In this document: piece by piece, positions 1 through 64,000 of the stretch
How the letters are laid out: the number at the start of each line of letters is the position of its first letter
How positions within the stretch are numbered: position 1 is the stretch's first letter
DNA from: Massilibacteroides sp.
GTDB taxonomy: Bacteria; Bacteroidota; Bacteroidia; Bacteroidales; Tannerellaceae
Length of the DNA: 64,000 nucleotides
Direction: 5' to 3'
Assembly (NCBI GenBank): GCA_028708075.1
Contig: JAQVZS010000001.1
Location: 205,319 to 269,318, forward strand
Translations under genes and position numbers: made by a program
The notes under the pieces: generated by a model
Told to the model about the DNA's origin: nothing
Databases searched by the model: none
The model's input: only the letters and a program-made list of their open reading frames with translations

Positions 1-2823
1 TATAATAAACCAGTAAAAGAGTTATTTGTTCGTACGGATGGAAATGGGAAGGCGAAGTTTGAGCTTTCTTTTCCGGATGATGAATGGGGAACGTATTTTG
101 TACGAGTGAGTGATCGATTGGGTAAACATTCAAGCGGTGTGATGAGCTATTTTGACTGGCCTTCGTATGAAGGGCGTCGGAATAGAGATGGTAGTTCATC
201 TCCGTATACTCTTACGTTTAAAACGGATAAAGACAATTATCGTGTAGGCGAGGATATGGTGATTTCTTTTCCTTCTACAGAAATGAGCAAAGCGATTGTC
301 ACCATCGAAAACGGGACGAAAGTTTTGTCGGTCGAACGTTACGATTGTAGATCCAAAGAGACTACCGTAAGGATTCGTGTGACAGAAGAGATGCAGCCGA
401 ATTCATATGTTTATATTACGTTATTGCAGCCGCATGGCGAAACGCAGAACGATCTACCGATCCGTCTTTACGGAGTTGTTCCTTTTACAGTGACTTCATC
501 GAATAGCACATTACATCCGGTAATCCGGACGCTGGAAGAATTAAAGCCGGAAGAGCGTTACGACGTGACAGTTTCGGAAAAAAACGGACGGGAAATGGCG
601 TATACAGTGGCAATTGTTGATGAAGGGTTGTTGGATTTGACTCGTTTTACTACACCCGATCCATGGAAAGTATTCAATGCTCGCGAAGCGCTGGGTGTAA
701 GTACTTGGGACTTGTATAATTTTGTAGTCGGCACTTATGGCGGACGCATCGAACAATTATTTAGTATTGGTGGCGACGATGCACTGAACAAAGGGCCGAA
801 GGCAATTGTCAATCGTTTTAAACCGGTGGTGCGTTTTGAAGGGCCTTTCTTTTTAAAAAAAGGAGAGAAAAAACGGCACACGTACAAAATGCCGAATTAT
901 AATGGGCGGGTGCGGATGATGATCGTAGCTGGAGATGGCCGGGCTTATGGATATGCCGAAAAGAGTGTGTTGGTGCGTAAGTCCGTCATGTTGCTCGGCA
1001 CGCTTCCGTGCGTGATCGGCGTAGGTGAGGAGATGGTCGTGCCAGCGACTGTCTTTGCTACTGAGAAAGGTGTCGGGCAGGTGCAGGTAGCGATCGAGTG
1101 TTCGGGGAATATGGAAGTGACAGGAAATAAAATTGTCCAACTTTATTTTGACGAGCAAGGAGATAAACAAGCTGCTTTTCGTATTCGGGTGAAAAAAAAA
1201 CCGGGAGTAGGTCATATTAAACTGATTGCTTCGGGGAAAGGGGAGTCTACCGTTTACGAAACTGATATCGCGATCCGTTCAGTTAGACGAGTACAAACAA
1301 AAGTAATTCCAGCTACTCTTGAAAATGGGAAAAGATGGAAAGACTCGGTGACAATGCCGGGTAGTGAAGGAACCAATAAGCTAACGCTTGAAGTATCGAA
1401 CGTTCCGCCTCTTAATCTTGCCTTACGTTTGAAATACCTGTTGGGGTATCCGCATGGTTGTCTGGAACAGATCCTTTCAAAAGCGTTTCCGCAACTTTAT
1501 CTTAATGAATTGGTTGCATTGACCGACGTGCAATCTGTGTCTGTAGAGACGGTGATTCGGGAAGTAATATCCCGGCTTCGTTCATATCAGACGGCAGAAG
1601 GTGCTTTTGCTTATTGGCCGGGAGGAACTTCGACCAATGCTTGGGGAACAGCTTATGCGGCTCATTTTTTGGTCGAGGCCGAGTTAAGGGGATATTTTGT
1701 CCCTACCTCTTTGAAACTAACCGCGTTGAATAATCTGAAATTAGTTGCCCGGAAATGGCAAGCGCCTCCAGTTTCTTCCACTTGGGCTGCTTCCGAAGAA
1801 CTAACTCAGGCGTACAGGTTGTATGTGCTTGCGCAGGCGAACGTTGCTGAAATCGGTGCAATGAACAGATTGAAAGAAGCAAAGTTTGGTTATTCTGCAT
1901 CCATTTCTCTTTTAGCTTCGGCGTATGCTTTAGCCGGAAGACAGGATGTGGCAACCGATTTGCTTTCAAAAACGACAGAAGTCGTTTCCAGATATGATGA
2001 ATACGATTTAACTTTCGGAAGTGATTTGCGCGATCAGGCGATTCGTTTGCAAACACTTTGTCTATTGGATAAGGCGATGGAAGCTGCCGGATTGGCAAAA
2101 TCGGTGTCCGAAAAATTAGGGACTAACGACTGGTTCAGTACACAATCTACGTCGTATGCATTATTGGCGATGTCGTCTTATCTGAAAAAATACCGCACGG
2201 CCAATGAAATGGCATTTACTTATGTAGTCGATGGTAAAATCGATGAAGTGAAGACTTCGAAAACTGTTTGGAATGGTCAACTACTGGGTAAAGTATCCTC
2301 TACTGCAAAATTGGAAGTACGCAACACTGGTCAATCTACACTCTTTATTCGGGCAATAATGGAAGGGATTCCTGCGCAAGGAGAAGAAACTGCTTATCAG
2401 AATGGGTTATCACTTGCGGTGTCGTATACGGATAGAAACGGAAAAGCCGTAGATATAGACCGATTGGAACAGGGAACAAACTTTATAGCAGTAGTGACGG
2501 TGCGTAATTCTTCTTCAAAAGGAATTCGGAATGTGGTGCTTACGGAAGTGTTCCCGGCTGGATGGGAAATCTTGAATACCCGTTTTTTGCAAGAGGATGT
2601 GGGGAATAATGCGACGCAAGGTTTCGTGAATTATCAGGATATTCGAGACGATCGCTCGTACAGTTATATCGATTATCTTCCTGTCGGACGTCAGGTAACC
2701 GTGCGAATACATCTTTGCGCGGTATATTCCGGTAAATTTTATTTACCTCCGGTTTATAGCGAAGCTATGTATGACTATTTGATACGAGCCAATACGAAAG
2801 GGAAAATAGTAGAAGTCTATTAA
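1..2823 (+). CDS. alpha-2-macroglobulin family protein, 5' end outside the window
   Basis: The reading frame is open from base 1, so the GTG at 106 is not the true start; only the C-terminal 940 residues or so are here. The thioester motif of the family (C-x-E-Q) is visible as GCLEQ within HGCLEQILSKAFP, followed by a helical alpha/alpha toroid-like region and a C-terminal beta domain. An MG-type fold region precedes it (FEGPFFLKKGE, the A2M domain start). Bacterial members are large, envelope-anchored proteins thought to trap proteases; whether this copy has a lipoprotein signal cannot be seen. It ends at a TAA and converges with sucD across a hairpin. Confidence is high for family, low for role. 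Confidence 0.88.
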   Translation, partial: YNKPVKELFVRTDGNGKAKFELSFPDDEWGTYFVRVSDRLGKHSSGVMSYFDWPSYEGRRNRDGSSSPYTLTFKTDKDNYRVGEDMVISFPSTEMSKAIVTIENGTKVLSVERYDCRSKETTVRIRVTEEMQPNSYVYITLLQPHGETQNDLPIRLYGVVPFTVTSSNSTLHPVIRTLEELKPEERYDVTVSEKNGREMAYTVAIVDEGLLDLTRFTTPDPWKVFNAREALGVSTWDLYNFVVGTYGGRIEQLFSIGGDDALNKGPKAIVNRFKPVVRFEGPFFLKKGEKKRHTYKMPNYNGRVRMMIVAGDGRAYGYAEKSVLVRKSVMLLGTLPCVIGVGEEMVVPATVFATEKGVGQVQVAIECSGNMEVTGNKIVQLYFDEQGDKQAAFRIRVKKKPGVGHIKLIASGKGESTVYETDIAIRSVRRVQTKVIPATLENGKRWKDSVTMPGSEGTNKLTLEVSNVPPLNLALRLKYLLGYPHGCLEQILSKAFPQLYLNELVALTDVQSVSVETVIREVISRLRSYQTAEGAFAYWPGGTSTNAWGTAYAAHFLVEAELRGYFVPTSLKLTALNNLKLVARKWQAPPVSSTWAASEELTQAYRLYVLAQANVAEIGAMNRLKEAKFGYSASISLLASAYALAGRQDVATDLLSKTTEVVSRYDEYDLTFGSDLRDQAIRLQTLCLLDKAMEAAGLAKSVSEKLGTNDWFSTQSTSYALLAMSSYLKKYRTANEMAFTYVVDGKIDEVKTSKTVWNGQLLGKVSSTAKLEVRNTGQSTLFIRAIMEGIPAQGEETAYQNGLSLAVSYTDRNGKAVDIDRLEQGTNFIAVVTVRNSSSKGIRNVVLTEVFPAGWEILNTRFLQEDVGNNATQGFVNYQDIRDDRSYSYIDYLPVGRQVTVRIHLCAVYSGKFYLPPVYSEAMYDYLIRANTKGKIVEVY

Positions 2824-2838
2824 ATAGAAGATAATAAA

Positions 2839-2880
2839 GACCGTCTGTACAACCGTTTTGGGAGGTTGGTACAGGCGGGT
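2839..2880. terminator. hairpin between convergent A2M and sucD genes
   Basis: An imperfect stem (ACCGTCTGTACAACC against GGTTGGTACAGGCGGGT) sits between two converging genes. No long T-run follows on the plus strand; on the minus strand TCTTTATTA follows. It probably serves both genes. Confidence 0.5.
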
Positions 2881-2931
2881 TAATTAATTAACGTTGCGTA
2901 AAAAAACAGTAGAGTAGTGAAACCTAAATTT

Positions 2932-3789
2932 TTAGCTTAATAATTGAGGGATTTCACCGGGTTCTTTAGCAACACGAACGCCAGCCGCTTCTAATGCGGC
3001 TATTTTCTCTGCGGCAGTACCCGAACCGCTTGAGATAATTGCACCGGCATGTCCCATTTGTTTTCCCGGAGGAGCCGACTGCCCGGCGATGAAAGCGACA
3101 ACTGGTTTGGTTACGTGATTACGGATATATTCTGCGGCTAATTCTTCCGCGTTTCCGCCTATTTCTCCGATCATAACAATACTATGTGTTTCCGGATCGT
3201 TTTCAAAACGTTCCAGCAAGTCTCGGAAATAAAGTCCTACAACTGGATCTCCTCCCATGCCCACGGCAGTTGATTGTCCCATTCCAGCAGCCGATAGATG
3301 ATAAACCACTTCGTACGTCAGGGTGCCGCTACGGCTCAACACCCCAACATGTCCTTTTTTGAAAATATGTCCGGGTAAAATACCAACCAAGCTTTCGTCT
3401 GGAGTGACAAGCCCGGGACAGTTAGGCCCGATTAGTGTTGCCCCGTGTTCCCGAACAAAATGATGAGCTTTAATAACATCCAGTGTTGGAATTCCTTCTG
3501 TGATGCAAATAATTAATTGAATTCCAGCATCAGCCGCTTCCATGATAGAATCAGCCGCAAAACGAGCCGGAACAAAAATGATAGACGTATTAGCCGCTGT
3601 TTGTTCTACAGCCTCATAAACCGTATTGAATACAGGGAGTTCGTGTATACTTGTTCCTCCTTTTCCGGGAGAAGTTCCTCCTACGACTTGCGTTCCGTAA
3701 GCTTTCATTTTTTCAGCATGGAATCTACCGTCGCGTCCGGTAATTCCCTGCACAATAAGACGCGTGTTTTTATTGATTAAAATACTCAT
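2932..3789 (-). CDS. sucD: succinyl-CoA ligase (ADP/GDP-forming), alpha subunit
   Basis: Catalyses interconversion of succinyl-CoA and succinate with nucleotide phosphorylation, together with SucC. At 285 residues it matches the usual length (about 290). The N-terminal CoA-binding fold shows [12 protein letters not shown], and the phosphohistidine loop is [14 protein letters not shown] near residue 245. It lies 12 bases downstream of sucC, so the two are clearly co-transcribed. In a propionate- and succinate-producing Bacteroidales cell this enzyme would link succinate to the methylmalonyl-CoA route; that link is inference. The start ATG is the first in-frame one. Confidence 0.96.
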
Positions 3790-3801
3790 GATTTTTTACT
3801 G

Positions 3802-4944
3802 TTAAAGGATTTGACCAGATGATTTGACTGCCAGATGTGTAGCTTCGCTCATGGTTTCAGCAGAAAGAAGACGTGTACCTTTCAGCAATTCCCGTCCTTC
3901 TTTTTCGTTTGTTCCGGTGAGTCGGACGACTATAGGAACCATTGTTTTTAGTTCATCAAATGCCACTATTAATCCGCTAGCTACGTCGTCACAGCGGGTG
4001 ATTCCGCCGAAAATATTAATAAGTACGACCTTAACCTGTTTATCACTCAGCAAAAGTTTCATAGCGTTGATGACTTTCTGCGGATTCGAACTTCCTCCGA
4101 TATCGAGGAAATTAGCCGGTTGCCCACCATAAAGCTTGATCATATCCATTGTCGCCATAGCTAATCCTGCACCATTCACCATACAACCGATATTTCCATC
4201 TAAATGCACATAACTGAACCCTTTTTCTTTTGCTTCAGTTTCTGTTTTTTCTTCAGGAGTCGGTTCGAAGAGCGTAATTACGTCCGGGTGACGGAAAAGC
4301 GCGTTGTCGTCAAATGCCATTTTTGCGTCTATTGCGATCAGTTGTCCCGCATGCGTACGTATCAGCGGATTGATCTCTGTTAAAGAAGCATCCTTTTCGA
4401 GGAAGAGTCTGTAAAGATTTTGCAGAATAGCTGCCAATTGGTTGACCTGACTGATTTCGTTAAAAAAAAGGAACGCATATTTCCGTGCCAGATAATCGGG
4501 TAAACCGATCAAAGGATCGATACTGAACTTGTAAATCCGGTTCGGCGTATTTTTCGCTACTGTTTCAATATCCATACCGCCGTCGGAACTCATCATTAAT
4601 AAAACCGATTTCGTGTTGCGGTCGATGATAAAACTAATATAATACTCAGATTCGATATCGACGGCTTCGCTGATAAGTATTTTTTTTACAACATACCCTT
4701 TGATTTTCATTCCCAGGATGGACGTTGCGTTTGTCCGGACTTCTGTCTCATTTTGAGCTAATTTTATTCCACCGGCTTTTCCCCGCCCCCCCGCTAAAAC
4801 TTGCGCTTTTACTACTATTTTCTTCGGTTGAAATTCTTTCCATGCAGCGACAGCTTCTTCTGTATTGGCACAAAGTTTGTGTCTTTCTACAGGTATTCCA
4901 TAGCTCGAAAAGAATTTTTTTGCCTGATATTCGTGTATTTTCAT
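3802..4944 (-). CDS. sucC: succinyl-CoA ligase (ADP/GDP-forming), beta subunit
   Basis: Partner of SucD. The ATP-grasp domain occupies the N-terminal 240 residues (MKIHEYQAKKFF, then VKAQVLAGGRGKAGG), and the C-terminal ligase/CoA domain carries NIFGGITRCDDVA. Its 380 residues are close to the E. coli protein's 388. It is first gene of a two-gene operon. The 130-base upstream region is AT-rich; I see only a weak -7-like match (TAGTTTTC on the minus strand) and no certain promoter. Confidence 0.96.
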   Translation of the reverse strand: MKIHEYQAKKFFSSYGIPVERHKLCANTEEAVAAWKEFQPKKIVVKAQVLAGGRGKAGGIKLAQNETEVRTNATSILGMKIKGYVVKKILISEAVDIESEYYISFIIDRNTKSVLLMMSSDGGMDIETVAKNTPNRIYKFSIDPLIGLPDYLARKYAFLFFNEISQVNQLAAILQNLYRLFLEKDASLTEINPLIRTHAGQLIAIDAKMAFDDNALFRHPDVITLFEPTPEEKTETEAKEKGFSYVHLDGNIGCMVNGAGLAMATMDMIKLYGGQPANFLDIGGSSNPQKVINAMKLLLSDKQVKVVLINIFGGITRCDDVASGLIVAFDELKTMVPIVVRLTGTNEKEGRELLKGTRLLSAETMSEATHLAVKSSGQIL

Positions 4945-5075
4945 TTGATATAAATTAATAGAAAAATCTTGAAATTCTTGTTTTTCAGAAAACTAAGGTT
5001 GCACTATGAAAACATTTTTTTTGCGGACTATGTTTTTTGGAGGCAAACATTTTTTTGAGAATATTTTATACTTAA

Positions 5076-6164
5076 TTAATACCAATCTTTTTTATGAAGA
5101 TAAATCCAGGTGCCGATTCCTGTCAGTCCCATGATTCCCCAGGCAACCCAATAGCCGTATTTCCATCCTAATTCAGGCATATTTGCAAAATTCATGCCCC
5201 AGATTCCGGCAAGAAATGTAAGAGGAATAAAAAGTGTGGATACAATCGTCAGTCGTTTCATGATGGCGTTCATACGAAGGTCGTTATTGGAAATGTAAAG
5301 GTCAACTAACGAAGAAATGATTTCTCGACAACCATCGATTGTTTGATTTACGTATTGTAACTGGTCGGTGAGGTCGATGAAAGCCGGTTGAGCCTCATGA
5401 CTGATAAGGATGCTTTCACTTTTGGTTAACTTGTTAATTTGTTCGCGAAGAGGGAGACTGTTTTTACGGATAACCATGTATTCCCGTCTTCGCTGCTGGA
5501 TAAGAGATCCCACACTTTCCTGATTTGTAGAAATATCAAGAAGAGTATCTTCAATATCTTCCAGCAATTCTTCCACATGAGTAGAAGTTTCTACAAGACT
5601 GGCGACAACAGCATTCAGTAGAAAAGCCAGCAGCATGCTTCCGTCTTCTTTTGAACGAATACCCAGAATATCTTCGTTGATCGCTTTGATTACCGGAATA
5701 AAAAGATCATGATTTGTTTCCGCAAAAGTTATGACGGTATTGCCGACCATGAGTATGCCGATGTGTTCTGTCTCTATTTCATTTCTTTCATTGTAATGAC
5801 AGGAATTCAGGATAATAAATATTTTCCCCTGATATTCTTCTATTTTCACGATATGTTCAGGAGTAAGAATATCTTTCGCGTCGAGCATATCGAGCCCAAA
5901 TTTTGCAATGATGCGGCTGATTAATTCTGCGTCCATTAACCCATTAACCTGAACCCAGTTCATGGCTTTTCCTTGATGTTGAATCCGTTCGAACAGTTCA
6001 TTTTCTTTTTCCTGAGGGATTGCATTATCACGAACACCTTCCGTATTATATTGGATAAGGCGAAGAGTCGTCGACGTCGTCTGGTTTCCGGTATATACAT
6101 ACTGTTCAGAAAGGTGGTGGTTGCTCGAGCGTTTTCGCTTATTGTAATTCTCTCTGTGCTTCAT
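5076..6164 (-). CDS. corA: CorA-type magnesium/cobalt transporter
   Basis: Inner-membrane divalent cation channel. The family signature GMN is present in the C-terminal membrane hairpin (FLAGIWGMNFANMPEL, around residues 322-337), followed by the second membrane segment and a basic tail ending KKDWY. The N-terminal 280 residues form the predicted cytoplasmic funnel domain. Length (362) is normal. It follows mutS2 by 18 bases and is probably the last gene of the PDZ protein-mutS2-corA operon. No terminator is obvious before the divergently placed sucC promoter region. Confidence 0.94.
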   Translation of the reverse strand: MKHRENYNKRKRSSNHHLSEQYVYTGNQTTSTTLRLIQYNTEGVRDNAIPQEKENELFERIQHQGKAMNWVQVNGLMDAELISRIIAKFGLDMLDAKDILTPEHIVKIEEYQGKIFIILNSCHYNERNEIETEHIGILMVGNTVITFAETNHDLFIPVIKAINEDILGIRSKEDGSMLLAFLLNAVVASLVETSTHVEELLEDIEDTLLDISTNQESVGSLIQQRRREYMVIRKNSLPLREQINKLTKSESILISHEAQPAFIDLTDQLQYVNQTIDGCREIISSLVDLYISNNDLRMNAIMKRLTIVSTLFIPLTFLAGIWGMNFANMPELGWKYGYWVAWGIMGLTGIGTWIYLHKKDWY

Positions 6165-6182
6165 ACGGAATTAATTTTATGG

Positions 6183-8648
6183 TTAATTAAATTCCACGAC
6201 TGTAATTCCTGCGCCTCCTAATTGAACATGTTCGTCGTGATAACGGTAGACTCCTGGTGTAGTCTGAAGATAGTCCCGGATTAGTTGTCGCAGAGCCCCT
6301 GTCCCTGTCCCATGCAAAATCCGTACATTAGAAACACCCACTTGTATGGCATCGTCGATGAAGTAAGTCACTGTTTGAAGAGCTTCGTCACCCCGCATAC
6401 CCCGGATGTCTATTTCCTGTTTAAAATTTAGTTTCTTTTCGCGCATTTCGTCGCGCGTCTGAGTGCTGACGAAAGAACTTTTTTTAGTCTCCTGCCTAAG
6501 CTGACCTTTACTCACCTTTTCCAAACGGCTGATTTTCACCGTGCTTTTGATCATTCCAAAAGCGACGACAGCCAGTTCTCTTTGCACTTCCATCACGGTG
6601 CCAGCAGAAGCCTGTCCTCTTAATCTTACGGCATCACCAGTTTCAATAACTTCGCGGTTAAAAACAGGCAGTTTAGAGATTTTGTTGTTATTTTTCTTTT
6701 CCTTTCGTTCTTTTATTTTTGCGATTTTTTGGGCAATCCGGTTTTCTTCATCCTCCGTATCTTCGATAGTTTCTCGAAATGATTCCAGCGATTTTCGGAT
6801 CTGTTTGGTTTGTTCTTTCTCCGCTTGTGCTTCTTTTATTTCACGGATGGTGTTTTCTATCTTTGCGTTTACATCGGCAAGGATACGCTGTGCTTCTTCT
6901 TTGGCCTCTCGGATAATTTCCTTGCGTTGTTTATCAACAGTCACAATATCGGTTTCATAACGAGAGATTCTTTCTTCCAATTTTTTTTCCTGTTGGCGGA
7001 TGTTTTGGCGTTTATTTTCCCAGTAACGTTTATCCCGGACAATATCCTGCAAATATTTATCCATGTCGATATAGTCCGATCCTACTATTTTGGAAGCATC
7101 GGTGATAACATCTTCAGGTAATCCGATTTTGCGTGCGATTTCGACGGCAAAGGAGCTCCCCGGGTGACCGATAGCCAGTTTAAATAACGGCTGCATCAAG
7201 TGACGATCGTAGAGCATTGCTCCGTTGATCAATCCTTCGGTTTCTTCAACAAAATGTTTCAGATTTTGATAATGAGTGGTAATAACTCCCCAACAACCTT
7301 TTCGATTGAAACGGTCGAGCAACACTTCCGCGATTGCACCACCTATTTGTGGTTCGGTTCCGCTGCCGAATTCATCGATTAGAAGAATGGTTCGCTCATT
7401 GCAGTTCCTGAGGAAAAACTTCATGTTCGTCAGGTGCGAACTATATGTACTCAGGTCGTTTTCAATACTCTGTTCGTCACCAATATCAATAAATATACTG
7501 TCAAACAAGCCTGTTCGCGAACGTTCATGCACAGGTATAAGTAACCCACATTGGAGCATATATTGTAGAAGTCCGACTGTTTTCAGGCAAACCGATTTTC
7601 CTCCGGCGTTCGGTCCAGAAATCAACAACAATCGTTTATTCTCAATTAATTCTATATCTAGTGGGACTACTTCTTTTCCTTGCTTTTGGTGCGATAAAAA
7701 AAGCAACGGATGAATTGCATGAGTCCAGTCTATTTGCTGTTTGTCTTCTATCACTGGTTTGATCGCCATAATTTGTTCCGCAAATAATGCCTTGGCACGT
7801 ATAAAATCGATTTCAGCCAGAAAATCGTAAGACTGTAAAATTTCCGGAACTAGGGGGCGGATATTGTTCGTAAAAGCCGTTAACAGACGGATAATCTCGC
7901 GGCGTTCTTCCCCTTCTAGTTCTCGAATACGGTTGTTCGCTTCTACTACTACTTCTGGTTCGATAAATACGGTCTTCCCCGTTGCCGATTCATCGTGCAC
8001 GATTCCTCTTATTTTCCGTTTGAAAGCTGGGGCAACTGGAATCATTAATCGACCGTCGCGCACAGTAGGTGTTACATCTTTTTCGACGACGCCTTCCGAT
8101 TGCGCTGTGCGAAGAATAGAGAGTAGGCTGCGTGAAATAGATTGAGTTATCGTTATGATTTCCTTTCGTATACGGGTAAGCTCTGCAGACGCGTTGTCTT
8201 TTACCCGCCCGAATTTGTCTAATATATTATCAATCTGATGGATTAATTGCGGAAACACCGAGATGTCGCCTGCCAAGGCCGTCAAAGCCGGATAAAGGAT
8301 CTCTTCGTTTTCTTTCGGCCGAAGAAAACGGATGATGTCATTTATCGTTTGTAAAGAGCGCTTCAGGTCAAAAAGCTCCTTCTCGTCCAGAAATGTACCT
8401 TCCGGACGGATTCTTTTCAGCGAATAACGTATGTCGAAAAAGTAATTTGCCGGAAATTCTTTTTCCCCGTGCAGAATTTGAATAAACTCGGCTGTTTGAT
8501 CCAGCCATTGCCGTATTTCGGCATATTCTTGGGAAAAAGACATCCCTGCGGTTTTTTCTTCACCGAGCGTACTTAAACATTTTTCTGATATGAGTACACG
8601 AACTTTATCAAAGCCCGTTTTGCTTTCAAAATTTTCAGGATATATCAC
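6183..8648 (-). CDS. mutS2: endonuclease MutS2
   Basis: MutS2 acts in suppression of homologous recombination or in ribosome collision rescue, depending on species. Visible parts in order: N-terminal lever/clamp-type helices, the MutS ATPase with Walker A GPNAGGKS and Walker B LLIDEFGSGTEP, a long charged coiled coil (residues about 515-640, rich in K, E and R), and a C-terminal Smr domain with DIRGMRGDEAL and HGTGTGAL. The 821 residues agree with full-length MutS2. It lies between a PDZ protein (21 bases upstream) and corA (18 bases downstream) on the same strand. Confidence 0.95.
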   Translation of the reverse strand: MIYPENFESKTGFDKVRVLISEKCLSTLGEEKTAGMSFSQEYAEIRQWLDQTAEFIQILHGEKEFPANYFFDIRYSLKRIRPEGTFLDEKELFDLKRSLQTINDIIRFLRPKENEEILYPALTALAGDISVFPQLIHQIDNILDKFGRVKDNASAELTRIRKEIITITQSISRSLLSILRTAQSEGVVEKDVTPTVRDGRLMIPVAPAFKRKIRGIVHDESATGKTVFIEPEVVVEANNRIRELEGEERREIIRLLTAFTNNIRPLVPEILQSYDFLAEIDFIRAKALFAEQIMAIKPVIEDKQQIDWTHAIHPLLFLSHQKQGKEVVPLDIELIENKRLLLISGPNAGGKSVCLKTVGLLQYMLQCGLLIPVHERSRTGLFDSIFIDIGDEQSIENDLSTYSSHLTNMKFFLRNCNERTILLIDEFGSGTEPQIGGAIAEVLLDRFNRKGCWGVITTHYQNLKHFVEETEGLINGAMLYDRHLMQPLFKLAIGHPGSSFAVEIARKIGLPEDVITDASKIVGSDYIDMDKYLQDIVRDKRYWENKRQNIRQQEKKLEERISRYETDIVTVDKQRKEIIREAKEEAQRILADVNAKIENTIREIKEAQAEKEQTKQIRKSLESFRETIEDTEDEENRIAQKIAKIKERKEKKNNNKISKLPVFNREVIETGDAVRLRGQASAGTVMEVQRELAVVAFGMIKSTVKISRLEKVSKGQLRQETKKSSFVSTQTRDEMREKKLNFKQEIDIRGMRGDEALQTVTYFIDDAIQVGVSNVRILHGTGTGALRQLIRDYLQTTPGVYRYHDEHVQLGGAGITVVEFN

Positions 8649-8669
8649 GTTTTATAATTCAAATGAAAA

Positions 8670-10094
8670 TTATTCAATCGTAACGGATAGTTCCGAACGA
8701 ATATCCGGACGAATGATTGCTTCGAATTTTGTTTTTCCTCTTCGTAAATTAAATGAACAGGCGTTTGTGCCGGATGTATTAATATAAGGGGCAAAATAGA
8801 ATAGGTATGAGAATGGGGCAATTTCTTTTGTCTTCTTGATCGCGTCTGCCACTTGCGTATATTTGAACGGATCCCAATACATACAACGTGTAAAACCGTT
8901 GGCATCTGTGAACCGGGTTTCAGAATCACGGAATTTCATGGTGGAAGTGATAAATGTTTTGTATGCGGCTGTAGCATCTTCTGCTGTTATATCCAGCGAA
9001 AAACCTTCGATTTTTTCGATAATATCGTTAGTACGAATTCCAGCAACGGCTGCGGGAGAATTCGGATCGACTTTGGCCACCATTTCCAGTCGGTTGACAT
9101 CAAAATTTAAACCAGTATAGTTATAGTTCTTTTTATTGACTTTATATTGGACATTACGCGTGTATCTTACGTATGGATACTGCATACACATTAATGGAAC
9201 GTGAATACGGGCATAGTCTTCTATTTGAAACGGGCTTTCTAAAAATTCGTTTGCTTCACATTCCCAGATAACTCGTCCAGGTAAAAAGATATTATCTACC
9301 ATTTTAAATCCGAATTGGAGAATATATTCCGCTTCGGATTCGGCGGCAGATGTACTGATAAAAGGTACTTTTATCATTTCATTGCGTGAAAAATCGTAAC
9401 GGAAATTTTGTTCTTTTTCGATAACTACCATACTCTTCCCCTTGTAATTGGGGTTTTTGTCAAAATAATAATACGTATTGATTAAGATGTCTGGTCCGTA
9501 ATTATCGTATGTTAGCCCCTTTCCGGTTAATTCATCTTTGATGGCCTGGTTGATTGCGTTTTCTAATTCTTTGTTGTTTTCATCAATCGGGGCAAAACCA
9601 AAGGTGCGGAATTGTTGAAAATTGACCGGGTTGGGCGTTACCGTTGTTTTAAACGGACAGACAAATTTCCGTTCAGAGGTACTTTCTAAACTAAGCATGG
9701 AAAAGGCTGTAACTAATTGATCTTCCGAAATGGCGTTTCTTCGTTTACATTCCTTTCCAATTAAAAGCGTATGGTCGGTTTTAGTGAGATTGGAGATCTG
9801 CAATACGACTTCTTGTTTGTCTGCCGGATTGAGTAGTTGGTTTATTTCTTCCGAAGCAATTTCTTTTAAATCTGTTCCGTCTATTTTTTTTATAATGTCG
9901 AATTGTTTCAATCCGGCCAGTTCTGCAGACGAATACGGATAGACTTCGGTAACAATAGGAAGACCGATTCCCCAATTGGCATTTTTACTGATCTCGAATG
10001 AAAAGCCCAGGCGACAAATTAAGTTTCCACCGCTTTGAGCAAAACCTGTCATGCAGATTATAAGTAATGCTGTTACTATAATACACTTTTTCAT
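8670..10094 (-). CDS. secreted protein with two PDZ domains
   Basis: An N-terminal signal peptide (MKKCIIVTALLIICMTGFAQ) suggests export to the envelope. A first PDZ-like segment lies near residues 45-100 (YPYSSAELAGLKQFDIIKKIDG) and a second near 330-380 (VDPNSPAAVAGIRTNDIIEKIEG). The middle part, containing FGFAPIDENNKELENAINQAIKDELTG, resembles DUF4136-type lipoprotein domains, a tentative match. No protease catalytic triad is seen. It is the first gene of the mutS2-corA operon, with a -7 element TACCTTTG on the minus strand about 50 bases upstream. The function is unknown; a scaffold or regulatory binding role is only a guess. Confidence 0.8.
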   Translation of the reverse strand: MKKCIIVTALLIICMTGFAQSGGNLICRLGFSFEISKNANWGIGLPIVTEVYPYSSAELAGLKQFDIIKKIDGTDLKEIASEEINQLLNPADKQEVVLQISNLTKTDHTLLIGKECKRRNAISEDQLVTAFSMLSLESTSERKFVCPFKTTVTPNPVNFQQFRTFGFAPIDENNKELENAINQAIKDELTGKGLTYDNYGPDILINTYYYFDKNPNYKGKSMVVIEKEQNFRYDFSRNEMIKVPFISTSAAESEAEYILQFGFKMVDNIFLPGRVIWECEANEFLESPFQIEDYARIHVPLMCMQYPYVRYTRNVQYKVNKKNYNYTGLNFDVNRLEMVAKVDPNSPAAVAGIRTNDIIEKIEGFSLDITAEDATAAYKTFITSTMKFRDSETRFTDANGFTRCMYWDPFKYTQVADAIKKTKEIAPFSYLFYFAPYINTSGTNACSFNLRRGKTKFEAIIRPDIRSELSVTIE

Positions 10095-10142
10095 ACCTGC
10101 TTATGCTAAATCTTGTTTAATATCCTTGATGAATTATTAGAA

Positions 10143-10150
10143 CAAAGGTA
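10143..10150 (-). promoter_or_regulatory. -7 element upstream of the PDZ-mutS2-corA operon
   Basis: Reads TACCTTTG on the minus strand, matching the Bacteroidota TAnnTTTG element. A good -33 TTG is not evident, so this is a partial match. Confidence 0.5.
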
Positions 10151-10160
10151 AAGATATTTT

Positions 10161-10191
10161 TTTGTCTGTGATAGACTTGGCAGTATATTTG
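10161..10191 (+). promoter_or_regulatory. Bacteroidota-type promoter of grpE-dnaJ
   Basis: TTTG at 10161-10164, exactly 19 bases, then TATATTTG at 10184-10191: a perfect match to the TTG-N19-TAnnTTTG consensus. The predicted start near 10198 gives a leader of about 110 bases. I saw no CIRCE-type inverted repeat. Confidence 0.7.
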
Positions 10192-10308
10192 CTGCGTCTA
10201 TGACAAATACAATCGGTTTATTTTAAGGTCATTGGATTGTTTGGGTTATTTTTGACTTTTGTATCCGATTGATTAATAGTGATTAAGTAAGAATTTATAC
10301 ATTTATTT

Positions 10309-10896
10309 ATGAATGATATGGAGCAAAATGAAACGAAAAATCCTGAGGAGGCTATAAATCCTGAGGAAAAGGATGAAGTGACAAATTTGCAGAAAGAACA
10401 GACAGAAGAGGTAGAAAATGCTTCTAATGCTGACAATCTGGCGGATAGTGATGTTGAAAAGTTACAAGCGAAATACGACGAGTTAAATGACGCCCACGTG
10501 CGACTGATGGCGGAGTTTGATAATTATCGTAAGCGTACCTTACGCGAAAAAGCCGATTTGATTAAAAACGGTGGTGAGGTGGCTTTAACGGCAATTCTTC
10601 CGATCATAGATGATTTTGAGAGAGCTTTGCAAAATGTCCGGGTGGCTGAAGATATCTCTGCGGTTGCGGAAGGTATAGAATTGATTTACACTAAATTTAA
10701 AGTTTATCTGGCTCAACAAGGAGTAAAGTCTATTGAAGCGACGGGGCGGGCCTTTGATACGGAGAAGTTTGACGCTGTTGCTACGATTCCTGCGCCCAAG
10801 GAAGATTTAAAGGGAAAGGTAATCGATTGCGTTCAAACTGGTTATACTTTATATGATAAAGTAATTCGTCACGCCAAAGTGGTTGTAGGTGAATAA
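10309..10896 (+). CDS. grpE: nucleotide exchange factor GrpE
   Basis: Cofactor that releases ADP from DnaK in the Hsp70 cycle. The N-terminal 55 residues are acidic and disordered ([19 protein letters not shown]). A long coiled coil follows ([27 protein letters not shown]) and then the beta-wing domain ending [11 protein letters not shown], typical of GrpE. Length (195) is normal. The start at 10309 (MND MEQ) could also be the ATG at 10318. It is followed after 14 bases by dnaJ, forming a chaperone operon without dnaK. Confidence 0.95.
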
Positions 10897-10910
10897 TAAA
10901 GAATGTAAAA

Positions 10911-12071
10911 ATGGCTAAAAGGGATTATTATGAAGTGCTGGGCGTAGATAGAAGCGCATCGGCTGACGATATAAAAAAAGCGTATCGAAAGAAAGCGATC
11001 CAATTTCATCCGGATAAAAATCCTGGGGATAAAACTGCCGAAGAAAAGTTCAAGGAAGCGGCCGAGGCATACGATATTTTAAGTGACCCTCAGAAACGTC
11101 AGCGTTATGATCAATTCGGTCATGCTGGGGTAGGAGGTGCTTCTCAACAAAGCGGTGGCTTTGGTGGGGGAATGTCTATGGAAGACATTTTCTCTCAGTT
11201 CGGGGACATTTTTGGAGGTCATTTTGGTGGCTTTGGAGGTTTTGGAGGTTTCGGTGGTGGTTCGTCCAGAGGCCAACGGGTAAATCGAGGATCCGATCTT
11301 CGTGTTAAAGTGAAACTGACACTAAAAGAAATCGCAAACGGAGTAGAGAAAAAAATAAAAGTTAAGAAATACGTTCAGTGTAAAGTGTGTCACGGTAGCG
11401 GAGCGGAAGGAAACAATGGTACGAAAATATGTGATACATGCCGGGGTAGCGGTTATGTGACGCGTGTGACAAATACGATTCTGGGGCAGATGCAGACGCA
11501 ATCGATATGTCCGACTTGTGGAGGCGAAGGAAAAGTTATTGTTAATAAATGTAGCGCTTGTAATGGAGAAGGTGTGGTGAGAGATGAAGAAATCATTACC
11601 ATAAATATTCCCGCAGGAGTGGCTGAAGGAATGCAATTATCCATGAGCGGAAAAGGAAATGCTGCCCGTCACGGAGGGATTAACGGGGATTTGTTGATTC
11701 TGGTAGAAGAGGAGCCGCATCCTGAATTGATTCGTGACGAGAATGATTTGCTGTATAATTTATTATTGTCGGTTCCTCAGGCCGCTTTAGGTACGACAGT
11801 GGAAGTACCGACGGTTGATGGTAAGGCAAAAGTGAAGATTGATCCGGGGACACAACCGGGGAAAGTGCTTCGTCTAAGAAACAAAGGTCTGCCTTCGGTT
11901 AACAGATACGGTACAGGCGATTTGTTGGTAAATGTAAGTGTTTATATTCCGGAGACGTTGTCGTCTCCTGAAAGAGAAGTGTTGTCTGAAATGGAGAATT
12001 CGCCGAACTTCCAGCCTAATAAAAGCGTTAAGGAAAAAATATTCAGCAAATTTCGGAATATGTTTGATTGA
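10911..12071 (+). CDS. dnaJ: chaperone DnaJ (Hsp40, type I)
   Basis: Stimulates DnaK ATPase and delivers clients. The J domain contains the HPD motif (FHPDKNPGD). A long glycine/phenylalanine-rich linker with repeated GGFGG units follows (residues about 75-125). Four zinc-binding CxxCxGxG repeats are intact: [27 protein letters not shown] and CSACNGEGV. The C-terminal substrate-binding domains complete a 386-residue, full-length protein. It is the second gene of the grpE operon, ending before a strong hairpin terminator. Confidence 0.97.
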
Positions 12072-12161
12072 TAGTAAGATTTTTTTACAATTGTTGAAGT
12101 AATAAATTTTCGAGCCGAGAAAAAAAATGTTCCGAGAAAAAAAGAATAATCTCAGTAAAAT

Positions 12162-12199
12162 AAAAAAGCGAAGATGTCAAAAGACATCTTCGCTTTTTT
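12162..12199. terminator. bidirectional terminator between dnaJ and malic enzyme
   Basis: A perfect 17-bp stem (AAAAAAGCGAAGATGTC against GACATCTTCGCTTTTTT) with an AAAA loop and A/T flanks on both sides. It lies between two convergent genes and can stop both. Confidence 0.9.
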
Positions 12200-12217
12200 A
12201 TTAGGGAATAGTTTCTT

Positions 12218-14500
12218 TTATTTTTTTGAGATTTGTTCTTGAACAATAGCATCTACTACGGCAACAGTTGTCAAATTAAGGATGTCCCTTGTCGATGTGC
12301 CGATATCGGTAAAATGGATCGGTTTGTTTAGTCCCATTTGGATCGGGCCTATTGTTTCCACAACACCCATTTCATTTAACAATTTATAAGCACTGTTTGC
12401 CGAACTCAAATTGGGGAAAACCAACGTGTTCACATCTTTCCCTTGTAACTTGTTGAAAGGATAGGTTTCGTCGCGCATTTTTTTATCCAAAGCGAAGTTA
12501 ACCTGCATTTCTCCATCTATCATAATTTCCGGATGATTCGTGTGCAAGTAATTTATAGCTTCATGTACTTTGCGCGGACTACCTTGTTTATCGGCGCCGA
12601 AACTGGAATAGGATAACATGGCGATCACCGGATTGTGTGCAAAGAATTTGACCGCGTCGTGCGTCAGACGGGCAATATCGATAAGAACCTCGGTTGAGGG
12701 GTGACGGTTAATCAACGTGTCGGCAATGAAAAATGTTCCTTTTTTACATGTAACGATATGCATTGCTCCAAAATGATCGTAAGATGGGCGAATACCTATG
12801 ATTTCGGCCGCCATTTGCGTTATTTCTGCGTATCGGCTATATACGCCGGTAATAAAAGCATCGGCATCACCAGTTTCAACCATCATCATGCCGAAGGCAT
12901 TCCGGTCTACGAGTTTTTCTCTTGCTTCCGCGAAGGTAACTCCTTCCCTGGCTCTTTTACGAGCTAATAATTCTGCGTAGCGGGAACGCCTTTCTGCCTC
13001 TTTTTCATGACGCATGTTGATGATCTCGATGTCTTTCAAGTCGATATTTTCTTCGGCCGCCATTTTGTGTAAGGCCTCTTCTTCACCTAAAAGAATAGGG
13101 ATACAAATACCTTCTACTTTTGCCTCAACGGCAGCTTTTAACATGTTTACATGGTTGGCTTCCGCGAATACAACACGTTTGGGATTGGCTTTAGCCATGT
13201 CTGTGAAGGATCGCAGCATTTTGTTGTCGTATCCCATCATTTCACGTAGATGGTTCGCGTATCCATCCCAGTCAGTAATTATTTTGCGGGCAACGCCCGA
13301 TTCAATAGCCGCTTTCGCTACGGCACAGGATACACGGGTCAGTAACCGCGGGTCTAATGCTTTTGGAATAATATATTTGCGACCGAACGTCATTCTTTTT
13401 AGCTGGTAAGCCGCGTTTACGACGTCGGGTACCGGCTCTTTCGCGAGGTTCGCTATGGCGTATACCGCAGCTCGTTTCATTTCTTCGTTGATTGTGCTTG
13501 CGTGCGTATCCAACGCTCCGCGGAATATATAGGGAAACCCTAATACATTATTAATTTGATTCGGATAATCGGAGCGGCCTGTCGCGAAAATAAGATCATC
13601 CCGTGAGTCTATCGCTTCCGGATAGGAGATTTCTGGATTAGGATTTGCTAAGGCAAAGATGATCGGGTTTGCATTCATGCTTCGTACCATTTCCTTGGTG
13701 AGTACGTCGGCGACAGAAAGGCCGAGGAACATATCCGCTCCTTCAACGGCTTCCGTCAAAGTTTTAATATTCCGGGATGTAGCAAACTTTTTCTTCTCCT
13801 CGTTTAGGTCGGTGCGATGGATGGAAATGACACCTTTGCTGTCGCACATGACAATATTTTCCATCCGTGCGCCCAAAAGCACGTATAGTTTGGTACACGA
13901 GATCGAAGCGGCTCCTGCTCCATTGACAACGATTTTTACTTCTTCAATCTTTTTTCCAGTCAGTTCGAGTGCATTAATAAGTCCGGCAGCGGAAATAATC
14001 GCTGTTCCATGCTGATCGTCATGCATAACCGGAATATCCAATTCCGCTTTTAAGCGTTTTTCTATTTCGAAACATTCGGGAGCTTTAATGTCTTCCAGGT
14101 TGATCCCACCGAAAGTAGGCGAAATCGCTTTTACAGTTTGTATAAATTTTTCCGGATCTTTTTCGTTTACTTCAATATCGAATACATCAATTCCCGCAAA
14201 GATTTTAAAAAGCAATCCTTTTCCTTCCATTACAGGTTTACCGGCCATGGCACCTATGTCCCCCAATCCCAATACAGCTGTTCCATTTGAAATAACCGCG
14301 ACTAAATTCCCTTTTGTCGTATATTTATAGGCATCTAGTGGATTTTTTTCTATTTCCAGACAAGGCTCGGCCACTCCGGGAGAGTACGCAAGTGAAAGAT
14401 CTGTCTGACTACTGTATGGTTTAGTAGGTATGACTTCGATTTTTCCCGGCTTACCCTCCGCATGGTATTTAAGGGCTTCTTCTTTTGTAACTTTTGCCAT
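12218..14500 (-). CDS. maeB: NADP-dependent malic enzyme with C-terminal phosphotransacetylase-like domain
   Basis: Decarboxylates malate to pyruvate, producing NADPH. The N-terminal 400 residues carry the malic enzyme fold (YSPGVAEPCLEIEKNP; VVNGAGAASISCTKLYVLLGA as nucleotide site; HDDQHGTAI as metal/substrate region). The C-terminal 330 residues resemble a phosphate acetyltransferase domain (PSYDHFGAMHIVT, FPNLSSANSAYKLL), which in MaeB-type enzymes is regulatory. Length 760 equals the usual size. A -7 element TACCTTTG lies 40 bases upstream. It is a single-gene unit converging with dnaJ. Confidence 0.95.
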   Translation of the reverse strand: MAKVTKEEALKYHAEGKPGKIEVIPTKPYSSQTDLSLAYSPGVAEPCLEIEKNPLDAYKYTTKGNLVAVISNGTAVLGLGDIGAMAGKPVMEGKGLLFKIFAGIDVFDIEVNEKDPEKFIQTVKAISPTFGGINLEDIKAPECFEIEKRLKAELDIPVMHDDQHGTAIISAAGLINALELTGKKIEEVKIVVNGAGAASISCTKLYVLLGARMENIVMCDSKGVISIHRTDLNEEKKKFATSRNIKTLTEAVEGADMFLGLSVADVLTKEMVRSMNANPIIFALANPNPEISYPEAIDSRDDLIFATGRSDYPNQINNVLGFPYIFRGALDTHASTINEEMKRAAVYAIANLAKEPVPDVVNAAYQLKRMTFGRKYIIPKALDPRLLTRVSCAVAKAAIESGVARKIITDWDGYANHLREMMGYDNKMLRSFTDMAKANPKRVVFAEANHVNMLKAAVEAKVEGICIPILLGEEEALHKMAAEENIDLKDIEIINMRHEKEAERRSRYAELLARKRAREGVTFAEAREKLVDRNAFGMMMVETGDADAFITGVYSRYAEITQMAAEIIGIRPSYDHFGAMHIVTCKKGTFFIADTLINRHPSTEVLIDIARLTHDAVKFFAHNPVIAMLSYSSFGADKQGSPRKVHEAINYLHTNHPEIMIDGEMQVNFALDKKMRDETYPFNKLQGKDVNTLVFPNLSSANSAYKLLNEMGVVETIGPIQMGLNKPIHFTDIGTSTRDILNLTTVAVVDAIVQEQISKK

Positions 14501-14539
14501 AGATTTATGATTATGTTATATACTTAAAAATATGATCGG

Positions 14540-14547
14540 CAAAGGTA
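14540..14547 (-). promoter_or_regulatory. -7 element of the malic enzyme gene
   Basis: TACCTTTG on the minus strand, leaving a short leader of about 30 bases to the ATG at 14500. Confidence 0.5.
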
Positions 14548-14717
14548 CTAAATATTATCTATTTCATGCTTTTTTCTTACATTTATTCACTTTATACGCA
14601 TTCTTCCTTTTTTTTGTTCAGTTAGACAAGTTGAGATTTGACTGCGTGTTGTCGCCGTAGCGCATTTTTACATTCGCTTTGTTTACGTTCTTCTTTATAT
14701 CATTCGGAATTATTGTT

Positions 14718-14725
14718 TACTTTTG
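14718..14725 (+). promoter_or_regulatory. -7 element of the sugar transferase gene
   Basis: TACTTTTG fits TAnnTTTG; the first in-frame ATG lies 26 bases downstream at 14751. Because this element falls inside the longer TTG-initiated ORF, it argues for the ATG start. Confidence 0.5.
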
Positions 14726-14750
14726 CCTTGTTTTGACTCATCTGCAAATT

Positions 14751-16148
14751 ATGGAGTGGAAGAAAAGGCATAGTTATTTAATTCAATGGCTTGTGGGCAT
14801 GGGGGATTTGTTTATTTTAAACCTCATGTTTTTTGTTGTCTATTATTTTCTCGGAGAATCCTATGCCGGAGCAATTACAGGAAGTATGCGGGAGGTTGTT
14901 TTGCTGTTGAATTTTTGTTATTTCTTTTCCTTGTATTTTGTGCCAATGCAATTGCACATGTCGGTCGTGTTTATCGATAAGATTGTGCAACGTGCTTTTT
15001 TGATGGTTACGTTTTTCATTTTCTTTTTTGCCACCTGTCTTACTTTTTTAAACATAGGTGATTTATTAGCTACGTTTCTGATCGTATATTATCTATTATC
15101 TGTCGTCGTCTTTTCGTTGTGGCGGGTCTTTATTCGTCTTAGTTTGAAAGCGTATCGGAAGAAGGGCTTTAATTCTAAAAAGATAATTATTGTTGGTGCT
15201 GGGAAAAACGGGATGGAAATCTATAAAGTTATGAAGAACGATCTGACGTATGGATTTAAAATTATGGGATTCTTTGACGACAATATTTCCTTGAAACATA
15301 TTCTTCCCAATTATCTTGGAATGACGAATGAAGTGGAAGAATATGCAATTGAAAAAGAAATAGACGAAATTTATTATACATTACCCGGAACACAAGATGA
15401 AAAACTGCTGAGGTTATTAAACTTTGCAGAAAAAAACATGATCCGTTTTTATATCGTTCCCGAATTTTACCGGAATTTGAAAAAGAGTCTGGTAATGGAA
15501 GTGATTGAGTCTATACCGTTACTTTCGATCCGACGTGAACCTCTTCAGGCTGCTTATAACCGGATTTTGAAACGTTGTTTTGATATTGTTTTTTCTTTGG
15601 GAGTGATTATTTTTATTTTCCCGGGTTTATATATTATTGTCGGAACTTTGATCAAGCTATCGTCGAAAGGTCCGACTATTTTCAAACAAAGACGAACCGG
15701 GTTGTACGGGCACGAATTTGAATGCTACAAATTCAGAACTATGCGGGTAAACCCGTTGGCGGATGAAAAACAGGCGGAGAAAGACGATCCGCGTACAACC
15801 AAAATTGGAAATTTTCTAAGAAGAACGAACCTAGACGAATTTCCCCAGTTTTTCAATGTCTTGTATGGCGATATGTCGGTCGTAGGGCCACGTCCTCATA
15901 TGTTGAAACACACAGAACTTTATTCTGCTATTATCGATAAATATATGGTGCGTCATTTAGCAAAGCCGGGTGTGACAGGTTGGGCGCAAGTGACCGGATA
16001 TCGTGGGGAAACTAAGACGCTGGAGCAAATGGAGGGCCGCGTGAAACGCGATGTTTGGTATATCGAAAACTGGTCGTTTTTTCTGGATCTTAAAATTATT
16101 GTGGTGACAGTAATTAATATGTTTAAAGGAGAAAAAAATGCCTATTAA
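14751..16148 (+). CDS. undecaprenyl-phosphate sugar-1-phosphate transferase (WcaJ/WbaP type)
   Basis: Initiates exopolysaccharide or capsule repeat synthesis by moving a hexose-1-phosphate to undecaprenyl phosphate. Four or more membrane segments lie in the first 125 residues, then a Rossmann-like CoA_binding_3 domain (KKIIIVGAGKNGMEIYKVM). A further membrane segment follows (KRCFDIVFSLGVIIFIF), then the catalytic sugar transferase domain with KFRTM and RTNLDEFPQFFNVLYGDMSVVGPRPH. The ORF track starts at a TTG (14679), but the -7 element at 14718 and the usual N-terminus favour ATG 14751 (465 residues). No polysaccharide cluster is adjacent, so the product cannot be named. Confidence 0.9.
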   Translation: MEWKKRHSYLIQWLVGMGDLFILNLMFFVVYYFLGESYAGAITGSMREVVLLLNFCYFFSLYFVPMQLHMSVVFIDKIVQRAFLMVTFFIFFFATCLTFLNIGDLLATFLIVYYLLSVVVFSLWRVFIRLSLKAYRKKGFNSKKIIIVGAGKNGMEIYKVMKNDLTYGFKIMGFFDDNISLKHILPNYLGMTNEVEEYAIEKEIDEIYYTLPGTQDEKLLRLLNFAEKNMIRFYIVPEFYRNLKKSLVMEVIESIPLLSIRREPLQAAYNRILKRCFDIVFSLGVIIFIFPGLYIIVGTLIKLSSKGPTIFKQRRTGLYGHEFECYKFRTMRVNPLADEKQAEKDDPRTTKIGNFLRRTNLDEFPQFFNVLYGDMSVVGPRPHMLKHTELYSAIIDKYMVRHLAKPGVTGWAQVTGYRGETKTLEQMEGRVKRDVWYIENWSFFLDLKIIVVTVINMFKGEKNAY

Positions 16149-16176
16149 TGTGACTTTATGCACACGTTTGAGGTTT

Positions 16177-16209
16177 TTGTGTAGCGTAAAAAGAATTATT
16201 GTATATTTG
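16177..16209 (+). promoter_or_regulatory. promoter immediately before ruvX
   Basis: TTG at 16177-16179 and TATATTTG at 16202-16209, spacer 22 (slightly long). The ATG of ruvX is only 9 bases beyond the -7 element, so the transcript would be nearly leaderless. Confidence 0.5.
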
Positions 16210-16217
16210 TACTCGTT

Positions 16218-16640
16218 ATGGGAAGGATTATAGCTATTGATTATGGACGTAAACGCACAGGAATAGCTGTAACCGATACACTGCAGATGATTGCAAACGG
16301 GTTGGTTACTGTTCTCAGCAATGAGCTGGAAAAATACTTGGCGGATTATTTAAAAAAGGAACCGGTGGAATTGTTTGTTTTAGGTTTTCCAAAACAGATG
16401 AACAATCAACCCTCCGAAAACTTGAAATATGTGGAACAGTTTGCCGCACGCTTAAAACGGCTTTTTCCACAAATACCTATTGAATATTATGATGAACGTT
16501 TCACCTCTGTACTCGCTCAAAGAGTCATGATCGAAGGAGGATTGAAAAAGAAACAGCGACAGAATAAAGCGCTTGTGGACGAGATCAGTGCTGCTATTAT
16601 TCTGCAATCGTATTTGGAAAGTAAAAAATATCAACAATAA
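16218..16640 (+). CDS. ruvX: YqgF/RuvX family putative Holliday junction resolvase or pre-16S rRNA nuclease
   Basis: The RNase H-like fold is recognised by the N-terminal strand MGRIIAIDYGRKRTGIAVTD and by the later YYDERFTSVLAQ motif; the acidic residues expected for metal binding (D8 and the E/D of DERFTS) are present. The family is linked to maturation of 16S rRNA 5' ends. Length 140 is typical. The start is fixed by the conserved N-terminus. It is followed after 3 bases by def, and probably leads the ruvX-def-carboxyltransferase-biotin carrier transcription unit. Confidence 0.93.
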   Translation: MGRIIAIDYGRKRTGIAVTDTLQMIANGLVTVLSNELEKYLADYLKKEPVELFVLGFPKQMNNQPSENLKYVEQFAARLKRLFPQIPIEYYDERFTSVLAQRVMIEGGLKKKQRQNKALVDEISAAIILQSYLESKKYQQ

Positions 16641-16643
16641 ACA

Positions 16644-17201
16644 ATGATTTTACCAATTTATCTTTACGGCCAGCCGGTATTAAGGGAAAAAGCTGAAGAG
16701 GTTTCTCCGGAACATCCGAATCTGAAAGAGTTGGTCGCTAATATGTTTGAAACAATGTATAATGCTGACGGAGTAGGCCTTGCCGCTCCTCAGGTAGGTT
16801 TGTCAATTCGTCTGTTGGTGATCGATGCGGATGTTTTGTTTGATGATTTCCCGGAATGTAAAGGTTTTAAACGTGCCATGATCAATCCGGATATTTTAGA
16901 ACGAAGTGAAGATCAGGTTGCTATGGAAGAAGGTTGTTTGAGTTTCCCGGGAATACATGAAAAGGTTTCTCGTGCGAAAAAAATTCGCGTAGCTTATTTT
17001 GACGAGAATTGGGTTACTCATGAAGAAGAATTGGAGGGATTCTCCGCCCGCGTCGTTCAGCATGAATGTGAGCACTTGAAAGGAGAGGTCTTTATTGATA
17101 ATATATCCCCGATTCGCAAGCAGTTAAATAAAGGTCGACTAAATAGTATTATTAAAGGAACAGCTCGTTGCTCGTATAGGGCGAAGGCTGTCGGAAAATA
17201 A
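16644..17201 (+). CDS. def: peptide deformylase
   Basis: Removes the formyl group from N-terminal methionine of new proteins. All three motifs are present: [18 protein letters not shown] (metal-binding Cys) and QHECEHLKG (HExxH with metal-binding histidines). The usual Asp of HExDH is Glu here, a conservative change. Length 185 is normal for the family in Bacteroidota. It lies between ruvX and a carboxyltransferase gene on one strand with short gaps. Confidence 0.96.
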
Positions 17202-17226
17202 AAAATATATTTTTAAATCAATCGTT

Positions 17227-18774
17227 ATGACAGATTTAAGTAAAGACATTCAGGAACTGAGGAAGAAGAAAGAGGTTCTGAAAAAAGGTGGTGGTGAAGC
17301 AGCTATTGAAAAGCAGATTGCCATGGGTAAACTGACAGCCCGTGACCGTATTCTTTCTTTGCTGGATAAAGATTCTTTTCAGGAATATGATATGTTTGTA
17401 AAGCATGATGGCCGCGATTTCGGATTAGACAAAAAAGATTTTCCGGGTGATGGTGTTATTACTGGTACGGGTACGATTTATGGTGCTCCAGTATGTATTT
17501 ATGCACAGGATTTTACTGTAGCCGGCGGATCTTTGGGACTTCATCATGCTCGGAAGATTACGAAAATCATGGATCATGCATTGAAGCTGAAATGCCCGGT
17601 TATTGGGATTAATGACTCGGGAGGTGCACGTATTCAGGAAGGAGTAGGAGCTCTTGCGGGTTACGGCGAAATTTTTTATCGGAATACGATTGCTTCCGGT
17701 GTTATTCCGCAAATTTCATTAATTCTCGGCCCTTGTGCGGGTGGTGCTGTTTATTCTCCAGCGTTGACGGATTTTGTTTTTGTTGTGGAGAATATTTCGA
17801 AAATGTTTATTACAGGTCCGAATGTGATCAAAACAGTCCTGGGCGAAGATGTTTCTATGGAAGAGCTCGGTGGTGCGCGGGTGCACGCGGAAATTACTGG
17901 AAATGCGCATTTCTATGCTAAAACAGAACAGGAATGTTTTGAGCAGATCAAACAACTGATCCGGTTAATTCCCGCCAATAATGCGGAAGCTTCTCCAAGA
18001 ATTGAGAAAAAAGAACCGACAACCGCGTTGAATATCGACGATGTTGTTCCTTCTGATCCTAAACAACCGTATGATGTACGTGACATTATTAAATGTATTG
18101 CGGATAATTCGGAATTTTTGGAAGTTCATGAATTGTGGGCTGCCAATATTGTGATCGGTTTTGGGCGTATGGGTGGTGAGACTGTCGGATTTGTCGCCAA
18201 TCAAGCGATGGTGTTAGCCGGCGTACTTGATTGTGACAGCGCTGATAAGGCTGCCCGCTTTATTCGTTTTTGCGATTCGTTCAACATTCCGATCATTACA
18301 TTGGAAGACATGCCGGGATATTTGCCGGGTATCGATCAAGAACATGCGGGTGTTATTCGTCATGGAGCGAAAGTGCTTTATGCTTATTCAGAAGCGACTG
18401 TACCCAAAATTACCATTATTTTACGTAAAGCTTATGGCGGTGGATATATTGCCATGAATTCTCGTCATTTAGGCGCGGATTTTGTCTTTGCTTGGCCAAG
18501 TGCAGAGATTGCTGTTATGGGCCCGGAAGGTGCTGCGAATATCATTTTCCGGAAGGAGATTGAGGAAGCGGAAGATAAGAATGCCATGCGTGATGAAAAG
18601 GTGAAAGAATACATCGAAAAGTTTGCTAATCCGTATGTTGCAGCTGCTAAAGGATTTATCGATTCTGTTATTGAGCCGAAGGAAACGCGTGCACTCTTGC
18701 TGCATGCTTTAAAATTATCTGTATTGAAAGAGGAATACAGACCACGGAAAAAACATGGTTTACCTCCATTCTAA
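17227..18774 (+). CDS. mmdA: acyl-CoA carboxyltransferase, methylmalonyl-CoA decarboxylase alpha / propionyl-CoA carboxylase beta type
   Basis: A biotin-dependent carboxyltransferase of the crotonase fold that moves CO2 between acyl-CoA and carboxybiotin. The N- and C-halves of the carboxyltransferase fold are visible, with oxyanion-hole regions GINDSGGARIQEG and LRKAYGGGYIAMNSRHLGADFVFAWPSAEIAVMGPEGA. The length (515) and the C-terminal tail RPRKKHGLPPF are typical of MmdA/PccB. The next gene is a biotin carrier. No biotin carboxylase and no sodium-pump beta subunit are adjacent, so decarboxylase versus carboxylase use cannot be settled here; the symbol is tentative. Confidence 0.9.
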   Translation: MTDLSKDIQELRKKKEVLKKGGGEAAIEKQIAMGKLTARDRILSLLDKDSFQEYDMFVKHDGRDFGLDKKDFPGDGVITGTGTIYGAPVCIYAQDFTVAGGSLGLHHARKITKIMDHALKLKCPVIGINDSGGARIQEGVGALAGYGEIFYRNTIASGVIPQISLILGPCAGGAVYSPALTDFVFVVENISKMFITGPNVIKTVLGEDVSMEELGGARVHAEITGNAHFYAKTEQECFEQIKQLIRLIPANNAEASPRIEKKEPTTALNIDDVVPSDPKQPYDVRDIIKCIADNSEFLEVHELWAANIVIGFGRMGGETVGFVANQAMVLAGVLDCDSADKAARFIRFCDSFNIPIITLEDMPGYLPGIDQEHAGVIRHGAKVLYAYSEATVPKITIILRKAYGGGYIAMNSRHLGADFVFAWPSAEIAVMGPEGAANIIFRKEIEEAEDKNAMRDEKVKEYIEKFANPYVAAAKGFIDSVIEPKETRALLLHALKLSVLKEEYRPRKKHGLPPF

Positions 18775-18791
18775 ATGCCTAAAAACAAGGA

Positions 18792-19121
18792 ATGATGGAA
18801 AATAAGAATACGGAATATAAGGATTTTGTTGTTACTGCGCGCAAATATAAAACGTTGCTGACAAAAAAATACTTGGATAGAAAACCCTGGAAACCGTTAC
18901 AATCTGGGGAGGTGCTTTCGCATCTTCCAGGAACGGTCATGGAAATTTTAGTCAAAGAAGGGGATTCTGTGGAGAAAGGACAATTGCTTTGCATCCATGA
19001 AGCGATGAAAATGTTGAATAGGATCGTATCGCCTTATACGGGTGTGGTGTCTAAAATCAACGTGAAAGTGGGGGATCGAATTGCAAAAGACCATTTGATG
19101 GTGAAAATTGAAGTAGAATAA
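18792..19121 (+). CDS. biotin carboxyl carrier protein
   Basis: A 109-residue biotinyl domain protein that carries carboxybiotin between half-reactions. The biotinylation site is the Lys of EAMKM (HEAMKMLNRIVSPYTG, near residue 76), inside a standard hammerhead of beta strands (PGTVMEILVKEGDSVEKGQ). The N-terminal 45 residues are basic and lack the proline/alanine linker found in many decarboxylase gamma subunits. Two adjacent ATGs exist (18792 and 18795). It follows the carboxyltransferase by 17 bases and surely works with it. Confidence 0.9.
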   Translation: MMENKNTEYKDFVVTARKYKTLLTKKYLDRKPWKPLQSGEVLSHLPGTVMEILVKEGDSVEKGQLLCIHEAMKMLNRIVSPYTGVVSKINVKVGDRIAKDHLMVKIEVE

Positions 19122-19140
19122 GATAAAATCCTTATTTTTG
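19108..19140 (+). promoter_or_regulatory. putative promoter of the TPR protein
   Basis: TTG at 19108-19110 and TATTTTTG at 19133-19140, spacer 22. The ATG is 20 bases beyond the -7 element. Confidence 0.45.
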
Positions 19141-19159
19141 CCTTTCAATGAATTAAACA

Positions 19160-21259
19160 ATGGCAAGGAAGGTAATACTCTCAATTTCACTATGTATTTT
19201 TTCACTTTTGGCGTTTGCTCAGATTAATACGGACAGAGTATTAACGATCGGACGGAATGCGTTGTATTTCGAAGATTATGTACTCTCGATCCAGTATTTT
19301 AATCAGGTGATTAAGGCAAAGCCATGGTTGGCAGAACCGTATTTTTATCGTGCGGTAGCCAAAGTGAATCTGGATGATTTTAAGGGGGCCGAGGAAGACT
19401 GTTCTTTATGTCTTCAGCGGAACCCTTTTTTAGTTCAGGCGTATTATGCCAGAGGAATCGCTCGCCAAAGTCAGGAGAATTATGAGGGTGCGATAACTGA
19501 TTATACGAGAGGACTAGAATTTAAGCCTGAAGATAGACAGATGCTGATTAATATGGCTGTCGCTTATATCCAGAAAAAGGATTATGATGGAGCTGAAAAT
19601 GTTTTCGATCGTTTGATGGGGGCATATCCGAAATATGCTATGAATTATATGACACGGGGGGCCATGTTCTTGGAAAAAGGGGATACGATCCGAGCGTTGG
19701 AAGATTATAATAAATCCGTCGAATTGGATCCTTATTATGCCCCTTCTTATGGGAACCGGGCGTTGGTGTATTATCAGATGCATAAATTGGATGAAGCGTA
19801 TTCTGACTTGAATGAGGCGATTCGCTTGAATACGCGTGAAAGCGGGTATTATATTAACCGTGGGCTTGTCCGTTATCAAAAGAATGATCTCAGAGGGGCG
19901 ATGGCTGATTACGATCAGGTTATTTCGATGGATAGCCGGAATCTGATCGCGCGTTTTAACCGTGGACTTCTGCGGGCTCAGGTAGGTGATGATAATCGTG
20001 CGATTGAAGATTTCAATATGGTAATCGAATTAGAACCGGACAATTATATTGCTTATTATAACCGGGCTTTGTTGCGGTTAGAAACGAAAGACAATATGGG
20101 GGCAATAGCCGATTTCGATGTTGTGTTGCAACAATATCCGAATTTTATTGCGGGGTATTACAGTCGTGCCGAAGCAAAACGTGAAATTCATGACTTGGCG
20201 GGGGCAGATCGTGATGTGTGGACAGCTTATCAGAAAGAACAGGACAATAATTTAGCTTCCTCCTCCTCCGGGAATATTTCTGGAACGGCGGCATCGCAAG
20301 GAAAATCGGATGATAACACCCGCGAAAAATCGGATAAAAATATTAACAAGTTTAATCGTCTTGTGGTTTACGACAAAGAGGACGAACGGAAAAGTAAATA
20401 TCAGAGTGAGGTGCGTGGGCGAGTACAAGATAAAAATGTACGCGTGGATATCGAACCTCAATTTGTGTTGACTTATTATGAAAAGCCGGATATGGTGAAA
20501 AAGTTAGTCTATTATGACAAAATGGTGGAAAGTTACAACAATGATAAACATTTATCTATGTTGTTAAGGTTGACGAATCAGGAGGCGGCACTTAATGAAA
20601 ATCAGATTACTAAACATTTTACTTCTATTAATAATTATTCGGCTAAACTTGATGTCGATTCTTCAAATATAGATGCTTATTTCGGGAGAGCATTGGATTA
20701 TATGTTGGTTCAGGATTTCTCGGAAGCGATTCAAGATTATAATAAAGCGATATCGCTGGATCCTTCTTTTACGATGGCTTATTTTAATCGAGCTGTCGTT
20801 CGTTATAAGCAGTTGGAATATGATTTATCACATTCAACTGACCAGGACGACTTGTCGATGATTAATAAACAACTGAGTATTGGCCCGCAATTTAATTCAA
20901 AAACATCTGCCTCTACACGGAATTTGTCTTCAGCAGGGTTTAAAGAGAACAAACGTACATATGAATTTGAAATGATTGTGCGTGATTATGATATGGCCAT
21001 TAAGTTGAATCCAGATTTTGTGTACGCTTATTTCAATAGAGGAAACCTACGCTGTTCTCAGAAAGATTTCCGTGCCGCCATTCAGGATTATTCGGAAGCG
21101 ATAGCGAAAGATCCCGAATTTGCGGAAGCTTATTTTAATCGCGGATTGGCCCGCCTATCCCTTGGAGACACGAGTAGGGGAATTGGGGATTTGAGTAAAG
21201 CCGGTGAATTAGGGATCATAAATGCTTACAGTATTATTAAACGAATGACAAGTAATTGA
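19160..21259 (+). CDS. exported tetratricopeptide repeat protein
   Basis: A signal peptide (MARKVILSISLCIFSLLAFAQ) precedes roughly eight to nine TPR units in the first 340 residues, recognisable by repeated A.YNRA, A..DY and LDP patterns. A low-complexity, charged linker (residues about 355-420, SSSSGNISGTAAS and many K/D/E) follows, then two or three further TPRs before the C-terminus. TPRs bind other proteins; nothing in the sequence tells which. It lies behind a possible own promoter, 38 bases after the biotin carrier, and ahead of thrS. Confidence 0.9.
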   Translation: MARKVILSISLCIFSLLAFAQINTDRVLTIGRNALYFEDYVLSIQYFNQVIKAKPWLAEPYFYRAVAKVNLDDFKGAEEDCSLCLQRNPFLVQAYYARGIARQSQENYEGAITDYTRGLEFKPEDRQMLINMAVAYIQKKDYDGAENVFDRLMGAYPKYAMNYMTRGAMFLEKGDTIRALEDYNKSVELDPYYAPSYGNRALVYYQMHKLDEAYSDLNEAIRLNTRESGYYINRGLVRYQKNDLRGAMADYDQVISMDSRNLIARFNRGLLRAQVGDDNRAIEDFNMVIELEPDNYIAYYNRALLRLETKDNMGAIADFDVVLQQYPNFIAGYYSRAEAKREIHDLAGADRDVWTAYQKEQDNNLASSSSGNISGTAASQGKSDDNTREKSDKNINKFNRLVVYDKEDERKSKYQSEVRGRVQDKNVRVDIEPQFVLTYYEKPDMVKKLVYYDKMVESYNNDKHLSMLLRLTNQEAALNENQITKHFTSINNYSAKLDVDSSNIDAYFGRALDYMLVQDFSEAIQDYNKAISLDPSFTMAYFNRAVVRYKQLEYDLSHSTDQDDLSMINKQLSIGPQFNSKTSASTRNLSSAGFKENKRTYEFEMIVRDYDMAIKLNPDFVYAYFNRGNLRCSQKDFRAAIQDYSEAIAKDPEFAEAYFNRGLARLSLGDTSRGIGDLSKAGELGIINAYSIIKRMTSN

Positions 21260-21278
21260 TTTTTTGTTGGCTAATAAG

Positions 21279-21307
21279 TTGTTTTTTGTAAAAGAATCGT
21301 AAATTTG
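21279..21307 (+). promoter_or_regulatory. promoter of thrS-infC-rpmI-rplT
   Basis: TTG at 21279-21281, spacer 18, TAAATTTG at 21300-21307, about 32 bases before the thrS ATG. I saw no T-box-like leader; there is little room for one. Confidence 0.6.
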
Positions 21308-21339
21308 CACCTTGAATTTAAGAAATTTAGCTATAAGAT

Positions 21340-23295
21340 ATGATTAAAATAACGTTTCCGGATAATTCCGTAAAAGAATATGCTGAGGGAACAACTTCTT
21401 TGCAAATTGCTGAGAGTATAAGTCCCCGGTTGGCGCAGGATGTTTTATCTGCAAGTGTGAATGGTGAAATATGGGATCTTACCCGTCCGATTGCGCAAGA
21501 TGCTACGGTAAAACTGCATAAATGGGAAGATGAAGAAGGGAAACATGCGTTTTGGCATTCAAGTGCCCACTTGATGGCAGAAGCTTTGCAAATTCTTTAT
21601 CCGGGAATAAAATTTGGAATAGGCCCGGCTATTGAAAACGGATTTTATTATGATGTCGATCCGGGAGAGGGGGTTACGATAAAAGAAGGCGATTTCCCTG
21701 CAATAGAAGCTAAAATGCTGGAATTGGTTGCTAAAAAAGAAGAAATTTGTCGTCAGGAAATATCCAAAGCCGATGCGCTGAAAATGTTTGGAGACCGGGG
21801 TGAAGTTTATAAGACCGAATTAATCAGCGAATTGGAAGACGGGAAGATTACAACCTATACTCAAGGAGAGTTTACCGATTTATGTCGTGGGCCGCACTTG
21901 CCGAATACGTCTTATTTGAAAGCAGTCAAAATATTGAGTGTCGCTGGAGCGTATTGGCGTGGAGATGAAAAGAGGAAACAATTAGTTCGCCTTTATGGAA
22001 TAACTTTCCCGAAAAAGAAAATGCTGGACGAATATCTTATGCTTTTGGAAGAAGCGAAGAAGAGAGATCATCGGAAGATCGGGAAAGAACTCGAATTGTT
22101 CACGTTTTCTACTGCGGTAGGAGCTGGTTTGCCTTTATGGTTGCCCCGTGGAACCCAATTAAGATTAAAGTTGGAGGATTTTCTCAAAAGAATACAGAAA
22201 AAGTACGGTTATCAGCAGGTCATCACACCGCACATCGGCGCAAAACAGTTGTACGTCACTTCCGGGCATTACGCAAAATATGGAAAGGATTCGTTCCAGC
22301 CGATTCATACGCCTCAGGAGGGAGAAGAATTCTTGTTGAAACCGATGAACTGTCCGCATCACTGCGAGATATTTAAGGCTTTTCCTCATTCGTATAAAGA
22401 TTTGCCGATTCGTTTTGCCGAATTCGGAACTGTTTATCGTTACGAGCAAAGTGGTGAATTACACGGACTGACGCGAGTCCGCGGATTTACGCAAGACGAT
22501 GCACATTTGTTTTGTCGTCCGGATCAGTTGAAAGACGAGTTTTTGAAAGTAATGGATATTATTTTCATTATATTTAAATCGTTAGATTTTGAAAATTTTG
22601 AAGCTCAGATTTCATTGCGTGATCCGAATAATAAAGAAAAATACATCGGATCGGACGAAAATTGGGATAAGGCTGAAAAAGCAATTGTCGAAGCTTGTCA
22701 GGAAAAAGGGCTTAAAGCACGTGTGGAATTGGGAGAAGCTGCATTCTACGGACCCAAGTTGGACTTTATGGTGAAAGACGCTATTGGAAGGAAATGGCAG
22801 TTAGGAACCATTCAGGTAGATTATAATTTGCCGGAAAGATTTGAACTGGAGTATACCGGAGAAGATAATAAAAAGCATCGTCCGGTAATGATTCATCGAG
22901 CACCTTTCGGATCTATGGAACGTTTTGTGGCTGTTTTGATAGAACATACCGGAGGTAAATTCCCGTTATGGCTGACGCCCGATCAGGTGTGCGTGCTGCC
23001 GGTTAGCGAGAAATACAACGATTATGCCTGGGAGATCGCTAAATATTTGGACGAACAGGATATACGTGTTCTGGTAGACGATCGGAATGAAAAAGTAGGT
23101 CGTAAAATTCGTGATAACGAATTGAAACGTATTCCTTATATGTTGATCGTCGGAGAAAAAGAAGCGGAAAATAGACAAGTTTCGGTAAGAAAACAAGGTG
23201 AAGGTGATAAAGGTTCGATGGAAATTACTACCTTTGCAACTCTTTTGAATGAAGAAGTTGAAAATATGATGAATCGTTGGCAAAATACAAATTAA
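21340..23295 (+). CDS. thrS: threonyl-tRNA synthetase
   Basis: Charges tRNA-Thr. In order: an N-terminal TGS domain (residues 1-60, [19 protein letters not shown]), the editing domain with [11 protein letters not shown] (HxxxH) and the cysteine motif [10 protein letters not shown], the class II catalytic core with [12 protein letters not shown] and a motif 3-type segment, and the C-terminal anticodon-binding domain beginning near [14 protein letters not shown]. At 651 residues it is full length. It heads the usual thrS-infC-rpmI-rplT cluster with a 30-base gap to infC. Confidence 0.98.
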
Positions 23296-23325
23296 TTATA
23301 AAAGAAGGAGAATAAAGCTTTTTGA

Positions 23326-23934
23326 ATGAAGAATGACAGCATAAAAGATCAGTACAGAATTAACGAACGGATTAAGGTTCGTGAAGTGCGCTTAGTTGGT
23401 GATAACGTTGAAAATGGAGTTTATCCCATTGTCCAGGCGCTTAAAATCGCTGAAGATTTAGACTTGGATTTGGTTGAAATATCGCCAAACGCTGTACCCC
23501 CAGTTTGTAAAATAACCGACTATCAGAAATTTCTTTATCAACAGAAAAAACGACAAAAAGAACAAAAGGCCAAATCGGTTAAAGTGATTGTTAAGGAAAT
23601 ACGTTTCGGACCACAGACAGACGATCATGACTACAATTTTAAATTGAAACATGCTAAAGGCTTTTTGGAAGAGGGTGCGAAAGTAAAAGCTTATGTGTTC
23701 TTTAAAGGACGTTCAATTCTGTTCAAAGAGCAAGGAGAAGTGTTGTTGCTTCGTTTTGCGAATGATTTGGAAGATTATGGAAAGGTAGAACAGATGCCGG
23801 TTCTTGAGGGAAAAAGAATGATTATCATGCTTACCCCTAAAAAGATAGGAACGTCTCCCAAATCTGTAATAAAGAAGGTTGATAAAGCTCCTTCTGAGCA
23901 AAAGAAAGTAGATAAAATAGTAGAAAAAGAATAG
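23326..23934 (+). CDS. infC: translation initiation factor IF-3
   Basis: Binds the 30S subunit and proofreads start-codon choice. The N-terminal domain ([23 protein letters not shown]) and C-terminal domain ([41 protein letters not shown]) are complete. A lysine-rich tail of about 30 residues extends past the E. coli end, common in Bacteroidota. It starts with an ordinary ATG, so the AUU autoregulation of enterobacteria is not expected from this start codon. An alternative start further downstream is unlikely because residues from YRINERI onward are conserved. Confidence 0.97.
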
Positions 23935-23985
23935 CTCTTGTGTATACAGGTGCTGTTTATGTATAACAATTAAATAAATTGGAAA

Positions 23986-24183
23986 ATGCCTAAGATGAAG
24001 ACTAATTCCGGTGCCAAAAAGAGGTTTGCCCTTACCGGAACAGGTAAAATCAAGAGAAAACATGCTTTTAAAAGTCACATTTTGACTAAGAAAACAAAAA
24101 AGCAAAAGAGAAACCTAACACATATGGGTTTGGTGGATACTGTTGATGTGAAAAACGTGAAAGCGTTACTTGGTTTAAAGTAA
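23986..24183 (+). CDS. rpmI: 50S ribosomal protein L35
   Basis: Sixty-five residues beginning [31 protein letters not shown], the standard L35 sequence, strongly basic. Located 51 bases after infC and 98 bases before rplT in the usual order. Confidence 0.97.
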
Positions 24184-24281
24184 TTTTTAATTAGCAAGTT
24201 TTTTATCGATTTTTATTAACCGAATTTTAGCAGAAAAGTTCATCGAAAGATGACGCTAACGTTCAAAAACAGATTAGTATT

Positions 24282-24626
24282 ATGCCTAGATCAGTAAATC
24301 ATGTTGCTTCAAGAGCAAAAAGAAAACGAATTTTAAAACTTACCCGTGGGTATTATGGTGCTCGTAAAAATGTCTGGACTGTAGCAAAGAATACATGGGA
24401 AAAAGGGTTGACTTATGCTTTCCGTGACCGTCGTAACAAAAAACGTTCGTTCCGTGCTTTATGGATACAACGTATTAACGCGGCTGCACGTTTGGAAGGG
24501 TTATCTTATTCTCGTTTAATGGGTGCTTTGCATGCTGCTGGTATTGAGATCAACCGCAAAGTTCTTGCAGACTTGGCTGTAAATCATCCGGAAGCTTTTA
24601 AAGCTATCGTAGAGAAAATAAAATAA
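24282..24626 (+). CDS. rplT: 50S ribosomal protein L20
   Basis: One hundred and fourteen residues with the typical start [32 protein letters not shown] and the [18 protein letters not shown] segment. L20 binds 23S rRNA during early 50S assembly. The 98-base space before it could hold a short leader, but I cannot make out a clear L20-binding pseudoknot. A strong hairpin closes the operon 36 bases after the stop. Confidence 0.97.
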
Positions 24627-24662
24627 GATTTTTTGTAGATAGAATCAGGAAAGTTTTAATAA

Positions 24663-24700
24663 GGGGGGATATTTTATTAGAAATATCCCCCCCCTGTTTT
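24663..24700 (+). terminator. terminator of thrS-infC-rpmI-rplT
   Basis: Stem GGGGGGATATTT / AAATATCCCCCC, loop TATTAG, followed by CCTGTTTTTA. It lies between convergent rplT and the ketopantoate-reductase-like gene and may serve both. Confidence 0.85.
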
Positions 24701-25620
24701 TATTGGAGGGACAACTTTTTATACATAGTGTTATAAAGTGGAACCGAAATATTTAATTTCTTAGCTTCCCGGACAACATAGCCTGTCAGGTTTTCTAATT
24801 CCGTTTTTTTCCCTTGTCTGAAATCATGATGCATAGAGGTGATCGAACCAGGTGGCATCATTTTTTGTGTTTCCAGCGTCGATTCCACAATATCATTGCC
24901 TAACATGACCCCTTTGGCTATCGCAACTTTTTCCAGTTCCGCACAAAGTGATTGAAATACGCCGTATTTTTCTTTTATAACTTCATCAATCGGTTTATCA
25001 TAATAAGAAGTCATTGTCGCAGCGGTAGAAATCATAAAAAATTTTTTCCATATTCTTTCTGTTATCTTTTCCGGATTGAATGCGTTAATTCCGCTTGCAA
25101 TGAATAGGTCGAGTACCTTTTTCTGCATTTCCGTATTCCCTTTTTCACTTCCGAAAAAAAGCCTTTCTTTGACGGAATACTTGGCAACCACCCCTGGTTC
25201 TCTCAGCCGGGAACCAATATAGACACATCCTTGCCAAACCGTTTGAGAAGGCAATATTTTTTGGATCTGTTCCGTGATATTCGCACCGTTCAGAAATGGA
25301 ATAATAATAGTATTTCTTCCCATTAACGGGGTCAGAGATAGTAGATTCTCTTCCAAATCATAACTTTTCGTACAGGGCAATATGAAATCGACTTCTCCTA
25401 TTTCTTCCGGCTGGTCGGTTACCAATCGGGGATACGCTGTGAAACTTCCTGTGGTATCGACGATTTGAAGCCCTTTTTCTTTGATCACACGCATGTTTTC
25501 GCTGCGCGAAATAAAATAAATTTCAACATCCGGATCATCTTTATATTTGTGCGCAAGCATTCCTCCATAATAACCTCCAACTGCACCTATGCCTGAGATT
25601 GCTATTTTTATTGTTGCCAT
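24700..25620 (-). CDS. panE: 2-dehydropantoate 2-reductase family protein
   Basis: Family member that reduces ketopantoate to pantoate with NADPH in pantothenate synthesis. The Rossmann motif ISGIGAVGGYYGGMLA is at the N-terminus and the helical C-terminal domain carries SITSMHHDFRQGKKTELENLTGYVV, matching the family's K-T-E-x-D-like region. Length 306 is normal. It directly abuts the pyridoxamine kinase gene (stop and start adjacent), which suggests co-transcription. The ApbA/PanE family contains paralogues of unknown substrate, so the symbol is tentative. Confidence 0.85.
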   Translation of the reverse strand: MATIKIAISGIGAVGGYYGGMLAHKYKDDPDVEIYFISRSENMRVIKEKGLQIVDTTGSFTAYPRLVTDQPEEIGEVDFILPCTKSYDLEENLLSLTPLMGRNTIIIPFLNGANITEQIQKILPSQTVWQGCVYIGSRLREPGVVAKYSVKERLFFGSEKGNTEMQKKVLDLFIASGINAFNPEKITERIWKKFFMISTAATMTSYYDKPIDEVIKEKYGVFQSLCAELEKVAIAKGVMLGNDIVESTLETQKMMPPGSITSMHHDFRQGKKTELENLTGYVVREAKKLNISVPLYNTMYKKLSLQ

Positions 25621-26481
25621 TTATACTAATTTTAAATCTTTTAAAAACTCGGGAATACTTCTTTCGAAATCCACGCCGAAACGAATGTCCGTTTTCGCCC
25701 TGTAAGTTCTCGAAATACTTTCTGTCGTAAAACGAACAGCAATTCGGGTCGCTTCTTTCAGATTAAACCCGTTTAGTAATCCGGCCAGCAGCGCACTGCC
25801 GAAAACATCTCCGGTTCCATGGTAATATCCCGGGATGCGTGAGGCCAGGATATAATCAATAGCTCCTGTATTTTTATCGTAGGTTGCCGCACCCAGTTCT
25901 TTGTCGTCAAAGAAGACACCGGTCAACACAACTTTCTCTACCCCGAGTGTCGTCAAGTCCATAAGCATTTTTTCAATATAATTTTTGGTATAAGGACCTT
26001 CCTGAAACGTTTTCCCCAATAAGAAAGCAGCTTCAGTTATATTGGGGACAATTATATCTGCTTTACGGCACAAGTTCGCCATTCCCTTAGCAAATTCTGG
26101 TGTGAAAATTTTATACATTTCTCCATTGTCTGCCATGACTGGATCCACGAAAATAAGATTGTCTTTCGTTTTAAAGGTGTCGAAAAATTCACTCACCAGC
26201 TCCAATTGTTCGAAAGAACCGAGGAATCCACTATAAACTGCGTCGAAATGCAAACCTAGAGAATGCCAGTGTCGAGTAAAAGGGCGGATATCTTCCGTTA
26301 GATCACGGTAGGTAAACCCACTGATTCCGCCAGTATGCGTTGATAGTACTGCAGTAGGTAACGCGGAAGTTTCAATACCCGCGGAGGAAAGTATCGGAAG
26401 GGCTACCGTTAGAGAACATTTCCCGAAACCGGAAATGTCGTGAATTGCGGCAACCCGCTTTTGTCTTGTCATTTTTTTCAT
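25621..26481 (-). CDS. pdxY: pyridoxamine/pyridoxal kinase (PfkB fold)
   Basis: Phosphorylates B6 vitamers for salvage. The N-terminal VAAIHDISGFGKCSLTVALPIL and the following TAVLSTHTGGISGFTYRDL are typical of bacterial pyridoxamine kinases; the ribokinase anion-hole motif is GTGDVFGSALLAG near residue 225. Length 286. A second ATG three codons in (MTRQKR) could be the start instead. A -7 element TACATTTG is 20-30 bases upstream, after the terminator of the neighbouring operon. The de novo B6 gene pdxJ lies 3 kb away, but in another unit. Confidence 0.88.
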   Translation of the reverse strand: MKKMTRQKRVAAIHDISGFGKCSLTVALPILSSAGIETSALPTAVLSTHTGGISGFTYRDLTEDIRPFTRHWHSLGLHFDAVYSGFLGSFEQLELVSEFFDTFKTKDNLIFVDPVMADNGEMYKIFTPEFAKGMANLCRKADIIVPNITEAAFLLGKTFQEGPYTKNYIEKMLMDLTTLGVEKVVLTGVFFDDKELGAATYDKNTGAIDYILASRIPGYYHGTGDVFGSALLAGLLNGFNLKEATRIAVRFTTESISRTYRAKTDIRFGVDFERSIPEFLKDLKLV

Positions 26482-26501
26482 CCTATTTTTTTTGTGATTT
26501 G

Positions 26502-26509
26502 CAAATGTA
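26502..26509 (-). promoter_or_regulatory. -7 element of pdxY-panE
   Basis: TACATTTG on the minus strand between the upstream terminator and the pdxY start. Confidence 0.5.
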
Positions 26510-26532
26510 CTTTAATCCCTTCTAATAGAACA

Positions 26533-26567
26533 AAAACGGGCGGTCAAAAGTCTTGACCGCCCGTTTT
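26533..26567 (-). terminator. terminator of the exbB-exbD-tonB-DJ-1 operon
   Basis: Perfect 15-bp stem AAAACGGGCGGTCAA / TTGACCGCCCGTTTT with a 5-base loop; on the minus strand the stem ends in a T-run. It lies 16 bases after the DJ-1 family gene's stop. Confidence 0.9.
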
Positions 26568-26582
26568 ATTGTCCTAAAAAAA

Positions 26583-27128
26583 TCACAACAATAATCCTGC
26601 GGCGACTTCTTCAGATACAGCTTTTCCTCTTAAATTTTCAACGATTGTCAGTGCGAAATCAAAAACAAATCCCGGACCTTTTCCTGTGATAATTTGTCCG
26701 TCTGTTACAGTAGCTTCTCCCGTAATAGTCGCTCCGATTAATTTCGGTTCAAACCCCGGGTAACAAGTCGCTTTTTTCCCTTGTACCAACCCCAATCCTC
26801 CAAAGACTAATGGAGCGGCACAGATTGCTGCAATCGTTTTTCCCTTTTTGTACTGTTCTATAAGAAGTTCTTTTAGCGGCTCGAAAGCGTTTAGATTCGT
26901 GCTTCCGGGCATTCCACCCGGCAAGATCAGTATATCTGCTTCCGAAAAAACTGCATTAGCAAATAAGACATCTGCCTTGATTTCGATACCATGCGCACCG
27001 CTTACATGTTTTGTACCCGTAATTGAAACCGTAGTGGCTTCAATGCCCCCGCGACGTAATACATCGACTGTTCCGATGGCTTCTGTTTCTTCAAAGCCTG
27101 TCGTCAAAAATACGAATGCTTTTTTCAT
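26583..27128 (-). CDS. DJ-1/PfpI family protein
   Basis: A 181-residue ThiJ/YajL-like protein. The nucleophile elbow is AAICAAPLVFGGLGLVQGKKAT (Cys near residue 105), and the N-terminal KKAFVFLTTGFEETEAIGTVDVLRRGG includes the conserved Glu near residue 15 that pairs with it. Members act as chaperones, deglycases or glyoxalases; the exact activity is disputed. It follows tonB by 5 bases, an arrangement suggesting co-expression but no clear functional tie. Confidence 0.9.
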   Translation of the reverse strand: MKKAFVFLTTGFEETEAIGTVDVLRRGGIEATTVSITGTKHVSGAHGIEIKADVLFANAVFSEADILILPGGMPGSTNLNAFEPLKELLIEQYKKGKTIAAICAAPLVFGGLGLVQGKKATCYPGFEPKLIGATITGEATVTDGQIITGKGPGFVFDFALTIVENLRGKAVSEEVAAGLLL

Positions 27129-27133
27129 ACGCT

Positions 27134-27931
27134 TTATTTTAATGAATATCTGTAAGTGATCGTTCCTGTTTGATTATTTGTTCCGCTTATGCTGTTGAAT
27201 TTTGCTTTTCGTGCTGCTTCCAGAGCGCTTTTCCGCATGGTAGCGTTATCAATGTTCGTCCCCCTTCCTATATCCGCAAATATTACATTCCCTTTCGGGT
27301 CGACCGTGATATTAATCACAATCCGACCTTCTTCTTGTATGGTATACGCCGGACGTGGAAGTCCGCCAGCACCTAGAGTACGTCCATTCAGATTGAACGA
27401 ACCGTAGCCACCAACACCTTCATTAGCACCATGATCTGAATTACCAAAAGGGCTACCCTGGTTTCCTTCACCGGATTCTGCCGTTCCCTGGCTGTCTCCT
27501 TCAGCTTGTCCGATTCCAAAAGCTCCTGCCACACGGTTGCTGATAGCCTGTTCTTTTTTTCGTTTTTCTTCTTCTAGTCGTTTACGTTCAACTTCTTCAC
27601 GCTCTTTTCGTTCCTTTTCCTCTTTTTCTTTTTTCTTTTCGTCTTCCAGCAAAACACTTTCTTCTATATCTTGTGTAAGTAAATCTTCCGATTTCGCTTC
27701 CGGTTGACTCTCCGGAAGAGGTGTGGCTTGTTGTTGCGGCAGATCGCTACCGCTATATCGAGGTTCAAATGTGCCGGCTGAGGCATTCAAATTCCCAAAA
27801 TTGACCAATATCCCTCCATCTTCTTCTGGAATTGCGGATTTTAGTACCGTAAACCATAAGATAATAAAAAGTAACGCGTGAAAAGCGACAGATCCGACGA
27901 TACTGTATATGTCATCTTTATTAAACTTCAT
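27134..27931 (-). CDS. TonB family energy transducer
   Basis: Couples the ExbB-ExbD proton-driven motor to outer-membrane receptors. It has an N-terminal membrane anchor (SIVGSVAFHALLFIILWFTVLKSA), a long charged helical stretch in the periplasm (KKKEKEEKERKEREEVERKRLEEEK), a glycine-rich linker, and a C-terminal TonB-like domain (LPRPAYTIQEEGRIVINITVDPKGNV). The C-terminal domain is short and lacks the usual YP motif, having RPAY instead. Located 5 bases after exbD in an exbB-exbD-tonB set. Confidence 0.9.
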   Translation of the reverse strand: MKFNKDDIYSIVGSVAFHALLFIILWFTVLKSAIPEEDGGILVNFGNLNASAGTFEPRYSGSDLPQQQATPLPESQPEAKSEDLLTQDIEESVLLEDEKKKEKEEKERKEREEVERKRLEEEKRKKEQAISNRVAGAFGIGQAEGDSQGTAESGEGNQGSPFGNSDHGANEGVGGYGSFNLNGRTLGAGGLPRPAYTIQEEGRIVINITVDPKGNVIFADIGRGTNIDNATMRKSALEAARKAKFNSISGTNNQTGTITYRYSLK

Positions 27932-27936
27932 AAGTG

Positions 27937-28365
27937 TTATCTCTTCTGCTGAGGACGTGTGGCCAATACCATCCTGAATTTGTTTTCGTTTGCTATATTC
28001 AGAATTTTTACAATTTCCTTATAGGGTACCGATTCATCCGCATAAAGTGCAACATACATTTCCGGTTCTTTTGTATAGCTATCCTGTAAGAATGGGGTAA
28101 TCTCGTCAAAGCTGATTTGTCTTTCCTTATTCTTCCCGAAAGCAACATAATAATTCAAATTTGCATCGATCGTGACACGCGTCAACGGTTTCGCCGACGT
28201 TTGTTTTTTCGATTGCGGAAGCGTAATCTTAATTGCGTTGGGAATAATAATCGTGGATGAAAGCATGAAAAAAATCAGCAATAAAAAGATGATGTCTGTC
28301 ATGGAGGCCATGCTGAAGGAGGAATCTATTTTTGTTCTTCGTTTTAATCCCATTTCTTTCTTCAA
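27937..28365 (-). CDS. exbD: ExbD/TolR family biopolymer transport protein
   Basis: A 142-residue protein with a cytoplasmic basic start, one membrane segment (MASMTDIIFLLLIFFMLSSTII) containing the conserved proton-carrying Asp (TD), and a periplasmic domain (VTIDANLNYYVAFG, EMYVALYADESVPYKEIVKILNIA). It is the stator partner of ExbB, whose stop codon touches its start. The aspartate and overall length are as expected. Confidence 0.93.
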   Translation of the reverse strand: MKKEMGLKRRTKIDSSFSMASMTDIIFLLLIFFMLSSTIIIPNAIKITLPQSKKQTSAKPLTRVTIDANLNYYVAFGKNKERQISFDEITPFLQDSYTKEPEMYVALYADESVPYKEIVKILNIANENKFRMVLATRPQQKR

Positions 28366-29076
28366 TTAATTCGCCGGTTCATTCAGCAAGTCCATAAATT
28401 CCATTGTGCTTGCTTCCATCTTATTCACCACATCATCTACCTGAGAGACTAAATAGTTATACGCAAACAACGTTATAATACCAACAACAAGCCCGCCTAC
28501 TGTTGTTACCAATGCTTCGTAAATACCGCCGGATAGAATAGTTATGTCGACGTTGCTGCCCGCATTCGCCATGTCGAAGAACGAGCGGATCATTCCAGTT
28601 ACCGTACCCAAAAAACCGATCATAGGAGCACCGGCTGCAGTCGTTGCGATTAAAGGAAATCCTTTTTCTAATTTGGCGACTTCCAGATTTCCCACGTTTT
28701 CAATTGCAATTTGCACATCAGTCATTGGGCGTCCCAGACGGGATAACCCTTTTTCGATCATACGCGCCGAAGGTGTATTGGTGGTTTGACAAAGTTTGAG
28801 CGCCGAGTCGATCTTTCCATCGTGTACATAATCTTTTATGCGGTTCATAAATGTAGTATCTACCTTCCCCGCGCGCTTGATGACAAGCAAACGCTGGATA
28901 ATAAAATAGCCGGCAATAATCGACAGAACCAACAATACGGCCATGATCCATCCACCTTTAAAAGCGAGGCTAATAACGTTAATCTCCGCCTCTGTAGGCA
29001 TGACTTCTGCCGTTAGATCCGGCATTTCTTCTGTTACTTGAGCTGCAGCAGCTTGTAGTGAAAGCAAAATACTCAT
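28366..29076 (-). CDS. exbB: ExbB/TolQ/MotA family proton channel protein
   Basis: Three membrane segments can be seen: near residues 38-60 (GGWIMAVLLVLSIIAGYFII), 145-175 (LIATTAAGAPMIGFLGTVTGMIRSFFDM) and 185-215 (GGIYEALVTTVGGLVVGIITLFAYN). The last two contain the conserved GLLGTV-like and G-x-A-L-x-T-T-x-x-G motifs of the family. An N-terminal 30 residues could be a signal-like extension. It forms an operon with exbD and tonB; pdxJ lies 51 bases upstream on the same strand and may be the operon's first gene. Confidence 0.93.
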   Translation of the reverse strand: MSILLSLQAAAAQVTEEMPDLTAEVMPTEAEINVISLAFKGGWIMAVLLVLSIIAGYFIIQRLLVIKRAGKVDTTFMNRIKDYVHDGKIDSALKLCQTTNTPSARMIEKGLSRLGRPMTDVQIAIENVGNLEVAKLEKGFPLIATTAAGAPMIGFLGTVTGMIRSFFDMANAGSNVDITILSGGIYEALVTTVGGLVVGIITLFAYNYLVSQVDDVVNKMEASTMEFMDLLNEPAN

Positions 29077-29127
29077 TTTTTTTTTGTTTTTTCGATTATA
29101 CTTAAACTTATAGGAAATAGAATGATA

Positions 29128-29841
29128 TTATTCGATACATGCTTTATAAAGCGATATCGTTTCTTTTAAGCCATAATAAAGGGCGTCACAGATCAGGGCA
29201 TGACCGATGGATACCTCTTCGAGCCAGGGTATATTTCGTTTGAACCAGGCTAAATTATCTAAATTCAGATCGTGCCCTGCGTTTAGGCCAAGGCCTAAGT
29301 TTTTTGCCAATTCTGCGGCTTCGATAAAAGGTTGAATTGCTTTTTCTTTGTCTTCCGGATATAGCCGGGCATACGGTTCTGTATACAGTTCGATTCTATC
29401 CGTCCCGGTTTTAGCTGCAGCTTGAATATTCTCCGGATCTGTGCCTACAAAGATAGAAGTGCGGATGCCTTTTCCTGTGAACAAATCGACCAACTCACTG
29501 AGCTGGTTAAAGTGGCTGGCTATATCCCAACCTGCGTTTGATGTGATTGCGTCCGGACTGTCCGGGACTAACGTTACCTGCGTTGGTTTTACTTTCAATA
29601 TCAAATCGATAAATTGGGAAGAAGGATAACCTTCAATGTTGAATTCCGTTTTGATCAGCGGTTTCAAGTCGTATACATCCGCATACCGGATATGTCTCTC
29701 GTCCGGCCTGGGGTGTACCGTTATACCTTCTGCACCAAACTCTTCACAATCTTGCGCAACTTTTTTAATGTCCGGCATATTTCCCCCACGGGCATTCCGG
29801 ATCGTAGCTACTTTATTTATGTTAACACTTAAATGCGTCAT
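29128..29841 (-). CDS. pdxJ: pyridoxine 5'-phosphate synthase
   Basis: Condenses 3-amino-2-oxopropyl phosphate with deoxyxylulose 5-phosphate, the last ring-forming step of the DXP-dependent vitamin B6 route. The N-terminus [17 protein letters not shown] and segment [18 protein letters not shown] are signatures, and [14 protein letters not shown] marks the active-site end of the TIM barrel. Length 237 is normal. It is upstream of exbB on the same strand, and divergent from the CBS/nadK unit. Confidence 0.96.
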
Positions 29842-29868
29842 TGTTTTTTATTGTATCCTTTCTTTGAT

Positions 29869-29876
29869 TATTTTTG
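29869..29876 (+). promoter_or_regulatory. -7 element upstream of the CBS-nadK unit
   Basis: TATTTTTG matches TAnnTTTG; 60 bases before the CBS gene. On the opposite strand TATTTTTG (29904-29911) could serve pdxJ. The -33 elements are weak for both. Confidence 0.4.
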
Positions 29877-29936
29877 TAAAATCATATCTATATATGATAT
29901 ATGCAAAAATAGTAGTATTTAGGGAATAAGAGGAAC

Positions 29937-30596
29937 ATGTTGGCGAAAGATTTCATAACAAAGGATATTCCGGTGTTAAAAAGTTTTGACACTATTGAAT
30001 ACGCATTGGCATTAATGGACGATTTTAAATTGAAGCATCTTCCTCTTGTTCAGGATTCTGCCTATCTTGGAATCTTGTCGGAAAGAGAACTTTTGGCAGC
30101 TTCCAACCCTACTTTGCCTATTGGTACACCCTTGCTTTTTTGTCCGTGTATTTTGGAAAACGGACATTTACACGAAACGCTTGCGATGTTGACCCGTTAT
30201 CATTTAACACTTCTTCCAGTTGTTACGTTCGATAATAAATTTTACGGAAGTATAACGCGTGAAAATCTTATCGATCTGATTTCGGAATTGTCCAACGCTG
30301 AAGTTGCCGGAAGTGTTCTTGTCCTTGAAATTATACCGCAAGATTATTCTTTGGCCGATATAGCCCGTATTGTCGAATCCAATAAAGCACATATATTAAA
30401 TATATTTACCCGTATCGATAAAGGTACGGAACGTTTGTTAGTGATCCTGAAAATCGATATGGAAGACGCTTCCCCTGTTATTCGGAGTTTCGAACGATTT
30501 AATTATACGGTTCTTTATCATTTTATGGAGAAGGGGACGGTTGATGAATTGTTGCAGCAGCGGATGAATGAACTCTTACATTATATGAATTTGTAG
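29937..30596 (+). CDS. CBS-domain protein with C-terminal ACT-like region
   Basis: Two CBS motifs in the first 120 residues (AKDFITKDIPVLKSFDTIEYALALMDDFKLKHLPLV and LTLLPVVTFDNKFYGSITRENLIDLI) suggest adenine-nucleotide sensing. The remainder (VLVLEIIPQDYSLADIARIVESNKAHILNIF) reads like an ACT-type ligand domain, an AcuB-like architecture. It is followed after 16 bases by nadK, so a link to energy or NAD(P) status is plausible but inferred. Length 219. Confidence 0.85.
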   Translation: MLAKDFITKDIPVLKSFDTIEYALALMDDFKLKHLPLVQDSAYLGILSERELLAASNPTLPIGTPLLFCPCILENGHLHETLAMLTRYHLTLLPVVTFDNKFYGSITRENLIDLISELSNAEVAGSVLVLEIIPQDYSLADIARIVESNKAHILNIFTRIDKGTERLLVILKIDMEDASPVIRSFERFNYTVLYHFMEKGTVDELLQQRMNELLHYMNL

Positions 30597-30612
30597 AAAT
30601 AATCTTAAAAAC

Positions 30613-31488
30613 ATGAAGATAGGGGTTTTTGGTAGTGAATATCAAGTGGATAAACAAAATATGCTACGTCGTTTGGTTGAAAAACTGCATGAATTGGAGG
30701 CCGAAATCTATGTCGACAACAGTTTTTATATCTATTTGACGGACGCATTGAATTTTGACCCGGAGATATCCGGAGTCTTGTGTGATGATCCTTTTGATCT
30801 TGACCTGATTTTAAGTATTGGCGGCGACGGAACGTTTTTGCATACTGCAGCCCGTGTGAATAAGCAAAACATTCCAATTTTGGGGATCAATACCGGACGC
30901 CTCGGTTTTTTGGCAGATGTTTCTGTCAAGGATATTGAAGAAACGCTAGATGAACTCTACCGCAATTATTACCGGGTAGAGGAACGTCGTTTATTACAAT
31001 TGCATGTAAATGGTCAGCCTTTCCGGGGATATAATTACGCCTTGAACGAAGTCGCTATATTAAAACGGGATACCTCTTCTATGATTACCATACATACCCA
31101 ACTGAATGGAGAATATCTGACTTCCTATCAGGCGGATGGGTTGGTTATTGCTACCCCGACCGGCTCTACGGCTTATTCGATGAGTATCAACGGACCAATT
31201 TTGATTCCCCAATGCGATAATCTGATTCTAAGCCCGGTTGCGCCTCATTCCCTGAACGTCCGTCCGTTAGTTATTCCGGATTCTTATACCATTACATTGG
31301 GAGTAGAAAGCAGAAGCAAGACTTTTTTAGTCGCTTTGGACGGACGTTCGGAAGTTTTTCCTTCCGGAATCCAACTTTCTGTTTCCGCTGCCGATTATAC
31401 TACTAAAGTTATTAAGCGCTACAACCATACTTTTTATCAAACATTGCGGGATAAATTGATGTGGGGAGCAGACGCACGAAAAAAATAA
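30613..31488 (+). CDS. nadK: NAD kinase
   Basis: Phosphorylates NAD to NADP. The GGDGTFLHTAARV motif (catalytic Asp) lies near residue 73, the NEVAILKRD motif near 153, and DGLVIATPTGSTAYSMSINGP near 180. Length 291 is normal. The gene order CBS protein-nadK next to divergent pdxJ-exbB is common in Bacteroidales, from what I know of such genomes. The start is the ATG after a short AT-rich gap. Confidence 0.97.
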   Translation: MKIGVFGSEYQVDKQNMLRRLVEKLHELEAEIYVDNSFYIYLTDALNFDPEISGVLCDDPFDLDLILSIGGDGTFLHTAARVNKQNIPILGINTGRLGFLADVSVKDIEETLDELYRNYYRVEERRLLQLHVNGQPFRGYNYALNEVAILKRDTSSMITIHTQLNGEYLTSYQADGLVIATPTGSTAYSMSINGPILIPQCDNLILSPVAPHSLNVRPLVIPDSYTITLGVESRSKTFLVALDGRSEVFPSGIQLSVSAADYTTKVIKRYNHTFYQTLRDKLMWGADARKK

Positions 31489-31553
31489 TATGTTTTACAG
31501 CATGTATCAGTTAAATGATGTTAATATTGATAATTTTCTTCCCCGGAACAGTG

Positions 31554-31580
31554 TTGTATAACATAAAAATGGTATATTTG
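31554..31580 (+). promoter_or_regulatory. possible promoter of a short transcript after nadK
   Basis: TATATTTG at 31573-31580 is a perfect -7; the nearest TTG (31554-31556) gives a short 16-base spacer. A hairpin with a T-run lies about 50 bases downstream. Confidence 0.4.
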
Positions 31581-31586
31581 CAATGT

Positions 31587-31657
31587 GTTTTTCATGGTAT
31601 TAGATTTAAGGTTAACAATGAAGATTGGTTGTCGTGATGACAACCTTTTCTTTTTTA
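31587..31657 (+). ncRNA. candidate small RNA or short leader transcript
   Basis: A perfect -7 element is followed about 47 bases later by a GGTTGTC / GACAACC hairpin and TTTTCTTTTTT, which would bound an RNA of about 70 bases. It lies in a 419-base space between nadK and the universal stress gene. A 22-codon ORF starts at an internal ATG but runs through the terminator and looks accidental. The rest of the gap (31658-31907) shows nothing I can name. Confidence 0.35.
31627..31655 (+). terminator. terminator downstream of nadK
   Basis: Stem GGTTGTC / GACAACC, loop GTGAT, then TTTTCTTTTTT. Confidence 0.75.
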
Positions 31658-31907
31658 TATAATATAGGTTTTTTCGAATGCAATGAAAATGACATGAAAA
31701 TTAAATACGAATAAGACAAGAAACCATACTGTCCTATCAACTATACGCTATTCAATTTCACTTAACAATATATCATGTAGTTAATCGAAGATTCTTTCAG
31801 CGCAGAATTTTTCAAGATGTCTATCATAATTAATAATCCAGCAAAAAAGGCCATTAATTGTACATTTTGAAATGTTTCAAAAGTGTGGTTTAGAATGAAT
31901 GTAATTA

Positions 31908-32342
31908 TTATTGTGCAGGAATAACCATTACAGGTAGGGCCGAATGTAAAATTATATATTGAGCTACACTTCCCATTGCCCATAGATTGAATCCGTTTTT
32001 ACCGCGTATTCCCATGATGATTAAGTCGGCTTCCCAAATTTTTGCTATCTTCAAAATACCTTCCTTAGGTGAACATTCGGGCATAAATTTTGTGGTTTCT
32101 TTGCTGCGATTGTTCAACCGGATTAGTTGTTCCATCGTCTCTTGTGCTTCTTTTTTTAATACCATTAATGCTTCGTTAGGCATTATTCCAGCATCGGGAT
32201 TAGTGATTGCTTTGGATTTATCAATAACGAAGATTAAAGCCGGTTCGGCTCCCGATTGCTCTGCTAATTCAAAGCCTTTCCGGGCAACATTAATAGAATT
32301 TTCCTGGCCGTCAACCGCGATCAGAATTTTTTTGTAACTCAT
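31908..32342 (-). CDS. universal stress protein UspA family
   Basis: A 144-residue Usp with N-terminal strand MSYKKILIAVDGQENSINVARKG and the ATP-binding motif G-2x-G-9x-G-S, seen as GIRGKNGFNLWAMGS. It is thus probably an ATP-binding member. The ORF track starts 53 codons earlier, but that extension overlaps crcB and lacks family likeness; the ATG at 32342 overlaps the crcB stop by 4 bases. It is the last gene of eno-crcB-usp. The small ORF at its 3' end (31762-31983) is a shadow. Confidence 0.93.
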   Translation of the reverse strand: MSYKKILIAVDGQENSINVARKGFELAEQSGAEPALIFVIDKSKAITNPDAGIMPNEALMVLKKEAQETMEQLIRLNNRSKETTKFMPECSPKEGILKIAKIWEADLIIMGIRGKNGFNLWAMGSVAQYIILHSALPVMVIPAQ

Positions 32343-32722
32343 GGTATAATTATTTTTGATAAAATATAACCTCCCCATACGGCTAATAATCCTAAGATAA
32401 CGCTTGTTGTTATATATATAACAAGTGTAACGTAGCTCCCGTTTTCCAACAATCGAAGGTTTTCTGCCGAAAAAGTGGAAAATGTGGTGTATCCACCGCA
32501 TAGACCGACGACTAACAACAATTTTAAGTTGTTATTTGTAACAACGTTGTGGGATATCGCATCCATTAAAAAACCGATAAGAAAACATCCGGTTATGTTT
32601 ATTACGAATGTTCCCCAGGGGAATATGAATGAAGAATGTTTAGAGAACCAAAGGGAAACAAGGTATCGGAAACTGCTTCCGATACCTCCGCCCAAGGCTA
32701 CGAACAATAATTGTTTCAACAT
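32339..32722 (-). CDS. crcB: fluoride ion exporter CrcB/Fluc
   Basis: A small four-helix membrane protein that forms a dual-topology fluoride channel. The signature stretches are GGGIGSSFRYLVS, GTFVINITGCFLIGFL (conserved Asn) and GLCGGYTTFSTFSAENL (phenylalanine box and T-F-S-T). Length 127 is typical. It sits between enolase, the main fluoride-sensitive glycolytic enzyme, and a stress protein, with 3-base and overlapping junctions. This order suggests fluoride protection of glycolysis. I found no fluoride riboswitch upstream. Confidence 0.95.
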   Translation of the reverse strand: MLKQLLFVALGGGIGSSFRYLVSLWFSKHSSFIFPWGTFVINITGCFLIGFLMDAISHNVVTNNNLKLLLVVGLCGGYTTFSTFSAENLRLLENGSYVTLVIYITTSVILGLLAVWGGYILSKIIIP

Positions 32723-32725
32723 TTG

Positions 32726-34012
<1,287 letters not shown>

Positions 34013-34247
34013 CTAACTATTTATTAATGCTGAATAATGAAATATATTAAAGCAAATATTGTCTGTGCAATCTCTACGCAGGCCGTTTTTATTTGTTGTC
34101 TTTTTTTGTGAAAGATGCAACTGTACGAAAGGTATAAATATACGAAATTCCCACTCATAATCTTTATTGTTAGATTAATTAAGTAGGAACTATCAGCTAC
34201 ATATAGCGGTTTATAACAGGGAAGTCCCATTCCCATTTCATATTGTA

Positions 34248-34255
34248 CAAAGGTA
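34248..34255 (-). promoter_or_regulatory. -7 element upstream of enolase
   Basis: TACCTTTG on the minus strand; transcription from here would give an unusually long leader of about 230 bases before eno. A second, poorer element (TACCTTTC) lies near 34127-34134. Confidence 0.4.
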
Positions 34256-34269
34256 TGAAATATTTTTTA

Positions 34270-34522
34270 TTTCTGAGAGATGTCGGGTGAATTTCTGAAT
34301 TTGGAAATACTCCCGATGCATGCCTTTTTTTAAGGCTCCATCGGTATGTGTGTTTGTTTTGATTATCATAGTAAAAACTCGTCCCTATGATTTTAAAAAA
34401 AGATACCGAACGTTTTTAAAAATCTTCGATATCTTTTTTTAAAACGTTCGGTATGATTTTTTTTAGTCTTTATTAGAGTTGAAAATCAACAATTAATATT
34501 TGATTTTTTTCGTCGGGATGAG
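34270..34522 (-). repeat. dispersed intergenic repeat, copy A
   Basis: Read on the minus strand, this non-coding stretch between pgi and eno aligns closely with 63587-63800 on the plus strand. Shared blocks in order: CATCCCGA, TTGTTGATTTTCAAC, AAAAAATCAT-CCGAACGTTTT, CGAAGA-TTTT, TTTAAAATCATAGG, GA-TTTTTTA, and weaker likeness beyond. Within it CCGAA-like motifs are 22 bases apart, and TACCGAACGTTTT / AAAACGTTCGGTA form an inverted pair. No ORF is present. Nature unknown. Outer limits are approximate. Confidence 0.7.
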
Positions 34523-34541
34523 AGGCTATTTTAACAGATGC

Positions 34542-34568
34542 ATAAGGCTGCTTTTTATGCAGCCTTAT
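34542..34568 (-). terminator. hairpin after pgi
   Basis: Perfect 10-bp stem ATAAGGCTGC / GCAGCCTTAT, loop of 7, about 25 bases after the pgi stop. No good T-run follows on the minus strand, so termination is uncertain. Confidence 0.4.
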
Positions 34569-34591
34569 TATGATAGGGTAGGGTAGATAAA

Positions 34592-35935
34592 TTATAAGCG
34601 TGATTGTATGGCCGCGCTTTCTTTTTCGTAGCCCGGTTTGTTCAACAAGGCGAACATGTTTTTTTTGTATGCCTCTACTCCAGGTTGGTTGAACGGATTG
34701 ACACCTAACATATAACCGCTGATTCCGCAAGCTTTTTCAAAGAAATAAAACAGTTGTCCAATGTAATAAGGACTGACTTGCGGTAGAGTTATTTTGATAT
34801 TGGGAACACCTCCGTCAACATGCGCCAATTGGGTGCCCAGTTCTGCCATTTTATTTACTTCGTCTACACGTTTTCCGGCAAGAAAATTTAGCCCGTCCAG
34901 ATTAGCTTCGTCTGAGGGCACCAAGACGGTTTTGTCCGCATTTTCAACCGAGATAACGGTTTCGAAGATCGTCCGCTCGCCTTCTTGAATCCATTGTCCC
35001 ATCGAATGCAAGTCTGTTGTCAAATCCACAGAAGCAGGGAAAATTCCTTTGTTATTCTTACCTTCGCTTTCGCCGTAAAGCTGTTTCCACCATTCGGCGA
35101 TGTAATGCAATTTCGGATGGAAATTAGCCAGTATTTCGATTTTCTTACCGTTTTTGTACAATTCGTTTCGCATGGCGGCGTAGATGGCAGCGATGTTTTT
35201 TTCGAAAGGTACAGAATCCGCCGTTGTCTTTTCCATGAAAACAGCCCCTTCGACAAGTTCGCGGATATTAATGCCCGCTATGGCAATCGGCAGTAAGCCG
35301 ACCGGAGTTAAAACAGAAAAACGTCCGCCCACATTATCCGGAATGATGAAAGTCTTGTAGCCTTCCTGGTCAGCCAACGCGCGCAACGCTCCTTTTTTTG
35401 CATCCGTGATGGCTACGATTCGTTCCTTAGCTTCCGCTTTACCAATCGTGTCTTCCAATTGTTTTTTCAGAATACGGAAAGCTAAGGCAGGTTCGGTTGT
35501 TGTTCCGGATTTAGAAATATTGATTAATCCGAATTGTTTACCTTCGAGTAATTCAGACAGTTCGTATAGATAATCTTCTCCAATATTATGTCCCGCGTAT
35601 ACCAGCACCGGATTTTTACGTTTCGTCTGCAACCACTCAAAACTGTTGTTTAATGCTTCCACAACAGCTTTGGTTCCCAGATAACTTCCCCCGATACCGA
35701 TTGCAACGATTACGTCGCATTTCGCACGTAGTTTAGCTGCAGTTGCTTCAATGTCGGCCAATTCTGCTTCCGCGATGGAAGACGGCAGATTTAACCAACC
35801 TAAGAAATCATTTCCTTCGCCAGTACCTTTATGCAATTTTGCGTTCGCTGCTTCAGCATTTACCTTTTGCTCATAAACTTGCTCCCGGGTTATTTTACCG
35901 AGCGCTTTTTCGATGTTTAAAAGAATAGTTTTCAT
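34592..35935 (-). CDS. pgi: glucose-6-phosphate isomerase
   Basis: Interconverts glucose 6-phosphate and fructose 6-phosphate. The [16 protein letters not shown] phosphate-binding segment and the family signature [19 protein letters not shown] are visible; the C-terminal Lys region reads [16 protein letters not shown]. At 447 residues it belongs to the shorter bacterial class. It lies 17 bases after gpsA on the same strand, in a lysS-gpsA-pgi operon. Confidence 0.96.
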
Positions 35936-35952
35936 ATGTTTTAATTATCTGA

Positions 35953-36948
35953 TTATTTAAACGTTTCGCTTAATTGCCGGATGACAGTTACTGGAGATTT
36001 CTGTTCATAAAGAATAGCGTAGAGTGCATCCAAAATAGGCATGTCAACTTGATACTTTTCATTGATTTCGTGGATACATTTTGTGCCATAATAGCCTTCT
36101 GCAATCATTTCCATTTCCAATTGAGCTGTTTTTACGGAGTATCCTTTGCCAATCATTGTGCCGAATGTGCGGTTTCGGCTAAACCGGGAATAAGCAGTAA
36201 CTAACAGATCACCTAAATAGGCAGAGTCTGTTATGTCGCGCGCCAAGCCATGAACGGCATGCACGAATTTCCGCATTTCTTCAATAGCGTTGGAGATAAA
36301 AACCGCTTGAAAATTATCCCCGTACTTCATCCCGTGGCAAACCCCGGCGACTATCGCGTAGACATTTTTTAAAACGGAAGCGTATTCTATACCTTCTACA
36401 TCCTCGCTGCAGGAACTTTTTAAATAAGAATTCTTGAAAACGGTGGTTAGTTTCTTCGCTTTTTCGATATCTCTGCACGCCAACGTCAAGTAAGACAAGC
36501 GTTCGAACGATATTTCCTCAGCGTGACATGGGCCACCGATCACTGTAATACGCTCTTTCGGCACTTGGTAGTATTCTGAAAAATAATCGGCGATTAACAT
36601 ATTTTCATCCGGCACAATCCCCTTGATTGCAGAGATAATGAATTTATCTTTTAAGGGCGCAGTAACTTTCGATAGATGTTGCTTTAGAAATGGGGAAGGG
36701 GTGGCGAAAATCAGCGTATCCGATTGCTCTATAATTTCGTTTATATCGGAAAAGAAGGTAATCTTTTTCGTGTCGAACAAAATGTTGGTCAGATAAGACG
36801 GGTTATGCTTCATTTTCAGAAAATCCTCGATTTGATCCGGCCGTCTCATATACCAGTAGATATGTTTTTGATTAGAGAGTATAATTTTTGCTAAGGCGGT
36901 AGCCCAACTGCCACCTCCCATGATCGCCATTTTACCCGGAAAACTCAT
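35953..36948 (-). CDS. gpsA: NAD(P)-dependent glycerol-3-phosphate dehydrogenase
   Basis: Makes sn-glycerol 3-phosphate from dihydroxyacetone phosphate for phospholipid synthesis. The nucleotide motif is IMGGGSWATALAKIIL; IGGPCHAEEISFERLSYLTLA and KNVYAIVAGVCHGMKYGDNFQA mark the active site with the conserved Lys. The ORF track starts at 36978 inside lysS; I chose the ATG at 36948 (MSFPGKMAIMGGG, 331 residues), which gives the family's usual length and no overlap with lysS. Confidence 0.94.
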   Translation of the reverse strand: MSFPGKMAIMGGGSWATALAKIILSNQKHIYWYMRRPDQIEDFLKMKHNPSYLTNILFDTKKITFFSDINEIIEQSDTLIFATPSPFLKQHLSKVTAPLKDKFIISAIKGIVPDENMLIADYFSEYYQVPKERITVIGGPCHAEEISFERLSYLTLACRDIEKAKKLTTVFKNSYLKSSCSEDVEGIEYASVLKNVYAIVAGVCHGMKYGDNFQAVFISNAIEEMRKFVHAVHGLARDITDSAYLGDLLVTAYSRFSRNRTFGTMIGKGYSVKTAQLEMEMIAEGYYGTKCIHEINEKYQVDMPILDALYAILYEQKSPVTVIRQLSETFK

Positions 36949-36964
36949 GTCGTCTTTCTTATCT

Positions 36965-38689
36965 CTAAACATGATCAATCCATTTTTCCACCTCTTCGAT
37001 GGGCGGATTCTGTAACTCCAATTTATATTTTTTGTTCAGTTCGCACATTTCCTGTCTTAATTTGTTAGGATTAACATCCTTGAACATCTCTACCGTTGTG
37101 TAGCCTGCTTTTTGCAAAGCCGGAACCCATTCTTCGTTGATTCCTAAAGCGACATATTTATCCGCAGTGTCTTTCTTAATGGTTTTTTCCGGGCGCATTT
37201 GAGGGAAGAACAAAACTTCCTGAATGCTTTCTTGCCCAGTCAGGAACATAACCAAGCGGTCCATGCCTATTCCCATACCGCTTGTAGGGGGCATTCCGTA
37301 TTCCAAGGCACGAAGGAAATCGTTGTCTATAAACATTGCTTCGTCGTCACCTTTTTCGCTCAGGCGCAACTGTTCTTCAAAACGGGCGCGCTGGTCTATT
37401 GGATCGTTTAATTCGGAATAAGCGTTGGCTAATTCCTTGCCATTTACCATCAATTCGAAACGTTCTGTCAGTTCCGGATTGTTCCGATGTTTTTTCGTTA
37501 GCGGCGACATTTCGATAGGATAGTCGGTAATAAACGTCGGCTGAATATAATTACTTTCGCATTTTTCACCGAATATTGTGTCGATTAGTTTACCTTTACC
37601 CATCGTCTCGTCTTGTTCGATATTCAGCTTCCGGCAAACTTCGCGCAATTGTTTTTCATTCATTTTGCTAATATCGATAGCTGTATGCTCCTTAATCGCG
37701 TCGATCATCGTGACGCGTTTATAAGGGGCTTTAAAGTCTATTTCCTTTTCTCCGATTTTCACTTTGGTAGTACCGAGAACATCTAAACAAATTTGTTCCA
37801 GCATCTGCTCCGTGAAGTTCATCATCCAGTTGTAGTCCTTGTAGGCTACGTAAATTTCCATGCAGGTAAACTCCGGATTGTGTGTTCGATCCATTCCTTC
37901 GTTACGGAAGTTGCGGCTGAATTCGTATACGCCTTCGAAGCCGCCGACGATCAGTCGTTTCAAATAAAGTTCGTTAGCAATACGCAAATACAAAGGGATA
38001 TCCAGCGCGTTATGATGCGTAATAAACGGACGTGCAGCTGCTCCTCCGGGAATACTCTGCAACACCGGTGTATCTACTTCCAGATAGCCTCGATTGTTGA
38101 AGAATTCGCGCATAGAATTGAATATCTTTGTACGCTTGATAAATATATCTTTAACGCTGTCGTTAACAATCAAATCCACATAACGTTGGCGGTAGCGCAT
38201 TTCTTCGTCTGTGAACCCGTCGTATACCACTCCGTCTTTTATCTTGACAATCGGAAGCGGTTTAAGCGATTTGCTCAGAATAGTCAGGTCTTGCGCATGT
38301 ATGGAAATCTCGCCCATTTGTGTTCGGAAAACGAACCCTTTGATGCCAATGAAGTCGCCAATGTCAGTCAATTTCTTAAAAGCAGTGTTGTATAATTCTT
38401 TGTCTTCACCCAGGCAAATGTCATCGCGCGTGATATACACCTGAATCCGGCCTTTTGAATCCTGAAGTTCGATAAAAGATGCTTTACCCATAATACGGCG
38501 ACTCATGATTCGTCCGGCAATACAGACGGAGCGAGGCGCTTCACCATCTTTAAACGAGGCTTTTATTTCTGTTGAATAGGCGTTGGTTGGATATTCTGCG
38601 GCGGGGTATGGGTCTATACCCAATTGGCGGAGTTGTTCTAAACTGCCGCGTCTGACTATTTCTTGTTCACTTAGTTCTAATAGGTTCAT
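36965..38689 (-). CDS. lysS: lysyl-tRNA synthetase, class II
   Basis: Charges tRNA-Lys. The OB-fold anticodon domain covers the first 160 residues; class II motifs follow (VDTPVLQSIPGGAAARPFITHHNALD, FRNEGMDRTHNPEFTCMEIY, and GMPPTSGMGIGMDRLVMFL). The ATG at 38689 (MNLLELSEQEIVRR, 574 residues) was chosen because the longer ORF start overlaps the -7 promoter element at 38717. A C-terminal extension of about 65 residues after the catalytic core (KYVALGINEEWVPALQKAGYTTVE) is absent from E. coli LysS. Confidence 0.96.
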   Translation of the reverse strand: MNLLELSEQEIVRRGSLEQLRQLGIDPYPAAEYPTNAYSTEIKASFKDGEAPRSVCIAGRIMSRRIMGKASFIELQDSKGRIQVYITRDDICLGEDKELYNTAFKKLTDIGDFIGIKGFVFRTQMGEISIHAQDLTILSKSLKPLPIVKIKDGVVYDGFTDEEMRYRQRYVDLIVNDSVKDIFIKRTKIFNSMREFFNNRGYLEVDTPVLQSIPGGAAARPFITHHNALDIPLYLRIANELYLKRLIVGGFEGVYEFSRNFRNEGMDRTHNPEFTCMEIYVAYKDYNWMMNFTEQMLEQICLDVLGTTKVKIGEKEIDFKAPYKRVTMIDAIKEHTAIDISKMNEKQLREVCRKLNIEQDETMGKGKLIDTIFGEKCESNYIQPTFITDYPIEMSPLTKKHRNNPELTERFELMVNGKELANAYSELNDPIDQRARFEEQLRLSEKGDDEAMFIDNDFLRALEYGMPPTSGMGIGMDRLVMFLTGQESIQEVLFFPQMRPEKTIKKDTADKYVALGINEEWVPALQKAGYTTVEMFKDVNPNKLRQEMCELNKKYKLELQNPPIEEVEKWIDHV

Positions 38690-38716
38690 TCTATTATAGT
38701 TTTGAATACATCGAGG

Positions 38717-38724
38717 CAAAAGTA
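38717..38724 (-). promoter_or_regulatory. -7 element of lysS-gpsA-pgi
   Basis: TACTTTTG on the minus strand, 28 bases before the chosen lysS ATG. The longer ORF's start lies inside it. Confidence 0.55.
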
Positions 38725-38849
38725 CAAAACTTTTTGAACTTCTATTGTATTCTGTTATAGCTTTAGCTCAAGTCTTTCGATATAATGCTTTGTTTATCGT
38801 TTTCGAGTAATCATTTGTTCATGATGTCAGATTATTTTTATATTAATTG

Positions 38850-38857
38850 TATATTTG
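38850..38857 (+). promoter_or_regulatory. -7 element of the dicarboxylate symporter gene
   Basis: TATATTTG, 21 bases before the ATG at 38879. The TTG-initiated ORF of the track begins within this element, so ATG 38879 is the better start. Confidence 0.55.
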
Positions 38858-38878
38858 TGTCGTATAATAGATGTAAAT

Positions 38879-40147
38879 ATGCCAAAAAGAAAGACTAAGT
38901 CCATTCCTTTATATCTTCAGATTATTATCGGCATGCTTGTCGGTATTCTTTTAGGATTACTCGCATTACCATTGCAGGCGCAATCTATTATTCAAGATTG
39001 GATAATACCATGGGGACATTTGTTTATTAAATTGTTGCAGTTAATAGCTGTTCCGCTTGTTTTTTTTTCGTTGGTTAAAGGGGTTACCGGACTTCAAGAT
39101 GTTGGTCGTTTTTCCAACCTGGGGGGAAAAACAATACTTATTTATTTAATCACTTCTGTTTTTGCCGTTTTGGTCGGACTTGGAGCTGGCTTAACCGTCA
39201 AACCCGGAGAGTTGATTAACCGTGAGACGGTTGCACATATTCAGAAACAATATAAAACGTTCGCGGATGAAAAAGAAGCGCAGGCAGAGGCTCAGGCAGA
39301 AGACAAAGGGCCGCTTGCTTTTTTGGACGAAGTAGTGCCTTCGAATATTGTCAGTTCCATGTCGGATAATTCCCGCATGTTGCAGGTTATTTTCTTTGCA
39401 CTTTTTCTGGGTGTGGCCACAATAACGGTTCCACGTGAGAAGGTGGATGTTGTGGTTCGTCTTATCGACGGCATGAATGAGATCGTTCTGCGCATGGTCG
39501 ATTATATCATACGGCTTGCACCATGGGGTGTTGCAGCTTTGATGGCTGGTTTGGTAGTGGATTTCGACGGAGATGCTTCCGTGTTCAGTGCTTTGGCTGT
39601 TTATGCCCTGACTGTCGTCGGCTGTCTATTTTTGTTTATTTTGTTTTTTTATCCGTTAATTATTCATTTTTTCTCCAAACTGCCCGCGAAACAGTTTATG
39701 AAATTTATGTATCCCGTGCAGCTTTTCGCATTTACCACAAGTAGCAGCGCGGCGACGCTTCCGTTTACGATGAAGACCATTCAGACAAAGCTGGGTGTTT
39801 CGGAAACGGTCACGTCTTTTGTTTGCCCTATTGGGGCAACGATAAACATGGACGGTACGAGTTGTTATCAGACAATTGCTATTTTGTTTATTGCCCAGTC
39901 TCTGGGCGTGGATCTGAATGTGTTGCAATTGTTAACAATCGTATTGATGACGGTTTTGTCGTCGATTGGTACGCCTTCGATACCTGGTGGCAGTTACGTT
40001 ATTTTAGCTATGGTCTTGACCTCTGTGGGTATTCCGGCCGAAGGCTTAGCGTTAATTATTGGAATTGACCGTCCGCTGGATATGCTCCGTACATCGGTTA
40101 ATGTTACCGGTGACGCCCTTGTGTGTTGTCTCTTAGAAAAAAGATAG
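38879..40147 (+). CDS. dicarboxylate/amino acid:cation symporter (DAACS family)
   Basis: Inner-membrane carrier of the glutamate/C4-dicarboxylate family. Eight or so membrane segments and two re-entrant loops are seen; the signature serine-rich hairpin is AFTTSSSAATLPFTMKTIQ and the substrate/sodium motif is GATINMDGTSCYQ (NMDGT). A helical charged loop (residues about 120-150, rich in A, E, Q) is unusual but common in Bacteroidota members. With ATG 38879 the protein has 422 residues. Substrate could be glutamate, aspartate or a dicarboxylate; not decided. Confidence 0.92.
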   Translation: MPKRKTKSIPLYLQIIIGMLVGILLGLLALPLQAQSIIQDWIIPWGHLFIKLLQLIAVPLVFFSLVKGVTGLQDVGRFSNLGGKTILIYLITSVFAVLVGLGAGLTVKPGELINRETVAHIQKQYKTFADEKEAQAEAQAEDKGPLAFLDEVVPSNIVSSMSDNSRMLQVIFFALFLGVATITVPREKVDVVVRLIDGMNEIVLRMVDYIIRLAPWGVAALMAGLVVDFDGDASVFSALAVYALTVVGCLFLFILFFYPLIIHFFSKLPAKQFMKFMYPVQLFAFTTSSSAATLPFTMKTIQTKLGVSETVTSFVCPIGATINMDGTSCYQTIAILFIAQSLGVDLNVLQLLTIVLMTVLSSIGTPSIPGGSYVILAMVLTSVGIPAEGLALIIGIDRPLDMLRTSVNVTGDALVCCLLEKR

Positions 40148-40153
40148 ATCGCC

Positions 40154-40183
40154 TTGTTAATTGACTCCGTATTGTTACTTTTG
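40154..40183 (+). promoter_or_regulatory. promoter of metA
   Basis: TTG at 40154-40156, spacer exactly 19, TACTTTTG at 40176-40183. No SAM riboswitch fits in the leader of about 24 bases. Confidence 0.65.
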
Positions 40184-40213
40184 TGTGCTGTATATAAAAG
40201 TGAGGGATAGAAA

Positions 40214-41149
40214 ATGCCATTAAATTTACAAAAGAATCTACCGGCCATCGAGCTGTTGAAGAAAGAACACATTTTTGTGATGGACTCTCTGCGTGCTTCG
40301 GCACAGGATATTCGTCCGTTACGGATGATCGTTTTGAACTTAATGCCTTTGAAGATAACGACCGAAACGGATCTGGTGCGTTTATTGAGTAACAGCCCTT
40401 TACAAATCGAGCTGCATTTTATGAAGATCAAGGGACATACGCATAAACATACGCCGGTTGAACATATGCAGGAATTTTATAAAGATTTTGATGACGTTTC
40501 CGCAGATTTTTACGACGGAATGATTGTGACAGGTGCGCCTGTCGAACAAATGCCTTTTGAAGAAGTCAATTATTGGGAAGAAATTACCGGAATATTCGAC
40601 TGGGCGAAAACACATGTTACCTCTACTTTTTATATTTGCTGGGCGGCTCAGGCGGCTTTGTATCATCGTTACAAGGTGCCAAAATATGAGTTGCCGGAAA
40701 AAATGTTCGGCGTTTTCAAGCATACAATTTCCGACAGTTCTCTTCCGATATTCAGAGGGTTCGACGATGAATTTTTTGTGCCGCACAGTCGGCATACGGA
40801 ATTGAGAAGGGAGGATATCCTTCGGGTACCGGAGTTAAAATTGATTTCTGAAAGTACGGAATCGGGCGTGTATATGGTGATGTCGCGTGGCGGACGTGAG
40901 TTTTACATTACCGGCCATTCCGAATATTCGCCTAATACGCTGGACGATGAATACAAGCGTGATGCGGCAAAAGGGTTGGAGATCAAAATCCCTGCGAACT
41001 ACTACCGAAATGATGATCCGAATCAGGGTATTGTGGTCTTATGGCGTGGGCATGCCAATCTTTTGTTTACAAACTGGCTGAATTATTATATTTATCAAGA
41101 AACGCCTTACCGGATAGAAGATATTCCGAATTTAGAGGAGTTAGCTTAA
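40214..41149 (+). CDS. metAA: homoserine O-acetyltransferase (MetA family, acetyl type)
   Basis: Activates homoserine for methionine synthesis. The MetA fold is clear: catalytic Cys142 in YICWAAQAALY, His in VPHSRHTE, and Glu in YITGHSEYSPNTL. Residue 111 (in TGAPVEQMPFEEV) is Glu. From published work on this family, Glu at 111 goes with acetyl-CoA and Gly (as in E. coli) with succinyl-CoA, so acetyl use is predicted although such genes are often labelled succinyltransferase. Length 311. It has its own promoter and is followed 4 bases later by the U32 peptidase gene. Confidence 0.9.
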   Translation: MPLNLQKNLPAIELLKKEHIFVMDSLRASAQDIRPLRMIVLNLMPLKITTETDLVRLLSNSPLQIELHFMKIKGHTHKHTPVEHMQEFYKDFDDVSADFYDGMIVTGAPVEQMPFEEVNYWEEITGIFDWAKTHVTSTFYICWAAQAALYHRYKVPKYELPEKMFGVFKHTISDSSLPIFRGFDDEFFVPHSRHTELRREDILRVPELKLISESTESGVYMVMSRGGREFYITGHSEYSPNTLDDEYKRDAAKGLEIKIPANYYRNDDPNQGIVVLWRGHANLLFTNWLNYYIYQETPYRIEDIPNLEELA

Positions 41150-41153
41150 CCCT

Positions 41154-43013
41154 ATGCAAAAGCTCCGCCCTATAGAATTATTGTCGCCGGCAAAAGATCT
41201 GACTTGTGGATTGGAAGCGATCAAACACGGAGCTGATGCCGTCTATATCGGTGCGCCGAAATTCGGAGCCCGCGTTATGGCGGGAAATTCGATTGAAGAT
41301 ATCGCTGTACTTTGTGATTTTGCGCATCGTTTTGATGCCCGTGTTTACGTGGCATTGAATACTCTACTCTATGAATATGAACTGGAAGAGGCGCGTATAT
41401 TGTCGTGGAATCTCTATCGCGCTGGAGCGGACGCACTAATCGTTCAAGATATGGGATTGTTGGAACTCGATTTGCCTCCGATTCCTTTACATGCGAGTAC
41501 GCAGACCGACAATCGTTCTATTGAAAAAGTGAGGTTTCTGGAATCTGCAGGTTTTACGCAAGTTGTTCTTGCTCGCGAATTGTCTTTGGACGAAATTCGG
41601 CATATTGCTTCGGCGGTGGACGTACGTTTAGAGGTCTTTGTGCATGGGGCGCTTTGTGTCAGTTACAGCGGACAATGCTATCTAAGTCACATTTTGAGCG
41701 GACGGAGTGCGAATAGGGGTGAGTGCGCGCAATACTGTCGTTTGCCTTATTCTATGGTCGATATGGAAGGACGGGAAATTATGAAAGACAAGTATTTGCT
41801 TTCGCTGAAAGACCTGAACCGTGCGGATCAACTCGAAGTGTTGCTCGATGCGGGAGTTTCTTCCTTTAAGATTGAAGGACGGTTGAAAGAAGTTTCTTAT
41901 GTAAAAAACATTACGGCGTATTATCGGAAGCGATTAGACGAAATATTGGCAAGAAGGTCGGAATTTGTACGTTCATCTGCCGGCGAGAGTGTTTATACCT
42001 TTGAACCGGTGGCGGAAAAAAGTTTTAATCGCGGGTTTACATCTTATTTTCTGAATGGTCGTTCGTCTGATATTACGTCGTTCGAAACGCCGAAATCGAA
42101 AGGAGAACCTGTCGGTACTGTGAAGGAGTTAAAAGGTAATTCATTTACAGTTGCGGGTGTGAAAAAATTGAATAATGGTGACGGATTGACTTTTAACAAT
42201 GAACGTGGAGAATTGGAAGGATTTCGGGTGAACCGGGTAGAAGAAAATCGGATTTTTCCTTTGGAAATGCCCTCTCTGAAGCCGAAAATGCTACTGTTCC
42301 GTAACTATGATCATACGTTTGAACAGGGAATGAATAAACCTACAGCCGATCGGAAATTGAAAGTCCGCATACTTTTTACCGAAAACGTGTTTGGCTTTAC
42401 CTTGAGTATGACCGATGAAACAGGTGCCGGAGCAACGGTGACGGAACCTTTTCAGAAAACGTTGGCGAAAAAGAAACAGGATGAAAATATCCGCGTGCAA
42501 TTATCCCGTTTAGGAAGCACCCTGTTTGAGGCGACAGCTATTGAGATTAGTTTAAAGAACGACTGGTTTGTCCCGTCTTCGCTGCTTGCCGGTATGAGAC
42601 GGAAAGTTGTCGAAAAACTTCTGATCAACCGGACGATCCGTTATGAACGGGAGATTTCGTGGCGAAATCGACCTTTGGAAGCAAGGCCGTTTCCTGAACG
42701 GCAACTTACCTATTTGGGTAACGTATTGAACCCGAAGGCTACTTCTTTTTATCGTGTTTGTGGGGTACAAACTATTGAGCCTGCCTTAGAAGCTGTTCCG
42801 CGAAAAGATGTACCTTTGATGTTTACGAAACATTGTCTGCGGTATAGTATGGGTTGGTGTCCTGTCTGGCAAAAAGTGAAGTCTCCCTATAAAGAACCGT
42901 ATTTTCTTCGGTATAAAGGTCTCCGATTGCGTTTGCAATTTGACTGTAAGGCTTGTCAAATGCTCGTTTTCGTGGATGAACAGGAAGTAACTTTAAATAA
43001 AAATAAACCATGA
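41154..43013 (+). CDS. U32 family peptidase-like protein
   Basis: The U32 signature is present as EVFVHGALCVSYSGQCYLS (residues about 161-180), preceded by a TIM-barrel-like N-terminal half starting ELLSPAKDLTCGLEAIKHGADAVYIG and followed by FKIEGRLKEVSYV. The C-terminal 300 residues form additional domains ending with a cysteine-rich stretch. In E. coli, relatives (TrhP, RlhA) work in hydroxylation of tRNA or rRNA rather than proteolysis, so an RNA modification role is as likely. Length 619 fits the long form. Its stop overlaps the start of the next gene by 4 bases. Confidence 0.88.
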   Translation: MQKLRPIELLSPAKDLTCGLEAIKHGADAVYIGAPKFGARVMAGNSIEDIAVLCDFAHRFDARVYVALNTLLYEYELEEARILSWNLYRAGADALIVQDMGLLELDLPPIPLHASTQTDNRSIEKVRFLESAGFTQVVLARELSLDEIRHIASAVDVRLEVFVHGALCVSYSGQCYLSHILSGRSANRGECAQYCRLPYSMVDMEGREIMKDKYLLSLKDLNRADQLEVLLDAGVSSFKIEGRLKEVSYVKNITAYYRKRLDEILARRSEFVRSSAGESVYTFEPVAEKSFNRGFTSYFLNGRSSDITSFETPKSKGEPVGTVKELKGNSFTVAGVKKLNNGDGLTFNNERGELEGFRVNRVEENRIFPLEMPSLKPKMLLFRNYDHTFEQGMNKPTADRKLKVRILFTENVFGFTLSMTDETGAGATVTEPFQKTLAKKKQDENIRVQLSRLGSTLFEATAIEISLKNDWFVPSSLLAGMRRKVVEKLLINRTIRYEREISWRNRPLEARPFPERQLTYLGNVLNPKATSFYRVCGVQTIEPALEAVPRKDVPLMFTKHCLRYSMGWCPVWQKVKSPYKEPYFLRYKGLRLRLQFDCKACQMLVFVDEQEVTLNKNKP

Positions 43014-43816
43014 AATCACTACATAATATAATTCTTGTTGTTTTGGTTTTACTTACCGCGTGTGGTGAAAAGAAACTCGATCCGTCCAAGCCGGTTTATG
43101 TGAATATAAAAACATCGATGGGAACGGTAACAGTTCTTTTGTATGACGATACACCCTTGCACCGTGATAATTTCATTCAATTATGTCAGTCCGGCGCTTA
43201 TGAAGGTGTACTGTTTCACCGGATTATAAAGGATTTTGTGGTTCAAGGGGGAGACCCGGACAGTAAAGCGCACCACCCGGGCGCTTTTTATGGCGATGGT
43301 GATGGCGGGTATACCGTTCCGGCCGAAATTCTTCCAAAATATTTTAACAAAAGAGGTGCGTTAATTGACGCAAAAGAAGGAGATGATGTGAATCCTGAAC
43401 GGGCTTCTGCCGGGACACAATTCTGTTTCGTACAAGGGAAAAAACATACTGACGAAGAATTGAATCAACGTGAAGAACGGATAAACGATATCCGGAGAAA
43501 CTGGTTTTATTATAGGTTCAAAGCCCGTTTATTAAAGCAAAATCCGGAAATAACTCCAGACTCTTTGGAAATGGAAGCGAATATCATGGTGGCAGATACA
43601 TTGGATGTGCTGGGCGTTTACCAAATACCACAAAATCGGCGTGAATATTATAAAACGGTAGGAGGTGTGCCTCATTTGGATGGTTCGGTAACGATTTTCG
43701 GAGAAGTTGTTGATGGTCTCGATATTGTCGAGAAAATGTCTTTGGTGGAAACCGATCCGAACGACCGTCCGTTGACCGACGTCATGGTAATTTCTACGAG
43801 GGCTTTTCAGAAATAA
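43010..43816 (+). CDS. cyclophilin-type peptidyl-prolyl isomerase, lipoprotein
   Basis: A lipoprotein signal with lipobox LLTACGEKK indicates membrane anchoring outside the cytoplasm. The cyclophilin core begins VYVNIKTSMGTVTVLLYDDTPLHRDNF and includes LFHRIIKDFVVQGGDP and AGTQFCFVQGKKHT, but a helical insert of about 65 residues (NQREERINDIRRNWFYYRFKARLL...) splits the fold before the last strands GSVTIFGEVVDGLDIVEKM. Such inserted forms occur in Bacteroidota. It likely assists folding of exported proteins. Translation is coupled to the preceding gene (ATGA overlap). Confidence 0.92.
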   Translation: MKSLHNIILVVLVLLTACGEKKLDPSKPVYVNIKTSMGTVTVLLYDDTPLHRDNFIQLCQSGAYEGVLFHRIIKDFVVQGGDPDSKAHHPGAFYGDGDGGYTVPAEILPKYFNKRGALIDAKEGDDVNPERASAGTQFCFVQGKKHTDEELNQREERINDIRRNWFYYRFKARLLKQNPEITPDSLEMEANIMVADTLDVLGVYQIPQNRREYYKTVGGVPHLDGSVTIFGEVVDGLDIVEKMSLVETDPNDRPLTDVMVISTRAFQK

Positions 43817-43837
43817 GCATTCCGTGCCGCAAGATTT

Positions 43838-43867
43838 TTGAAAACTGCCCGATTTCGTTTATTTTTG
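43838..43867 (+). promoter_or_regulatory. promoter of holB and following genes
   Basis: TTG at 43838-43840, spacer 19, TATTTTTG at 43860-43867; ATG 20 bases further. A full consensus match. Confidence 0.65.
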
Positions 43868-43886
43868 ATCAGAAGAATCGAATAAC

Positions 43887-45011
43887 ATGTACTTTAAAGA
43901 TATAATAGGTCAGGAAGAGATAAAAGAACGGTTGATTGAATCCGCTCGGAATGAGGTTGTACCTCACGCGCAATTGTTTTGTGAGACGGGTGGAGGAGGG
44001 GCTTTTCCGCTTGCCTTAGCTTATGCCCGTTATCTGAATTGTACGAACCGCGGAGAAACAGACGCTTGTGGACATTGTCCTTCTTGTTTGAAATTCAATC
44101 TTTTTGCACATCCGGATTTACATTTTGTTTTTCCGATTGTCGCTAAGAAAGAGAAAAAAAAGGAAGTATGTGACGATTATTTGGCGGAATGGCGTTCTTT
44201 TTTGAACGACCGTGTTTATTTTAATCTGGATAATTGGCTGGAGTATCTTGACGCAGGGAATTCCCAACCTTTGATCTATTCTAAAGAAAGTGATGAGATT
44301 GCGCGGAAATTAAGTTTTCGTATATATGAAGCGGATTATCGCATCTTATTGATTTGGCTTCCAGAAAAATTTCATTCTACTTGTGCCAATAAGTTATTGA
44401 AGATTATAGAAGAACCTCCTCAGCACACGGTTATTCTTTTAATTTCGGAACAGCCGGATTTGATTTTGGGAACGATCCAGTCCCGTTCGCAACGGATAAA
44501 CGTACGCCCGATAGCGGAAGAGGTTATGCAGGCCGCTATGATTGAACGATATGGCTTATCGCCGGATGACGCGCTTCATGTGGCGCATCTGTCGGGCGGG
44601 AATTATCTGAAAGCCATGGAAGCAATAAGTCTGGGTGAAGAAAAAGAATATTTTCTGAAACTGTTTAAGAGTATGATGCGGAATTCTTGGGCACGGAATG
44701 TGAAAGGAATGAAAGCGACCGCTGATGAGTTAGCCTCTTTGGGGCGTGAACGGCAGAAAAATTTCTTAGCCTATTGTCAACATTTGATTCGTGAGAACTT
44801 TGTGTATCGTTTTCAGGCTCCGGAACTGAATTATATGAATGCCGGCGAAGTTGGTTTTTCCGTTAAGTTTTCGCCTTTTGTCAACGAGCGAAATATAGTC
44901 GAATTAATGGAGGAATTGGCGAAAGCGGAGTTACATATTACCCAAAACGTAAATGCTAAGATGGTGTTTTTTGACCTGTCTTTGCAATTGACAGTATTGA
45001 TAAAGAAATAA
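43887..45011 (+). CDS. holB: DNA polymerase III delta-prime subunit-like protein
   Basis: Clamp-loader subunit. The N-terminal AAA-like domain begins MYFKDIIGQEEIKERLI, has a degenerate Walker A (CETGGGGAFPLALAYARYL, no GKT) as delta-prime proteins do, a zinc site CTNRGETDACGHCPSC, and the sensor-type IQSRSQRINVRPI (SRC-like region with SRS). Length 374. The C-terminal collar domain is weakly conserved. DnaX would be the ATP-binding partner but is not in this window. Confidence 0.87.
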   Translation: MYFKDIIGQEEIKERLIESARNEVVPHAQLFCETGGGGAFPLALAYARYLNCTNRGETDACGHCPSCLKFNLFAHPDLHFVFPIVAKKEKKKEVCDDYLAEWRSFLNDRVYFNLDNWLEYLDAGNSQPLIYSKESDEIARKLSFRIYEADYRILLIWLPEKFHSTCANKLLKIIEEPPQHTVILLISEQPDLILGTIQSRSQRINVRPIAEEVMQAAMIERYGLSPDDALHVAHLSGGNYLKAMEAISLGEEKEYFLKLFKSMMRNSWARNVKGMKATADELASLGRERQKNFLAYCQHLIRENFVYRFQAPELNYMNAGEVGFSVKFSPFVNERNIVELMEELAKAELHITQNVNAKMVFFDLSLQLTVLIKK

Positions 45012-45061
45012 TAGGATTTTAATAATGTCCTGTTTTTATGAGTAATAATGAATAAAATCGT

Positions 45062-45460
45062 ATGAAAAGAAGACAGTTTTTGACAAATGCGGGAACTGCT
45101 GCATTTACAGCAGTTGCGTCTACCGGTTTGATGAGTGCGGCGCTTCCGGCCGGATTGAAAAAAGGAGAGATGTTACATACCGTTATTTTCGATCTGAAAC
45201 ATCCGGTCGATTCATCTGAAGCAAATAAGTTTTTGAATGATGGCTATGCTATTCTAACCCGGATCCCCGGTGTGCATGACTTTCAGGTTTTCCGTCAGGT
45301 TAGTCCGAAAAATAATTTTCAGTATGGGTTTTATATGCGTTTCCTGAATAAAGAAGAATTTGAGGTCTATACCAACCATCCGGATCATAATAAATTTGTG
45401 GTGGAGAGATGGGATAAGGAAGTCGTTTGTTTTCAGGAATCCGATTTTGTAGCATTTTGA
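45062..45460 (+). CDS. small exported protein with stress-responsive (Dabb) domain
   Basis: A 132-residue protein. The N-terminus MKRRQFLTNAGTAAF with a following hydrophobic stretch looks like a Tat signal (RRxFL). The rest is a dimeric alpha/beta-barrel (Dabb) domain: MLHTVIFDLKHPVDSSEANKFLNDG, then VHDFQVFRQVSPKNNFQYGFYMRF and NHPDHNKFVVERW. The domain's natural ligand or reaction is unknown. It lies 50 bases after holB and 25 before a GldB-like gene. Confidence 0.82.
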   Translation: MKRRQFLTNAGTAAFTAVASTGLMSAALPAGLKKGEMLHTVIFDLKHPVDSSEANKFLNDGYAILTRIPGVHDFQVFRQVSPKNNFQYGFYMRFLNKEEFEVYTNHPDHNKFVVERWDKEVVCFQESDFVAF

Positions 45461-45485
45461 AATAGAAACTTAAACACGAATTCCA

Positions 45486-46478
45486 ATGAGGTCCTTGTTT
45501 TGCTCTTTTTTCTTTCTTGTATTGTCTTTGACCGCTTGTACCGGACAGAATACGAGTGTTGTGGCAGTGAAATCAGAAACACCTGTTTCGATCACTCGTT
45601 TTGATCAGTCAATATATCAACTGGTAGAAAAAGATGATTCGCTGCTATTTCGTGAGATTTTAAAAAACAATGCGGAAATGTTCGATATTTTTGGGAAAGG
45701 CGTGCTGAATATGCAATCGGTCGACGTTCCCGGTTTTCAGGAACGTTTAGTTAATTTTTTTTCCGAACCAACTTTGTGGTCGTTGTATAAAGCTGCTTTA
45801 GAAAAATACGCGGACGTAAGCGCTATTGAACAGGACTTGGGAGGCGCTTTTGCATTTGTAAATACGTATTTCCCTGCAATCCGGATACCTGTGGTCTATA
45901 TGCATGTTTCTGGTTTGAACCAAAATATCTTAGTCGGCGAACATGTGCTATCCGTGTCGATCGATAAATATATGGGCAAAGACTATCCGTTGTATGACGA
46001 TTTCTTTTATGAATACGAACGGAGACGCATGACTGAAAAACAGATTGTGCCCGATTGTCTGGCAGGGTTATTACTTTCGGAATATACTTTTGAGGGAAAT
46101 GAGAATGTGTTGCTTGACCGGATGATTTATGAAGGGAAAATAAAATATTTGCTTAAAAAAGCGTTGCCAGGAATTTCTATCGGCGAACTTATCGGGTATG
46201 AAATCCAAGACTTGGAATGGTGTGAAGCAAATGAAAAAATGCTTTGGCGTACGATTGTTGGAAATAAACATTTGTATACGCCGGATCATATGACAACAAC
46301 ACGTTATTTCCAGCCAATGCCGAGTACGTTTCTCTCCGATGGTGCTCCGGGAAATATCGGAATCTGGTTGGGGTGGCGAATTGTGACGCAATACATGAAC
46401 GAGACAAACGCGAGTCCCAGCGAGTTAATGCGGGTGAATGCGCAGGATATCTTAACCCAGTCGAAATATAAACCCTAA
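45486..46478 (+). CDS. GldB-like lipoprotein
   Basis: Signal peptide with lipobox LSLTACTGQ, then a 305-residue soluble domain beginning ITRFDQSIYQLVEKDD. The fold resembles GldB, named for gliding motility in Flavobacterium; it contains the segments IRIPVVYMHVSGLNQNILVGEHVLSVSIDKYMG and PGNIGIWLGWRIVTQYM, reminiscent of predicted Zn-protease-like DUF2268 relatives. Gut and oral Bacteroidales do not glide, so the role here is probably envelope-related and unknown. It ends the holB unit, 124 bases before a bidirectional terminator. Confidence 0.78.
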   Translation: MRSLFCSFFFLVLSLTACTGQNTSVVAVKSETPVSITRFDQSIYQLVEKDDSLLFREILKNNAEMFDIFGKGVLNMQSVDVPGFQERLVNFFSEPTLWSLYKAALEKYADVSAIEQDLGGAFAFVNTYFPAIRIPVVYMHVSGLNQNILVGEHVLSVSIDKYMGKDYPLYDDFFYEYERRRMTEKQIVPDCLAGLLLSEYTFEGNENVLLDRMIYEGKIKYLLKKALPGISIGELIGYEIQDLEWCEANEKMLWRTIVGNKHLYTPDHMTTTRYFQPMPSTFLSDGAPGNIGIWLGWRIVTQYMNETNASPSELMRVNAQDILTQSKYKP

Positions 46479-46601
46479 CATAAAAAACGTCCTATTCTCA
46501 CGAATAAGACGAATCTAATTACTAACTAAAATCTAATACCATGAAAAACACTATATAGTAATAACAAAATTTCGGGGAAAAAGTTTTTGAAAACAGGAAG
46601 A

Positions 46602-46646
46602 AAAACAAAACGGCAGATAGATTTTACTTATCTGCCGTTTTGTTTT
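46602..46646. terminator. bidirectional terminator between GldB-like gene and dipeptidyl peptidase gene
   Basis: An 18-bp perfect stem (AAAACAAAACGGCAGATA / TATCTGCCGTTTTGTTTT) with a 9-base loop between converging genes. Confidence 0.9.
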
Positions 46647-46662
46647 ATGAGATTGTAGGAAT

Positions 46663-48756
46663 TTATTTCTTTAACCACTTGTCTAACCAATCGAAGAATA
46701 CGCGTTGGAAAAGGATTCCGTTTTGCGGTTGGGCAATCCAGTGGTTTTCGTCCGGGAAAATGAGCATTTTCGTGGGGATACCTCTTAGTTTTGCCGCATT
46801 GAACGCACTCATCCCTTGGGATGCCAGAATGCGGTAGTCTAATTCTCCGTGCGTAACCAGAATCGGCGTGTCCCATTTGTCAACAAACAAATGAGGTGAT
46901 GTGGCAAAGGTCTTTTGGGCTATTTTATTACTTTTGTTCCAATACGCACCGCCCATATCCCAATTGGCAAACCACATTTCTTCTGTTTCTAGATATTGTT
47001 GCTCCAGATTAAAAATACCCGCATGAGCAATAAATGCTTTAAATCGTTTTTCATGATGTCCGGCTAACCAATACACGGAAAAACCGCCATAGCTGGCACC
47101 GACAGCTCCTAAATGATCTGCATCGACATAAGGTTCTTTCGCCATTTCGTCAATGGCAGCGAAATAATCTTTCATGTTCTGACCTCCATAGTCTCCGCTG
47201 ATTTGTTCCAGCCATTCTTGCCCGAAACCAGGAAGTCCGCGACGGTTAGGAGCGACCACTATATAATCGTTGGCTGCCATCATTTGCATGTTCCAACGGA
47301 AACTCCAGAACTGGCTGACCGTGCTTTGAGGGCCACCCTGGCAATAAAGCAGGGCCGGATATTTTTTGTTCGGATCAAAATGAGGTGGATAAATAATCCA
47401 GGTAAGCATCTTTTTATTGTCCGTTGTTTTGATCCAGCGAGGTTCACATTTTCCCATAGTGAGCTGATCTTTGATCGCTTTGTTTTCGAAACTGATTTCT
47501 TTTGCCTCTCCATTCTGAATGTTTACATGGAAAACCTCCGTCGGTGATTCCATCGACTGACGAAGCGCAACCATCGCATCGCCCACAATATCCAAGTCCA
47601 CGTAATCGTACTGTCCCGAAGTGATTTGCCTGATCTTTCTATCCAGACCCATTTCCCAAATATGTGTCACCGCTTCTTTACAAGCAATATAATAAAGAGA
47701 CTGACTGCTTGCGTTCCATTGGAATGCATCCGTGTTATAATCGAAATCTTTAGTTAGATATTGTTTCTCTCCGGTTCTCAAGTCAGCAATAAACAACCGC
47801 TTCTTATCCGATTCGTACCCATCTCTTTCCTGACTGATCCATCCAATGTATTTCCCATCAGGCGAAAAAGCAGGCATTATGTCGTATCCCATCATACCTT
47901 CCGTCAGATTGATGGTCTTTTTCGTTTCGGTATTGTAAAGATAAATGTCGGAATTTGTTGAAATGCTGTATTCCAAACCTGTTTTTTTGCGGCTGGCATA
48001 GGCTAGTAATTTCCCGTTTGGGCTCCAGGCGAAATCTTCTATACCACTAAACGGTTTCATTGGACACTCATACGGTTCTCCTTCCATGATATCTATTCCG
48101 GACTTCATAGTCTGGCCGTCGAATGGGGAAATGAATGGATGAGGAATCGTTTCTACCCATTCGTCCCAGTGTTTATACATCAAATCATCGACGATACGTC
48201 CGGTAGCTTTAGGCAGGTCCGGATAAATATCCGATGTCCGTTGTCCGTATTTTATGTCGCTGAAGTATAAAACATTGTTTTCGTCTGGCGAAAACAGGAA
48301 ACCGTTTATCCCGCCTTTATGGTCGCTTACCTTTCTGCGATTGCTCCCGTCCGCATTCATGACCCAGATCTGAGAGTTCCCGCTTTCGCTTGATAAAAAA
48401 GCGATTTCTGTTCCTCCTTTAATCCAAACCGCATTTTGCTCACTTTTCGGAGTTGACGTAATCTGTTTTTTATTCGACCCGTCGATATTCATTACAAACA
48501 ATTCGCGGTTTCCCTTATTTTGCTCAATACTCATGAACGTAACTCCATACAAGACTTTTTTCGCGTCCGGCGAAATTTTTGCATCACTCACGCGTGCCAT
48601 GCTATGGAGAACCTCCGGCGTTATTACTCCGTTCGGTACTTTAATATCCGCCCGTCCGATAAGCGGAACAGCAGGTTCCTGCTTTTTTTCTTCCTGTGTA
48701 CAAGCACCTAACAACAGAGAAGTTGCCATAATCATTGCTCCTATAGATTTATTCAT
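46663..48756 (-). CDS. S9 family prolyl oligopeptidase, dipeptidyl-peptidase 5-like
   Basis: An exported serine peptidase. The N-terminus has a lipobox (LLLGACTQEE). A seven-bladed propeller of TolB/WD40-like repeats (DGSNKKQITS, SPDENNVLYFSD, SPDGKYIGWISQ) precedes the alpha/beta hydrolase domain with nucleophile GASYGGFS, the Asp in HGELDYRI, and His in FPDENHW. Length 697 agrees with bacterial DPP5-type enzymes that release dipeptides during amino-acid fermentation. Assignment to DPP5 rather than another S9 group is by resemblance only. Single-gene unit. Confidence 0.88.
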   Translation of the reverse strand: MNKSIGAMIMATSLLLGACTQEEKKQEPAVPLIGRADIKVPNGVITPEVLHSMARVSDAKISPDAKKVLYGVTFMSIEQNKGNRELFVMNIDGSNKKQITSTPKSEQNAVWIKGGTEIAFLSSESGNSQIWVMNADGSNRRKVSDHKGGINGFLFSPDENNVLYFSDIKYGQRTSDIYPDLPKATGRIVDDLMYKHWDEWVETIPHPFISPFDGQTMKSGIDIMEGEPYECPMKPFSGIEDFAWSPNGKLLAYASRKKTGLEYSISTNSDIYLYNTETKKTINLTEGMMGYDIMPAFSPDGKYIGWISQERDGYESDKKRLFIADLRTGEKQYLTKDFDYNTDAFQWNASSQSLYYIACKEAVTHIWEMGLDRKIRQITSGQYDYVDLDIVGDAMVALRQSMESPTEVFHVNIQNGEAKEISFENKAIKDQLTMGKCEPRWIKTTDNKKMLTWIIYPPHFDPNKKYPALLYCQGGPQSTVSQFWSFRWNMQMMAANDYIVVAPNRRGLPGFGQEWLEQISGDYGGQNMKDYFAAIDEMAKEPYVDADHLGAVGASYGGFSVYWLAGHHEKRFKAFIAHAGIFNLEQQYLETEEMWFANWDMGGAYWNKSNKIAQKTFATSPHLFVDKWDTPILVTHGELDYRILASQGMSAFNAAKLRGIPTKMLIFPDENHWIAQPQNGILFQRVFFDWLDKWLKK

Positions 48757-48782
48757 TTGAGTTGTAATATATTAAGTTCCGT

Positions 48783-48814
48783 TTGCGAAAGTACTAAATA
48801 TATTTATATCTTTG
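48783..48814 (+). promoter_or_regulatory. promoter of the SPOR lipoprotein gene
   Basis: TTG at 48783-48785, spacer 21, TATCTTTG at 48807-48814; ATG 26 bases further. Confidence 0.55.
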
Positions 48815-48840
48815 CATTACTAATTTAAGAACTGAAGAGT

Positions 48841-49314
48841 ATGAATAAGATTTGGTTATTAGGGGCCACAGTATGTATGGTGTTAGCCTTTGGCTCATGT
48901 AAACCTAAGCAAAGTGCCTATAAAGCGGCTTATGAACAAGCGAAAGAGAAAGAATCGACCGCTCCCGTTGAGACTGCTTACAATGATACAGAGGAAGTTG
49001 TAGCTCCTGTATCCAAGCCCAGGACGACGGATGTGGCGACACGCCAGGAAAGAATACGCGCGGCCCAGGGTGAAGATGCCAGCGGATTGAAACGTTACAG
49101 TGTGGTAATAGGCAGTTTCAAAAATAAAACAAACGCCTACTCATTGAAAGAGCGTATGCAGGGAGAAGGTTACAAAGCTTTGTTGGGTGAAAACGAACAA
49201 GGAATGTTGCGCGTGATCATTTCCAGTTTTGATACAAAAGCTGAGGCGATTGAAAGTCGTGATGCGGTAAAATCACAATTTCACGATGCCTGGATTTTGG
49301 AAAGACAGTATTGA
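48841..49314 (+). CDS. SPOR-domain lipoprotein
   Basis: A 157-residue protein with signal peptide and lipobox (LAFGSCKPKQ). A low-complexity linker rich in A, E, P and T follows, then a C-terminal SPOR domain (RYSVVIGSFKNKTNAYSLKERMQGEGYKALLGENEQGMLRVIISSF). SPOR domains bind denuded glycan strands of peptidoglycan at division sites; a role in cell-wall sensing or division is inferred. Single-gene unit with its own promoter and terminator. Confidence 0.9.
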   Translation: MNKIWLLGATVCMVLAFGSCKPKQSAYKAAYEQAKEKESTAPVETAYNDTEEVVAPVSKPRTTDVATRQERIRAAQGEDASGLKRYSVVIGSFKNKTNAYSLKERMQGEGYKALLGENEQGMLRVIISSFDTKAEAIESRDAVKSQFHDAWILERQY

Positions 49315-49357
49315 TTAAGGCGCAACAATAACCAATGTTTAAATACGAAATTTTTAT

Positions 49358-49386
49358 AAAGCGGCTCATTTTCGGGTCGCTTTTTT
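49358..49386 (+). terminator. terminator after the SPOR gene
   Basis: Stem AAAGCGGCTC / GGGTCGCTTT (two G-U pairs), loop ATTTTC, ending in TTTTTT. It lies just before the WbuC cupin gene. Confidence 0.75.
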
Positions 49387-49398
49387 ATGTAAAGAAAT

Positions 49399-49866
49399 AT
49401 GAAAGTCATTGACAAACAATTATTAGACCAAACGTCGGAAGCTGCTAAATTATCACCTCGTTTACGTATGAATCATAATTTTCATGATGATACGACCGAC
49501 CCTTTGAACCGGTTGATCAATGCGATAGAGCCGGATAGTTATATTCGTCCGCATCGTCACCAAAATCCGGATAAAGAAGAAATCTTTTTACTATTGCGAG
49601 GGAAAGCTGTCTTTTTTTTGTTTGATGATCAGGGGAATATTACGAATAAGTTAGTGGTTTCACCTCGTGATGGTATTTATGGCGCTGAAATAGTAGCTGG
49701 TCTTTGGCATTGTCTGTTAGTTCTTGAAACAGGAACAGTCGTTTATGAGATAAAAAAAGGTCCGTTTGCGCCTTTAGCTCCTGAAAATCTGGCTCCTTGG
49801 AGTCCTCCGGCAGAAGATCGGGAGGCTGTGTTGACGTATATGAATTTTTTGAAAAAGAATATTTAG
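49399..49866 (+). CDS. WbuC family cupin protein
   Basis: A 155-residue cupin. The metal-binding cupin motif is RPHRHQNPDKEEIFLLLRGKAVFFLFDDQG (His-x-His and Glu), and the second motif is AGLWHCLLVLETGTVVYEIKKGPF. The family is named after wbuC of an E. coli O-antigen cluster and its reaction is not known. Here no sugar cluster is adjacent, so it is a stand-alone gene. It ends at a terminator converging on the acyl-CoA dehydrogenase gene. Confidence 0.88.
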   Translation: MKVIDKQLLDQTSEAAKLSPRLRMNHNFHDDTTDPLNRLINAIEPDSYIRPHRHQNPDKEEIFLLLRGKAVFFLFDDQGNITNKLVVSPRDGIYGAEIVAGLWHCLLVLETGTVVYEIKKGPFAPLAPENLAPWSPPAEDREAVLTYMNFLKKNI

Positions 49867-49876
49867 AATTTACATA

Positions 49877-49906
49877 GAAAAGGCATCCTCCACAGGATGC
49901 CTTTTC
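49877..49906. terminator. bidirectional terminator between WbuC and acyl-CoA dehydrogenase genes
   Basis: Perfect 13-bp stem GAAAAGGCATCCT / AGGATGCCTTTTC with a CCAC loop between converging genes. Confidence 0.88.
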
Positions 49907-49930
49907 TCGTATAGTAAGGGGCTCGTTACT

Positions 49931-51634
49931 TCAGGCTTTATAAAAACCGAGATCTTCGATACCGAATTCTTCGATGAAACGGCAAATCTTGGTTACTTCG
50001 GCTTGACCATAATTGATATATACTTCAGCCGAACGGCGGAAATTATCGTTGATATTGGCGTCTTGTAGCAACAGATATCCAAATACACAGTGAGAAGCTG
50101 CTTCGACTAAACGGCGGGCATGGAAATCGATATATTCGTTATCTTTTGTCTCCGTAATCTGTGTTACTAATTTTTCGTATGCTTCTGTCATTTCGACCAA
50201 TTTTTTTCGCAGGTATTCCAGTTCCGGCTTATAATTCATCGTTTCGTATTCCCGTATCTGGCTGAGGTAAGTCCCAGTTGTCACATGACGAATAGCAGCT
50301 ACGACCTGTAATTGTGTCGTTCCTTCGTAAATGTTGGTGATGCGCGCGTCGCGATATAACCGTTCACAGGCATAATCTTTCATAAACCCAGAACCTCCAT
50401 GAATCTGGATCGCGTCGTACGCGTTCTGATTCGCAAACTCGGTGGTTATTCCTTTTCCCATTGGTGTGAATGCATCGGCCAATTTGCCGAAATGCTTCAT
50501 TTCTGTACGTTCTTCCGGCGTCAACTTGCGTTCTTTCGAAATATCATCTAGCGCTTTGTAAATATCTACAAAACGGGCAGTTTCGTACAACATCGAACGC
50601 GAAGCATCCGTTTTCGCTCGCATTAACGCCAACATCTCGTATATGGCAGGAAATTCGATGATGGCTTTCCCGAACTGTTTACGTTCCCGCGCGTATGCTA
50701 ATCCTTCCCGGCAAGCAGCTTCACTGATTCCTACTGCCTGCGCCATGATCCCCAAACGTGCACCATTCATCAACGCCATGACATATTTTATCAAGCCTAA
50801 TTTGCGATCACCGCAAAGTTCTGCTTTGGCGTTCCGGTAAACCAATTCGCAAGTTGGTGAACCTTTAATCCCCATTTTATTTTCGATGCGGCGTACATTT
50901 ACGCCTCCGTTGCGTTTATCATAAATAAACATGGACAAACCGCGGGCATCTTTCGTGCCTTCTTCTGAGCGTGCCAACACTAAATGGAGATCTGCATCAC
51001 CATTTGTAATAAAACGCTTCACCCCATTCAAATACCAGCAGCCTTCTTTTTCATTGTACGTTGCTTTCAGCATGACTGATTGCAGATCAGAACCAGCGTC
51101 TGGTTCGGTCAAGTCCATCGACATCGTTTCGCCGTTGCAGACACGAGGTATATATTGTTTGCGCTGTTCTTCATTACCGAATTCATATAACGTTTCTGCG
51201 CAATCTTGCAACCCCCAAAGGTTTTCAAAACCCGCGTCGGCACGAGCTACCAGGTCCGCAGCCATAATATACGGAACAATTGGAAAATTTAGTCCGCCGT
51301 AACGGCGATGCATGGCAATACCCATGAGTCCTGCTTTACGAACCGCTTCCAGGTTTTGTTGCGTACCTGGAGCATATGTTACTCGTCCATTCGCGACTGT
51401 TGCCCCTTCATGATCAACTCCTTCTGCATTCGGAGCGATAATATCTCCGCAAATTTCTCCGACAATTTCCAATATTTTATCGTAACTGTCCATTGCATCT
51501 TCGAAATCGACAGGAGCGTAATCAAAGTTATCCTTGTCGGCATAATTGCGCTCTTTAAGCTCCACGATACGCTTCATCAGGGGATGATGTAAATGGTGCT
51601 TTAAACTGGGATTATCTAAATAAAAATTAGCCAT
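49931..51634 (-). CDS. acyl-CoA dehydrogenase (long form)
   Basis: FAD enzyme forming enoyl-CoA, passing electrons to ETF. Domains in order: a roughly 70-residue N-terminal extension, the acyl-CoA dehydrogenase N and middle domains (MSMDLTEPDAGSDLQSVMLKATYNE, WYLNGVKRFITNGDAD), the C-terminal helical domain with the catalytic base in RITNIYEGTTQLQ, and an extra C-terminal 100-residue segment. The 567-residue length marks the extended ACAD class. It follows etfB-etfA on one transcript, so butyryl-CoA-type or branched-chain acyl oxidation/reduction is likely; the substrate is not determined. Confidence 0.93.
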   Translation of the reverse strand: MANFYLDNPSLKHHLHHPLMKRIVELKERNYADKDNFDYAPVDFEDAMDSYDKILEIVGEICGDIIAPNAEGVDHEGATVANGRVTYAPGTQQNLEAVRKAGLMGIAMHRRYGGLNFPIVPYIMAADLVARADAGFENLWGLQDCAETLYEFGNEEQRKQYIPRVCNGETMSMDLTEPDAGSDLQSVMLKATYNEKEGCWYLNGVKRFITNGDADLHLVLARSEEGTKDARGLSMFIYDKRNGGVNVRRIENKMGIKGSPTCELVYRNAKAELCGDRKLGLIKYVMALMNGARLGIMAQAVGISEAACREGLAYARERKQFGKAIIEFPAIYEMLALMRAKTDASRSMLYETARFVDIYKALDDISKERKLTPEERTEMKHFGKLADAFTPMGKGITTEFANQNAYDAIQIHGGSGFMKDYACERLYRDARITNIYEGTTQLQVVAAIRHVTTGTYLSQIREYETMNYKPELEYLRKKLVEMTEAYEKLVTQITETKDNEYIDFHARRLVEAASHCVFGYLLLQDANINDNFRRSAEVYINYGQAEVTKICRFIEEFGIEDLGFYKA

Positions 51635-51641
51635 ATCTTTT

Positions 51642-52661
51642 TTACTTCGTATTCTGTTTATAGTATTTGATCATTTTGGGAATCACATTCTCTACCGTTC
51701 CGGTAATGACGTAATCAGCAATCGTATTAATGGGGGCCGCCGGATCATTATTTACAGATATAATAATTGAGCTTTCTTGCATACCTGCAATATGCTGGAT
51801 TTGTCCGGATATACCACAAGCGATATAGAGTTTTGGGCGTACAGTAACCCCCGTCTGACCAATCTGACGTTCGTGTTCGCAGAATCCGGCGTCGACAGCA
51901 GCACGCGAAGCACCAACCTCTCCACCGATGGCCGCTGCCAGATCATATAATAATTGGAAATTTTCTTTCGACCCGACGCCGTAACCTCCGGCAATAATGA
52001 TCGGGGCACTTTTAATATTTGTTTTGCTTTTTTCTATTTGTCGGTCAATGACTGCCACCGCGAAATCTGCCTCGGATACATATTGGGAGACATCATAGGT
52101 TTTTGTTTCCCCTTTGTAAACCAGATCGACAATTTCTTTTTTCATTACCCCTTCACGCACGGTTGCCATTTGAGGACGATGTTCTGGATTGATGATCGTG
52201 GCCACGATATTTCCACCGAAAGCCGGACGGATTTGATAAAGCAGATTCTTATAGACTTTGTTTTCTTTTTTCTCTTCGTGATCCCCTATTTCCAAAGAAG
52301 TACAGTCGGCTGTTAGTCCGCTGCCCAAAGCCGAAGATACGCGGGGACCGAGATCGCGCCCGATACTGGTTGCACCCATAAAAGCGATTTGCGGTTTTTC
52401 TTTCTTAAACAGATTAACTAAAATAGATGTATGCGGAAGGGGAGTGTACGGAAATAAACGTGCGTCGTCGAATAAATGAAGCACATCTACACCATACGGA
52501 AATACTTGTTTGCCAACCGTTCCTAATTGATGACCGGCAACTACTGCTTCCAGTTTACATCCCAACGTGTTCGCTAGTGAACGTCCTTTGGTCAACAATT
52601 CAAGACTGACATCCGCGATGATGCCGTCTTCAATTTCGCAATATACAAATATGTTGTTCAT
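51642..52661 (-). CDS. etfA: electron transfer flavoprotein, alpha subunit
   Basis: The FAD-carrying subunit. The C-terminal FAD domain shows GGYGVGSKENFQLLYDLAAAIGGEVGASRAAVDAG and TVRPKLYIACGISGQIQHIAGM, both characteristic. The N-terminal domain begins NNIFVYCEIEDGIIADVSLELL. Length 339. The acyl-CoA dehydrogenase gene starts 7 bases after it. Whether the pair performs electron bifurcation cannot be told by eye. Confidence 0.95.
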   Translation of the reverse strand: MNNIFVYCEIEDGIIADVSLELLTKGRSLANTLGCKLEAVVAGHQLGTVGKQVFPYGVDVLHLFDDARLFPYTPLPHTSILVNLFKKEKPQIAFMGATSIGRDLGPRVSSALGSGLTADCTSLEIGDHEEKKENKVYKNLLYQIRPAFGGNIVATIINPEHRPQMATVREGVMKKEIVDLVYKGETKTYDVSQYVSEADFAVAVIDRQIEKSKTNIKSAPIIIAGGYGVGSKENFQLLYDLAAAIGGEVGASRAAVDAGFCEHERQIGQTGVTVRPKLYIACGISGQIQHIAGMQESSIIISVNNDPAAPINTIADYVITGTVENVIPKMIKYYKQNTK

Positions 52662-52697
52662 AATTTTTTCTTCTTAATGATTACTTGTTCCGTGAAA

Positions 52698-53570
52698 TTA
52701 TCCGATGGTATGATTCGCTATCAACTCCTTCATTAATTCATCTATTTCGGTGTCAGTCGGTAGTAGTGTTTTACTTTCTTTCGCTTGAAAAATCACGTTT
52801 TCAATGCGTTTAACTTTCGTTGGAGAACCTGAAAGTCCGCATTGTTTGACATCTGCATTGACATCCGCTACGCTCCATTCTTCGAGATTCAGGTAAGGAC
52901 GCGTACTGAACAATTCCAAGTAATCAGCAGAAGCTTCCTGTTTTTCAGTAACTGTTTTGGCATGTTTGAATTTTTGAATGAGTTTGGCGTTCCGCGGACG
53001 GCATTCTGGTGCAGAACCATTTATCGTTACGACGATAGGTAACGGAGCTTCTACGGTTTCTACCCCTCTTTCAAGCCGTCTTTTTACCGTGATTCGGCCG
53101 TTTTTCACATTTACTATTTCTTCGGCATATGTAATTTGGTTTAACCCTAACTTTTCCGCAACCTGAGGCCCTACCTGGGCTGTGTCGCCGTCGATAGCCT
53201 GTCGTCCGCAAAGAATAAGATCATATTCTTTGATTTTTCGGACTGCCATTGACAATGCGTACGATGTTGCCAAAGTATCCGCACCGGCAAAAGCACGGTC
53301 AGTCAATAAATAACCACCGTCTGCGCCACGGTATAAGCCTTCACGGATAATTTCGGCAGCTCGTCCGGGTCCCATGGTTAATAAAGTTACCGTCGTTCCC
53401 GGATTTGCATCTTTTAGGCGAAGCGCCTGTTCCAAAGCGTTCAAGTCTTCCGGATTAAAGATCGCAGGAAGAGCAGCTCGGTTTACTGTTCCGTCTGCTT
53501 TCATCGCGTCCTTTCCCACATTCCGAGTATCCGGAACTTGTTTTGCTAAAACAATAATTCTTAAACTCAT
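52698..53570 (-). CDS. etfB: electron transfer flavoprotein, beta subunit
   Basis: Partner of EtfA. Shows IIVLAKQVPDTRNV at the N-terminus and the AMP-site region DLILCGRQAIDGDTAQVGPQVAEKLGL near residue 125. Length 290, slightly longer than mitochondrial-type EtfB. It heads the etfB-etfA-acyl-CoA dehydrogenase operon behind a good promoter. Confidence 0.95.
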   Translation of the reverse strand: MSLRIIVLAKQVPDTRNVGKDAMKADGTVNRAALPAIFNPEDLNALEQALRLKDANPGTTVTLLTMGPGRAAEIIREGLYRGADGGYLLTDRAFAGADTLATSYALSMAVRKIKEYDLILCGRQAIDGDTAQVGPQVAEKLGLNQITYAEEIVNVKNGRITVKRRLERGVETVEAPLPIVVTINGSAPECRPRNAKLIQKFKHAKTVTEKQEASADYLELFSTRPYLNLEEWSVADVNADVKQCGLSGSPTKVKRIENVIFQAKESKTLLPTDTEIDELMKELIANHTIG

Positions 53571-53629
53571 ATTTCTGCGATATTAGATTTTACCATTTAT
53601 TAAAATGAATCAGTTATTTTATAAAACTG

Positions 53630-53658
53630 CAAATGTAATCAAACATTCAATAATTCAA
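53630..53658 (-). promoter_or_regulatory. promoter of etfB-etfA-acyl-CoA dehydrogenase
   Basis: On the minus strand: TTG at 53658-53656, spacer 18, TACATTTG at 53637-53630. The leader is about 55 bases. Confidence 0.6.
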
Positions 53659-53685
53659 ATACTTTTCATGCAGAAACCTGCACAC

Positions 53686-53847
53686 TTACACAGATAGTGC
53701 GCAAAGGTGTGAGTGTAAATTCATGGTTAGTACGACGCCTATCGGATTTACGTTTGCGTACCGGGTCGGAAAAAGGCCTTTACCAATCAGGTGGAGTACG
53801 TATTTTGGCCCGTCGTGAATAATTATTTCTGAATCATATAAAAACAT
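53686..53847 (-). CDS. small ORF overlapping the stop of the PhoPQ-related gene
   Basis: Too short for the ORF track: 53 codons from an ATG that shares one base with the preceding TAA (TAATG), the usual arrangement for translational coupling. It reads MFLYDSEIIIHDGPKYVLHL... and ends ...HLCALSV. I recognise no family. The same 130 bases are also open in two plus-strand frames, for instance one starting MVSTTPIGFTFAYRVGK, and are richer in GC than their surroundings, so the region may be a gene remnant or a structured sequence rather than a real small gene. Confidence 0.3.
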   Translation of the reverse strand: MFLYDSEIIIHDGPKYVLHLIGKGLFPTRYANVNPIGVVLTMNLHSHLCALSV

Positions 53848-55196
53848 TAGAGTACTTTTTTTGTATCCATGGTGTAAGTTCGGGTGCTGACTGTAAATTC
53901 CTCTCCGTTCGGATCCTGGTAAATCAAATCCACATAAAAAGCGTTGAATCCAGTTTTCGGATATTTCTGTTTGATGTCAATTTCGGATTTGTTTTTTGAA
54001 TTCAGTTTTAATTCGCTTTTTGTCCAGGTCGATTTCCGGAAGTCACGGCTATTCAATGAGGTTGTCCATAAAATTGCTCCTATTAATTTTTCCGGTTGCG
54101 CGTGTATTTTCAGACGAATTGTTTTTCCTTTTTCCGTCAACTCCCACGATGAAACAGGATATTGGGTGTTATTCAGCGTAATGGAAAAGAACGCGTTCAG
54201 TGCCCTGAAAACCTGTTTTTTGTCACCCATGCTGTGTCCAGCGTTCGGCACATAATGCAACATGTTTTTCCCGGGGATTTCGTACAGGTAGTTTTTTACG
54301 GCGTCCAATGTCCAGTATGGATCGTTTGTAGCCATAAAAATAAGTTTTGGCATGGTTAGTTTTTCCCGGTATGAATAAGGATCGATCATTTGGATGATGG
54401 CCTTTCCAAAATCGCTATGTACTGCTTGAGGAATATCCAGATTAACATAATCATTTATTTCCTTACTATATCCGCCGTATAACTGCTTCTGATAATCGAG
54501 ACTTACGGGCATATTCAACATATCAATTACCATGGGCGCTATGGCAATCACACGTGGGTCTTCGCTGGCTCCTGTCAACCAGGTTGTCCATCCGCGTTTG
54601 GATGCCCCAGATATTACAAACCGGCGAATGGATTGCTTTAACTGAGTGTTGGCAAAGTCCTGTACAACATTCATCGCGCTACGCGCGCTTTTAACCATCG
54701 GAAAAAGTAACGGCCAGGAATAATCTTTGCTTTTACGGAATTCATTAAGCGTATAAGAGATCAGGGCATCTTCTTTCAACCCGCCGTAAAGCGGTTGATT
54801 CGGAACTTGTTTCAACATGCAGACAAGCGCTTTGTTCTGTTTCGCTATATTCGAAAGAAAGCATGAAGTGGAGTCGTCTTTTGAGATCATTTTCGGCCAT
54901 TTTTCGTTGATTGCACCTCCGCTGATAAATAACAACGCGCCATCTTGCGTAACTTTCTGAGGAACGTAAACCAACAATTCGTGTTTCCAAAGAATGTCCT
55001 GCCACTTCTGAGAAACAAAAAGTAAGGAATAAACCGTTACCTGATCTATTTCATACGTGTCACAAACCTCCCACGCGTAGGTTTTGTCGTCATTGTGAAG
55101 ATAAGCAACCAAAGCCGTTGCGGGGGTGATGGTTTGCGCGTGGATAAAAATACCGCAACTCAAGAGCACAGATAGGATAATAAACAGTTTTTTCAT
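53847..55196 (-). CDS. PhoPQ-activated pathogenicity-related (PqaA-like) protein
   Basis: An exported alpha/beta-hydrolase-like protein. Signal peptide MKKLFIILSVLLSCGIFIHAQ; the diagnostic segment is RFVISGASKRGWTTWLTGASEDPRVIAIAPMVIDMLNM (Ser of GASKRG as candidate nucleophile), with later PKLIFMATNDPYWTLDAVKNYL and NAGHSMGDKK. The family name derives from Salmonella; the activity is unknown. Length 449. No promoter of the usual type was seen upstream; it lies after the gcvP terminator hairpin on the same strand. Confidence 0.88.
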   Translation of the reverse strand: MKKLFIILSVLLSCGIFIHAQTITPATALVAYLHNDDKTYAWEVCDTYEIDQVTVYSLLFVSQKWQDILWKHELLVYVPQKVTQDGALLFISGGAINEKWPKMISKDDSTSCFLSNIAKQNKALVCMLKQVPNQPLYGGLKEDALISYTLNEFRKSKDYSWPLLFPMVKSARSAMNVVQDFANTQLKQSIRRFVISGASKRGWTTWLTGASEDPRVIAIAPMVIDMLNMPVSLDYQKQLYGGYSKEINDYVNLDIPQAVHSDFGKAIIQMIDPYSYREKLTMPKLIFMATNDPYWTLDAVKNYLYEIPGKNMLHYVPNAGHSMGDKKQVFRALNAFFSITLNNTQYPVSSWELTEKGKTIRLKIHAQPEKLIGAILWTTSLNSRDFRKSTWTKSELKLNSKNKSEIDIKQKYPKTGFNAFYVDLIYQDPNGEEFTVSTRTYTMDTKKVL

Positions 55197-55285
55197 CTTT
55201 CGTTTTTTTTGATAAAGTTAAAAAAAAGATTACGATCGTTTGATAATGATAGATAATTAATTGAACTGTTGACAAAGAATCTAAA

Positions 55286-55329
55286 AATAAAAAATGAGCA
55301 GTAATAATCATTCTTGCTCATTTTTTATT
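55286..55329 (-). terminator. terminator after gcvP and the susD fragment
   Basis: Stem AATAAAAAATGAGCA / TGCTCATTTTTTATT with a 14-base loop; symmetrical, so it can act both ways. Confidence 0.75.
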
Positions 55330-55359
55330 TAAAAGATATTAGACTAAAAAATATATTTA

Positions 55360-55530
55360 TTAATAATATCCTTCATTTTGTTCTTCTTTGATATCTCCAG
55401 CCGGAATTAATCGGTCAATGTGCGATTGTGGAATAGGACGTAATTTATGATAAGTTTGAATAGACTTTGCTTCTTGATTATATTTTTTTACCCATTCGTA
55501 TAATTTCTCACATCGTACCAAATCTTCCTT
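55360..55530 (-). pseudogene. C-terminal fragment of a SusD/RagB family lipoprotein gene
   Basis: About 56 codons, without a start codon, in the same frame as gcvP and directly behind its TAA. The translation (KEDLVRCEKLYEWVKKYNQ... HKLRPIPQSHIDRL... ending EEQNEGYY then stop) has the hallmark SusD tail: L-x-P-I-P-Q-S-x-I followed by a short QN-GY end. The rest of the gene, and any susC, is gone. The fragment would be translated only by readthrough of the gcvP stop. It indicates a past deletion that joined two loci. Confidence 0.75.
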
Positions 55531-58386
55531 TTATTGGCAGGAACAAATTGTCGGAATTAGATTTCGGTCACCATAGGCATTGTCAACACGAGCTACGTTC
55601 AGCCAGAATTTGTTTTCGTGTAGCCATTCCAGAGGGAACGCCGCTTTGCTTCTTGGATAAGCATGTTTCCATTCGTTGGCTGTTACTTCATATTCCGGGT
55701 GAGGCGAGTTTTTCAACACGTTGTCGGTTTTATCCGCTATTCCTTCTTCTACTTCCTTAATCTCTTTCCAGATACAGTCCAGAACCTCAATAAAGCGATC
55801 CAGTTCTGCCTTGCTTTCACTTTCGGTCGGTTCTATCATCAACGTTCCGTGGACAGGGAACGAGAGTGTAGGAGCATGGTATCCGAAATCCATCAAACGT
55901 TTTGCGATATCCCCTTCGTCTACTCCCGAAGCTTCTTTTATCTTGCGACATTCTAGAATGAGTTCGTGTCCCACACGTCCGGTTACGCCTGTATAGACAA
56001 TTCCGTATGTATCTTTCAACTTGCAAGCCAGGTAGTTAGCGTTCAGTATGGCAGCTTTAGTTGCCATCGTAAGACCTTCAGTTCCCAACAAACGGATATA
56101 GGCATACGTGATTGGTAATACTCCAGCGCTTCCGAATGGCGCAGCTGCTACCGTGTTGGTTTCACTTCCCCAAAGAACAGGGTGGGAGGGTAAGAATGGA
56201 ATTAAATGTTGCGCTACGCCTACCGGTCCTACACCAGGTCCGCCACCACCGTGAGGAATAGCGAAGGTTTTGTGCAAATTCAAATGACACACATCCGCAC
56301 CGATTGTTCCCGGATTAGTCAATCCAACTTGTGCATTCATATTTGCCCCATCCATATATACTTGTCCGCCGCAAGCGTGAACAATTTCGCACATTTCTTT
56401 GATATCTGCTTCAAAAATACCGTGTGTTGACGGATATGTGATCATCGTTGCAGCCAGACGATCCTTGTTCTCTTCTGCTTTGATACGAAAATCAGCCAGA
56501 TCGATATTGCCATTTTCGTCGCATTTCACCGTTACTGTCGAATACCCGCATTGAACGGCGCTGGCAGGGTTCGTCCCATGAGCCGAAGCTGGCAGCAAAA
56601 CAATATCTCGGTGTCCCTGTCCGGTACTTTCCAAATAAGAACGGATGATGCGTAGCCCAGTGTATTCTCCCGCTGCCCCTGAGTTCGGTTGCAACGTATA
56701 ACCTGCAAATCCCGTAATTTCTTTTAGGTAACTTGTTAGGTTTTCAATAAGCTCCTTATAACCTTCTACCTGCTCTTCCGGTGCATAAGGATGTATGTTC
56801 TGAAATTCCCCGCGACTTAATGCAAACATGGATGAAGCCGAATTCAGTTTCATTGTACATGAGCCTAACGAGATCATGGAATGTGCCAACGAAATATCAC
56901 GACGTCCCAGACGGGTAATATAACGCATCAATTCCGTTTCCGTATGGTATTTTTTAAATGCTTCGTCCTGCAAAAATTTCGAATGGCGCACGAATCGACA
57001 GTCAGAATAGGTTTTGATTTCAATTTCTTTGTCCAGCGTATAATCTTTGCCGGCTGCTCCGGAAAAAATATACAGCAAGACCCCCAAGTCAGTCGGCAAT
57101 GTTGTTTCATCCAGACTGATGCCGATTTGCCCACTTTCGAAATAACGTAAGTTTACTTTACATTCCAATGCGATCTCGCGTAGTGCACTAATCGATACGT
57201 TAACCGGTAATTCGATTTTGAGCGTATCGAAATAGTTTGTGTTTAGTTGTTTATATCCCAATTTTTGGAGTTCGGAAGTAAGGAATCCGGCGTATGCATG
57301 AATACGCTCAGCAATGATTTTCAATCCTTCTGCGCCGTGATAGACCGCATAAAAACCAGCCATTGTTGCCAATAACGCCTGCGCAGTACAAATATTGGAC
57401 GTTGCTTTCTCCCGTTTGATGTGTTGTTCACGCGTCTGAAGCGCTAAACGGAATGCTGGATGACCGTAAGCGTCTTTCGATACGCCGATGATTCGTCCTG
57501 GAATATTACGTTTATATTCGTCTTTTGTCGCAAAATAAGCCGCAGATGGGCCTCCGTAAAACATCGGAATACCGAATCGCTGTGTAGATCCGAATACGAC
57601 ATCCGCACCCCATTCTCCCGGAGGAGTTAATAAAACAAGGCTCAGCAGGTCGGCGGCAACCGCAACACGAATCCCTTTAGCTTGAACCTCTGCAATAAAT
57701 TCCGAATAATCTTCGATAGAGCCATTACTATTCGGAAATTGAACAATAGCCGCGAAAACTTTTTCTGTCGGTTCAAATGTCTTGTAATCTCCAGTAACTA
57801 CTTCTATACCTTGCGGTTTCATTCGCGTATGAATTACCGCTAGAGTAGAAGGAAACACGTGATCGTCCACAAATAAGATATTTGCGTCATTCTTAATTTG
57901 CTCGCGGTTACGGGTTGCATGCAGCATCGTCGCCGCTTCAGCTCCTGCAGTCGCCTCATCAAGTAAAGAACAATTCGATAGCGGAAGTCCGGTCAAATCA
58001 CAAACCATCGTTTGGAAGTTTATTAATGCTTCCAATCGTCCCTGAGAAATTTCCGCCTGATAGGGCGTATAAGAGGTATACCACACTGGATTTTCGAAAA
58101 CATTTCGTTGAACCGGCGCAGGGCAAACGGTGTCATACCACCCCATTCCGATGTATGAGGTAAATACTTCATTTTTTGAAGCCAGCTCAGACAAATGTTC
58201 GGACAATTCTCTTTCTGTCATGGCTTCTGGTAAATTTAGCGGATGTTTTAAACGGATATTTGCGGGAATGGTCTGATCGATTAATTCATCAAGAGACGAT
58301 ACTCCGACAGTTTTCAACATCTCAGGGATGTCTTCGGATGAAATACCGACATGGCGATTAACAAATTTATTTGTGTCCATATACAA
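55531..58386 (-). CDS. gcvP: glycine dehydrogenase (decarboxylating), P protein
   Basis: PLP enzyme of the glycine cleavage system, single-chain form (951 residues). The N-terminal half begins FVNRHVGISSEDIPEMLKTVGV and contains SYIGMGWYDTVCPAPVQRNVFENPVWYTSYTPYQAEISQGR; the C-terminal half carries the PLP lysine in NLHKTFAIPHGGGGPGVGPVGV. An ATG two codons in (MDTNKF, 58380) is an equally good start. It is the last gene of a DUF3298 protein-rsmG-MBL-gcvP run, 5 bases after the MBL gene. gcvT and gcvH are not in the window. Confidence 0.97.
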   Translation of the reverse strand: MYMDTNKFVNRHVGISSEDIPEMLKTVGVSSLDELIDQTIPANIRLKHPLNLPEAMTERELSEHLSELASKNEVFTSYIGMGWYDTVCPAPVQRNVFENPVWYTSYTPYQAEISQGRLEALINFQTMVCDLTGLPLSNCSLLDEATAGAEAATMLHATRNREQIKNDANILFVDDHVFPSTLAVIHTRMKPQGIEVVTGDYKTFEPTEKVFAAIVQFPNSNGSIEDYSEFIAEVQAKGIRVAVAADLLSLVLLTPPGEWGADVVFGSTQRFGIPMFYGGPSAAYFATKDEYKRNIPGRIIGVSKDAYGHPAFRLALQTREQHIKREKATSNICTAQALLATMAGFYAVYHGAEGLKIIAERIHAYAGFLTSELQKLGYKQLNTNYFDTLKIELPVNVSISALREIALECKVNLRYFESGQIGISLDETTLPTDLGVLLYIFSGAAGKDYTLDKEIEIKTYSDCRFVRHSKFLQDEAFKKYHTETELMRYITRLGRRDISLAHSMISLGSCTMKLNSASSMFALSRGEFQNIHPYAPEEQVEGYKELIENLTSYLKEITGFAGYTLQPNSGAAGEYTGLRIIRSYLESTGQGHRDIVLLPASAHGTNPASAVQCGYSTVTVKCDENGNIDLADFRIKAEENKDRLAATMITYPSTHGIFEADIKEMCEIVHACGGQVYMDGANMNAQVGLTNPGTIGADVCHLNLHKTFAIPHGGGGPGVGPVGVAQHLIPFLPSHPVLWGSETNTVAAAPFGSAGVLPITYAYIRLLGTEGLTMATKAAILNANYLACKLKDTYGIVYTGVTGRVGHELILECRKIKEASGVDEGDIAKRLMDFGYHAPTLSFPVHGTLMIEPTESESKAELDRFIEVLDCIWKEIKEVEEGIADKTDNVLKNSPHPEYEVTANEWKHAYPRSKAAFPLEWLHENKFWLNVARVDNAYGDRNLIPTICSCQ

Positions 58387-58391
58387 TTTAG

Positions 58392-59030
58392 TTATAAATA
58401 GGGATTATTAAATTTTTCCTCAATGATACTGGTCGTAGGTCCATGCCCCGGATAAACAACCGTCTCGTCTGGCAAACTAAAAAGCTTATCGTTGATGGCA
58501 GCGATCAATACGTCCTGATCTCCCCCCCACAAGTCTGTACGCCCGATACTTCCGCAAAATAAAGCATCGCCCGAAATAACAAAACGTTCTTTTTTGTTAT
58601 AAAACGCAAGACTACCCGGTGAATGTCCCGGAACAAGCAGTGCGATCAGTTCCGAATCGCCAAATGTTATGATTTCATTTCCTACGATATAATGTGCCAC
58701 TTTAATCGGTTGCATTGCTGTTTTTAATCCGAACAACCGTGCTTGTTCAGCGGGAGAAGGGAGTTTTTCTACATCGGTTCGATGTGCTTCCGGCTTCAAT
58801 CCGTATTTTTTGTAGATAAAATCATTTCCAAAGATATGGTCCAGATGCAAATGCGTACATAAAAGCCGTTTGAGTGTCAAGTCATTCTCTTCTATATATC
58901 GGATCAACTCGTCCTCTTCTTCTTTCCGGCAAGCGCCACAATCGATCAATACGGCTTCTTTTGTTTCGTCATGAAGCAAATAGCAATTCTCCGAAAAATA
59001 ATTAAATTCAAAAGGTTTAATCGTAATCAT
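58392..59030 (-). CDS. metallo-beta-lactamase fold hydrolase, glyoxalase II-like
   Basis: A 212-residue hydrolase with the zinc motif THLHLDHIFGN (HxHxDH), later metal histidine in PGHSPGSLAFYN and the final PGHGPTTSI. This is the arrangement of YcbL/glyoxalase II-like thioesterases; the natural substrate is unknown, possibly a glutathione-independent thioester. Start overlaps the rsmG stop by 4 bases. Member of the rsmG-gcvP operon. Confidence 0.9.
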   Translation of the reverse strand: MITIKPFEFNYFSENCYLLHDETKEAVLIDCGACRKEEEDELIRYIEENDLTLKRLLCTHLHLDHIFGNDFIYKKYGLKPEAHRTDVEKLPSPAEQARLFGLKTAMQPIKVAHYIVGNEIITFGDSELIALLVPGHSPGSLAFYNKKERFVISGDALFCGSIGRTDLWGGDQDVLIAAINDKLFSLPDETVVYPGHGPTTSIIEEKFNNPYL

Positions 59031-59647
59031 AATGGCACGTACACTATTTTTTTTGTTATAAAATACTCTTCTTTGAAATACGATTTCAGGTCGACTACCA
59101 TCGCTTTGTTTTTAAAGGGAAGGACTTCATGCTGTAATTCACCGCCTTTCAAACAAATCAAGCCATTAGGCAATGCGTTTATCTGTTTTTCCGATATATT
59201 TTTTCGGACAATCTTAGCTAAATCGGTCAAAGGCATGACTGCTCGGCTGACGACAAAATCAAATTTTCCTTTTTCTTCTTCACCGCGACAATGCCTGAAA
59301 CGTACATTTACTAGTCCGATACTTTCGGCTATGGCTTGTGCAACTTTTATTTTTTTACCGATACTGTCAATCATAAGAAACTCCGTTTCCGGAAAAAGTA
59401 TGGCAAGCGGGATACCTGGAAAACCACCTCCCGTACCAATATCCATAATTGTCGTTCCCGTTTTAAAACGAAGCAGTTTGGCAATACCCAACGAATGGAG
59501 CACATGATGTAGATATAGATTCTCAATATCTTTACGTGAAATCACATTTATTTTTGTATTCCATTCCTTGTAAAGAACATCGATAGCTGTAAATTGCGTG
59601 ATTTGTTTTTCGGTTAAATCCGGAAAATATTTTTGAATAATTTGCAT
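59027..59647 (-). CDS. rsmG: 16S rRNA (guanine-527-N7) methyltransferase
   Basis: Methylates G527 of 16S rRNA using SAM. The SAM-binding motif is IMDIGTGGGFPGIPLAILFPETEFLMIDS, followed by VVSRAVMPLTDL, which matches the family's SRA motif. Length 206 is normal. The ATG at 59647 is 7 bases after the preceding gene. In many bacteria rsmG sits near gidA/parAB; here it does not. Confidence 0.95.
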   Translation of the reverse strand: MQIIQKYFPDLTEKQITQFTAIDVLYKEWNTKINVISRKDIENLYLHHVLHSLGIAKLLRFKTGTTIMDIGTGGGFPGIPLAILFPETEFLMIDSIGKKIKVAQAIAESIGLVNVRFRHCRGEEEKGKFDFVVSRAVMPLTDLAKIVRKNISEKQINALPNGLICLKGGELQHEVLPFKNKAMVVDLKSYFKEEYFITKKIVYVPL

Positions 59648-59653
59648 AGATGA

Positions 59654-60493
59654 TTAAAAAATAAGATGTGAGATCGGGCTGTCTTTTCGAAGTAGATATT
59701 CAATTTCTTTAAATGGAATACGTACTTCGATCAATCCGAGGACATAAGCCGCTATCTCGTATTCATTAAAAGCATAGGTTATTCCCGTGTCGTCAATTAA
59801 AAAATTACCATTCGGATAAATTTCGTCCACGCTGAAAAAACCAATGTTTTCCAATTCCTTGGCATCTTGAACGTTGTTTAATTCCGCAATCTTGTCGACT
59901 AAAATTGGGGCAAGCTGGTCCTGATAATCTTCTACAAAAATAGCGTCTTCTGTTATTTTATTACCGGTTCTCAAGTCGATCACATGATAACGAGTCGAAT
60001 GAGCGCCATGAGCTCCGCCGGTATAATTGTTAAAATTAACCGAATAGGAAAGAATCTGGTTACTATTATAACAGATTTCATTTTCAGACATTTCATAGTA
60101 AGAGAACCAGGAGGGGATTTGTTTTCCTTCACTTCGTTGGGTTTCCAGATTGAAATCGTCTTCCAGTTCTTTATAGCTATTTAAATATTCTTCTGTGTAT
60201 TTCGCCGTGGCTTCTTCGGGTGATAATTCACCATATTCGTCGCCGAAATAATCCGAAACAAATTGTTTTTGTATTTTTGTTAACAGATTCTTATCACCCA
60301 TTTTCACGGGAAAAATAAACTTTAATTGGAAATTACAATTGGGATTTTCGGGATTGTCTAATAAATGATAAACTTTTTCTACCTGGATGGAATCAAACGA
60401 AATATCGTTTTTCCCTGCATTTTTTACTCCCGTTTTACAGCCGTAAAAAAGCAGACTTGCTACAGCAAAGAAAATAATTGTTTGTGTTTTCAT
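59654..60493 (-). CDS. DUF3298/RsiV-like lipoprotein
   Basis: A 279-residue lipoprotein (MKTQTIIFFAVASLLFYGCKTG, lipobox FYGC). The soluble part contains YYEMSENEICYNSNQILSYSVNFNNYTGGAHGAHSTRYHVIDLRTGNKI, typical of the DUF4163/DUF3298 pair found in RsiV-like proteins, which can bind lysozyme; no such activity is shown here. The ORF track begins 39 codons earlier at 60610, but a -7 element at 60537-60544 lies inside that extension, so 60493 is preferred. Likely first gene of the rsmG-gcvP run. Confidence 0.82.
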   Translation of the reverse strand: MKTQTIIFFAVASLLFYGCKTGVKNAGKNDISFDSIQVEKVYHLLDNPENPNCNFQLKFIFPVKMGDKNLLTKIQKQFVSDYFGDEYGELSPEEATAKYTEEYLNSYKELEDDFNLETQRSEGKQIPSWFSYYEMSENEICYNSNQILSYSVNFNNYTGGAHGAHSTRYHVIDLRTGNKITEDAIFVEDYQDQLAPILVDKIAELNNVQDAKELENIGFFSVDEIYPNGNFLIDDTGITYAFNEYEIAAYVLGLIEVRIPFKEIEYLLRKDSPISHLIF

Positions 60494-60536
60494 ACACTCT
60501 GTTTTTAAGAACATGGTTCTTTTATTATGAATAGTG

Positions 60537-60544
60537 CAAATGTA
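60537..60544 (-). promoter_or_regulatory. -7 element of the DUF3298-rsmG-MBL-gcvP run
   Basis: TACATTTG on the minus strand, about 45 bases before the chosen ATG. The divergent gene has TACCTTTG at 60634-60641. Confidence 0.5.
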
Positions 60545-60633
60545 CGTGATTATTCCTAATTTCTTTATGAGGAAAAGGAAAACTCTTTTCGATCTGCTTA
60601 AAAGGGACATACCCGAGAAATGAAAATATTTTG

Positions 60634-60641
60634 TACCTTTG
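60634..60641 (+). promoter_or_regulatory. -7 element of the glycosyltransferase-pyrC unit
   Basis: TACCTTTG, 32 bases before the ATG at 60673. No clear -33 TTG. Confidence 0.45.
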
Positions 60642-60672
60642 ATAAAGGTTTCATTTTTTATTCTGGAAAAGT

Positions 60673-61410
60673 ATGTCAGACAGTATTGTAATCATTCCCA
60701 CATATAATGAAAAAGAAAATGTGGAAAGTATTATCCGAACCGTATTCGGTCTTGAAAAGTTTTTTCATGTCTTGATTATTGACGACGGTTCGCCGGATGG
60801 AACTGCTGCCATTGTGGAAAATCTGCAAAAAGAATTTCCAGGACGTTTATTTCTCATTGAAAGAGAAGGGAAGTTAGGATTGGGGACGGCCTATATCCGG
60901 GGATTTAAATGGTCGTTGGAGCAGGGTTACGAATTTATTTTTGAAATGGATGCCGATTTTAGCCATAATCCGGCTGATTTGCCCCGGTTATATGCCGCAT
61001 GTATTGAAGGAGGTGCCGATGTCGCTGTTGGCTCGCGTTATTGCAATGGGGTCAATGTTGTCAACTGGCCGTTGGGACGTGTACTTATGTCTTATTTTGC
61101 TTCTACTTATGTCCGTTTTGTTACGGGTATGGATGTGCAGGATACGACTGCCGGCTTTAAGTGTTATCGCCGGCAAGTATTGGAAACGATCGACCTGGAT
61201 CGTATTCACTTCAAAGGATATGCTTTTCAGATAGAAATGAAATTTACGGCTTATAAATGCGGTTTCAAGATTGTTGAGGTACCCATTATTTTTATCAACA
61301 GAGTTTTGGGGACTTCCAAAATGAATTCTTCTATCTTTGGCGAAGCACTGTTTGGCGTATTGCAATTGAAATGGTGGAGTTTTTTTCGTAAATATCCACA
61401 GAAAAAATAA
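60673..61410 (+). CDS. polyprenol-phosphate mannose synthase-like glycosyltransferase (GT2)
   Basis: A GT-A fold enzyme of the DPM1 class, transferring a sugar from a nucleotide donor to polyprenyl phosphate at the membrane. The N-terminal motifs are [31 protein letters not shown] and the metal-binding [16 protein letters not shown] (DxD). The terminal part lacks membrane helices, so it is the soluble DPM1-like form of 245 residues. It is followed 16 bases later by pyrC. The sugar (mannose or other) is not determinable. Confidence 0.9.
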
Positions 61411-61426
61411 GAACATATATATATAT

Positions 61427-62785
61427 ATGAGTAAGTTACTTATTCAGAATGCGCGTATTACTAACGAAGGGCGTTCTTTTGAAGGTTACGTTTTCACTGA
61501 CGGAGCGTTTATTTTGTCGGTGGGAGAGATGTGTGACGGTCAGTTGGCCGTTTTGCAACAAGAGGCTGATCGCATTGTCAACGCCAAAGGGAAATGGTTA
61601 TTGCCCGGAGTGATCGACGACCAGGTTCATTTCCGTGAACCCGGCTTAACGCATAAAGGCGATATTGCCAGCGAGAGCCGGGCTGCAGTAGCTGGAGGAG
61701 TCACAACGTTTATGGATATGCCTAATACGAAACCTCAAACGACGACTTTACCCGAATTGGAATGGAAGTTTCGTCGCGCATCGGAAACTTCCGTCGCTAA
61801 TTATTCTTTTTTCTTTGGCGGAACGAACGATAATTTGGATGAGATATGCAAGTTGGATCGCAGCCGTATTCCGGGATTGAAGCTTTTTCTTGGATCGTCT
61901 ACGGGAAATATGCTGGTAGATAATAAGGATACGCTCGAACGTGTTTTTTCCGAAGCCGGCATGCTGATTGCTGTTCATGCGGAAAAAGAAGAAATTATCC
62001 GGAAAAACATAGCCTATTATACTTCGCAGTTCGGTGAAGACTTGGATATCCATTTTCATAGCAAGATCCGGAGTGAAGAAGCGTGTTATGCTTCCTCTTC
62101 CGAAGCTGTCGAACTAGCGACCCGCCTTGGTTCGCGCTTGCATATTTTGCATCTTTCTACCGCAAAAGAATTGAGCTTACTGACGAATGCCATTCCTTTG
62201 CATGAAAAAAAGATTACGGGCGAAGTTTGTGTGCATCATCTCTGGTTTCATGATGGAGATTATGCGAAGTACGGCAACCGTATCAAATGGAACCCATCTA
62301 TTAAAACCGAAAAAGACCGTGACGCTTTGCGCGCCGCGGTGAACGACGATATTATCGACATTGTTGCGACCGACCATGCTCCACATTTGTTGGCCGAAAA
62401 AGAAGGTAATTGCCTTAAGGCTTCTTCTGGGGGGCCTTTGGTCCAACATTCGCTGCTGGCTATGCTCGATTTGGTGTCTGCAGGATGTTTTACGCTCGAA
62501 AAAGTCGTGGATAAAATGGCACATATGCCTGCTGATTTATTTCATATCGATCGTCGTGGCTATATTCGTCCGGGTTATTATGCCGACCTGGTGTTGATCG
62601 ATGCAGAAAAGGATACGCCTGTCACAAAAGATTCGTTGTTATATAAATGCGGCTGGTCGCCTTTCGAAGGACATACGTTTAAACATGCTATTGCGCAGAC
62701 TTATGTGAACGGAACACTCGTTTACGATGGACAAAAAGTAGACGATGTGGTTCATGGAATGGAGGTACATTACCTTTACCACTAA
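61427..62785 (+). CDS. pyrC: dihydroorotase (class I type)
   Basis: Third step of pyrimidine synthesis, closing carbamoyl aspartate to dihydroorotate. Zinc ligands are in [10 protein letters not shown] (HxH), the segment [25 protein letters not shown] follows, further metal histidines lie in HAEKEE and HILHLSTA, and the catalytic Asp in [16 protein letters not shown]. Length 452 fits class I/amidohydrolase rather than the 350-residue class II of E. coli. The start codon sits at the end of an (AT)7 tract. An allantoinase-like role is less likely given the motif set. Confidence 0.92.
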
Positions 62786-62866
62786 GCGAAAAGTGTTAAA
62801 AAAAAGAAGAAGCTGCTAATAAATGCCGATAATTATAAAAATGTGTTGTAAAATATCTTTTTTTAT

Positions 62867-62990
62867 TTGTATGGTTTAATTTATTCAAGCATCTTTGTCA
62901 CAGATAACCTAAACAATCTTTTTGCCTTAAAGACTAATACCTATTAAGAACCTATAAAGAGGGCCTTTGCGAAAAGGCCCTCTTTATGAT
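62867..62990 (+). ncRNA. candidate short transcript after pyrC
   Basis: A promoter-like pair (TTG at 62867-62869, spacer 20, CATCTTTG at 62890-62897, one mismatch) is followed by a strong hairpin at 62954-62987. The predicted RNA is about 85 bases. It could equally be the 3' untranslated end of pyrC mRNA with its terminator. Confidence 0.3.
62954..62987 (+). terminator. terminator downstream of pyrC
   Basis: Perfect 15-bp stem ATAAAGAGGGCCTTT / AAAGGCCCTCTTTAT, loop GCGA. No long T-run. The following 300 bases (to about 63295) hold no gene that I can see, only an imperfect hairpin near 63077-63104. Confidence 0.7.
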
Positions 62991-63296
62991 TAAAATACGT
63001 TTTTGTTGTTTTATCGCAAAAATTAATTTTCTTAAAGTTATCAGTCTTTTACCATAATTTCTCTTGGGTTTCCCGGTTTTCCTTTGCGCTAGCAAAAGGG
63101 AAAAATACTCCGGTTATAAAAAGTAGGAAATACATGAATACAAAATTAAGTGTTCTCATCGGAGGAATTAATAGGTGAATAATACGCGTAAAAATATATG
63201 AACACCTTTATATATAACAAACGAGCCATTGGAATTTCTGCTTATTATATTATGTTATAAAACTGGTTTAAACATAGTCATAATGCGGAATTAAGT

Positions 63297-63327
63297 TTGG
63301 TAGTCTCCTTTTTTTTTTTTTACTTTG
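63297..63327 (+). promoter_or_regulatory. promoter of the 6S-like RNA
   Basis: TTG at 63297-63299, spacer 20 including a T-run, TTACTTTG at 63320-63327 (one mismatch from TAnnTTTG). Start of transcription is expected near 63334. Confidence 0.5.
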
Positions 63328-63333
63328 CAGTAA

Positions 63334-63525
63334 ACAAATAAGTTTAGCCGCACTGGTCGATTGGGAAACTCATCAGTTAATTTAATTCCGAGACATAGCT
63401 CTTGTTACCAATGGCGGGCCGCACCTTTCGGGGATGCTTCGCACAGCGGATTACAAAGGTAGCAAAGCACTCAAATCCTGTCATACGGAGTTTGTTCATA
63501 TCCACAGTGCGGCTTTCTTTTTTTC
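63334..63525 (+). ncRNA. ssrS: structured RNA of about 190 bases, 6S RNA candidate
   Basis: Bounded by a promoter upstream and a T-rich tail. Ends pair perfectly: AGCCGCACTG (63346-63355) with CAGTGCGGCT (63505-63514). Inside, AAACTC (63366-63371) pairs with GAGTTT (63488-63493); then come two unpaired strands of about 29 and 20 bases; then CTTGTTACC (63401-63409) with GGTAGCAAAG (63458-63467), and CCGC with GCGG further in. A closing stem, a large central bubble and an apical stem in about 190 bases is the 6S RNA layout, which mimics an open promoter for RNA polymerase. The symbol is tentative. The 78-codon ORF on this strand is an accident. Confidence 0.5.
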
Positions 63526-63586
63526 TTCTCCCCTTGATTTTCGAAGAAGCTTTCGTTCCCTATCTGCTTGGAACAGACGAGAAAAT

Positions 63587-63800
63587 CATCCCGATGTCAA
63601 AAAGTATTTTTAGATTGTTGATTTTCAACCTTACTTAAGGTTTAAAAAAATCATCCCGAACGTTTTCAAAAATCGTCCCGAAGAATTTTCAAAAAGATCC
63701 CGAAGAATTTTTAAAATCATAGGTATGAATTTTTTATATGAAAATCAATAAAAAACAGTTCACTATGGAGGGCTTTTCGAATAGAAATTCGTCCCGATGA
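63587..63800 (+). repeat. dispersed intergenic repeat, copy B
   Basis: Aligns with 34270-34522 on the minus strand over about 150 bases well, and more weakly to about 250. Contains TCCCGAA at 63654, 63676 and 63698, exactly 22 bases apart, each in an A-rich/T-rich frame (AAAAATCGTCCCGAAGAATT). The TTGTTGATTTTCAAC block is at about 63614. No ORF. It lies between the 6S-like RNA and the 3' end of an AraC-type gene. Confidence 0.7.
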
Positions 63801-63824
63801 AAGAATATAAGAATTTTGTATTAT

Positions 63825-64000
63825 TTATTTCGCGTTTCCATTCAATTCTTTGATGAAATCGGATGGTGATTTACCGTATTGTTTTAAGAAGCTGGTGGAG
63901 AAATAAGAAGGGGAGGAGAACCCGCATTGGTATGCGATCTCATTCATTCTTGTTTCTCCTCCCTGCATTAACCGGGTTGCTTTCTTTAAACGTGCGATTT
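63825..64000 (-). CDS. AraC-type DNA-binding domain, C-terminal end (partial)
   Basis: Not in the ORF track because its start is outside the window. The last 58 codons read IARLKKATRLMQGGETRMNEIAYQCGFSSPSYFSTSFLKQYGKSPSDFIKELNGNAK, the second helix-turn-helix of an AraC/XylS domain (IAYQCGF, YFSTSFLKQYGKSPSDF). In Bacteroidales such tails most often end hybrid two-component regulators controlling sugar-use loci, but a plain AraC regulator is possible. Frame is continuous to the window edge. Confidence 0.85.
   Translation of the reverse strand, partial: IARLKKATRLMQGGETRMNEIAYQCGFSSPSYFSTSFLKQYGKSPSDFIKELNGNAK

Follow-up and report, generated by a model that had tools for sequence, protein, structure and literature searches.

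The window analyzed here is a 64,000-nucleotide stretch of a Massilibacteroides sp. genome (contig JAQVZS010000001.1, positions 205,319 to 269,318). It carries two copies of a repeat on opposite strands, i.e., copy A, between pgi and the fluoride-riboswitch-eno locus, and copy B, between a Bacteroidales-1 RNA and a minus-strand open reading frame. The fluoride riboswitch (RF01734; 48.9 bits; window positions 34177-34243, minus strand) lies directly upstream of the enolase gene. The eno DNA had no strong match beside pgi in two species of the same genus, in which other sequence follows pgi. The Bacteroidales-1 RNA (RF01693, suggested to be 6S-like) occupies positions 63346-63520 on the plus strand, immediately 5' of copy B, and a member of the FopS small RNA family (RF04319) is found at positions 31585-31657 (plus strand). 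The parts of the two copies are listed below in window coordinates; those marked "alignment" were placed from the alignment of copies.

34308..34521, minus strand: copy A, full element, from the L1 word to the outer right word, between pgi and the fluoride-riboswitch-eno locus
34511..34520, minus strand: copy A, left outer word CATCCCGACG (L1; alignment)
34479..34489, minus strand: copy A, left palindrome TTGATTTTCAA (alignment)
34446..34455, minus strand: copy A, unit 1 word CATACCGAAC, forward
34424..34433, minus strand: copy A, unit 2 word GATATCGAAG, forward
34402..34411, plus strand: copy A, unit 3 word GATACCGAAC, inverted relative to the element
34380..34389, plus strand: copy A, unit 4 word CGTCCCTATG, inverted relative to the element
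34360..34368, minus strand: copy A, right palindrome TGATAATCA (alignment)
34339..34348, minus strand: copy A, right inner word CATACCGATG (R1; alignment)
34310..34319, plus strand: copy A, outermost right word, inverted variant (R0; alignment)
63586..63800, plus strand: copy B, full element, between the Bacteroidales-1 (6S-like) RNA and a minus-strand open reading frame
63587..63596, plus strand: copy B, left outer word CATCCCGATG (L1; alignment)
63618..63628, plus strand: copy B, left palindrome TTGATTTTCAA (alignment)
63652..63661, plus strand: copy B, unit 1 word CATCCCGAAC, forward
63674..63683, plus strand: copy B, unit 2 word CGTCCCGAAG, forward
63696..63705, plus strand: copy B, unit 3 word GATCCCGAAG, forward
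63718..63727, minus strand: copy B, unit 4 word CATACCTATG, inverted relative to the element
63739..63747, plus strand: copy B, right palindrome TGAAAATCA (alignment)
63761..63768, plus strand: copy B, right inner site CACTATGG (R1, type 1; alignment)
63790..63799, plus strand: copy B, outer right word CGTCCCGATG (R0; alignment)

An earlier note on this DNA had described copies A and B as a two-copy repeat whose blocks align with conserved spacing. The blockwise alignment held over about 215 bp; the copy number did not. The note had proposed a BLAST search of the whole genome and would have given up the element had no further copies appeared and had the pairwise identity not exceeded the level expected for AT-rich DNA. 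With copy A as the query, this search returned copy B (E = 8e-26) and about 35 other places (best E = 3e-47). The 3.25-Mb assembly thus holds approximately 35 copies of the 22-base-phased element, essentially all of them intergenic. A profile search built from these copies gave full-length copies of ~215 bp with constant ends, and an alignment of 24 copies spans just 219 columns. Certain contigs terminate inside or close to copies, and the matches at the end of contig C15 and the start of contig C87 are apparently a single copy split between the two. Apparent partial duplicates at L005 (~1283-1382) and L016 (~1757-1857), which imitate a 227-bp tandem copy, were rejected as assembly artifacts, i.e., N-run scaffold gaps inside elements with duplicated contig ends. 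No young, near-identical copies were present in the genome, the closest pair being 82% identical over the full element. We found no description of this repeat in the open-access literature.

In the alignment, a full-length element is built around four tandem 22-bp units, with a palindrome on each side (TTGANNNTCAA on the left) and outer words at both ends. The left end is an outer word, usually CATCCCGATG and often preceded by an additional outer word, followed by the TTGANNNTCAA palindrome; a degenerate unit with TAAGG sits between this palindrome and the four units. To the right of the units stands a TGANNNTCA palindrome; beyond it come an inner site, which is either CACTATGG or CATCCCGATG, and then an outer word. 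Each 22-bp unit is composed of an A-tract, a 10-bp near-palindromic but polar word, and a T-tract. The unit motif, "CCGAA-like" in the earlier note, is better described by SRTMYCKAWS. In this word, T3, C6, and A8 vary little or not at all, and two letters are used at most of the remaining positions. Word orientation follows a rule at the ends of the array: unit 1 was forward in 22 of 24 copies and unit 4 was inverted in all 24, while units 2 and 3 were mixed. Within copies, units 1 and 2 were slightly more alike than in shuffles (p = 0.03). In its exact form, the word CATCCCGATG was counted only 31 times in the genome, mostly inside elements.

Words differ and change orientation between copies, whereas the spacing is almost fixed. 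The 22-base periodicity noted earlier proved exact: the distance between the flanking palindromes was 120 bp in 22 of the 25 scored copies, 119 bp in two, and 98 bp, i.e., shorter by exactly one 22-bp unit, in one. Six further sites of the element lie near the helical phase of the units, at a best period of 10.7 bp (p = 0.02 only). Pairs of copies within the genome differed on average by 0.33 gap openings and 39 substitutions. Three arrays common to two other genomes (G023 and G076, described below) had no gaps and 32 substitutions, against 8 gaps and 152 substitutions in their flanks; the pairwise counts are nonindependent and the flank sample is small. Between G076 and G023 arrays in the same gap, spacing was kept while a word might flip or swap C and G. 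Judged from these sequences, the gap counts point to selection on length. The earlier proposal of an "old mobile or selected element" is accordingly borne out in its second part, as spacing is kept while letters change; mobility is weakly indicated.

Copying nonetheless left some traces. Between copies, the similarity of the left half was correlated with that of units 1 and 2 (Mantel test; r = 0.25, p = 0.006), and the similarity of units 1 and 2 was correlated with that of the right part (r = 0.29, p = 0.002); other pairs of parts gave weaker or nonsignificant correlations. This weak correlation between some separate parts of the element indicates that certain copies are probably derived from others and that dispersal by copying probably contributed to the history of the family. 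One G076 array (L073) is ~80 bp of sequence that is extra relative to two relatives, with no clear target duplication. The pgi locus in the two same-genus species was considered as an empty site but was unusable, its flanks being too diverged.

We scanned about 640 Bacteroidota genomes, one per species, in partly overlapping family (125 genomes), order (393), and phylum (148) collections for two words in 22-bp phase, with the reversed pattern as a control. Matches were confined to four genomes: the source genome (65), G023 (45), G076 (39), and G005 (4). The control gave zero matches throughout. G023 and G076 are two species of another genus in the same family, and G005 belongs to a third genus; two other species of the source genus had no match, and the element is therefore dispensable. 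A left-half pattern gave three chance-like matches in other genomes, in a collection that perhaps lacked the source genome itself. Arrays in G023 and G076 contain three words, one of which is decayed in some cases, and their edges are sharp, with the frames on either side dropping to background. Of the pairs of adjacent words in these arrays, 47 were direct; opposed pairs were more often head-to-head than tail-to-tail (26 versus 4; p = 6e-5).

Head-to-head words can form a hairpin, and the element might accordingly be a bidirectional transcription terminator or an RNA-stabilizing hairpin. The earlier note had pointed to an inverted third unit that makes a long hairpin. This is correct for copy A, in which arms at 34395-34422 and 34435-34462 are 89% complementary and the RNA fold has a z score of -5.1, but it is not a general feature: the third unit of copy B is direct, and the covariation check that the note had proposed found none between units 2 and 3 across copies (p = 0.30). 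The hairpin is incidental to some copies. Beyond the fold of copy A and the head-to-head preference, this explanation draws on the source genome, in which gene ends tend to be closer to the element than gene starts are. Many arrays, however, consist entirely of direct words, for which a hairpin is impossible; RNAalifold predicted no consensus pairs across copies, and no Rfam family matched at copies A or B, so that the element does not qualify as a structured RNA. As for termination, pgi already comes with an inverted repeat immediately preceding copy A, 12 of 38 arrays in the other genomes lie between divergent genes, and a consensus terminator scan of the copy A region flagged neither the pgi inverted repeat nor the element. 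The GC stem and T tail at gene ends of an intrinsic terminator are thus not what the family presents. Taken together, the lack of a conserved fold and of covariation, the direct-only arrays, and the indifference to gene direction weigh against a role as an RNA or a terminator, which we consider quite improbable.

This indifference was seen in the source genome and the other carriers alike, with arrays in divergent, codirectional, and convergent gaps. Among the 38 arrays of other genomes with both neighbors called (including two of G005), 12 were in divergent, 19 in codirectional, and 7 in convergent contexts. On one nearly closed chromosome, placement was Poisson-like (coefficient of variation [CV], 1.02). 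The excess in the origin half was mild (29 of 42; p = 0.02), with p = 0.10 when five polysaccharide-leader paralogues were left out.

Near-palindromic phased operators are typical of regulators, and the arrays could be operators of a single regulon, read by a transcription factor with about 40 target operons. Both G005 arrays (L061 and L062) fit this, lying in closely similar leaders upstream of polysaccharide biosynthesis genes, as do five G076 arrays at four loci (L115-L118) in similar, repeated, leader-like DNA of several hundred bases. (L116 also carries a perfect 2,135-bp tandem duplication.) Arrays are also found between convergent genes and inside coding sequence, however, and the neighboring genes had no obvious common theme. 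We regard a single regulon as unlikely.

The coding-sequence case is an array inside sbcC, which encodes an SMC-like nuclease subunit (Pfam SbcC_Walker_B), in both G023 and G076 (L090:2468-2520 and L120:2056-2110). In G023, the array encodes EFGMIFQKHRDDLKNHRDD; in other species of the genus, this part of the protein is equally long but differs in its residues. The array therefore replaced codons while the reading frame and the protein length were kept, and an array that arose without a change in length does not bear the signature of an insertion. Such sites can thus form within coding sequence. In the source genome, one copy of the element lies ~80 bp downstream of sbcC (G000:C1, about 32413-32627). 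SbcCD acts on palindromic DNA, but the association of arrays with sbcC may be coincidental. Three same-gap coincidences between genera and one more at sbcC were near chance by a rough estimate, and we do not claim shared array addresses.

The dispersed copies also raise the question of whether the element is a selfish repeat of the REP/BIME or MITE kind, nonautonomous and with words serving as end or subterminal sites for a transposase. Many dispersed intergenic copies, the correlations between separate parts, and the ~80 extra bp at L073 speak for this, as does the sbcC array, which parallels REPs lying in replication and genome-repair genes (PMC3733652). On the other side, the sbcC array is a length-neutral replacement, and young copies are missing. 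By eye, we saw no target-site duplications and no terminal inverted repeat shared across the alignment, the outer words being mostly direct. Searches of viral contigs, phages, and plasmids for copies found nothing, and a phage or plasmid origin was rejected on this basis. The Y1 transposase (PF01797) was absent from all four carriers, with matches in two noncarriers and in 5 of 14 control genomes. Given that CGTC-type REPs have been reported without a dedicated transposase (PMC3733652), this absence excludes the RAYT type only. Mu-transpos_C (the Tn7/Mu-type transposase) had no match in the carriers and, being unmatched in the controls as well, is uninformative. We consider a selfish repeat doubtful.

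The combination of a fixed two-turn period and polar words that vary is consistent with cooperative binding of a protein to duplex DNA, and the family shows the conserved words, helical spacing, and intolerance of indels expected of operator arrays. Our confidence is evenly balanced that the element is a helically phased, operator-like array for a putative DNA-binding protein, i.e., a site in double-stranded DNA rather than an RNA gene or a terminator. One unit of the sequence-specific protein would bind to each 22-bp unit. With units exactly 22 bp, or two turns, apart, neighboring proteins would sit on one face of the helix and could assemble cooperatively. The minimal array is the three words of G023 and G076, and the source-species form comprises the four units plus the flanking palindromes and outer words at a phase of ~10.7 bp. 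The sites are scattered around the chromosome without being strongly tied to gene direction, a distribution that suggests a role at the level of the chromosome (in nucleoid architecture, in anchoring, or as a dock for a DNA-processing factor) more than control of individual genes. Several results run against an operator array: no binding protein was found, and the genes that recur beside arrays across genomes include no obvious candidate; the Poisson-like placement shows no origin or terminus pattern like that of known architecture sites; two other species of the genus do without the element; the phase test for the outer sites gave p = 0.02 only; and units 1 and 2 of a copy are slightly more alike than shuffles. 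The Mantel correlations, in turn, show some copying, which selection alone does not need.

If a dedicated protein reads the arrays, they would constitute a new chromosome-site system in one Bacteroidales family. Their code (word, polarity, and 22-bp phase) is simple and testable, and because most relatives have no arrays, gain and loss can readily be compared. We tentatively raise the possibility of a new class of bacterial chromosome site, in which interchangeable polar words form an array in helical phase for a putative protein reader; such arrays would arise in place, even in coding sequence, turn over quickly between species, and mark tens of loci independently of transcription.

Several known systems share parts of this description. 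Noc binding sites, parS, and matS are near-palindromic protein sites scattered over the chromosome, some of them allowed in coding sequence, but each is a single site, and their distribution is clearly biased toward the origin or the terminus, while the present arrays hold three or four phased sites and are placed in a Poisson-like manner. Iteron arrays and the end sites of Tn7 and Mu transposases are tandem repeats of ~20 to 22 bp in helical phase; the element differs from both in having tens of chromosomal copies without a replicon or transposon body. DNA uptake sequences are short words, sometimes in inverted pairs, and were ruled out because the exact words are almost confined to elements. 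Background on Noc is available (PMC8429893). REPs are mostly intergenic, often occur as opposed pairs, and in some cases lie in replication and genome-repair genes (PMC3733652); REP/BIME units are protein bound in Escherichia coli, sometimes inside repair genes (PMC3733652, PMC6006769, PMC2817692). The element resembles them in its dispersed, short palindromic units, which are mostly intergenic, clustered, and often opposed (PMC3733652, PMC6006769, PMC2817692). It differs in its 22-bp helical repeat of fixed spacing, its internal polar word, the common direct arrays, a single unit that is not itself a hairpin, the absence of a conserved GTAG/CGTC foot from the word alphabet, and the lack of a Y1 transposase in carriers. 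REP/BIME is the nearest known kind, and the element is a variant of dispersed palindromic-word repeats that departs from the RAYT type in two tested features.

Follow-up and report, generated by a model that had tools for sequence, protein, structure and literature searches.

A displaced 6S RNA gene of the Bacteroidota type in a Tannerellaceae bacterium close to Massilibacteroides

The window analyzed here is a stretch of 64,000 nucleotides from a Tannerellaceae bacterium close to Massilibacteroides, and all coordinates given below are window positions. Near its end, a gene-free stretch of about 1.04 kb (62786 to 63825) extends from the stop codon of a dihydroorotase-like amidohydrolase gene (61427 to 62785, Pfam PF01979) to the end, near 63825, of an AraC-type fragment with an HTH_18 domain, which is located on the opposite strand to the RNA described here. 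A 78-amino acid open reading frame that overlaps the RNA was considered to be mechanical. A conserved linkage of the RNA to the amidohydrolase gene was rejected, since it was absent at all other loci compared.

A few other elements were noted in the window. The region directly behind the amidohydrolase gene (62786 to 62987, forward strand) showed a sub-threshold match to BTnc060 (RF04184; 74 bits, cut-off 229) and ended in a strong AAAGAGGGCC/GGCCCTCTTT hairpin, which scored on both strands and may perhaps be a two-way terminator. Downstream of the RNA gene (63588 to 63700), a short ATCCCGA / GTCCCGAA motif recurred several times at intervals. Further away, the window contained a match to FopS (RF04319), a paralogous Bacteroidetes small RNA family, at 31585 to 31657 on the forward strand (81.4 bits), and a fluoride riboswitch (RF01734) at 34177 to 34243 on the reverse strand (48.9 bits).

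Within the gene-free stretch, an Rfam covariance-model search matched the Bacteroidales-1 family, RF01693, at 63346 to 63520 on the forward strand with 173.1 bits and an E-value of 1.7e-31. The match covered the full length of the model (179 positions), exceeded the gathering score of 60, and is here taken as the core of the RNA. The Bacteroidales-1 motif was first described in 2010, as a candidate for a structured RNA whose function was then unknown (PMC2864571), and the Rfam description line now reads "6S-Bacteroidales RNA suggested". In Bacteroides thetaiotaomicron, which belongs to the same order but is a different species, a 6S RNA and 2 classes of pRNAs were detected by dRNA-seq (PMC7366714). 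A 6S RNA in the Massilibacteroides window was therefore expected rather than new. The model for classical 6S RNA, RF00013, gave no match in the window up to E = 10, and the 6S-Flavo model, RF01685, scored 21.3 bits on the window RNA against a gathering cut-off of 85. Our claim is accordingly for a 6S RNA of the Bacteroidota type and not for membership in RF00013.

The RNA is preceded by a putative promoter of the Bacteroidota type, in which a TTTG element at −33 (63296 to 63299, forward strand) is located exactly 20 nucleotides before the −7 element TTACTTTG (63320 to 63327, forward strand), which differs by one base from the consensus TAnnTTTG as cited in PMC7366714. The start of transcription is predicted near 63332. 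The motif in itself is not rare, with 13 occurrences found in the 64-kb window against 8 expected. However, of 119 RF01693-type homologs, 106 had a TAnnTTTG motif no more than 90 nucleotides before the conserved anchor of the bubble, compared with a mean of 6.8 after shuffling, and 49 also had TTTG exactly 20 nucleotides above it. A T-rich sequence at 63514 to 63527 (forward strand) marks the presumed 3′ end, although a strong T-run is not a general feature and was found in only 25 of 98 close homologs.

The sequence can be drawn as one long hairpin on the forward strand. It is closed by a perfect stem of 10 base pairs, the arms of which, AGCCGCACTG (63346 to 63355) and CAGTGCGGCT (63505 to 63514), are 149 nucleotides apart. 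Inside it follows a second stem formed by AAACTC (63366 to 63371) and GAGTTT (63488 to 63493), and thereafter a large central bubble with a 5′ strand of 18 nucleotides (63372 to 63389) and a 3′ strand of 15 nucleotides, AAATCCTGTCATACG (63473 to 63487). The length of the 3′ strand was 15 to 18 nucleotides in 28 other homologs. The bubble is bounded on its apical side by a short helix, GAG (63390 to 63392) with CTC (63470 to 63472), and is followed by an apical stem with conserved internal loops (63398 to 63468; CAATGGCGGGCC / GGATTACAAAGG). The Rfam structure of RF01693 pairs the apical part only, and the closing stem, the inner stem and the GAG/CUC helix were added here. The initial annotation had read from this DNA a kilobase-long stretch without genes, a Bacteroidota-type promoter, an end-to-end pairing of 10 base pairs over about 150 bases, an inner AAACTC/GAGTTT stem, a wide bubble, an apical stem and a T-rich end, all of which were recovered.

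The arrangement of a closing stem, a large central bubble and an apical stem is that of 6S RNAs, and it was seen in the sequence, in the predicted fold and in the pattern of covariation. The single-sequence fold was only moderately better than that of dinucleotide shuffles (z = −2.3), and most of the weight is therefore carried by the comparative evidence, for which we used 4 alignments, A1 to A4. In A1, which consisted of 54 homologs, 94% of the cells were paired overall, compared with 82% in shuffles and 36% to 46% in slid controls. Because the search pattern dictated the 3′ side of A1, including that arm of the inner stem, invariance on that side is meaningless, and the inner stem was instead tested on relatives found with covariance models. 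The latter alignments, A2 to A4, were fitted to models that hold most of the tested helices, and the pairing values for these helices, including the inner stem, are thereby biased upward.

Double-sided changes were observed at all 10 pairs of the closing stem in the 4 alignments. The inner stem was 97% paired in A2 (47 rows), including a change from C-G to U-A; it showed double-sided changes at 7 of 7 pairs in A3 (35 rows) and at 6 of 7 pairs in A4, where 98% of the cells were paired; across A3 and A4 the share of paired cells was 97% to 98%. Slid controls over the whole structure in A4 were 32% to 51% paired. Except for the window itself, the A4 rows had not been used to build the model R2 described below, although some are near kin of its training rows. 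The arms of the inner stem varied among homologs as AAACUC/GAGUUU, GAAGCUU/GAGCUUC, AAACCU/AGGUUU, and similar combinations. For the GAG/CUC helix, A2 is a neutral alignment, since the helix was not included in the model R1, also described below; here, 96% of the cells were paired, with 5 compensatory cells, and none of 500 shuffles scored as high. The same helix was 100% paired in A4. The apical stem was supported by covariation as well as by the Rfam consensus structure.

Two additional helices of the minimum-energy fold, GACA/UGUC and an AAUUCCG/CGGAGUU "collapse" helix, were rejected, as neither showed covariation above that of shuffles in diverse relatives; both may form transiently.

In known 6S RNAs, the 5′ strand of the bubble serves as the template for pRNA synthesis and the 3′ strand represents the non-template side. 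The initial annotation had proposed that the bubble imitates open DNA of the TAnnTTTG type. This was not borne out: the motif was found on the expected non-template strand in 0 of 119 homologs, and mimicry of TAnnTTTG by the 3′ strand was rejected. The sequence most often kept on this strand was CnUGU. On the 5′ strand, the third base of the bubble (C63374) was a C in nearly all homologs, which makes it a candidate for the template +1 position and suggests that the pRNA starts with 5′-GAUGAGUUUCCCAAUCG.

By analogy with known 6S RNAs, we propose that an RNA of about 190 nucleotides would be transcribed from the housekeeping-type promoter and fold into the long hairpin, with its closing stem, inner stem, bubble of 18 plus 15 nucleotides, GAG/CUC helix and apical stem. 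The hairpin would mimic an open promoter, occupy the active cleft of the housekeeping holoenzyme of RNA polymerase, and reduce transcription upon nutrient exhaustion. During recovery, the polymerase would copy the 5′ strand of the bubble into a short pRNA beginning with GAUGAGUUUCCC opposite C63374, thereby opening the inner stem and freeing the enzyme. Since the GAGUUU of the predicted pRNA is identical to the 3′ arm of the inner stem, the pRNA would displace this arm, which suggests a direct release step.

To follow the RNA outside the window, we used 2 covariance models of our own. R1 was trained solely on Bacteroidales-1 sequences, whereas R2 contained the fuller structure and was trained on diverse rows that included 3 6S-Flavo loci. 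Applied to 7 6S-Flavo loci, R1 scored 4 at 34 to 49 bits, with the best values for L201 (48.8 bits), L199 (39.6 bits), and L198 (38.2 bits), and the others at 19 to 24 bits. R2 matched 208 of 247 Bacteroidales genomes, compared with 46 of 247 for RF01693 above its cut-off, and, at the level of the class, 60 of 198 genomes, compared with 7 for RF01685 alone. The RNA was present in exactly one copy in all matched genomes listed, with the exception of G177, and it was a single-copy gene in the genome from which the window is derived. Because R1 and R2 also score 6S-Flavo sites, RF01693 and RF01685 look like one family. The RNAs of the 6S-Flavo type have the inner stem AAACUCAACA / GAGUUU and the bubble in common with the window RNA, but differ from it in that the apical part is shorter and the position between zapA and rny is retained. 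It was also noted that a contig labeled Lachnoclostridium (JAMPAP010000001.1) contained a 6S RNA of the Bacteroidales type; it probably represents a mislabeled metagenome bin.

The gene neighborhood provided a further line of evidence. Among the matches listed, a sample made up of the best-scoring rows of both searches, both genes could be placed in 91 Bacteroidales genomes, and 77 of these had the RNA directly downstream of zapA, in the same orientation. The zapA frame preceded the RNA at many loci with a weaker R2 score, and was confirmed as ZapA (Pfam PF05164) in 4 examples; in directly read loci, the distance from this frame to the RNA was 9 to 127 nucleotides. The order in Escherichia coli K-12 is zapA, 41 nucleotides, and ssrS, so that most of the Bacteroidota relatives have the same upstream gene on the same strand as the E. 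coli 6S RNA gene. On the downstream side the genes differ: fau follows in E. coli, whereas the Flavobacteria-type locus L198 has rny, in the order coiled-coil gene, zapA, 6S RNA gene, and rny. As zapA is part of neither model, its adjacency supports the 6S identity independently. R2 gave no match in an E. coli stretch containing ssrS; together with the missing RF00013 match in the window, this means that a profile match is undetectable in either direction and that the link to proteobacterial 6S RNA rests on the shared overall layout and on the gene neighborhood.

These data also bear on the idea that the RNA is another structured Bacteroidales-1 small RNA, such as a trans-acting regulator or a protein-binding RNA. 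The initial report of a motif without function (PMC2864571) and the lack of an RF00013 match are in line with it, but a near-symmetric bubble between covarying stems, the homology to 6S-Flavo, a zapA linkage as for ssrS, and the pRNAs of B. thetaiotaomicron (PMC7366714) all argue for a 6S RNA, and we consider the idea very improbable.

The window locus itself is displaced from zapA. No 6S match and no remnant of one was found in the 102-nucleotide gap between zapA and rny in this genome. Of the 14 genomes in which the 2 genes were not adjacent, 13 carried RF01693-type copies, with at least 125 bits on R2, and the remaining one (G177) was ambiguous. The RF01693-type copies have left zapA, many of them for a site behind rplT: at 53 such loci, including that of Bacteroides fragilis, the RNA was located 96 to 571 nucleotides behind this gene. 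In the window, rplT (24294 to 24623) is 38.7 kb away from the 6S RNA and is followed by a hairpin but no 6S RNA, and the genes located downstream of the 6S RNA in the rplT-linked relatives had no match within the window. The simplest history would be a move from zapA to rplT, followed by a second move in the Massilibacteroides-type genus.

The frequent position behind rplT in close relatives, and behind zapA in distant ones, is also what would be seen if the RNA were a leader or a 3′ untranslated element of a neighboring gene and not a free-standing RNA gene. The neighbors, however, vary between zapA, rplT, rplS, and the amidohydrolase gene, the RF01693-type copies have a promoter motif of their own, and no gene on the same strand starts just downstream in the window, where the next gene end is that of the AraC-type fragment on the opposite strand. 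A cis-acting element is therefore an explanation to which we assign a negligible probability.

A somewhat less remote alternative to displacement, yet still an improbable one, is that the zapA-linked RNA and RF01693 are 2 distinct RNAs, and that the latter is of independent origin. The R2 scores fall into 2 groups, at least 125 bits for RF01693-type copies and at most 112 bits for zapA-linked copies, and the upstream motifs also differ. In A4, which consisted mostly of zapA-linked copies, TAnnTTTG was almost wholly missing, whereas GTTCTT, which may be a promoter, a processing site or another element, was found between the zapA stop codon and the RNA at 14 of 28 loci (e.g. L214, L204, L260, and L270; shuffled mean 0.4). 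Against this, there is a single copy per genome with one exception, the 2 locations never overlap, possibly excepting G177, the AAACUC/GAGUUU and GAG/CUC helices and the bubble lengths are common to both types, and R1, trained on RF01693, detects the zapA-linked copies.

We are confident that this bacterium has its one 6S RNA (ssrS) gene here, with a predicted product of about 190 nucleotides and a putative promoter of the housekeeping type, and that the gene is a moved ortholog of the zapA-linked copies. The 6S identity put forward in the initial annotation is upheld by the Rfam match that it had asked for, by compensatory changes among relatives in the outer and inner stems, by the homology to 6S-Flavo, and by the zapA linkage of most relatives; two of the outcomes by which it could have failed, a lack of any model hit and a lack of covariation in these stems, did not arise. 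We favor, with more reservation, a broader scenario in which RF01693 and RF01685 form one Bacteroidota-wide 6S family with its home between zapA and rny. Since zapA is also the neighbor of proteobacterial ssrS, the association of zapA with the 6S RNA gene may be older than the divergence of the two phyla, Bacteroidota and Proteobacteria. In one Bacteroidales lineage the gene would then have been relocated, frequently to a position behind rplT, and have acquired a sigma-ABfr promoter of its own; the genus represented in the window would have moved it again, and the bubble would work without copying TAnnTTTG. The family is known. What is new here is the more complete structure, the model of wider reach, the linkage to zapA and the displacement; the literature searched, which did not include Wehner et al. 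2014, described none of the four, and priority is uncertain.

6S RNA slows transcription globally, and the sigma factor of the Bacteroidota recognizes a different promoter. A 6S RNA of the type found in the window therefore offers a natural way to test how open promoters are imitated by RNA. The fuller structure shows which pairs are important and yields a concrete prediction for the pRNA start, and in combination with the wider model it makes the gene findable in most Bacteroidales, compared with about a fifth before. The common zapA neighbor provides evidence, independent of the RNA sequence, for true 6S orthology.
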